From: Mariprofundaceae bacterium
GTDB lineage: Bacteria > Pseudomonadota > Zetaproteobacteria > Mariprofundales > Mariprofundaceae
NCBI GenBank assembly: GCA_030950925.1
Contig: JAUZQO010000023.1
Location: 1 to 34,363, forward strand
DNA length: 34,363 nt
Direction of reading: 5' to 3'
A model generated the notes under the pieces. That model was not told where the DNA came from. It saw only the letters and a list, made by a program, of their open reading frames with translations, and did not search any database. Shown here piece after piece: positions 1 through 34,363 of the stretch. How positions within the stretch are numbered: position 1 is the stretch's first letter; every line of letters begins with the position of its first letter. A program made the translations under genes and the position numbers.

Positions 1-2
1 CA

Positions 3-251
3 TGGGTAGAGACAAGTGAATTACCTGAAATGATCAAGGTAAAAGGTATGGTTGAGTCTCACTGGGACGGCATTGTTCGCTGGCAAGTAAGCAAAATAAA
101 CAACGGTATTCTTGAAGGTTTAAACTCGGTATTACAAGCCGCAAAACGTAAAGCACGTGGATACAAATTTGAACATTTCAAAACGATGGCTTACCTAATG
201 ACTGGAAAGTTGGACTTTGCCAAGGTCAATAAATTTTGCTTACCCACTTGA
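3..251 (+). CDS. ISL3-type transposase, C-terminal fragment (cut by window edge)
   Basis: The frame is open from the first bases of the window, so the N-terminus lies outside. The visible 82 residues include KINNGILEGLNSVLQAAKRK and then ARGYKFEHFKTMAYLMTGKL, which I recognise as the conserved end of DDE transposases of the ISL3 family. The catalytic Asp residues would lie upstream, with the last Glu possibly in ILEGLNS. The stop codon sits just inside the right terminal repeat at 244-265, a usual arrangement for a compact IS. Whether the element is intact cannot be judged from here. Confidence 0.85.
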   Translation, partial: WVETSELPEMIKVKGMVESHWDGIVRWQVSKINNGILEGLNSVLQAAKRKARGYKFEHFKTMAYLMTGKLDFAKVNKFCLPT

Positions 252-265
252 TTTTCAAAAGAGCC
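244..265 (+). repeat. Right terminal inverted repeat of the ISL3-like element
   Basis: The segment ends in TTCAAAAGAGCC, the reverse complement of GGCTCTTTTGAA. ISL3-family ends characteristically begin GGCTCTT or GGTTCTT. It overlaps the transposase stop codon and marks the probable IS boundary at 265. The left end is outside the window, so the 8-bp target duplication expected for this family cannot be tested. Confidence 0.6.
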
Positions 266-301
266 AAATAACTTTTGCATGATCTCGAAATCCTAATCCC
301 T

Positions 302-433
302 ATGAAATGTCAAAATTATAATCGCTATCCACTCAAAATTCAAAAGAGCCGAAAAATACGTGATAAATTTGAAGATATAAATGATGCGATTATGGAAACT
401 TTAAAAAATACAAAATGTCGATTTAATACTTAA
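302..433 (+). CDS. Small hypothetical ORF (43 aa), doubtful
   Basis: An ATG-initiated frame of 43 codons begins MKCQNYNRYPLKI and continues with charged residues including RDKFEDINDAIMETL. It ends 8 bp before the next start codon at 442, so it could be a remnant of the gene that the next ORF belongs to. No Shine-Dalgarno sequence is visible, and the second ISL3-like terminal repeat overlaps its centre. I recognise no family. It may simply be chance coding in AT-rich DNA. Confidence 0.2.
   Translation: MKCQNYNRYPLKIQKSRKIRDKFEDINDAIMETLKNTKCRFNT
329..350 (+). repeat. Second, diverged ISL3-like terminal repeat
   Basis: The pattern CCACT, five variable bases, then TTCAAAAGAGCC occurs here and again at 244-265. 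The two copies are identical at 17 of 22 positions and lie 85 bp apart in the same orientation. This looks like the right end of a second, related insertion, most of which is gone. It also lies inside the small open frame 302-433, which weakens the case for that frame being a real gene. Confidence 0.5.
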
Positions 434-441
434 ACTACTAT

Positions 442-891
442 ATGGTTAACGAATTGAATTTTTCTATATTTGGTGAAAATCGTGAGGCAATGCCCCTACA
501 AGTTATTGAAATATTTCCATCAGAGGCGATTTGGTCATTAGGAATCAAAGGATATTATGGGGATATTGATAGCAAAACCATTCGTGCTTATAAAAAAAAG
601 AAGCCTAAAGATATTTCATATACAGATGCACATGATATAGCGAAACTGCCACTAAGTGCTTTTTCAACGTTATTGCCAGATATAGATATAGATTCTGCAA
701 TTCAAACTATTGTAAATCATTGTTGTGAAAATTCAAAAATTGATAATGATACTGTATCAAAAGGCAAAGGATTTGATGATCCTTTGGAAAGTGGTATCGC
801 CTTTTTTACAGCTCTTTGTTTTACAAAAGAGAAGCATCATATATGGGGAAGCGGCAAGGATGGAACAATTGTTGGACCTGGAGTTTTGTAG
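442..891 (+). CDS. DUF429-like protein (predicted RNase H-like nuclease), probably N-terminally truncated
   Basis: This 149-residue product contains QVIEIFPSEAIWSLGIKGYYG near residue 20, and then DDPLESGIAFFTALC followed by GTIVGPGV at the end. That order (E-[IV]-[YF]-P-S with a following G-Y, then a D-x-L-[DE]-[SA] helix, then a short terminal strand) resembles the C-terminal half of DUF429 proteins, predicted RNase H-fold nucleases. The family is normally well over 200 residues, with the first catalytic Asp near the N-terminus, and that part is absent here. Composition is markedly AT-rich compared with the metabolic genes downstream, and there is no clear ribosome binding site. The nearby IS ends offer a cause of truncation. 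The family call rests on pattern memory only, and the gene could be unrelated. Confidence 0.4.
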   Translation: MVNELNFSIFGENREAMPLQVIEIFPSEAIWSLGIKGYYGDIDSKTIRAYKKKKPKDISYTDAHDIAKLPLSAFSTLLPDIDIDSAIQTIVNHCCENSKIDNDTVSKGKGFDDPLESGIAFFTALCFTKEKHHIWGSGKDGTIVGPGVL

Positions 892-1366
892 AGGCTCTTA
901 AAACAAATTTACGAAGATAAAAAATAAGGCAAGGATGTGGTGTAAAATCATGCTGCTTTGGCAAAGCTTGTTTTTCGATGTTTATGGGGAACATAAGCCA
1001 TGCACTTATACGCCAACCTACCATCAAATTATTTTTTTCTTCGTTCATTTTATTGGACAGCAAAGCGCAGAAGTTAGGGTGTAGCAGGTGCTACGCTCTG
1101 ACTTCTGCAACGCAGTTAGCCGCTACCCGAAATTTTTTATCGGGGATCTATCCATAGACCCTCGATACAAGCATTCGAGGGTGACGTGCTAACCTGTAGA
1201 AATAAGCCATCTTTCATCCTTTTGTAAGATTTCCATATTTTCGGGGCTATTTCGACAGGCTACTCATTAGCCCTTTCAACCCCCAAGCGTCAAGGAATTG
1301 AAAGCCTTGAAAGTCAAAATGATAATGACTGGACGAATGACAGAAGGGAAAGCGTCATTCAATCGC
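892..1366. other. Gene-free stretch with a long hairpin and one palindromic repeat
   Basis: I find no convincing gene in these 475 bases. The most striking structure is a near-perfect hairpin at 1067-1108. Its arms are about 20 nt, GCAGAAGTTAGGGTGTAGCA against TGCTACGCTCTGACTTCTGC, with a 2-nt loop. The three non-Watson-Crick positions would be G-U pairs on one RNA strand. A copy of the intergenic palindromic repeat follows at 1126-1186. The remaining bases, 1187-1366, show no feature I can name. Confidence 0.6.
1126..1186. repeat. Intergenic palindromic repeat, copy A
   Basis: Two hairpins are joined by a short TCTATCCATAGA palindrome. The first has CCCGA and TCGGG arms. The second runs from CCCTCGATACAAGCATTCGA to GGGTGACG. 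The second half closely matches copies B (1743-1839) and C (5595-5671). No terminal TATAGTG repeat is visible on this copy, so it is a core unit only. Confidence 0.75.
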
Positions 1367-1712
1367 TTAAAGCAAGTGCTCTATTGTGATCCCCAAAACA
1401 TGGGCGATACGGGCTAAAGTATCATGGCGTGTTTTGCCGCCATTGCCTGATTCAATGCGCGCTAAGGATGATTGCTGGATGCCAGATTTTTGCCACATGA
1501 ATTTGCTCAAGCTTGAGGTGCTCACGCCATGCTTTGATCGGATGCATATCTTCAAGCATGATTTTCTTGGCAACAGCATTGGGAACGCCATACCGCAAGG
1601 CATGGTGGCGTTTTAATGCTGGCTCGATGGCTTCGAAATCATGCCATGGGATCACCGCAAAGGCTGGATGTCCATTTCGTTCGATAATTTGAATGTTAGT
1701 AGGTTAGTTCAT
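1367..1712 (-). pseudogene. XRE-family antitoxin, inactivated by nonsense codon and frameshift
   Basis: Joined across lesions, the product reads MN(stop)PTNIQIIERNGHPAFAV, then IPWHDFEAIEPALKRHHALR, then KAWREHLKLEQIHVAK, then SGIQQSSLARIESGNGGKTR, ending ITIEHLL. This is a typical XRE helix-turn-helix antitoxin of a type II toxin-antitoxin pair, with a short N-terminal strand region and a C-terminal HTH. Two lesions are visible. Codon 3 is TAA (+ strand 1704-1706), most simply a CAA to TAA change. A one-base expansion of the T run at 1487-1491 shifts the frame between VAK and SGIQQ; removing one T restores the HTH. No toxin partner is present: the DNA upstream of its start is a palindromic repeat (copy B). 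Confidence 0.75.
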
Positions 1713-1742
1713 CACGTTTCTTTATCTCCTCAATACTCGCAA

Positions 1743-1839
1743 TGATATAGTGATTCAAGTATTAAATCACCGTCATTCCAGAGTGCTTGTGTCTGGAATC
1801 TATCGATAGACCCTCGACACAAGCATTCGAAGGTGACGG
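1743..1839. repeat. Intergenic palindromic repeat, copy B, with terminal TGATATAGTG
   Basis: The copy begins TGATATAGTGATTCAAGTAT, the terminal repeat shared with copies D, E and F. The two-hairpin core follows: CGTCATTCCAGAGTGCTTGT and GTCTGGAATC, a TCTATCGATAGA centre, then CCCTCGACACAAGCATTCGA and AGGTGACGG. The matching terminal repeat at the right end is not visible. It lies between the dead antitoxin gene and gloB. Confidence 0.75.
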
Positions 1840-1956
1840 TAGCGTGCATATTTGAACGGTGACATGAAATTTTTTACCCAGTTCATGACTGCTTTCATGA
1901 TGATTTGAATTCAGGTGTGATTGTATGAAGATAAACGCGAGCTAAGATGGGGCGTT

Positions 1957-2739
1957 ATGTGGTCATATCAACATTCAAACTTTCAAGTTCACCAATTACC
2001 CGCTTTAAACGACAATTATATTTACCTGTTAGAAGCAAAAGCAAGTCATATCTTGGCTGTGATTGATCCTGCCGATGCGAGCATTGTCAATCAAGCATGC
2101 CAACAGTTGAACAAACCTTTAACGCATATTTTGAACACCCACCACCATTGGGATCATACCGATGGCAACAAGGCATTGAAACAACGTTGGGATTGTATCG
2201 TGGTGGGTGCGGCTCATGATGCGGAACGTATTCCCTGCATCGATGTGAAAGTGTCACCCGAACAGCCATTTCAACTGGATCACTTGGCAGTGGATATTTT
2301 GGATGTGGGTGGTCATACCCTTGGGCATATTGCTTATGTGTTTGATGATGCTTTATTTTGTGGTGATGCCTTGTTTGGTGCGGGCTGCGGACGTATTTTT
2401 GAAGGAACATTTGAACAGACTTGGCAAAGTTTACAGCGCCTTGCCCAGCTTGATGACGATACCAAGGTTTATTGTGCGCATGAATATACCTTACCCAATT
2501 TGCGTTTTGCACGCGCGGTGGATGCCAACAATGAAGCATTAAAAGAGCGTATTCATCGTGATACGCAAACCCGTATGCAACAAAAACCCACCATTCCATC
2601 CACCATCGCTATTGAAAAATCAACGAATCCATTTTTACGCCCTTTAAATACTGATTTTTGCATGCAATACGCTCAAAAGCATGCCATTGATAACACACCA
2701 CTGACTGTCTTTCGTCATTTACGCCAAGCCAAGGGATAA
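1957..2739 (+). CDS. gloB: Hydroxyacylglutathione hydrolase (glyoxalase II)
   Basis: The enzyme hydrolyses S-lactoylglutathione to D-lactate and glutathione, the second step of methylglyoxal detoxification in the cytosol. The metallo-beta-lactamase signature [11 protein letters not shown] supplies the di-metal ligands. Further metal ligands come from [10 protein letters not shown] and [13 protein letters not shown], and the glyoxalase II C-terminal glutathione-binding domain follows from [13 protein letters not shown] to TNPFLRP. I place the start at ATG 1957 ([10 protein letters not shown]), giving 260 residues, close to the family norm, with GGGG a few bases upstream. An in-frame TTG at 1921 would add 12 residues unlike the family. 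uvrA starts 5 bp after its stop, so the two genes are probably co-transcribed. Confidence 0.93.
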
Positions 2740-2744
2740 ATTAT

Positions 2745-5570
2745 ATGACTCAAAAAAATATCATTCGCATTCAAGGCGCACGGGTTCACAATCTAAAAAA
2801 TATTGATATTGATTTACCCCGCAATCAGTTGGTCGTCATTACGGGCGTATCAGGTTCGGGGAAATCCTCATTGGCTTTTGATACCTTGTATGCCGAAGGT
2901 CAACGCCGTTATGTGGAATCGTTATCGGCGTATGCACGGCAATTTTTGGGCATGATGGAACGCCCCGATGTGGATGCGATCGAAGGTTTATCACCTGCGA
3001 TTTCGATTGAGCAAAAAACCACCAGTCGCAACCCTCGTTCAACGGTTGGTACAATTACCGAAGTCTATGATTACTTGCGTTTGCTTTATGCCCGCATTGG
3101 CAAACCCCATTGTCATGACTGTGGCAAGCCTATTACAGCCCAGCCCGCCAGTGCCATTATTGAACAACTGTTAAGTTTGGATGACGGCAGTAAAGTGCAA
3201 CTTCTTGCCCCCATTGCACGCGCAAAAAAAGGTGAGTTTCGCAAAGAGTTGGAACAAGCAAGTCAAGATGGTTTTGTTCGCGTACGTATTGATGGTGATG
3301 TCATGCCACTGGATGATGTACCCGCATTGAAAAAAACACACAAACACACGATTGAACTGGTTGTGGATCGTTTGGTGATTCGAGATGGCATTCGCACCCG
3401 TTTGGCTGATTCGGTGGAAACCGCTTTGCGTTATGGTGAGGGCATGTTGATTGCGTTGTTGGGTGATGAAGAACGCTTGTTTTCGGAGCATTATGCCTGT
3501 GCCGATTGTGGTATTTCTTACCCCGAACTTGAACCGCGTTTGTTTTCTTTTAATTCACCCGCAGGGGCATGTCCCAAGTGCGATGGTTTGGGCATACAAA
3601 GTGTGTTTGATCCTGATTTGGTGGTGCCTGATGATGGTTTGTGTTTAGAAAAAGGTGTGATTACACCGTGGGGAGGACGTGAAACGGTAATGTTTCATCA
3701 AACTCTCGCATCTGTGGCAGCCTATGTGGGCGTATCGATGGATACAGCATGGGGAGATTTGCCAGAAACAGCCAAACAACACATCTTATATGGAACAGGG
3801 CGAAAAAAAGTCGATTTTATTTATCAAACTGGCACACAAAGCCGCACTGTGAGCCGACCTTTTGAGGGCGTGATTCCAAACCTTCAACGCCGTTACCGTG
3901 AAACATCCTCCGATGATGTGCGAGAAGAATTATCCAAATACATCAATGCGATTGCTTGCCCCAACTGTAAAGGTTCTAGGCTCAATCGCGCTGCACGCCA
4001 TGTTTTGGTGGGTGATTTATCGTTACCAACGATCTGCGCCCTACCCTTGCATGAAGCGCAAACATGGATTGAGAACTTAACACTCAATGCCCAAGATCAA
4101 ACCATTGCTGAAAAAGTTGTTGAAGAAATTTCAGCCCGTTTGGGCTTTATGATTGAAGTGGGTTTGAATTATTTAAGTTTGGAGCGTACGGCGGGCACAT
4201 TGTCAGGCGGTGAAGCCCAACGTATTCGCCTTGCCTCACAAATTGGTTCTGCATTGGTTGGCGTGTTGTATATTTTGGATGAACCTTCCATTGGCTTGCA
4301 CCAACGTGACAATGATCGTTTACTCACCACCCTCAAACGACTGCGCGATTTGGGAAACTCCGTGATTGTCGTGGAGCATGATGAAGATGCGATTCGTACG
4401 GCCGATTTTATTGTCGATATGGGGCCTTTGGCAGGTGAGCATGGTGGTGAAATTGTCGCAGCAGGTTCTTTGAAAGACATTTTGGCTGCCAATACCCTTA
4501 CCGCCGATTATTTATCGGGAAAAAAATCCATTGCCATACCCAAACGCCGAAAAGTACCAAAAAAACATCCCATGTTGGGTATTGAAGGTGCAAGCGAACA
4601 CAATCTAAACGATGTCACCGCGTTATTTCCCATTGCCCGACTTAGTTGTATTACGGGCGTATCAGGCTCTGGAAAATCCACCCTGACTCTGGATACCTTA
4701 TACCGTGGATTTGCGCGTCACCTTGGTCTCAAAACAGATCGTGTGGGGCAGCACAAAGCCCTCATCGGCGCTGAACTTATCAATAAAATTATTGATATTG
4801 ATCAAAGCCCCATTGGACGTACGCCACGCTCCAACCCAGCGACATATACAGGGATTTTCACCACCATTCGGGAGTTGTTTTCAGGTGTACCCGAATCCAG
4901 AGCGCGTGCTTATAAACCAGGGCGTTTTTCGTTTAATGTGAAAGGTGGACGATGCGAAGCATGTCAAGGCGATGGTATTATTAAAGTTGAAATGCACTTT
5001 TTGCCCGATGTGTATGTGGCGTGTGAAACCTGTCAGGGCAAGCGATACAATCGTGAAACCTTGGATGTACGCTATAAAGGCAAAACCATTGATGATGTGT
5101 TAAAGATGACCGTGGATGAAGCACTTGAATTTTTTGAGGCCATTTCTCCTCTAAAAACACGCTTAAGCACCTTACAACAAGTGGGTTTGGGCTATATTCA
5201 TTTGGGGCAAGCAGCGACCACACTTTCAGGAGGTGAGGCGCAACGCATCAAACTTGCCAAAGAATTGGCACGTAAGGCAACAGGGGATACCTTGTATATT
5301 TTGGATGAACCAACCACGGGTTTACACTTTGCTGATGTCGCCAAACTACTTGAAGTATTACATGCCTTGGTCGAGCGCGGCAATACAGTGTTGGTCATTG
5401 AACATAATTTGGATGTCATCAAAACTGCGGATTGGATTGTCGATATGGGACCTGAAGGTGGCGACCGTGGCGGTGATGTGGTGGTAAGTGGTACACCTGA
5501 AGATGTTGCTGCGTGTTTACAATCATGGACAGGGAGATATTTGAGTGAACACTTAAAAATTACTGACTGA
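2745..5570 (+). CDS. uvrA: UvrABC excinuclease subunit A
   Basis: UvrA is the DNA-damage recognition ATPase of nucleotide excision repair. It has 941 residues, the usual length. The first ABC module has Walker [21 protein letters not shown] and signature [17 protein letters not shown]. The second has [18 protein letters not shown] and [19 protein letters not shown]. Zinc-binding Cys pairs are visible at [29 protein letters not shown], and CEACQGDG with CETCQGK. The gene follows gloB by 5 bp. Its last codons have been altered by an insertion: the final Asp codon and the TGA stop run into a MITE starting at 5566. Removing that element and one target copy predicts an older ending ...HLKITDKP, two residues longer. 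Confidence 0.97.
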
Positions 5571-5827
5571 TGTTACGCAGCTTGTAAAAAACAGCGTCAT
5601 CCCCGAAATCTTGTATCGGGGATCTATGATTTGAAACAAAAGACCCTCGATAAAAGCACTCGAGGGTGACGTACTTGAGAATAAGCATGTGTTTCATGCG
5701 AAATTCGTAACATTTTTACGTATTGCTGCATAAGCCTATATTTTTTCTCCGTGTCTCTGTGACTCTGTGGCAAAAAAATACATGGAATCTTTAGCGCTGA
5801 GTGAATAGTGCGTAACATCAGTTACTG
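5561..5827. mobile_element. MITE-like element with 14-bp TIRs and TACTG target duplication
   Basis: The left end ACTGATGTTACGCA (5566-5579) and right end TGCGTAACATCAGT (5809-5822) are perfect inverted repeats. They are flanked by the same five bases, TACTG, at 5561-5565 and 5823-5827, as expected of a target-site duplication. The 257-bp interior encodes no plausible transposase. It holds repeat copy C (5595-5671) and a phrase CCGTGTCTCTGTGACTCTGT at 5749-5768. The left end overlaps the uvrA stop codon. The element family was not identified. Confidence 0.75.
5595..5671. repeat. Intergenic palindromic repeat, copy C
   Basis: This core copy has arms ATCCCCGAAATCTTG and TATCGGGGATC, a central spacer longer than in copies A and B, then ACCCTCGATAAAAGCACTCG and AGGGTGACG. 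It lies wholly within the MITE at 5566-5822, so one repeat was inserted into, or is carried by, the other. On the RNA from uvrA its first GC-rich hairpin could act as an mRNA 3' stabiliser. No T-run follows it, so it is not a canonical terminator. Confidence 0.75.
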
Positions 5828-5861
5828 ATAAGCCATGAATGATGGTGTCGCTACGACAAAT

Positions 5862-6986
5862 CTATTTTTGATTGACTATAGCGCCTTGATAAACTTTCTC
5901 CAAACCCTCGATCATCGCTGAAAGTGAATAATGCTGCGCACGTTGCCACGTTTCATTTGTCATATTTTTCTTCCACATCGCAATGATGGCTTTTGCCACT
6001 TCCATGGAGTCATCGGCATTGACCACACGTCCAACCTCATCATCCACCAACTCACGTAAACCACACACATTCGATACCACGCAAGGCAAGCCTGCGGCAA
6101 AGGCTTCCACCACCACGCGCCCCATGCCTTCATTGTGTGACATCAAAGCAAAACAGCGGGCATTCGCCAAATAAGGCAAAGGGTCAGCCCAGCCTGCAAA
6201 ATAAACAGCCTCTGAAAGATTTAATTTTTTGACCAATATTTCTAGCTTCTCACGTTCTTCGCCATCCCCCACCAATGCCAAACGTGCCTTGGGTTGAATT
6301 TCACAGACCTTTGCCCACGCAGCGATCAACCGTTCCATGCCTTTAATCGGCACAAGTCGCCCCACAGAAACAGCATCCCATGTTTCACCCTTTGGACAGG
6401 TTTTCAAACCTTGACGAATGGATGCAATATCCACGCCACTGGGAATCACCTGCCATTGATCTTCACGACCAATGCGCAAAGCCAAATGATCATCACGTTC
6501 GGCACGGGTCAAAGCAAGCAATACATCGGTTTTTTTTGCCAAGTAGTGTTCAATAAGTATAAATAATTTTGTTTTCAGTGTGCCAAAGTAACCATGAAAA
6601 ATATGACCATGAGGAGTGTGAATCACTTTACCCTGATGCCCTATCGCTGCCAAACGTCCCAAAGCACCTGTTTTGGATGTATGGGTATGAATGATGTCAA
6701 AAGGTTCTTTGAGTAATATTTTCAATGCCTTATAGGCCTGCATATCATGCCAACCCAAACTTCGGAGCATCTTTTTTAATACCATGATACGCCCACCCAA
6801 GGCTTGAAAAGTCAGCATATCAACATCCACCTTGGCATGTTCCTCGGCCGACATCTCTGATTCTAAACTCAAGCCATACGCCAAGGTCACCTGATTCCCT
6901 GCCCGTTGCTGTTCAATCGCCGATAGTAGCGTGTTGACAGCCGAACCACCGCGATCCATGCGGGTAATCAGGTGTAAGATATTCAT
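5862..6986 (-). CDS. GT4-family glycosyltransferase
   Basis: A GT-B fold retaining glycosyltransferase of 374 residues. The N-terminal acceptor domain begins MNILHLITRMDRGGSAVNTL with the glycine-rich loop typical of family 4, then HTHTSKTGALGRLAAIGHQG and HTPHGHIFHGY. The C-terminal nucleotide-sugar domain has SVGRLVPIKGMERLIAAWA and the E-x7-E donor motif in NEGMGRVVVEAFAAGLP. No signal peptide is visible; such enzymes act at the inner face of the inner membrane on lipid-linked glycans. Its ATG overlaps the stop of the upstream glycosyltransferase (ATGA, 6983-6986), so the pair is translationally coupled and probably adds successive sugars to the same polysaccharide. The donor and acceptor cannot be read from sequence. 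It is the last gene of the run. Confidence 0.9.
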   Translation of the reverse strand: MNILHLITRMDRGGSAVNTLLSAIEQQRAGNQVTLAYGLSLESEMSAEEHAKVDVDMLTFQALGGRIMVLKKMLRSLGWHDMQAYKALKILLKEPFDIIHTHTSKTGALGRLAAIGHQGKVIHTPHGHIFHGYFGTLKTKLFILIEHYLAKKTDVLLALTRAERDDHLALRIGREDQWQVIPSGVDIASIRQGLKTCPKGETWDAVSVGRLVPIKGMERLIAAWAKVCEIQPKARLALVGDGEEREKLEILVKKLNLSEAVYFAGWADPLPYLANARCFALMSHNEGMGRVVVEAFAAGLPCVVSNVCGLRELVDDEVGRVVNADDSMEVAKAIIAMWKKNMTNETWQRAQHYSLSAMIEGLEKVYQGAIVNQK

Positions 6987-8218
6987 TTCATCAACCGAAC
7001 AGCATTGACCAATACGGCATCATGTTTACCCCAAGAAAAATAATCTGCCGTTTCTTTTGACAAATTTAGGCGCGCCTTTTCATCGGATATTGATGTTAAA
7101 TATGCCAGCACAGCTTGCGCTAAAGCATCAGGTGTCGCATTTTCAGCCACATGATTCAACGCATGCCACCCCACCACATCTGGGTTCGCACCCACAGGTG
7201 TCGCAATCACAGGTAAGCCTTGCACATTGGCTTCTAAAGTGACTAAACCAAAGCCTTCTAAGGAGCGTGTGGGTAACATAAACGCATCGGAAGCCATCAT
7301 ATATTGCTTCACTTTTCTCTCGGCTAAAAAGCCTGAAAAATGAATCACATCCTGCATCCCCAATTCTGCGCTTAGACCTTGTAAAGCAGCCATCCATTCA
7401 CCATCACCAATCACATCCCAGACCACATCAGGGCGATCCACATGCACAATCGCTGCTGCCTGAATCAACAAGTCTACACCTGTCCGTGGCACCAAATTTC
7501 TTACTGTCATGATATGTGGTTTTTCAGCATCTTCTTTCCATAATTCCTGACGCAACACAATTCTATCCCGCATTTTATGATGTGCAGGATCAATGCCAGC
7601 TGCTGCAATACGAATTTTATTTTGTCCGATAGAAAAAAAATCTTGTAGACGTTCACACATGAATGAACTCAACACCAATGCCGATGTTGCACTCTGATAA
7701 ACAGAAGCCTCAAGCTTTCGCATCGCAGCAACCACCACTTGCTGTTTCCAACCCCAATCCAAGCCATGTCTTGTTGCATATTCTTCAAAGGCAAACGAGT
7801 GACAAACTTGTAAACGTGGCAACTTGCAACCCGCTTGCATCAATGCCCACATCGTAAATGGTTGCTCTGCAACGACCACATCAAAGCCTTGATGTGTTCC
7901 CCACCATGCCTTGGCTGATGCTTTCAACTCCAGCAAACCTTGCCAACCACGATGGCCTGAAAACGGTAAACGATGTTCAATCACACCCGATGGCAAAGTG
8001 ATGCGTAACGGTGCATCCAAATCAGCTTGGCGAGATAGCACAGTCACATCCAAACCCGATGCCAACAACGCACGCACATGATGGTGTAGCATACGTTCTG
8101 CACCACCAATGACATGTTCAGCCGAAACATCAGCCACCACCAACACCCGTTTGTCATGTTGTTTCAAAACTCCCACCCCCGTTGTTGCATCCAACGATTC
8201 ATCAATAATAATCCCCAC
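6983..8218 (-). CDS. GT4-family glycosyltransferase
   Basis: A second GT-B glycosyltransferase, 411 residues in the longest reading. The N-terminal domain carries RVLVVADVSAEHVIGGAERM, and the C-terminal domain has MTVRNLVPRTGVDLLIQAA and the E-x7-E motif in LEGFGLVTLEANVQGLPVIA. The start is uncertain. ATG 8218 would overlap the end of the amidotransferase gene by 55 bp and add residues that read like chance translation (MGIIIDESLDATTG). An in-frame TTG at 8167, overlapping the upstream stop by 2 bp and preceded by GGTGGGAG, would start MKQHDKRVLVVADV and looks more natural. Either way it is coupled to its neighbours and presumably works with the other glycosyltransferase on an exopolysaccharide or lipopolysaccharide. 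Confidence 0.88.
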   Translation of the reverse strand: MGIIIDESLDATTGVGVLKQHDKRVLVVADVSAEHVIGGAERMLHHHVRALLASGLDVTVLSRQADLDAPLRITLPSGVIEHRLPFSGHRGWQGLLELKASAKAWWGTHQGFDVVVAEQPFTMWALMQAGCKLPRLQVCHSFAFEEYATRHGLDWGWKQQVVVAAMRKLEASVYQSATSALVLSSFMCERLQDFFSIGQNKIRIAAAGIDPAHHKMRDRIVLRQELWKEDAEKPHIMTVRNLVPRTGVDLLIQAAAIVHVDRPDVVWDVIGDGEWMAALQGLSAELGMQDVIHFSGFLAERKVKQYMMASDAFMLPTRSLEGFGLVTLEANVQGLPVIATPVGANPDVVGWHALNHVAENATPDALAQAVLAYLTSISDEKARLNLSKETADYFSWGKHDAVLVNAVRLMK

Positions 8219-10041
8219 AAAATATCAGAACGGTCATGCCCTCGTTGATGTAAGCCCCACTGCTCTTGCACAAATTCAGGGCGAACCAAGCCACCCAAAG
8301 CTTGAGATGCTGCCAATGCTTTCACTTCATCTGCCAAATCAGAGCGCAACCAATGTTTAATCGGTGCCATAAACCCTTGTTTGGGGCGATAAACAACATC
8401 ACGTGGTAAATCATCACAGGCAATATCTTTCAACAACACTTTCAATTGCTCTTGCCACGGCAAGCCTTTGACCTTCCATTTTACAGGGACATTCACCATC
8501 AGATTCACCAAGTTGGTATCTAAAAATGGCGCGCGCAATTCCAAGCCATGTGCCATACTCATGCGATCACCCACCACCAATAAATCATCACTGATATAGC
8601 TTTGTATATCATACGCCATGGCTCCATTGACCACACCATAACGGGATAACAAACCGGACAAACCGCCATACACATCGCTGCTATTTTGCCAACGACGTGG
8701 CGCAACGCCGTCATCAGGAACTTGAAATACCTGATTCCAATCCGATTCAACCGTTCGTGTCCAAGCTTCATAGGCTTGCATAGCATCCATATTAAGACCT
8801 TGTAAAAAACGACGTAAACGCCCACGAATATTACGGCTGGAATCACTATCACCCCAACGATTCAATAATGATAAAAGCAAGGAACGTGCAGGCAAGCGTT
8901 GCAGGCGTTGATGCCACGCCATGCCCAAATAACGCGGATAACCGCCAAACAGCTCATCACCACCCACACCCGATAATGCCACATCCACATAAGGCTTGGC
9001 GGCCTGACTGATTAAATAGGTGGGCAGTGCTGCCGCATTGCTCACAGGTTGATCAAATGCACTTGCCAAATCATCCAAACATTGCAGGGCATCGTCATGG
9101 ACTTCAAGTGTTTGATGTTCACAGCCAAGGTGGTCAGCAACCTGTTGGGCAAATCTGCTTTCATCATAATCATCGCTTGCCCCTGTAAAGCGCACACAAA
9201 AACTATGCAAAGGTCTGGCACTTTGGCGCGCCAACATTGCAGCCATCAAAGAAGAATCAACACCACCTGATAAAAAAATACCCACGGGTTTATCCGCCAA
9301 CATCCGCAAAGAAAAAGCTTGCTCCAAATGCTGTTTGACATGGTTTTTTAAATCATCGCCCGATAGATGTAATGGTTCGGGTTCAGGAAGGAAAAAGTAA
9401 CGCCGAATCTGCAAACTTTCACCCTGCCGAAGCATGGCATAACAACCAGCTGGCAATTGAGAGACTTCTTGGTACATCGTCCGTGGTGCTTCCACCCGCA
9501 TCCGAATCAACACATCTTGCACAGCATGAATGTCAGGCGTGAGCGTAAAATCACCCTGTTCAAAGGCAGAGAGTGTCGATGCAAAACCCACGCGCCCTGC
9601 TTGTTCACACACAAACAAGGGCTTTTCACCCAAGGCATCCCGTCCAATCAAGACAATCTGTTGACGCACATCCCAAAGCACCATCGCAAACATGCCTTGC
9701 AACATGCTAAACATCGTTGCGCCATAACGTCGATAAAGATGTGGGAGAATTTCGGTATCACAATCAGACATCAATTGAACGCCGTCATTTTCCAATTGCT
9801 GGCGTAAATCAGGGTAGTTATAAATACAACCATTGAATACCACGACCACACCATCAATCTGCATGGGCTGGTGGCCGCGTGCATCCGCGCCCACAATGGC
9901 AAGGCGATGGTGAACCGCTGTAAACGATGAATCTTGATAATGCCCCTTATCATCAGGGCCGCGCTTTGCCACAGCCGATGCCATACGCTGGCATTCACTT
10001 AAACTTGGGTGCTGCCCCCATAGCGCAACAAAACCACACAC
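8164..10041 (-). CDS. asnB: Glutamine-hydrolysing asparagine synthetase-type amidotransferase
   Basis: A 625-residue AsnB-family protein. After GTG-initiated Met comes the nucleophile Cys2 (MCGFVALWGQ), opening a class II glutaminase domain. HHRLAIVG, FNGCIYNYPDL and CDTEILPHLYRRYG are its other conserved segments; the usual Glu of FNGEIYN is Cys here. The synthetase domain has the PP-loop FLSGGVDSSLMAAML at about residues 256-270 and SGVGGDELFGGYPRYLG. Family members either make asparagine or, in surface-polysaccharide loci, amidate sugar acids. The downstream pair of glycosyltransferases favours the second role, which is an inference. The GTG start directly follows the TAG of the RND gene, implying translational coupling. 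A YRPKQGFMAPIKHWLR segment near the C-terminus is also family-typical. Confidence 0.9.
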   Translation of the reverse strand: MCGFVALWGQHPSLSECQRMASAVAKRGPDDKGHYQDSSFTAVHHRLAIVGADARGHQPMQIDGVVVVFNGCIYNYPDLRQQLENDGVQLMSDCDTEILPHLYRRYGATMFSMLQGMFAMVLWDVRQQIVLIGRDALGEKPLFVCEQAGRVGFASTLSAFEQGDFTLTPDIHAVQDVLIRMRVEAPRTMYQEVSQLPAGCYAMLRQGESLQIRRYFFLPEPEPLHLSGDDLKNHVKQHLEQAFSLRMLADKPVGIFLSGGVDSSLMAAMLARQSARPLHSFCVRFTGASDDYDESRFAQQVADHLGCEHQTLEVHDDALQCLDDLASAFDQPVSNAAALPTYLISQAAKPYVDVALSGVGGDELFGGYPRYLGMAWHQRLQRLPARSLLLSLLNRWGDSDSSRNIRGRLRRFLQGLNMDAMQAYEAWTRTVESDWNQVFQVPDDGVAPRRWQNSSDVYGGLSGLLSRYGVVNGAMAYDIQSYISDDLLVVGDRMSMAHGLELRAPFLDTNLVNLMVNVPVKWKVKGLPWQEQLKVLLKDIACDDLPRDVVYRPKQGFMAPIKHWLRSDLADEVKALAASQALGGLVRPEFVQEQWGLHQRGHDRSDILWGLLLMNRWMQQRGWEF

Positions 10042-13000
10042 CTATGAATACTCGCGTCCAAGCATACGAAAGAACAACGTCCGTACATCCATGCCAATAC
10101 CCATGGCTGCGGGAATTGAAAACAAGGTAATGGCGGTGGAAAATAAGAGTCCCCATGATAATGCCAATGCCATGGGTGCAACAAAAGGATCAAAACCACC
10201 CCAGCCATAAGCAGTGGGTAAAAGCCCGACCACCGTCGTGATGGTGGTCAGTAACACCGCACGCAAACGGCGTTGACCACTGATGATAATGGCTTCTCGC
10301 CATGCCACACCTTCTTCCAATTGCCGTTGAATAAACACAGCCAACACCAGTGAAGCATTCACCACGACCCCTGTCAACGCCACAAAGCCCATCATGGCCA
10401 TAAACGATAACGGCTCACCGTGAACATAAAAACCAATCACAATACCAATCGCACCAAAGGGAATCGCCAACATCACCAAAAATGGATAGCTGATACGGTT
10501 GAACTGAATGGCCAAAATGACAAAAATACCAGCCAAGGCAAATACAAAGCTAAAAATCAACCCTTGCACCGATTCCTTGCTTCGTTCTTGCTCACCACCC
10601 AAGTGATAACGCACATCTTTGGCATCCTTGCCCAACCATTCATCCGTGCGTGCCATCACCTGTTCATTCAGTTCTTTGGAATTGATATGAATACGATCCA
10701 CTTCCGATGAAACATTGATAATCGGTAAACCATCTTTATGGCGAATACTGCCACTACCTGCGGTTTCTTCGATATGCGCCACACGCGATAAAGGCACCAT
10801 GCCACCCCGTCCATTGGGGATTTCTAAACGCATCAAGCTACTCAAATGACGCTGTGCTTTTTTAGGATAACGAATGGTCACATTCACTTCTTCTGTACCC
10901 TGTTTCAAGGTGGATACACGAAGGCCATCAAACGCAGCTTTGACATGCAGTGCCACTGTTTTCAAATCAATACCCGCATAGGCAGATTTGGCACGATCCA
11001 AGACAATATGTAACTCTTTTTGCCCAGGTTGCAAACCGCTTTCGATGGCCGTAGCACCTTCAATACCGTGTAGCATTTTTTCCAAACGTTGGGCAACCCG
11101 CACTTTAGCCGCTTCATCTGAACCGCTGATTTCCACTTCCAAGGCACGACCCACAGGAGGCCCTGATGATTTCATCGCAAAACTAATCTTCAAATCAGGA
11201 AATAAGGCTGGAATATCCTTTTCGATGCTGTCCATCACTTTATATGCAGATATATCCCGTTGGGTAAAATGCGTGAGAATCACGCGCACAAAGCCAAAAC
11301 GATCCCCCACTTGTTTCAAAGATTCCCGTTGGTCGGCACTGTTTTCACCTGCAATAATCGTGGTCGTTTCCAATATGCTCGGATCAATGCGTTGGCGTAC
11401 AGCTTTATCCAAAGCTAACAACTGCTTAAAGGTGTCGTCCAAGGTTGTGCCAATGGGTGCATTGACACGCAAGTAAAATTCACTTTCTGCACCGCCTGGA
11501 AACAATTGAAATTTCATCTGACTGGCAAGCAATGCCACAGATGCCAGTGCCAATAAGGTCAAAAGAATGGTTAAATAACGAAGTTTTACGGCCCATTGCA
11601 AGGCTTTTCCATACAATCGATTAAACCCATTAAATATTTTTCGCTCACGTGGATGTTTTTTAACATTGGCAATATCACGGATATGGTTGGGTAAAATAAA
11701 TAGGGCTTCCAATAGTGAAAAAGAGAGCAATACAATCACCACCACTGGAATCGAATAAATAAATTTTCCAATAATACCATCCATATACATCAAGGGTAAA
11801 AAGGCGACAATCGTGGTTAAAACAGTGGCCGTCACAGGCCCTGATAATTCATACGTGCCTTCAATAGTAGCCTGTTCGGGCGATAAACCGCGCTCCATGT
11901 GCCATGTTGCATTTTCACCAATGATAATGGCATCATCCACCATCAAACCCAATACCATGATAAAACCAAACATGGTCAAAAGGTTCAGCGTGACACCTGA
12001 AAAATACAACAGTGCCAAACCTGAAAAGAATACAATCGGTAAACCCCATGCGGTGGTAATGGCCACGGCAGGACGTAAAAATAAAAGTAAGGTCAGCAAA
12101 ACTAGACCCAAGCCAATCGCTCCATTGCCTGTCAATACACCCAAGCGTAAACGTGTCACCAAGGATAAATCTTGATACGTACGAACCTGCATGTGGTAAT
12201 GCTCAGGGATGGTATCCAAATAAGCGCGCACCCGATCCACCAAGGTAATAATATCTTCATTGCCTTTTTTCATGACAATAAAATTCACCGCAGGTTTGCC
12301 TTGCGCTGCCACCATGCGGTTGGATCGCTCCAGTGTATCTTCAATATCCGCCACATCTTTTAAGCGCAATGCTTGCCCCAAATCATTGGCACGAAGCACC
12401 AAATTCCCCGCATCTTCTGCGGATGTAAACTCACCTGTAATGCGAATAATTTGTTGCCCTTGCTTGGATTTTAAGCGTCCACCTGGTGCATTGATATTCC
12501 AACCCTGCACCAAACGCATGACATCATTGATGGATACACGGTATTGACGCATCTTTTTAGGTTTTAAGGTGATACGTATTTCTTCTTTGCGATCGCCTTG
12601 CACAAACGCATGCGACACACCTTTCAAATTCAAAATATCATCTTTGATATGGTTGCTGATACGTTTTAGCGCCAAACCGCTCACATCGCCAAAAATGGTA
12701 AACCCCAATACAGGCGCTTGTTCCGATTTAATTTCAGTAATCACTGGATCAGCAGGCAAATCCACAGGCAAAGAAGCCCGATTGATGGCTTGTTGAATAT
12801 CAGACACCAAGCGTGAGCGGTCTTTGTCATTCGGATCAACTCGAATGGTGATTTGCATACTTCCTGTAAAAGCTGTGGCATAAATTGTATCAATGCCATC
12901 AATACCCTTCAATTCACGTTCAATCGGGGTTAATAAAAGGTTTTCCACTTCTTCGGGGGACGTTCCAGGGTATGCAGCCGACACCAAAATCATATCAAAA

Positions 13001-13125
13001 TTGATATTGGGAAAGGCTTCGCGCTGAATATGTAGCGCAGCATAGCCACCCGCTGCCAACAACATCAACGATAACAAATTAACCAGCAAACCTCTGCGCA
13101 CAAAAAATGCAATCATTGATTTCAT
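10042..13125 (-). CDS. RND-family efflux permease, no adaptor gene nearby
   Basis: A 1027-residue AcrB-type inner-membrane transporter driven by proton motive force. The first helix is at about residues 12-32, followed by the porter domain opening REAFPNINFDMILVSAAYPG. Helices resume near residue 325 and include the proton-relay pair in GLMVDDAIIIGEN (Asp397-Asp398). The second half repeats the layout. In the helix matching AcrB TM10 the sequence is LTGVVVNASLVLAVFI, with Asn where AcrB has Lys940. RND branches with GVVVN here are common, so this marks a subfamily rather than a defect. AGGAG lies 8 bp before the start. No membrane-fusion or outer-membrane partner is in the window. Its place between a sugar kinase and an amidotransferase hints at lipid, glycan or drug export, but the substrate is unknown. 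Confidence 0.9.
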   Translation of the reverse strand: MKSMIAFFVRRGLLVNLLSLMLLAAGGYAALHIQREAFPNINFDMILVSAAYPGTSPEEVENLLLTPIERELKGIDGIDTIYATAFTGSMQITIRVDPNDKDRSRLVSDIQQAINRASLPVDLPADPVITEIKSEQAPVLGFTIFGDVSGLALKRISNHIKDDILNLKGVSHAFVQGDRKEEIRITLKPKKMRQYRVSINDVMRLVQGWNINAPGGRLKSKQGQQIIRITGEFTSAEDAGNLVLRANDLGQALRLKDVADIEDTLERSNRMVAAQGKPAVNFIVMKKGNEDIITLVDRVRAYLDTIPEHYHMQVRTYQDLSLVTRLRLGVLTGNGAIGLGLVLLTLLLFLRPAVAITTAWGLPIVFFSGLALLYFSGVTLNLLTMFGFIMVLGLMVDDAIIIGENATWHMERGLSPEQATIEGTYELSGPVTATVLTTIVAFLPLMYMDGIIGKFIYSIPVVVIVLLSFSLLEALFILPNHIRDIANVKKHPRERKIFNGFNRLYGKALQWAVKLRYLTILLTLLALASVALLASQMKFQLFPGGAESEFYLRVNAPIGTTLDDTFKQLLALDKAVRQRIDPSILETTTIIAGENSADQRESLKQVGDRFGFVRVILTHFTQRDISAYKVMDSIEKDIPALFPDLKISFAMKSSGPPVGRALEVEISGSDEAAKVRVAQRLEKMLHGIEGATAIESGLQPGQKELHIVLDRAKSAYAGIDLKTVALHVKAAFDGLRVSTLKQGTEEVNVTIRYPKKAQRHLSSLMRLEIPNGRGGMVPLSRVAHIEETAGSGSIRHKDGLPIINVSSEVDRIHINSKELNEQVMARTDEWLGKDAKDVRYHLGGEQERSKESVQGLIFSFVFALAGIFVILAIQFNRISYPFLVMLAIPFGAIGIVIGFYVHGEPLSFMAMMGFVALTGVVVNASLVLAVFIQRQLEEGVAWREAIIISGQRRLRAVLLTTITTVVGLLPTAYGWGGFDPFVAPMALALSWGLLFSTAITLFSIPAAMGIGMDVRTLFFRMLGREYS

Positions 13126-13135
13126 CAGTGTTCTC

Positions 13136-14104
13136 CTAGGTTAACAAACAGGTCACGGATTCTGGTAAGTTCAAACCCTTGATTTCATCGTTGATATGCT
13201 GCTTGGTCAGAGGTATTTCATCCAAAAACTGCTGTTTACTATCACGGTATGCCAAGCGTGAAAAAATCCCCAAAGCTTTCAAATGCCTCTGAAAAGCAGT
13301 CAGTCGCACACAAGCATGCCAATGTTTCACATCTGTGAAATTTAATTTTAATGGTTGAGGAAGTCCTTCAAAAAAGATGCGACTCCAAGCGAAACGCAAG
13401 CTTTCAGGGTAATTTTGATAACAATCATACAATAAAGAAGCCAAGTCATAAGTCACGGGACCCATCACCGCATCTTGAAAATCAATCATACCCAAAGGCA
13501 ACCCATCGGGGGGTAACATCAAGTTACGGCTATGGAAATCCAAGTGAACAGGTACACGAGGCAAACTTGCCAAGGTTTTCAGGGAAGGAAGCAAACCTTG
13601 ATGAAAAGCATGGCGTTGTTCTTGAGTGGTAACAACACCCTGCACCTTGGGCAAATACCAATCCAAATACAAATCACATTCCCGTTGCATTCTTGCGATA
13701 TCAAATAAAGGTAAATTCACATGCACTTGAGCCGCTTGCAATACATGCAACTGTTGTAACGCATCCGAAAATAACGGCTCTAAATCCATGCCTTTCTGAC
13801 GGCAAACTGCCCAAGTATCATCAGCAAAATCTTCCAACAGCAAGAAACCTTGCTTTATATCCAGTGCCATACGTTGAGGCACGCGCAGCCCTGCTTTTGA
13901 CAACCAAGCTTGAACATCTAAAAAAGGTTCAATGCTTTCTTTATCTGGTGGGGCATCCATCAATACCCATGTTTCTTTTTCACTGCTTACACGAAAATAA
14001 CGGCGAAAAGAGGCATCACCTGCCAAAAGTTGCATTGAAAAACTTGGTAGATCCTGGGTTTTTAACCATGAAAGTGCTTGCGATGCCCGTGGATCATGAT
14101 TCAT
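13136..14104 (-). CDS. amgK: Aminoglycoside-phosphotransferase-fold kinase, AmgK-like
   Basis: A 322-residue kinase of the APH fold. QLLAGDASFRRYFRV near residue 25 matches the nucleotide-binding start of AmgK proteins. WVLMDAPPDKESIEPFLDVQ, then VHLDFHSRNLMLPPDG (catalytic Asp, Brenner-type motif, residues 186-201), then GMIDFQDAVMGPVTYDLASL (metal-binding Asp) follow. AmgK phosphorylates the anomeric carbon of N-acetylmuramate and N-acetylglucosamine in the cell-wall recycling route that bypasses fosfomycin-sensitive steps. Its usual partner MurU is not adjacent and tsaE, a common neighbour, is 3.6 kb away in another cluster, so the exact substrate is inferred. Its ATG overlaps the SPOR gene stop (14101-14104) and the RND gene follows 10 bp later. 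Confidence 0.75.
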   Translation of the reverse strand: MNHDPRASQALSWLKTQDLPSFSMQLLAGDASFRRYFRVSSEKETWVLMDAPPDKESIEPFLDVQAWLSKAGLRVPQRMALDIKQGFLLLEDFADDTWAVCRQKGMDLEPLFSDALQQLHVLQAAQVHVNLPLFDIARMQRECDLYLDWYLPKVQGVVTTQEQRHAFHQGLLPSLKTLASLPRVPVHLDFHSRNLMLPPDGLPLGMIDFQDAVMGPVTYDLASLLYDCYQNYPESLRFAWSRIFFEGLPQPLKLNFTDVKHWHACVRLTAFQRHLKALGIFSRLAYRDSKQQFLDEIPLTKQHINDEIKGLNLPESVTCLLT

Positions 14105-14856
14105 CGCTTGACAACCAAACCCGTCACATGAATGTCATCTTTTAGCTTCAACAATGCTTTCATAGCTTGTTTCTTATCCATATAATTCCCTGTATAAACA
14201 CGATACCATGTCCCTAGCTTTGGCAGTTGGACTTCTTGAATACGCGTCTTTACAGACTTTGCATCCATTTTTTGTGTAAACACCGCCGCATCCAAGTCTT
14301 TCTGAAACGATGCCAACTGAATTTGATAGTATTGTTGAACAACCATGACTGTCTTCTTCACATGGCTTGGGTTGGCGAATAAAACAGCTTGCACAGCTTC
14401 AGTCTTCTTTGTTCCAAGTATGGGTTGTTGCTCTATTTCTTGATGAATCATATCCCGAATTTTCAATATTTCAGGCGATAATTTTTGTTTCTCTTTGCCT
14501 TGATGCAACGCCGATGGTGTCACCGATTGATGGGGTAAATCATTATAAAACATCAAATCCCCTACTTGTGTCATCGAAACTTCATCAGCTTTATGACGCT
14601 GCTTTGCCACCAACCTTAAATTCTCCAGTTCATTTTTTTGTTTTTGAATCAAGGCTTGTAAACGCGCTTTATCTTGGCTGGAAGCAATCTCAGCACCTTG
14701 ATCTCGCCCCAACCAAAAGCCACCCGAAAAAGCAGCCATGAGTACCACTACAGACAAACCAATCAATAAAACAATGGTGGTTTGACGAACAGGACGTTCA
14801 TCTTGAACACTCTCATCTACAACTGCTTCAATACGGGCAAAATCTCTACCTGCCAT
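14101..14856 (-). CDS. Membrane-anchored SPOR-domain protein
   Basis: A 251-residue bitopic protein. A short cytoplasmic N-terminus is followed by one transmembrane helix at about residues 25-48 (TTIVLLIGLSVVVLMAAFSG). A Gln/Lys-rich, probably coiled periplasmic region comes next, and a C-terminal SPOR domain starts near residue 172 (YYQIQLASFQKDLDAAVF ... GTWYRVYTGNYMDKKQAMKA). SPOR domains bind glycan strands lacking stem peptides, which are abundant at division septa. SPOR genes directly behind argS are seen in many proteobacteria. Here argS ends 26 bp upstream, and the kinase gene overlaps the end. It is probably a FtsN- or DedD-like cell-wall factor, though the exact role cannot be assigned. 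Confidence 0.85.
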   Translation of the reverse strand: MAGRDFARIEAVVDESVQDERPVRQTTIVLLIGLSVVVLMAAFSGGFWLGRDQGAEIASSQDKARLQALIQKQKNELENLRLVAKQRHKADEVSMTQVGDLMFYNDLPHQSVTPSALHQGKEKQKLSPEILKIRDMIHQEIEQQPILGTKKTEAVQAVLFANPSHVKKTVMVVQQYYQIQLASFQKDLDAAVFTQKMDAKSVKTRIQEVQLPKLGTWYRVYTGNYMDKKQAMKALLKLKDDIHVTGLVVKR

Positions 14857-14882
14857 CGTTAATGACTCAACATTTTCATCGT

Positions 14883-16589
14883 TTACATCCGTTCAGGTGC
14901 CGATACACCCAACAGAAATAAAGCATTAAAAATCACTTGTTTCACCGAACGCACCAATAACAAACGTGCTTGCGTTAAATTTTCATCCTCAGTGACCACA
15001 CGATGTTTATGATAAAAGCTATGGAAATCAGCGGCTAGCTTCATCACATAAGTTGCCACACGGTAGGCTTCCAAACGATCCGCAGCCACAGCCAAAACAT
15101 CACCATAACTCAACATATTGGCAATCAGTTGTTGTTCTTCATCGGCAATAAGCAGGGATAAATCCACCGTATTGGGTGATAATAGAGGCACACCCTCTGC
15201 TTCAGATTTTCTTAAAATGGCGGCCACCCGTGCATGAGCATATTGCACATAATACACAGGATTTTCGCTGCTTTTTTCTTTGGCTTCTTCCAAATCAAAA
15301 TCAAACTGACTTTCGACGCGACGGGTCATGAAATTAAAACGTACGGCATCAGAACCGACTTCATCCACCACTTCGCGCAAGGTCACAAAGGTTCCTGCCC
15401 GCTTGGACATTTTCACAGGTTTACCATCACGGGTTAAATTCACCATCTGGATCAACAAAACATCAGGTTGATCTTCACGCTGCGTCAAGGCTTTCATGGC
15501 CGCACGCACACGGGTCACATAGCCACCATGATCTGCGCCCCAAATATCAATCATGCGATCAAAACCACGTTGAAATTTGTTTTCATGATAGGCAATATCC
15601 GCAGCAAAATAGGTGGCTGTTCCATCTTTTTTTGCCAAAGGACGATCCACATCATCACCAAAATCAGTCGTTCTAAACAACCATTGTTCAACAGGCTTAT
15701 AATCTTTGATTTCCTTGCCTTTGGGTGGGGGAAGTGTACCCAAATAAACCGTGCCATTATCTTTTAAGCGTTGAATAAGTTCCTGTACTTTGCCTGACTC
15801 ATGCAGTTTTTTTTCAGAGAAGTAGCTATCAAATTGAATATTCATGGCTTTTAAATCATCGCCAATCATGCGCATATTGGCAGCGACACTTTGCTCATTC
15901 AACCAAGCCAGACGCTTGGCTTCACCCCATGATTCTAAGCTTGAAAAATCATGAATGAGCAATAGTTCACGTGCAATATCAATAATATAATCACCGGGAT
16001 ATGCCGATTCAGGCCACTGAATACTTTGCCCTTGCAACTCACACATACGCAACCAAACAGAATTTGCCAACACACCAATTTGTGTGCCCGCATCATTGAT
16101 ATAATATTCACGATGAACCTTAAAACCGCGCGCACTTAACAAGCGACCCAAAGCATCGCCCACGACAGCACCACGACCATGCCCAACATGCATCGGACCT
16201 GTCGGGTTGGCGGAAACAAACTCCAAACATACATGGGGGGCATCATCAAGCACGGGTAATTGTCCATAAAGTTCAGCTTCCGATAAAATCTTTTTCAAAA
16301 CTTCAGCTTCACATGCTTTTTGTAAACGAATATTGATAAATCCTGGGCCTGCAATCATGGTTTCATCCACAGCATCAGGCCATGCAATCATGGCTAAAAT
16401 CTTCTCTGCAACGTAACGTGGGTTCATCTTCAACACACTGGCCAAAGGCATCGCAACATTGCATGCATAATCACCATGTTCTTTCATTTTAGGGCGGCTC
16501 AGTTTGACCTCTATGGATCGTGCATCCGTCACATCTTTTAACAAATCATCCACTGCATCTTGCAATGCTTGTTCGAGTGCTTGTTTCAC
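14883..16589 (-). CDS. argS: Arginyl-tRNA synthetase
   Basis: Class I synthetase charging tRNA-Arg in the cytosol, 568 residues. An N-terminal tRNA D-loop-binding domain comes first (SRPKMKEHGDYACNVAM). The HIGH-type motif is HVGHGR at 134-139, within FVSANPTGPMHVGHGRGAVV. The catalytic core includes DIWGADHGGYVTR, and a canonical KMSKR occurs at 393-397, which not all ArgRS have. The anticodon-binding helical domain ends ALFLLGVSAPERM. The start is GTG at 16589 (MKQALEQALQ) with GGAG 5 bp upstream. It is the first gene of the seven-gene run to 5862, so the envelope genes behind it may be transcribed with a housekeeping gene. Confidence 0.97.
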   Translation of the reverse strand: MKQALEQALQDAVDDLLKDVTDARSIEVKLSRPKMKEHGDYACNVAMPLASVLKMNPRYVAEKILAMIAWPDAVDETMIAGPGFINIRLQKACEAEVLKKILSEAELYGQLPVLDDAPHVCLEFVSANPTGPMHVGHGRGAVVGDALGRLLSARGFKVHREYYINDAGTQIGVLANSVWLRMCELQGQSIQWPESAYPGDYIIDIARELLLIHDFSSLESWGEAKRLAWLNEQSVAANMRMIGDDLKAMNIQFDSYFSEKKLHESGKVQELIQRLKDNGTVYLGTLPPPKGKEIKDYKPVEQWLFRTTDFGDDVDRPLAKKDGTATYFAADIAYHENKFQRGFDRMIDIWGADHGGYVTRVRAAMKALTQREDQPDVLLIQMVNLTRDGKPVKMSKRAGTFVTLREVVDEVGSDAVRFNFMTRRVESQFDFDLEEAKEKSSENPVYYVQYAHARVAAILRKSEAEGVPLLSPNTVDLSLLIADEEQQLIANMLSYGDVLAVAADRLEAYRVATYVMKLAADFHSFYHKHRVVTEDENLTQARLLLVRSVKQVIFNALFLLGVSAPERM

Positions 16590-16673
16590 AATAACTCCAA
16601 ATTTTTTATTTTTTCGAATGCTACATATCCATAAGCATTCATCACTATCAAAAATTATGAAATTTAGAGGAAA

Positions 16674-16727
16674 TATAGTGGTTCTAGTATGAAACTACCT
16701 TGCCATTCCCGAAATATTCTGTCGGGC
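16674..16727. repeat. Intergenic palindromic repeat, copy D (partial)
   Basis: It begins TATAGTGGTTCTAGTATGAA, matching the terminal repeat of copies B, E and F, and retains one hairpin, CCCGAAATATTCTGTCGGG. The second hairpin and far end are missing. It lies in the 169-bp gap between the M23 peptidase stop and argS start, where the argS promoter would be expected; I cannot pick -35/-10 boxes with confidence. Confidence 0.6.
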
Positions 16728-16758
16728 ATCAACGGAAAAACATGAAGCCTCCCTATCG

Positions 16759-17691
16759 TTATACATGAGGTAAAAAAGGCTGAGGATTAATCGCTTTACC
16801 AAATCGTAGGACTTCAAAATGTAAATGAGGTCCTGTCGAACGCCCCACAGAACCAATCCGACCAATCATTTGAGCATCTTTCACAAGATCACCCACTTTT
16901 ACCACCGCTGATGACATGTGCGCATAACGGGTGCGATAGCCATAACCGTGTTCAATTTCGATCAGATAACCATAACCTCTCATTTGACCTGAAAAAACCA
17001 CAACCCCCCGACTCGCTGACAAGACTGGTGAACCAAAGCGATTGGCAATATCAACACCTTTATGCATCGCAAGTTGACCTGTAAAAGGATCATCTCGCAT
17101 GCCAAAGTGAGAGCTCAACCAGCCACCTTCTGTTGGCCAAGCATGCGGCCTTGCAACCTTCTCTTCTCGATCACCTTGCAGCAACATATCAATGGCAACC
17201 AGTTGTGCATCCAGATGGGTTAGCTGTGTGTTCATCGAGAGCATGCGTTGACTCAAATCCTGAGAATCCAAGTGAGCCACAGGAATCCGAGGGCCCCCCA
17301 TGGCTGGCACTGCATCAAAATCAAAACTATTTTGATTCATTTTGGATACTTTCACCAAGTGCTTGCCCAAAGCATCCAAACGTGCCATACGTGCTTTTAG
17401 CTCACCCAAACTACGTGTATAAACTGCAACTTTCTCATGCTCTACATCCAGTTGAGATTGCATATTTAAATAATCATTTTTTTGATGGGTATGCAGCAAA
17501 GTTAACGTTTGTTTCGACTTTTCCAATGCCAAAGAAAGTCGTTCTGCCTGATAAGCGCTGTACACACCCCAAGCACCCAAACAGCTCAACAACAAAAGCA
17601 GCAGTACTGATAATAACAACCAAGTTTTTTGAATACGATAACTGTGAACAGGTCCTGAATCTGGCACCAGCATCAAGGAAAAGTGTTTCAC
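16759..17691 (-). CDS. Membrane-anchored M23 (LytM) peptidoglycan endopeptidase
   Basis: A 310-residue periplasmic-facing zinc peptidase. One transmembrane helix at about residues 23-44 (TWLLLSVLLLLLLSCLG) is followed by a heptad-rich region (about 45-115). The M23 domain comes last, from WLSSHFGMRDDPFTGQLAMH. Zinc ligands are all present: His210 and Asp214 in HKGVDIA, and the HLHFE motif at 289-293. So unlike EnvC-type activators this protein should be catalytic. Substrate is expected to be peptide cross-links of murein. It lies 21 bp after tsaE in the same direction. The N-terminus (MKHFSLMLVPDSGPVHSYRI) resembles other M23 proteins of this layout in proteobacteria. Confidence 0.9.
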   Translation of the reverse strand: MKHFSLMLVPDSGPVHSYRIQKTWLLLSVLLLLLLSCLGAWGVYSAYQAERLSLALEKSKQTLTLLHTHQKNDYLNMQSQLDVEHEKVAVYTRSLGELKARMARLDALGKHLVKVSKMNQNSFDFDAVPAMGGPRIPVAHLDSQDLSQRMLSMNTQLTHLDAQLVAIDMLLQGDREEKVARPHAWPTEGGWLSSHFGMRDDPFTGQLAMHKGVDIANRFGSPVLSASRGVVVFSGQMRGYGYLIEIEHGYGYRTRYAHMSSAVVKVGDLVKDAQMIGRIGSVGRSTGPHLHFEVLRFGKAINPQPFLPHV

Positions 17692-17712
17692 AATGCGTAT
17701 CCTCTCATTTCT

Positions 17713-18237
17713 TCAAACGGATTTATCAGAGTCCTTTTTAGAAAAAGACCAAGAATTCCCGATGCTAGTCGCATATTTCTCTGCTGTAACGCCCGATAAA
17801 CAAAGGTGACGCTTTTTTACATCACCCTGTACATAAGATAACTCGATATGCAATACCGAAGTCGGCAATAGTGCCTGAGCCCGTTCGGCCCATTCAATCA
17901 AACAGATCCAAGATCCTTCAAAAAATTCACGAATGCCCAACATGTCCGCATCTTCAATGCTTTCTAAACGATACAAATCCATGTGGGCTATACGACAATC
18001 CTTATCACCATCCAACATGCCATCATATTCTTGGATAATCGCATAGGTTGGACTGGGAAGTGCCTCATCTTGCACGCCAAGTGCGCGCATCATTGCGCGT
18101 GACATGACACTTTTCCCAGTACCCAGTTCACCCGAAAATGCCAGAACATCACCTTTTTCCAATACTTTTGCCAATTGCTTAGCCCAAGCCATGCTATCGA
18201 CTTCATCATGCAATAAATATTCGAATTTATGTTGCAA
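17713..18237 (-). CDS. tsaE: tRNA t6A biosynthesis ATPase TsaE
   Basis: A P-loop ATPase needed with TsaB, TsaC and TsaD for N6-threonylcarbamoyl-adenosine at position 37 of ANN-decoding tRNAs. The Walker A motif GELGTGKS is at 36-43, with the family signature SPTYAIIQEYDG and AHMDLYRLESIEDADMLGI following, then a CLIEWAERA segment. It is 174 residues, somewhat longer than the roughly 150 typical, owing to a C-terminal tail rich in Ser and Lys. It overlaps the CBS gene end by 11 bp and precedes the M23 gene. TsaB, TsaC and TsaD are not in the window. Confidence 0.93.
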   Translation of the reverse strand: MQHKFEYLLHDEVDSMAWAKQLAKVLEKGDVLAFSGELGTGKSVMSRAMMRALGVQDEALPSPTYAIIQEYDGMLDGDKDCRIAHMDLYRLESIEDADMLGIREFFEGSWICLIEWAERAQALLPTSVLHIELSYVQGDVKKRHLCLSGVTAEKYATSIGNSWSFSKKDSDKSV

Positions 18238-18688
18238 ACAATCGACCTGCCAACGCTTTCATCACATCATGTGAGGTTATCAAGCCCACCACCACATTAT
18301 TTTCCAAAACAGGTAAGTGATGAATTTTTTCTTCTGTCATCAACGTTGACACTTGTGATAAATCTGCATCTACATCAATCGTTTGCACATCAGTTACCAT
18401 TAAATCTTCAGCAATTAAAGCCTGCATACGCAGCATTTCCTTCTCAAACTTGGCTTCTCCCAAAGGAATCACCATATCAAAAATTGCCATGGTCGTTGGT
18501 ATATGCAGTTTCGCTTGTTGATCAATCAAATCACTTTCCGTTAACATGCCCAACAAGCGCTGTTCTTCATCCACCACCAACATGCCCGTCATGTTTTCAT
18601 CCACAAAACGTTGAGATAGCATCCCAATGGATGTGTCCAACTGGCAAAACGGTGGTGTTTCATTCATCATATCACGTGCTGTTAGCAT
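18227..18688 (-). CDS. Two-CBS-domain protein
   Basis: A 153-residue protein made of a tandem CBS pair and little else. The first repeat runs from MLTARDMMNETPPFCQLDTS to LLGMLTESDLIDQQAK, and the second from DLMVTDVQTIDVDADLSQVS to VVGLITSHDVMKAL. CBS pairs bind adenosine nucleotides and act as energy or redox sensors, either alone or through partners. No effector domain is present, so its target is unknown. An AGGAGG sequence lies a few bases before the ATG. It opens the CBS-tsaE-M23 run, and copy E of the palindromic repeat begins just upstream of its ribosome binding site, which may affect its promoter. Confidence 0.88.
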   Translation of the reverse strand: MLTARDMMNETPPFCQLDTSIGMLSQRFVDENMTGMLVVDEEQRLLGMLTESDLIDQQAKLHIPTTMAIFDMVIPLGEAKFEKEMLRMQALIAEDLMVTDVQTIDVDADLSQVSTLMTEEKIHHLPVLENNVVVGLITSHDVMKALAGRLFAT

Positions 18689-18700
18689 ACCTGCCTCCTA

Positions 18701-18862
18701 TCGTAGTTTAAGTATGGAACTAAACTTTCGTTCATTATCCGAATCGTCACCCCCATCGTCAGCCCCGAATGCTTGTGTCGCAGGTCTATAGATAGATAGC
18801 CGATAAAAGATTTTGGGTATGACGGGATAGAGGGTGCAATTGATACTGAAACGACTATATCA
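18701..18862. repeat. Intergenic palindromic repeat, copy E, with both terminal repeats
   Basis: The most complete copy, about 160 bp. The left end CGTAGTTTAAGTATGGAAC (18702-18720) and the right end TTGATACTGAAACGACTATA (18840-18859) are imperfect inverted repeats, with GTTTAAGTAT against GTTTCAGTAT as the core. The interior has CGTCACCCCCATCGTCAGCC, GAATGCTTGTGTCG, a TCTATAGATAGATAG centre and GATAAAAGATTTTGGGTATG ending in GACGGGATAG. Layout suggests a non-autonomous MITE. It fills the gap between thiC and the CBS gene. Confidence 0.7.
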
Positions 18863-18882
18863 AGCCTCATACAGATTATAAG

Positions 18883-20814
<1,932 letters not shown>

Positions 20815-20824
20815 CTACAAAAAA

Positions 20825-22672
20825 CTAGGCTAAAGTATCCATACATTCGGTTAAATTTTCTATACTCATGGGTTTCATAAAAAAATGATTCATACCTGCA
20901 TCCAAACATGCTTGCTGCACTTCATGACTCGCATGGGCACTTAAACCCACAATACAGCTCTTCTCGTCCCGATTTTTTTCCCATGCCCGAATATGTTTCG
21001 CTACGCTCATCCCATCCATACCAGGCATACGTACATCAAGAAGAATCAAGGCATATGACTCTGTTTGAGATTTTTCCCATGCCTCCCTTCCATTCACTGC
21101 GACATCGAATGTATAACCACGTTTACGCAAACTTTTACTGATAATTTTCCGACTAATTTCATCATCTTCTGCAATCAAAACTTTTCTATGTGGCAATTGG
21201 GAGGAAGAATTTGAAACTTCCGCATGACTGAGCGACGGATCAACTTTCCCTGAACTTTCAGTTGAAAAGAATGTATTGCCATCATAAGTGACCCGATCAC
21301 CTTGCCAACCACATGGCACATCAATGGTAAAGCAGCTACCTTGCCCCAAAGCACTTTCCACTTGAATTACCCCATCCATCAACTCCACAAAACGCTTGGC
21401 AATGGCTGTCCCTAGACCTGTCCCTTCCTTCGCTGTCTGCATATGTTTTTCAACTTGCTGAAAGGGATCAAAAATAGCATCCATATCACTTTGACTGATA
21501 CCAATCCCTGTATCCACGACTTCCACACGCAAATCATCACCTTGACGGGATAAATAAATATGTACCGAACCTCCTTCGGTAAACTTCACAGCATTGCCCA
21601 GTAAATTCACAATACTTTGACGCAAATGACGTTCATCAATCCAAATATACTTGGGCATATCCTGCAAATGATACACCAAGTCCAAACCCTTTTGTTTTGC
21701 CAACATCAAGGCACTTTGCATGATAGCATCCATAAATAGCGTCAAACAAACCAATTCTTTATGAACTTCCATTTTCCCAGCATTCAATTTCGCCAAGTCC
21801 AAAACATCATTGACAATCAAACGTAAAGATAACGATGCACGCCTTGCCATATTCAAATTTTCTCGGTTTTCGTTGTCCAATGGCGCATCCGATAATAAAT
21901 CCAAGGTGCCAATGATGCCATGAATCGGTGTCCTCAACTCATGACTCATCACCGATAGGAATTCACTTTTGGCTTCATTGGCTTGCTCCGCCTCTTGTTT
22001 GGCTGCTTGCAATGCCAAGGCAGTCTGTTGATGTTCGATAATTTCATGTTTGAGTCCAGCAATCAATTGATCGTTTTCATAACGAATAATAATTGAATCA
22101 GAGAACCGTAAAAACTGTCGTTTTGCTGCCAACAAAACAAAAACAAGAAAGCAAATATTCAAAACACCTAAGTTTATGTATTGCTCCCCTGACTGCACAA
22201 AAAACCAAAGACTTGAAGGCAATATCAAGCAAAAAAATACCAACATTGATAAACGTGATACAATCAAAAACACCATTGCCATGGATGTTCCTGCCAATGC
22301 AAAGAGATAAAACAATTGATATTCAAAAGACAAGTAGGGCATAAATACCACGGCACCCACACCCCAAACCAAAGCATAAGCATTCGTACACCAAGCATAG
22401 CGCAGTAAATATACACGTACGTGTTCTGCCACGATACGAGATGCATCCAAAGGATAAGAAAACAGGCGAAAGGCGTTACTTATATAGGCAAAGAATACCC
22501 AAAGTAACAAAGTAGTATGGGGAATATATGCCCATAACGACCATGCAACGGCAGGAACCACAACCCACGGCAGCATCAAACCCCGCCTTGCATCCATCAA
22601 ATAATTAAGAAATACCTTATAAACCTCTTCAGGGTAAGCAACATCATAAAATGTCCACTGGCTCATCTTCAT
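20825..22672 (-). CDS. Hybrid sensor histidine kinase with C-terminal receiver
   Basis: A 615-residue membrane sensor. The N-terminal third is hydrophobic, with about five or six helices between residues 35 and 185. A coiled linker ([20 protein letters not shown]) leads to the HisKA domain, with phospho-acceptor His244 in [18 protein letters not shown]. HATPase motifs follow: [21 protein letters not shown] and [14 protein letters not shown] receiver domain starts near residue 497 ([18 protein letters not shown]) with phospho-acceptor Asp546 in [11 protein letters not shown] and the conserved Lys in FFMKPM. There is no periplasmic sensing loop of size, so it may sense within the membrane. It starts 25 bp after sucB and is followed by thiC. 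The output partner is not in the window. Confidence 0.92.
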
Positions 22673-22697
22673 AAAAAAATTTATAGCAAGCTCTCGA

Positions 22698-23801
22698 TTA
22701 AATATCCAACATCAACACACCCGGTTTTTCCAAACATTCTTTGACAGCCACAAGAAACCCCACCGCTTCTTTACCATCAATCAAGCGATGATCATACGAT
22801 AATGCCAAATACATCATCGGACGAATGACCATTTGATCATACTCGACTACCACACGTTTTTGAATCGCATGCATACCCAGAATCGCCGATTGTGGTGTAT
22901 TCAAAATCGGGGTAGATAACATGGATCCAAACACACCACCATTGGTGATTGAAAATGTTCCACCTTTTAAATCATCAGGCATTAATCCACCATCACGCGC
23001 CTTACTTGCCAAATCAACAATGCCCTTTTCAACATCGGCAAAACTCATCAAACCTGCATCACGAAGCACGGGAACTACCAGCCCTTTTTTTGTGGAAACA
23101 GCTACACCCACATCCATATAATTGTGATAGACAATCTCATCACCCTCAATATAAGCATTGATGGCAGGATATTTATTGGCTGCATAGACACATGCCTTCA
23201 CAAAAAAGGACATAAAGCCAAGTTTTGCACCATGCTTTTTCACAAAGTCATCTTTATATTGATGTCGCAAATCCATCACCGTTTGCATATTGACTTCATT
23301 AAAGGTGGTCAACATTGCAGCGGTATTTTGTGAATATTTCAAACGCTCGGCCATACGTTTTCTCAAACGAGACATGGGTAAACGTTCTTCTTGCCGACCT
23401 TCACTGCCCACCGTTGTTGCGGTAACAGCTTCAGTGCTTGGCTTCTGCGCTTGAGCTTGTTGCAACTGCACAACCACCTCAGCCACTTTTTCTTGCGCCA
23501 AATCGAGAACAGCCTTGGCTTTGACCTCCACCACAGGTTCGAGCACTTCTTCAACACCATCCACAGAGGTATCCAATACAGCAATCACTTCACCAGGGAT
23601 AACCATGCTATCGGCTTCTTTGTAAACTGTTTTTAAAATCCCAGCCTCAAAAGCCGTGATTTCCATGGTAATTTTATCGCTTTCAATTTCAGCAATCACA
23701 TCATCGACTTCAACCGCTTCACCTTCATGTTTCAGCCATGCAATCAAGGTTGCTTCATTTTCAGACTCACCCAAACTTGGTACTTTAATTTCAATGTCCA
23801 T
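22698..23801 (-). CDS. sucB: 2-oxoglutarate dehydrogenase E2 (dihydrolipoyl succinyltransferase), no visible E3-binding domain
   Basis: The E2 subunit carries succinyl groups from E1 to CoA in the TCA cycle. The N-terminal lipoyl domain (about 1-76) has the lipoyl-lysine Lys43 in [14 protein letters not shown] 60-residue Ala/Val/Gln/Glu linker follows, and the acyltransferase domain starts near residue 140 ([20 protein letters not shown]). Catalytic His338 and Asp342 lie in [13 protein letters not shown]. At 367 residues it is shorter than the usual 400 or more. I cannot find the peripheral subunit-binding domain that normally lies in the linker and docks E3: the segment lacks the conserved P-x-x-R-x-x-A and G-x-G-x-x-G-R-I elements. 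GAGGGGGA lies just before the ATG. sucA is 28 bp upstream, and lpd is not nearby. Confidence 0.92.
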
Positions 23802-23829
23802 ACTTCCCCCTCGGCTTATTCATTTGTTT

Positions 23830-26652
23830 TTAGATCATTAAATCATCAGATACAGGTGAAAAGGCTTGTTCCAATATTTTTTGCAATTCAGCTTTATGTC
23901 TTGTCATTGAACCCACGGCTGGTGCAGCCAAAGCAGGCCTCGCCACAGCATAAATCTTTTGATTTGGCAATAATATTCGACGAATCTCACTGTTAATTTG
24001 CATCCAAGCCCCTTGATTGGCAGGTTCTTCTTGCACCCAAAAAACTTCACTTGCGTGCTGATACTCAAGCAACAAGCTTTTTAACAATGTTTTGGGGAAT
24101 GGATACAAACGTTCCACCCGAATCATCGCAACATCCTGCAAATTCAAACGCTCACGTTCAGCCAATAAATCATAATACACTTTACCTGAGCACAACAATA
24201 CGCGTTTGCACTGCGCTATCTGTATGGCTTCATCTTGTTCTGGGATCACAGCTTGAAAATGTCCTGATATAAAATCTTCCAACGGTGAGTACGATGCTTT
24301 GAGTCGTAGCATGCTTTTGGGTGCCATCACTACCAACGGTTTACGCATGGCTATTTTGGATTGACGACGCAATAAATGAAATACCTGTGCTGGTGTAGTT
24401 GGACACACTACCTGCATATTATCTTCTGCACACAATTGTAAAAAACGCTCCAAACGTGCCGAAGAATGCTCCGCTCCTTGACCCTCGTAACCATGGGGCA
24501 ACCACAACACCAAACCCGACATGCGACTCCATTTGGATTCGCCCGCAGCAATAAATTGATCAATCACCACTTGCGCACCATTGGCGAAATCACCATATTG
24601 TGCTTCCCAAATCACCAAAGCACGCGGTTCTGCCACCGAATAACCATATTCAAAGCCCATCACTGCCAATTCAGATAACATACTATCCACCACTATAAAA
24701 TGGCTCATATCACCTTGTTCGACTTGTTTCAATGGCACAAAACTCTTTCCAGTTTTTTCATCGTAGACTGTGGCATGTCGATGAAAAAATGTGCCGCGCC
24801 CTGAATCTTCACCCGACAAGCGAATCCATGCCCCTTCATGCAACAGCGTGGCATACGCCATCACTTCGCCGCACCCCCAATCGACATGAGTTTGTCCTTG
24901 CATCATTTGAATACGCCCTTGATAAATTTTCTCAACTCTGGGGCTGATACTGATTTCATCAGGAATAGCATGCGCGCGCACACTCAGATCTTCAAGCAGG
25001 CGAGGGTTCACAAAGGTTTCAGGTTCATCCGCACCATCACGCACATAGCCTTTCCAACGCCCATGCAAACTGTTCACATGATGGGGTTGGGATACACCTT
25101 CTTTGCGAAATTTATCCAAACATTGAATGTATTTCTTATTCATATCATCGGCTTCTTGCGCACTTAACATACCTTCATCTATCAATTGCTGGCGATAAAT
25201 TTGTTCTACCGTCGCATGTTCAGAAATATGACGATACATGATAGGTTGGGTCACTTCAGGTGCATCGGCTTCATTGTGTCCATGTCGACGATAACACACC
25301 AAATCAATGACCACATCGCTACGGAAGTGATTACGATACGCCATCGCCAAGTCCATCACCAAACAACAGGCTTCAGGATCATCACCATTGACATGTAAAA
25401 TCGGTGCTTGCACCATTTTAGCAATATCCGTGCAATATAATGTTGAGCGAGAATCAAAAGGGTTGGTGGTAAAACCAATTTGATTATTGACCACAATATG
25501 GATCGTTCCACCTGTGCGAAAACCATTCAATTCACCCAAGTTTAAGGATTCAGCCACCACCCCTTGCCCAGCAAAAGCAGCATCGCCATGCACCAACACG
25601 CCCAATACCTGACGGCGTGCCTTATCTTTTCGGCGACATTGACGCGCCCGCACACTACCCAAGACCACAGGCGTAATAATTTCTAAATGCGATGGATTAA
25701 ACCCAAGGGATAAATGAACCACACCCCCTTCTGTTTCAATATCCGATGAAAAACCCAAGTGATATTTCACATCGCCTGATCCATGTACGTCATCTTGCAA
25801 TTGTGTGCCTTCAAATTCAGAAAAAATATCGGTCAGTGATTTACCCAGAACATTCGCAAGCACATTCAAACGACCTCGATGTGCCATACCCAAAATAATT
25901 TCTTTGACCCCAGTTGTGCCGCTGTTTTGAATCAAACGATCCAGCATCGGAATCAAGCTTTCCCCACCCTCCAATGAAAATCGTTTTTGCCCCATATAAC
26001 GGGTGTGCAAATAATGTTCAAAGGCATCGGCATGCATGACATGCTTAAAAATACGATGTTTATCTATTTTTTGATAACCTACCGTATCATACAAACGCTC
26101 CAAACGTTCAAATAACCAATGTTTTTTTGCAGAATTTGAAATATGCATGACTTCAGGACCAATATGCCCTGCGTACGCTTGTTGCAGACGTTTTAAAATA
26201 TCTTTCAGTGGCAAACGATCAGGACCCGACATATCACCTGTCGGAAACTCAACATCCAAATCGGTTTCGGACAAGCCATAATAATTTAATGCCAATTCAG
26301 GTGTCGGTAAATTTACATGTAAATGCAAAGGATCCAACTGAGCTTGACGATGACCATACACTCGCCATGCGTGAATCAAATAAATGGCACGCGATGGATA
26401 TTCAACAGCATCAACATCGGATCTGATTTCTACCGATGGACGACCTTGTTGAAGCCGAGAATGATGAGACAAGGCTTGCAATTTGGCGCGATGACCTAAG
26501 CCTAAATCTGCACCCAACGCTTCATTGTCAAAAAAACATTGCCAATATTCAGGAACAGCATCGGGGGATAACTGCCATTGTTCATACATATCTTCCAACC
26601 ACCCACCACCTGCCACCAACCATGTATCCAAATCTTGCAATGTTTGAGACAT
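23830..26652 (-). CDS. sucA: 2-oxoglutarate dehydrogenase E1
   Basis: Thiamine-diphosphate-dependent decarboxylase of the 2-oxoglutarate dehydrogenase complex, 940 residues, near the E. coli length. The N-terminal segment WLEDMYEQWQLSPDAVPEYW is the one that in relatives docks on E2. Conserved cores include LGMAHRGRLNVLANVLGKS, HGDAAFAGQGVVAESLNLGE and the ThDP-binding VNNQIGFTTNPFDSR, then YRRHGHNEADAPEVTQP. The pyrimidine domain has RGTFFHRHATVYDEKTG and LPHGYEGQGAEHSSARLERF. A GGGGGG stretch is 3 bp from the ATG. A complete oxoglutarate dehydrogenase fits an oxidative TCA cycle. sucB follows 28 bp later. The upstream 212 bp contain repeat copy F. Confidence 0.97.
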   Translation of the reverse strand: MSQTLQDLDTWLVAGGGWLEDMYEQWQLSPDAVPEYWQCFFDNEALGADLGLGHRAKLQALSHHSRLQQGRPSVEIRSDVDAVEYPSRAIYLIHAWRVYGHRQAQLDPLHLHVNLPTPELALNYYGLSETDLDVEFPTGDMSGPDRLPLKDILKRLQQAYAGHIGPEVMHISNSAKKHWLFERLERLYDTVGYQKIDKHRIFKHVMHADAFEHYLHTRYMGQKRFSLEGGESLIPMLDRLIQNSGTTGVKEIILGMAHRGRLNVLANVLGKSLTDIFSEFEGTQLQDDVHGSGDVKYHLGFSSDIETEGGVVHLSLGFNPSHLEIITPVVLGSVRARQCRRKDKARRQVLGVLVHGDAAFAGQGVVAESLNLGELNGFRTGGTIHIVVNNQIGFTTNPFDSRSTLYCTDIAKMVQAPILHVNGDDPEACCLVMDLAMAYRNHFRSDVVIDLVCYRRHGHNEADAPEVTQPIMYRHISEHATVEQIYRQQLIDEGMLSAQEADDMNKKYIQCLDKFRKEGVSQPHHVNSLHGRWKGYVRDGADEPETFVNPRLLEDLSVRAHAIPDEISISPRVEKIYQGRIQMMQGQTHVDWGCGEVMAYATLLHEGAWIRLSGEDSGRGTFFHRHATVYDEKTGKSFVPLKQVEQGDMSHFIVVDSMLSELAVMGFEYGYSVAEPRALVIWEAQYGDFANGAQVVIDQFIAAGESKWSRMSGLVLWLPHGYEGQGAEHSSARLERFLQLCAEDNMQVVCPTTPAQVFHLLRRQSKIAMRKPLVVMAPKSMLRLKASYSPLEDFISGHFQAVIPEQDEAIQIAQCKRVLLCSGKVYYDLLAERERLNLQDVAMIRVERLYPFPKTLLKSLLLEYQHASEVFWVQEEPANQGAWMQINSEIRRILLPNQKIYAVARPALAAPAVGSMTRHKAELQKILEQAFSPVSDDLMI

Positions 26653-26754
26653 ATACCCCCCCTATTTTATATCTGAACAGTTCATTCAAGTCAAGCAAAC
26701 CACATGCCTCATGAGGACATACAAGTAATCAAGCATGAAAGCATGAAAGCATCT

Positions 26755-26867
26755 CGTCATCCTCGCGTGCTTGTGTCGAGGATCTCTTTAAACCATAGGT
26801 TCCCGATAAAAGATTTCGGGGATGACGGGATAGGAGGGATACATTGATACTTTAAATCACTATATCA
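26755..26867. repeat. Intergenic palindromic repeat, copy F, right end inside the neighbouring gene
   Basis: The core runs CGTCATCCTCGCGTGCTTGT, GTCGAGGATC, then TTCCCGATAAAAGATTTCGG and GGATGACGGGATAG. It ends with ATTGATACTTTAAATCACTA and TATCA (26843-26867), which matches the right end of copy E and, inverted, the left end of copy B. The terminal TCA is the reverse complement of the stop codon of the membrane protein gene at 26865-27659. A matching left end is not visible. Upstream of it (26731-26752) is a small direct repeat of GCATGAAA. Confidence 0.7.
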
Positions 26868-27659
26868 CCCATTTATGGACATATCATAGCGCAAACGATA
26901 AAAAAACAAGCCCAAATACTCATGCAATGCAAGATTGGAATCATAGAAAGCATGCGCACTGGGCAAATAGCTCCGCACATCATAAGCACTCATCTTTGTT
27001 AGATAATCTGTGGGAGCAGGTATGACATGTAAACCTTGTGCTTGAAAACATGCTACCGAACGTGGCATATGCCATGCTGATGTCACCAAAATCACCGTGA
27101 ATACACCTTTTTTATGCAACATGGTTTCCATCAAGCTTGCATTTTCCCATGTGTTGTTGGCAAAATTTTCGGCGAATACATGGGCTGCATCCAAACCTTG
27201 CCCCAATAAAAATTTTCTCATCACATCACCTTCAGCATCCTGCTCAGGATTCAATGGTTTGCCACCTGTCGCATACACATCCAAACCCGTCTGCTTAGCA
27301 AGTCTTGCTGCATATAAGGCACGCATCATGGCATAGCTATGCAAATAATCTTGCCCAGCATATTCAGGCGCTTTGTCATACACACCACCACCGAGTACGA
27401 CAATGGCTGTTCGTTCTTTATCCCATGCCTGCGCATGAAATGTTTGATATTGAAATTCTAAAGGCTTGATAATCATATCCCGTACTACCTCTGTCGATAA
27501 ACTCCAAAACAACAACAGTGTCACACACAATATCGCTCGCCCCCATATACGTTTAAAAAATACACCACCCAAGCCAAGCAACACAATCAACCCGCCTGGC
27601 GGCAATAATAATTGCGAAAATATTTTCGAAAGAAGTAACAAAACATCATTCTCCATCAT
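26865..27659 (-). CDS. YdcF/ElyC-like membrane protein (DUF218)
   Basis: A 264-residue protein with two N-terminal hydrophobic helices (about 14-35 and 39-60). The DUF218 domain follows: AIVVLGGGVYDKAPEYAGQD, ATGGKPLNPEQDAEGDVMRK, ENFANNTWENA and VILVTSAWHMPRSVACFQAQ. This is the pattern of the YdcF/SanA/ElyC family. ElyC affects peptidoglycan assembly and the use of undecaprenyl phosphate, but the chemistry of the family is unclear and paralogue-specific roles are not assignable. The stop codon lies in the terminal repeat of copy F, so the gene end may have been remodelled. It is transcribed away from the cytochrome cluster. Confidence 0.85.
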   Translation of the reverse strand: MMENDVLLLLSKIFSQLLLPPGGLIVLLGLGGVFFKRIWGRAILCVTLLLFWSLSTEVVRDMIIKPLEFQYQTFHAQAWDKERTAIVVLGGGVYDKAPEYAGQDYLHSYAMMRALYAARLAKQTGLDVYATGGKPLNPEQDAEGDVMRKFLLGQGLDAAHVFAENFANNTWENASLMETMLHKKGVFTVILVTSAWHMPRSVACFQAQGLHVIPAPTDYLTKMSAYDVRSYLPSAHAFYDSNLALHEYLGLFFYRLRYDMSING

Positions 27660-27836
27660 TCTTGATTTCCCAAGTATACCATAAAAATGAGGCTATATAA
27701 GACTCAAGCACATGTTTAAATAACCAAGTCTTAAACTTGGTTAAATACCCGATGAATTTTATCAAGTTTAGATTGTGTTGCGCTTTCAAAAAGCAGTTCT
27801 AGCCTGCCGTTTCATCAAAATAGAGAGGACTTCCCC
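27660..27836. promoter_or_regulatory. Divergent intergenic region with a perfect inverted repeat
   Basis: These 177 bp separate the DUF218 gene (-) from the cytochrome cluster (+), so promoters in both directions are expected. A perfect palindrome TAACCAAGT-CTTAA-ACTTGGTTA lies at 27721-27743. Its 9-bp arms and 5-nt loop fit a dimeric regulator's operator, and without a following T-run it is a poor terminator. A GAGAGGA sequence precedes ATG 27837. I cannot call -35/-10 boxes with confidence. Confidence 0.45.
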
Positions 27837-28571
27837 ATGTTACATTTCAGACGTTTTTCCGACACATCTGTCAGTGAAAAACTATTGGATTCCATGTTTT
27901 TAATCACGATTGGTATTGGATATTTATTTGCTTTACTTAACCTTTACTACACCGATCAAGGGCGAGATGGAGAACCTGGTTTATCGGTCAAAGATGTGAC
28001 ACTCGCATATTATGGAAGCCACAATCAAACGCGTTTGGGTGCTGCCATCAATGGCCCTATGGAACCCAACCTGCCCAATGCTGCTGCCAAAACCACCATT
28101 CTTGACTGGATTCAACATGGTGCTACCAAAGAAGAATTTGAAGCCAAGGTCAAGCCCATCATGCAAAGCAACTGTGTGATGTGTCATTCCGCAGCAAGCG
28201 GCATGAGCATCCCCCATTTTGATTCTTATGAACATGTCTTAGAACTCACTGCCACTGATACTGGGGCAACCATTCCAGCCTTGGTTCGTGTGTCCCATAT
28301 TCATTTGTTTGGCATTGCTTTTATTCTCTTCTTGATTGGTCGAATCTTCCTTTTATGTGAATTACCTGTATTGTTTAAACGCGTGGTGGTTGCCGCGCCC
28401 TTCGCTTTTCTTATTTTGGATATTAGTTCGTGGTATATTACGAAATTGATTCCTCAATTTGCTTATGTGGTGATTGCTATGGGTGCTTTTGTTGGTATTA
28501 CATTTGCTATTCAAATCTTTACCAGTCTTTATCAAATGTGGCTTTACAAGTCCAATAATGAGCAAGAATAG
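27837..28571 (+). CDS. Membrane protein with one covalently bound c-type haem, function unknown
   Basis: A 244-residue protein with a single CVMCH haem-binding motif at 113-117. A first hydrophobic segment (about 19-37) is followed by a soluble region of about 115 residues carrying the haem. Three more helices follow (about 155-175, 183-202 and 207-235). Since haem c is attached in the periplasm, the soluble loop should be periplasmic. His154 and His156 (RVSHIHLFG) sit at the membrane edge and could bind metal or haem. DYxxxDQGRDGEPGLSVKD-like text after the first helix and the phrase LAYYGSHNQTRLGAAINGPM are not motifs I can place in a named family. It heads a cytochrome cluster, so a role in quinone-cytochrome electron transfer is plausible but not shown. 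Confidence 0.75.
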   Translation: MLHFRRFSDTSVSEKLLDSMFLITIGIGYLFALLNLYYTDQGRDGEPGLSVKDVTLAYYGSHNQTRLGAAINGPMEPNLPNAAAKTTILDWIQHGATKEEFEAKVKPIMQSNCVMCHSAASGMSIPHFDSYEHVLELTATDTGATIPALVRVSHIHLFGIAFILFLIGRIFLLCELPVLFKRVVVAAPFAFLILDISSWYITKLIPQFAYVVIAMGAFVGITFAIQIFTSLYQMWLYKSNNEQE

Positions 28572-28663
28572 CTACACGTTATTTGGCTCTTTAACCCAAT
28601 CAGCCATGAGTGCTGTAAATTCGAGCATCTTTGATGTCTTCGTATCATAAAAAGGAGAACACA

Positions 28664-28963
28664 ATGAAAAAAATAATTTTAACATCCATGGCTTTGGCTT
28701 TCTTGGGTATGACATCAAGTGCTGCGATGGCATCAAGCGATATCAATGCCAAAAAGATTTTCAGCAAAAAATGTAAAATGTGTCATGCCTTGGATAGAAA
28801 AAAAGTAGGTCCATCTTTTAAAGACATGAATAAAGATGAAGCTGTGTTACTAAAAACCATCACCCATGGTCGTAAAATGATGCCAAAATTTAAGAAAAAA
28901 CTTTCCAGTGATGAAATCGCCGCTATGGTAAGCTTCATTCAAGCACAACAAGGTGCAAAATAG
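28664..28963 (+). CDS. Small periplasmic monohaem cytochrome c
   Basis: A 99-residue class I cytochrome. The signal peptide MKKIILTSMALAFLGMTSSA-AMA is probably cleaved after residue 23. The haem motif is CKMCH at 37-41, and the distal Met is Met72 or Met73 in HGRKMMPKF. The mature protein is about 76 residues and rich in Lys, so it is basic and suited to docking on acidic redox partners. The start at 28664 is set by AAGGAG 8 bp upstream; an in-frame extension to 28631 would precede the signal peptide. It lies between the membrane cytochrome and the trihaem protein, and is likely the mobile electron carrier between them, by inference. Confidence 0.93.
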   Translation: MKKIILTSMALAFLGMTSSAAMASSDINAKKIFSKKCKMCHALDRKKVGPSFKDMNKDEAVLLKTITHGRKMMPKFKKKLSSDEIAAMVSFIQAQQGAK

Positions 28964-28994
28964 GTTCTAACTTTTAAATAGGGAGGGGAGTTTC

Positions 28995-29813
28995 ATGTTT
29001 AAAAAGATATTGGTCACGGCAGCCTTAATTGCGCTGCCGATTTCCGTTGCTCAAGCATCGGATGATATGCCAGATGGTAAAAAGATTTACCAAAACAATT
29101 GCGCAAGCTGTCATGGTATGGATGGTACAATCAGTAAGTTTGGGAAAGATTTAAAACCATTTCCAGCGCGTAACCATCGTGCCATGGCTCAAGTTGTGAG
29201 TCGTGGTGAAATGCGTCGTATTATTACTTACGGTGTACGCGGAACAGGTATGCGCGCAAAAAAATATGATCTTAAGCCTTTGCAAATCGAAGCTGTGATT
29301 GATTATATCAAAACCTTTGATTATAAGTCCAACCTTGCCAATGGTAAAAAACGTTTTGAACAAGTCTGTTCGTCCTGTCATAGCATGGATGGACGTGCAA
29401 CAACGGGCTTGGGTGCTACCAACTTGGTGTATTCCAAGCTTAATTTAGAAGACATTGTTCATACGCTTCGGCACGGTCGTTCAGGCACATTAATGACAGC
29501 CAATGAGCACCAATTGAGTAACCCAGACATCAACGATGTCGCGCATTATGTTCTCTCCCTCCGTTATAAAGCCAATCTTAACAATGGTAAAAAACTGTAT
29601 GCTAAGCATTGCCAATCTTGCCATTCAAGCCCAAGTACGATCAAACTCTATGGCAATGCGGCTGGAAAAATGAAACTGGCTGATTTAAGCGATCAAATGC
29701 TTGATCTTCGTATTCGTCATGGTCGTCATATCCATCGTGCAGGCAAAGCGGTAGAAAAACTATCATCGGATGAAATTCTTGATCTCATGGCTTACGTTCG
29801 TAAAAATAGATAA
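28995..29813 (+). CDS. Periplasmic trihaem cytochrome c with three tandem domains
   Basis: A 272-residue secreted protein. A signal peptide (about 1-21, ending VAQA) is followed by three class I cytochrome domains of about 85 residues with motifs CASCH (36-40), CSSCH (125-129) and CQSCH (206-210). Each domain opens with a DGKK/NGKK-x-[YF]-x-x-x-C pattern, which suggests internal duplication. The distal Met is visible in domain 1 (GTGMRAK) and domain 2 (GTLMTAN). Domain 3 has GRHIHRAGKAV at that place and no Met, so its haem may be bis-His, otherwise ligated or open. GGGAGGGGAG precedes the ATG. It ends the cluster before the terminator. The substrate or partner is unknown. Confidence 0.92.
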   Translation: MFKKILVTAALIALPISVAQASDDMPDGKKIYQNNCASCHGMDGTISKFGKDLKPFPARNHRAMAQVVSRGEMRRIITYGVRGTGMRAKKYDLKPLQIEAVIDYIKTFDYKSNLANGKKRFEQVCSSCHSMDGRATTGLGATNLVYSKLNLEDIVHTLRHGRSGTLMTANEHQLSNPDINDVAHYVLSLRYKANLNNGKKLYAKHCQSCHSSPSTIKLYGNAAGKMKLADLSDQMLDLRIRHGRHIHRAGKAVEKLSSDEILDLMAYVRKNR

Positions 29814-29840
29814 TATTTTTCAATACTGAGAATAAAAAAA

Positions 29841-29867
29841 GGCTCCTAATGAAGGAGCCTTTTTTTT
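29841..29867. terminator. Rho-independent terminator, usable in both directions
   Basis: A stem of GGCTCCT and AGGAGCC with a 5-nt AATGA loop (29841-29859) is followed by eight T residues and preceded by seven A residues (29834-29840). It should end the cytochrome transcript on the plus strand and the gnd-zwf-pgl transcript arriving from the other side, since pgl stops at 29884. Confidence 0.92.
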
Positions 29868-29883
29868 ATGCACAAAAAAATCT

Positions 29884-30543
29884 TTATAAAATTGTATGCC
29901 ACTCACTATCATTGATAGAAATTGGAAAATCCTCACCTAAACGCAAACGCTCAAACACCTCACGCTTACCTTCACCTGTGACCATCATGATACGTTGACG
30001 CGCAGCTTTAAGTGTTTTGTATCCCATCGACACACGATCTGAAGGCGGTTTTGGTGAATCATAAACAGCCACTGCTAAATCATGACTCAATAATGCAGGA
30101 TTATCAGGAAATAGACTGGCTGTATGACCATCTTCCCCCATCCCCAACAACACCAAATCCAAACATGAAATCAATGATAACGCATCAACATACTGCTTCG
30201 CAGCTTCTTTCGCCCCCAGTTCAGCATGAATGCGATGAATATTTGACTCAGGCATAGGCACATGATTGAGAAAAGCTTGATTTGCCATCTCATCATTGCG
30301 TTCCACATCTCCCACAGGTAAGCAGCGCTCATCACCAAACCATACATGCACTTTTTTCCAATCAATCGGCGCATCACACAACATTTCATAACACAACTTG
30401 GGCGATGTTCCACCCGCCAAAGCCCAGTGGAATACACCACGTTTAGCGATAGCCTGTTCGCCTGACTGAACCACCAAATCAGCCACACCTTGGGCTAAAT
30501 CTTCCATGTTTGTATAATGCTGAATATTCATATCAATAGTCAT
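29884..30543 (-). CDS. pgl: 6-phosphogluconolactonase
   Basis: The enzyme hydrolyses 6-phosphogluconolactone to 6-phosphogluconate, step two of the oxidative pentose phosphate pathway. It belongs to the DevB/SOL type: HWALAGGTSPKLCYEMLCDA, then HVWFGDERCLPVGDVERND, then DLVLLGMGEDGHTASLFPDN, then RVSMGYKTLKAARQRIMMVT. About 219 residues, a normal length. I prefer ATG 30543 because GAGG lies 7 bp upstream; a GTG at 30546 and an ATG at 30531 are also in frame. The start overlaps the end of zwf by about 11 bp, so translation is coupled. It is the last gene of the operon before the terminator. Confidence 0.95.
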   Translation of the reverse strand: MTIDMNIQHYTNMEDLAQGVADLVVQSGEQAIAKRGVFHWALAGGTSPKLCYEMLCDAPIDWKKVHVWFGDERCLPVGDVERNDEMANQAFLNHVPMPESNIHRIHAELGAKEAAKQYVDALSLISCLDLVLLGMGEDGHTASLFPDNPALLSHDLAVAVYDSPKPPSDRVSMGYKTLKAARQRIMMVTGEGKREVFERLRLGEDFPISINDSEWHTIL

Positions 30544-32050
30544 CACATAACCTCAAATCACGCCATCCACCTTCACACTCATCCAATAAAGCATCCATAC
30601 CTAGAATATCAAGTGTACCAGCGGGGTATGTTGCAATATCTGTTTCTTTTGCCCATGCATCCATAATCGGTGCCACAATTGCCCAACTTTCCTCGACTTC
30701 ATCGGCACGAGAAAACAAACCTGCTTCACCCAACATGACATCATGCAACAATGTTTCATAGGCTTCGGGCATGCCTGAACCCACGATGCCATAAGAAGCA
30801 TCCAGTTTTACACCTCTTAATTCAGTGGAAAGCCCAGGTTGCTTGGCAGTCATGGTCAGTTGCATCCCTTCATCGGGTTGCAAGCGGAAAATCAATTCAT
30901 TGTTGCGACCATTATCATGGTCTAAATCAAATAATTTTTGCGGTGATTCCTTGAATCGAATGCAAATTTCAGACACACGATCAGGCAAACGCTTGCCTGT
31001 TCGCAACACAAAGGGAACCCCTTGCCAGCGCCAGTTATCAATATAAAATTTCACTGCGGCAAATGTTTCCGTACATGAATCATCGGCAACATTCTTTTCA
31101 TCACGATAAGCAGCGACAGTTTCATCACCCACTTTACCTTTAGCATATTGCGCACGCACCGCAATATCTTTGACATCTTCAGGCTTAATCTCGCGCATCG
31201 AACGCAAGACTTTCATTTTCTCATCACGCACATCATTGGCATCCAATGAAATCGGCGGCTCCATCGCCACCAATGCCATCACCTGCATCAAATGACTTTG
31301 AATCATATCACGAAATGCACCTGAATTTTCGTAATAACCCGCGCGATAACCAATACCCAAGGATTCAGAGACTGAAATTTGGATATGGTCGATATAATTA
31401 CGATTCCACAACGGTTCTAATACTGCATTGGCAAAGCGAAACACCATCAAGTTTTGCACCGCTTCTTTACCCAAATAGTGATCAATACGATAAATTTGAG
31501 ATTCATCAAAGTAAGTCTGTAACTTATCGTTTAAATCTTTGGCACTCGCCAAATCCATACCAAACGGTTTTTCAACCACAATACGGCGAAAACCATCCGA
31601 TTCATCCGATAAGCCTGCATCTTTGAGGTTTTTGCACACCACTTCATACCAAGAAGGCGGAATCGCCAAATAATACAACGCATTGGTTTTGCCACCATCT
31701 GCATGCAGTGCCTTGGCAAGGTCTTGGTACATGTTTGGATCGGTTAAATCGCCCACCACCAAATCCAATTTATCTGCAATTCTCCGCCATGACGGTGGAT
31801 TCATCACTGCTTCAGGAAAATAATGCAAGAGCTGGTCATGCACATAATTCACCCAGTGGGAACGCGTCCATTTGGAACGTACCACACCAATGATGCGTGA
31901 ATGAGAACCTAACAAATTCCAACGGTGCATGTGTGCCAAGGCTGGCAATAGCTTTCGTTTACTTAAATCACCTGACGCACCAAAAATCACAATATTGGTC
32001 GCTTCAGGTCGCTCACTGCCAATCAAGGAGGCAAACTTATCGCCTGCCAT
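30533..32050 (-). CDS. zwf: Glucose-6-phosphate 1-dehydrogenase
   Basis: The first enzyme of the oxidative pentose phosphate pathway, 505 residues. It has an N-terminal Rossmann domain with NIVIFGASGDLSKRKLLPAL. The active-site block RIDHYLGKEAVQNLMVFRFA supplies the substrate-binding His and Lys, and the C-terminal dimerisation domain includes VPFVLRTGKRLPDRVSEICI. It starts 2 bp after gnd and overlaps pgl, so the three form one operon. With gnd and pgl it makes reducing power and ribulose-5-phosphate. Coenzyme choice cannot be settled by eye. Confidence 0.97.
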   Translation of the reverse strand: MAGDKFASLIGSERPEATNIVIFGASGDLSKRKLLPALAHMHRWNLLGSHSRIIGVVRSKWTRSHWVNYVHDQLLHYFPEAVMNPPSWRRIADKLDLVVGDLTDPNMYQDLAKALHADGGKTNALYYLAIPPSWYEVVCKNLKDAGLSDESDGFRRIVVEKPFGMDLASAKDLNDKLQTYFDESQIYRIDHYLGKEAVQNLMVFRFANAVLEPLWNRNYIDHIQISVSESLGIGYRAGYYENSGAFRDMIQSHLMQVMALVAMEPPISLDANDVRDEKMKVLRSMREIKPEDVKDIAVRAQYAKGKVGDETVAAYRDEKNVADDSCTETFAAVKFYIDNWRWQGVPFVLRTGKRLPDRVSEICIRFKESPQKLFDLDHDNGRNNELIFRLQPDEGMQLTMTAKQPGLSTELRGVKLDASYGIVGSGMPEAYETLLHDVMLGEAGLFSRADEVEESWAIVAPIMDAWAKETDIATYPAGTLDILGMDALLDECEGGWRDLRLCDDY

Positions 32051-32052
32051 GA

Positions 32053-32976
32053 TTAGTCTTCCTTATTGGCAGGTTTAATCGCATGTCCACCAAAACCAGC
32101 ACGTTGTGCATTCACAATTTTACCCGCAAAGGCATCCTTTTGACGGCTACGGAAGCGCATTTGTAAAGCTAAGGTCATCACTGGCGTTGGAATCCCCAAA
32201 TCAATCGCTTCATTGGCAGTCCAGCGTCCTTCGCCCGAATCATCCATCCAATCCGATAATGAGGATAAATCACCATCTTGTTCCAAGGCATCACCTGTTA
32301 AATCCAATAACCATGATGATACAACCGAACCATGTTGCCAAACACGAGAAATTTGGTGCATGTCCAAATCAAATTCTTCTTTGGCTTTCATCAATTCAAA
32401 ACCTTCGGCAAACGCTTGCATCATGCCGTATTCCATACCATTATGAACCATTTTCACGAAATGCCCAGAACCCACAGGTCCCATATGTCCCCAACCCTTA
32501 CCATCATCCGATGCCAAGGTGGTCAAGGCTGGTGCAATCAAATTAATGGCTGTTTTTTCACCACCAATCATCAAGGAATAACCATTTTTCAAACCCCAAA
32601 CGCCACCCGATGTGCCACAATCGGCAAAAAGAATGCCTTTTTCAGCCAGTTCCGCACCACGACGCTGACCTTCTTTGTAATTGGAATTTCCACCATCAAT
32701 GATTAAATCACCTGCTTCCAAACCAGCGTTTAATAGGTTTTCTATGCTTGAATCGACAAACTGATGGGGAACCATAATCCAAACCACACGCGGCGAGGGT
32801 AACTGGGCAATGACATCTTCAAGACTCGAAGCCGAAGATACCCCTTCAAATTCACCCGCTAAAGCAAGGCTTGGGGCTGTATCCACATCGTAAGCCACCA
32901 CTTCATGTTCGCCCTGCATCAAACGCTTGACCATATTTCCGCCCATGCGACCCAAACCCAACATTGCTAATTTCAT
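32053..32976 (-). CDS. gnd: 6-phosphogluconate dehydrogenase, short NAD-type
   Basis: Oxidative decarboxylation of 6-phosphogluconate to ribulose-5-phosphate. At 307 residues it belongs to the short form of the family, as opposed to the NADP-dependent form of about 470 residues. The dinucleotide fold starts MKLAMLGLGRMGGNMVKRLM. Asp30 at the end of the second strand (HEVVAYDVD) replaces the Asn-Arg of NADP enzymes and argues for NAD. DLIIDGGNSNYKEGQRRG is the substrate signature, and GSGHFVKMVHNGMEYGMMQA holds the catalytic Lys. AGGAG is 8 bp from the ATG. It is the first gene of the gnd-zwf-pgl operon, though it sits 67 bp after the stop of a gene in the same direction. Confidence 0.94.
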   Translation of the reverse strand: MKLAMLGLGRMGGNMVKRLMQGEHEVVAYDVDTAPSLALAGEFEGVSSASSLEDVIAQLPSPRVVWIMVPHQFVDSSIENLLNAGLEAGDLIIDGGNSNYKEGQRRGAELAEKGILFADCGTSGGVWGLKNGYSLMIGGEKTAINLIAPALTTLASDDGKGWGHMGPVGSGHFVKMVHNGMEYGMMQAFAEGFELMKAKEEFDLDMHQISRVWQHGSVVSSWLLDLTGDALEQDGDLSSLSDWMDDSGEGRWTANEAIDLGIPTPVMTLALQMRFRSRQKDAFAGKIVNAQRAGFGGHAIKPANKED

Positions 32977-33043
32977 TGTCGATCTCCTTATGATTTTCGC
33001 TCATTATCGCCCAATCTATGATAAGGTTCAATCAAAAATCATA

Positions 33044-34363
33044 TCAAGGTAACTTCCAACGCCATGAAAGAACCACTTCACCATTCATACGAAAATTATC
33101 TTGTGGCATACGGTTGAAGCCCCAGTTGGCATATTCAATATTAAAACTTCCTACTTGCCATTTGGAGCGACCAAAACCATAGGTCCAACTCCAGTCATTA
33201 CGATGAAATCGCTTATGCCAAGCAAATGATTTACCTATACCTGCTCTAGCAAACCAGCCATCGCCAAAATTGTATTGCCAATCACTGTGTAAAGCAGGGA
33301 TACCCTTGGAAAAGGAGAACGATACGTTGCTTTGGTAACGTTTGGGTAAGGCGATTAATTTCATCAAACTAAGGTTATAACCCAGCTTAAACTCCATGTT
33401 TTTAATGGTTGGCACCGTATTTAATGTTTTTGGAACCCATTGATTCCATCCCAATGAAAAACCACCTGGTCTCCAATCCGTATAACCCAAGCCCCATGTA
33501 TAGGTCGGAACTTTCGCGCCTCCGCCAGCCACAGGCATCGTTAGTCCACCTCGGATATAAAAATTCTTATAGGGTGACCATTGCCCATTGCTTGTGAAGC
33601 TATAACTATTATCTCTTAAGCGCCAACGTAACTGAACATCTCCTACCAAGCCCACATTGGGTCCTTTGGGCAAAGGAAAATTATCATAACCATGAATCAA
33701 CGAACGGGTAAAAAACATACCATCCGACATCAACTTCTCTGAAGACAGATCTTGAATATTCTCATGTTTTTCTTGTTTTTTAGCCAACGACTCAGCCCAA
33801 TGTAAGCCTTGCCTAACTGGGCGCTGAGTAAGGTTTACCGTCATTTTCAGTCCACGAGGTGATAAGCGCACACTTCCTTCGTCATGTTCTACACGCGGTA
33901 ATGCTGCCAGTTGAAGGCTGGTTTGACCCAGTCTTGGCATCAAAAAGTCTGAATCATATACCTTATGATATGCATTCGCTGCTGGAAGTGACCCACGAGA
34001 TCCCGTATGCATAGCTTGGTATTTCGAACTTGGCAAAAATGTTTTGGTGTGTTTTTTGATTGCTATTTTTTTCTTAAATTTAGTTTTTTTCGGCTTTACT
34101 TTCGGCTTTACTTTCGGTTTGACCTTTGTCTTTAGCTTCGTTTTTTGTTTTAGCTTCTTAGGCTCATCTTGCAACCACAAAACAGGATCTTTGGGGACAT
34201 GACGGTAAAATGTATCATAAGGAAGTGTTTCAGGGTCATAAAGTGTTTGACCATTCCATGGGTTTGGAAAACATTGTTTTCGCTCGACACGATAAAGAAA
34301 CTGGCGTTTGGAGCGCGCATCTAAATCGCTTTTTACTAAGAGTTCAGGGCGAATCCGATGCTT
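33044..34363 (-). CDS. Probable outer-membrane beta-barrel protein, C-terminal part (cut by window edge)
   Basis: The frame is open through 34363, so at least 439 codons are visible and the N-terminus is outside the window. The apparent start at 34180 is an internal TTG in LWLQDEPK. Upstream residues include FPNPWNGQTLYDPETLPYDT and then FYRHVPKDPV. A lysine-rich stretch follows (34050-34165, with three KVKP repeats). The last 250 residues are rich in Trp, Tyr and Gly with alternating polar/hydrophobic segments, such as TYTWGLGYTDWRPGGFSLGW and WSWTYGFGRSKWQVGSFNIE, as in outer-membrane barrels. Nothing here fixes a function. A resemblance to exopolysaccharide-secretion barrels of the YjbH or Wzi type is only an impression. 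It may precede gnd in the same transcript. Confidence 0.6.
   Translation of the reverse strand, partial: KHRIRPELLVKSDLDARSKRQFLYRVERKQCFPNPWNGQTLYDPETLPYDTFYRHVPKDPVLWLQDEPKKLKQKTKLKTKVKPKVKPKVKPKKTKFKKKIAIKKHTKTFLPSSKYQAMHTGSRGSLPAANAYHKVYDSDFLMPRLGQTSLQLAALPRVEHDEGSVRLSPRGLKMTVNLTQRPVRQGLHWAESLAKKQEKHENIQDLSSEKLMSDGMFFTRSLIHGYDNFPLPKGPNVGLVGDVQLRWRLRDNSYSFTSNGQWSPYKNFYIRGGLTMPVAGGGAKVPTYTWGLGYTDWRPGGFSLGWNQWVPKTLNTVPTIKNMEFKLGYNLSLMKLIALPKRYQSNVSFSFSKGIPALHSDWQYNFGDGWFARAGIGKSFAWHKRFHRNDWSWTYGFGRSKWQVGSFNIEYANWGFNRMPQDNFRMNGEVVLSWRWKLP
34089..34124 (+). repeat. Three 12-bp tandem repeats inside the barrel-protein gene
   Basis: Two perfect copies of TTCGGCTTTACT are followed by a diverged TTCGGTTTGACC. 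On the minus strand they encode three KVKP units of the lysine-rich segment. Being multiples of three, changes in copy number would keep the frame, so the linker length could vary between strains. Confidence 0.85.

Follow-up and report, generated by a model that had tools for sequence, protein, structure and literature searches.

Which proteins take up electrons from periplasmic carriers at the inner membrane of Zetaproteobacteria? Published work describes many unnamed, highly expressed periplasmic cytochromes and few inner-membrane partners (PMC7029218, PMC12442390), and at least 14 of these highly expressed, unnamed cytochromes were found in Zetaproteobacteria (PMC7029218). A 34,363-nucleotide stretch from a Mariprofundaceae (Zetaproteobacteria) genome (contig JAUZQO010000023.1, positions 1 to 34,363; here called the window) contains three neighbouring cytochrome c genes, the first of which encodes a membrane protein. 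The locus therefore raises the question of whether this protein belongs to a known respiratory system and, if not, which role it may have. We refer to the three gene products as MEM, MONO and TRI.

27660..27836, no strand: divergent intergenic region with the DUF218 gene (minus strand) on its left; presumed promoter
27837..28571, plus strand: MEM, inner-membrane monohaem cytochrome c, 244 aa (ORF, AF2, hydropathy, 66 homologues)
28664..28963, plus strand: MONO, small basic periplasmic class I monohaem cytochrome c, 99 aa (Cytochrome_CBB3)
28995..29813, plus strand: TRI, periplasmic trihaem cytochrome c with three tandem class I domains, 272 aa (Cytochrome_CBB3)
29834..29867, plus strand: intrinsic terminator directly 3' of the TRI gene (RNA fold −18.9 kcal/mol, z −5.1, T run)

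Organization of the locus

The open reading frames code for 244, 99 and 272 residues with one, one and three haem motifs, respectively, as a first-pass annotation of the DNA had described. MEM and MONO genes are 92 bases apart, MONO and TRI genes 31 bases. Given these short gaps and the strong terminator behind TRI, the trio most likely forms a single transcript. MONO was assigned to the ATG start behind AAGGAG, a longer TTG start at 28631 being less likely. In the region upstream of MEM, a scan for sigma-70 promoters performed no better than on shuffled sequences. Regulation by FNR/ANR was rejected: an imperfect FNR-like site (8/10) about 71 bp before the MEM start is common only to the nearest relative. 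The divergent intergenic region furthermore contains the palindrome AACCAAGTCTTAAACTTGGTT (window positions ~27723–27744), which is kept in the relatives L029 and L040 and has lost one arm in the closest relative, L028. Further downstream, on the minus strand (window 33044–34363), a lysine/proline-repeat stretch is followed by beta-rich-looking sequence with no Pfam match; the neighbouring genes resemble the oxidative pentose phosphate pathway.

The soluble proteins MONO and TRI are ordinary cytochromes c

MONO carries its CKMCH motif at residue 37, matches the Cytochrome_CBB3 profile (PF13442) at 1.5e-13 and is c6-like by PDB sequence. Its Met73 is invariant in 39 aligned rows. With a computed pI of 10.0, the mature protein is strongly basic, and MONO was thus rightly described as a small basic monohaem carrier. 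TRI is strongly basic as well (computed pI 9.7) and matches PF13442 in three stretches (7.1e-32), with haem motifs CASCH at 36, CSSCH at 125 and CQSCH at 206; by PDB sequence it is CcoP-like. Both proteins have signal peptides, as judged by eye.

In TRI, Met86 and Met167 are invariant (31 rows aligned). A conserved Met is missing from the third domain, where His242 and His245 are retained, the latter in 29/29 rows with a residue at this position; one TRI haem is therefore probably bis-His coordinated. Profile match, CXXCH motif and downstream Met ligand mark MONO and TRI as class I cytochromes c, with the third TRI domain lacking the conserved Met. Both may be among the unnamed periplasmic cytochromes reported earlier (PMC7029218). 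MONO and TRI are ordinary proteins, and the novelty of the cluster rests in MEM, which belongs to an unnamed family.

MEM represents an unnamed family of four-helix membrane cytochromes c

The first-pass annotation could not match MEM to any named respiratory complex, and wider searches led to the same result. No Pfam or NCBIfam family was found at cut-off and no PDB chain by sequence in single and profile searches; two fold searches of the PDB gave nothing with E below 3. No paper recognizable as a description of the trio or of the MEM family emerged from literature searches.

We modelled MEM twice with AF2, from an alignment of 29 homologues and from one of 43 (mean pLDDT 86.8 and 89.4). Four membrane helices were obtained (TM 12–40, 146–171, 178–204 and 206–235), in agreement with hydropathy. 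The only haem motif, C113-VM-CH117, lies within the 105-residue loop between TM1 and TM2. A basic N-terminus and a KR just after the 172–177 turn predict that this loop (residues 41–145) is outside, i.e., periplasmic. The four helices and the single CVMCH in a periplasmic loop noted earlier were thus reproduced, and so was the His-x-His at the membrane edge: His154-Ile-His156 is located in the first third of TM2, near its outer end. The cytoplasmic segments comprise only about 10 residues, and no cytoplasmic signalling domain is present.

Exactly one CXXCH was found in each of 66 distinct homologues (66/66), among which A32, Y58, G60, G73, M75, W91, C113, C116, H117, G143, L149, H154, I155, H156, P188, D195, W199 and G216 never varied. 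Haem is presumably attached covalently at the CXXCH motif, and Met75 is the better candidate for its sixth ligand. In the models, His154 and His156 at the start of TM2 and Asp195, Trp199 and Lys203 at the end of TM3 would be found on the same periplasmic side, under the haem loop. Binding of a membrane haem b by a bis-His pair was rejected, because the sole invariant membrane histidines are only two residues apart on one helix (TM2). We conclude from its sequence that MEM represents a family of inner-membrane cytochromes c with four helices that is uncharacterized and has no name.

Two distant relatives without haem motif (profile E 1e-7 and 2e-6) retain H154, H156, D195 and W199, and mostly K203.

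L089:4699–5364: haem-less MEM relative with motifs THAHLFGF and DI/DV.SWW
L111:7309–8163, minus strand: haem-less MEM relative with the same motifs

The His-x-His patch persists in these proteins and is thus a feature of the membrane core rather than of haem c binding alone. Both genes adjoin three cytochrome genes, two dihaem and one monohaem. This haem-less cluster is conserved in two gammaproteobacterial-type genomes and is possibly another undescribed cytochrome cluster.

When 398 genomes from the phylum were searched by profile, the MEM family turned up in 61/78 Zetaproteobacteria and in 3/320 other genomes; a sample of 200 genomes around a betaproteobacterial member yielded 15. In the family tree, the Zetaproteobacterial trio copies form one branch; another includes a Zetaproteobacterial [NiFe]-hydrogenase/hyp subgroup, and a further one is beta/gammaproteobacterial. 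Some genomes contain a second trio-branch MEM gene copy without soluble cytochromes (L112:6670–7461; L024). By eye, the copy in L112 sits behind an RND-type and P-type-ATPase-like gene.

The trio is conserved as a unit

The proposal that the three genes form a unit would have predicted that they stay together in relatives, and their positions are indeed not scattered. Counting distinct same-branch loci with enough DNA, we found the MONO gene directly behind the MEM gene, on the same strand and within 400 bp, in 36/40 cases, and the TRI gene behind MEM within 1.2 kb in 28/37. Part of these 28 were counted via a domain match starting at the MONO gene, and an intact TRI gene was seen there. In many Mariprofundaceae a HemN-like gene comes next (12/19 loci). 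Chance gene order was rejected in view of its conservation across 40 distinct relatives. Moreover, the genes up- and downstream vary between genera, which argues that the order is kept by selection and does not reflect short divergence. In some genomes the TRI gene is located elsewhere (e.g., G011, and G016 on another contig), and MEM and MONO therefore make up the firmer core. With MONO as the tighter companion, the minimal path formulated in the first-pass annotation may not always need TRI.

The host genome encodes markers of iron oxidation

Two different Cyc2-like fused cytochrome-porins are encoded in the genome from which the window originates.

L119:1420–2775 (own genome, C42): Cyc2-like, N-terminal motif AIPVFARKYGMACSSCH
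L120:1249–2607 (own genome, C32): Cyc2-like, N-terminal motif AIPAFARQTGAACLSCH

We take AIPAFARQTGAACLSCH to be the motif form known for Cyc2 and assigned one of the two cytochrome-porins on this ground. Haem-copper oxidase genes are present on contigs other than that of the trio, and the genome also encodes what is, judged by eye, a Rieske-like protein. Neither an MtrB/PioB porin (PF11854) nor a [NiFe] hydrogenase was found in this genome. From this set of markers the host appears to be an iron oxidizer. Another protein of the same genome (L058:55–1293, C73; 412 aa) has a monohaem cytochrome domain fused to an apparent YVTN-type beta-propeller.

MEM relatives occur beside hydrogenase and porin-cytochrome genes

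By coordinates, the hydrogenase-linked MEM copy lies within a [NiFe]-hydrogenase/hyp operon in 8/10 genomes with that branch; the other two are incomplete MAGs, and for 5/10 genomes the branch was assigned by score and position, not by tree. Seven of these eight genomes encode a full-length large subunit (E about 1e-210), the eighth only a shorter large-subunit-like protein (E 2e-60). Strong [NiFe] large subunits were found in 0/26 other genomes searched, where matches were weak only (E 1e-17 or worse). Within the operon the MEM copy sits among maturation genes, flanked by those for the chaperone HybE and for a HupK-like protein. Five loci of H2-oxidizer-type Zetaproteobacteria (L092, L096, L115, L116, L117) have this MEM paralogue branch in a hydrogenase maturation operon, with rubredoxin, HupH, HybE and HupK-like genes nearby. 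A HyaC-type cytochrome b is present as a separate gene in the same hydrogenase operons. On a plasmid of Sulfurovum mangrovi (Campylobacterota; L118:5764–6090, NZ_CP087125.1), an internally deleted MEM remnant is found between two [NiFe] hydrogenase gene sets, the single match in the plasmid collection.

In a Burkholderiales MAG (L045), the gene for a MEM relative stands in one run with genes for an MtrB/PioB porin (4e-148), an mtoA-like decahaem cytochrome and two class I cytochromes, one tetrahaem and one monohaem; a dihaem class I cytochrome comes after. This was the only genome among 12 searched with PF11854. Tetrahaem class I neighbours also accompany MEM relatives in L044 and L140. No cytochrome neighbours were found at several beta/gammaproteobacterial copies (L087, L088, L108, L143, L144, L145). 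With at least three contexts, i.e., the trio, [NiFe] hydrogenase and an mto-type porin-cytochrome cluster, MEM looks like a general membrane redox partner and not like a subunit of one three-protein complex.

Comparison with known electron transfer systems

MEM resembles CymA, NapC and NirT in being an inner-membrane c-type cytochrome with a periplasmic haem and a proposed link between carriers and membrane, and the relative in L045 is found beside mtoAB-like genes, where CymA would be expected. However, MEM has one haem, not four or more, and four helices instead of one. PF03264 (NapC/NirT/CymA) gave no match to MEM at E up to 1, nor was it among the families listed for 29 aligned members. 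The Mto pathway (MtoAB-MtoD-CymA/ImoA) is related to the MEM family through the same mtoA/mtoB-like cluster; in contrast, the window genome lacks the MtrB/PioB-type porin and the window cluster has no decahaem. HyaC/b561-type cytochromes b are, like MEM, four-helix membrane redox partners near hydrogenase, and one MEM branch shares their operons. They differ from MEM, which has a haem c motif in a loop and no bis-His pair on two helices, and PF01292 (cytochrome b561/HyaC) did not match MEM.

A further iron-oxidizer cluster, ircABCD (Slit_1321-1324 in Sideroxydans; grcIJ in Ghiorsea), is iron-responsive and encodes a dihaem, a monohaem, a hypothetical protein and a b-type cytochrome (PMC8788666, PMC10734462, PMC12442390). 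Similar to the trio, it combines periplasmic cytochromes with an inner-membrane protein, has no porin and stands for a hypothetical electron path from periplasm to membrane. Judged by the description of irc, the trio is set apart by haem counts of 1 (membrane), 1 and 3, no b-type protein and no Hsp33 neighbour; it may serve the same step. MONO in turn is comparable to periplasmic shuttles such as Cyc1, MtoD or c6-like cytochromes: a class I monohaem carrier, small, basic and ordinary in all but its linkage to MEM.

Proposed role of MEM in electron transfer

We propose that the membrane protein of the trio is probably an unrecognized port of entry for electrons at the cell membrane, which would exchange them with carriers in the periplasm. 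Electrons from outer-membrane oxidation of the Cyc2 type would be carried by the basic MONO, with TRI as a further carrier or a bridge between this oxidation and MEM. From MONO or TRI they would pass to the single, presumably covalent MEM haem, in the periplasmic loop atop the helix bundle. They could then be delivered to an adjacent respiratory complex or, most plausibly, to the quinone pool at the invariant His/Asp patch, i.e., in the uphill branch needed for NADH. Related MEM copies would have the same role as a port beside hydrogenase or MtoAB. Electron transfer among MEM, MONO and TRI, its direction and the use of quinone are all suggested by sequence and gene context. A membrane port is the simplest way to explain why MEM, whose one haem faces the periplasm, keeps turning up alongside different sources of periplasmic electrons. 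It draws support from the one CXXCH in all homologues, the invariant Met75, the persistent patch, synteny, the independent contexts and the Cyc2-like, haem-copper oxidase and Rieske-like genes of the host, and is weakened by the several beta/gammaproteobacterial homologues that stand alone without cytochrome neighbours. A single haem c is also unusual for a quinone-linked membrane cytochrome, which counts against a port. A quinone site would fit the invariant periplasmic patch of His, Asp and Trp but is not proven by it. We thus put the chances that MEM is a membrane redox partner of periplasmic carriers at about even, and regard a quinone step at MEM alone as doubtful. The full proposal, in which MEM would be a minimal cytochrome c:quinone oxidoreductase family that serves Fe(II), H2 and mineral oxidation and passes Fe(II) electrons to the quinone pool for reverse transport without CymA in Zetaproteobacteria, is, taken as a whole, decidedly unlikely.

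Other roles have to be weighed against the membrane port. The trio might carry Cyc2 electrons along a direct soluble path to the terminal oxidase or bc1, with MEM as a mere tether or docking haem without quinone chemistry. The CcoP-like sequence of TRI, the strongly basic character of both soluble cytochromes and the haem-copper oxidase and Rieske-like genes of the host would fit such a path. Yet a tether needs no invariant His-x-His/Asp/Trp patch that outlives loss of the haem domain, and oxidase genes and trio are on different contigs; we consider this path unlikely. Gene neighbourhood leads to a different idea: the HemN-like gene behind the trio in 12 of 19 loci makes a haem-supply role possible, and the position between HybE and the HupK-like protein an accessory one. 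MEM could accordingly be a sensor for redox state, oxygen or haem, or a maturation factor for haem or cytochromes, with these neighbours reflecting that function. This is improbable, as MEM has only its short cytoplasmic segments and no signalling domain there, and its closest companion is an electron carrier, not HemN.

In Zetaproteobacteria one branch is tightly linked to [NiFe] hydrogenase, and a deleted remnant lies between hydrogenase genes on the Sulfurovum plasmid. This might also indicate that MEM is an accessory protein of the hydrogenase type that the cytochrome cluster has recruited, e.g., an electron acceptor or oxygen-protection partner of various membrane dehydrogenases. However, MEM occurs without such a hydrogenase in the window genome and in most relatives, and the operons in question already contain a HyaC-type cytochrome b, which makes this role very improbable.

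As a membrane port, MEM would be one of the inner-membrane partners that are few in published work on periplasmic cytochromes. Present in 61 of 78 Zetaproteobacteria, accompanied by shuttles of its own and found repeatedly with hydrogenase and mto-type genes, MEM is a concrete, testable candidate for this position and a possible marker gene.
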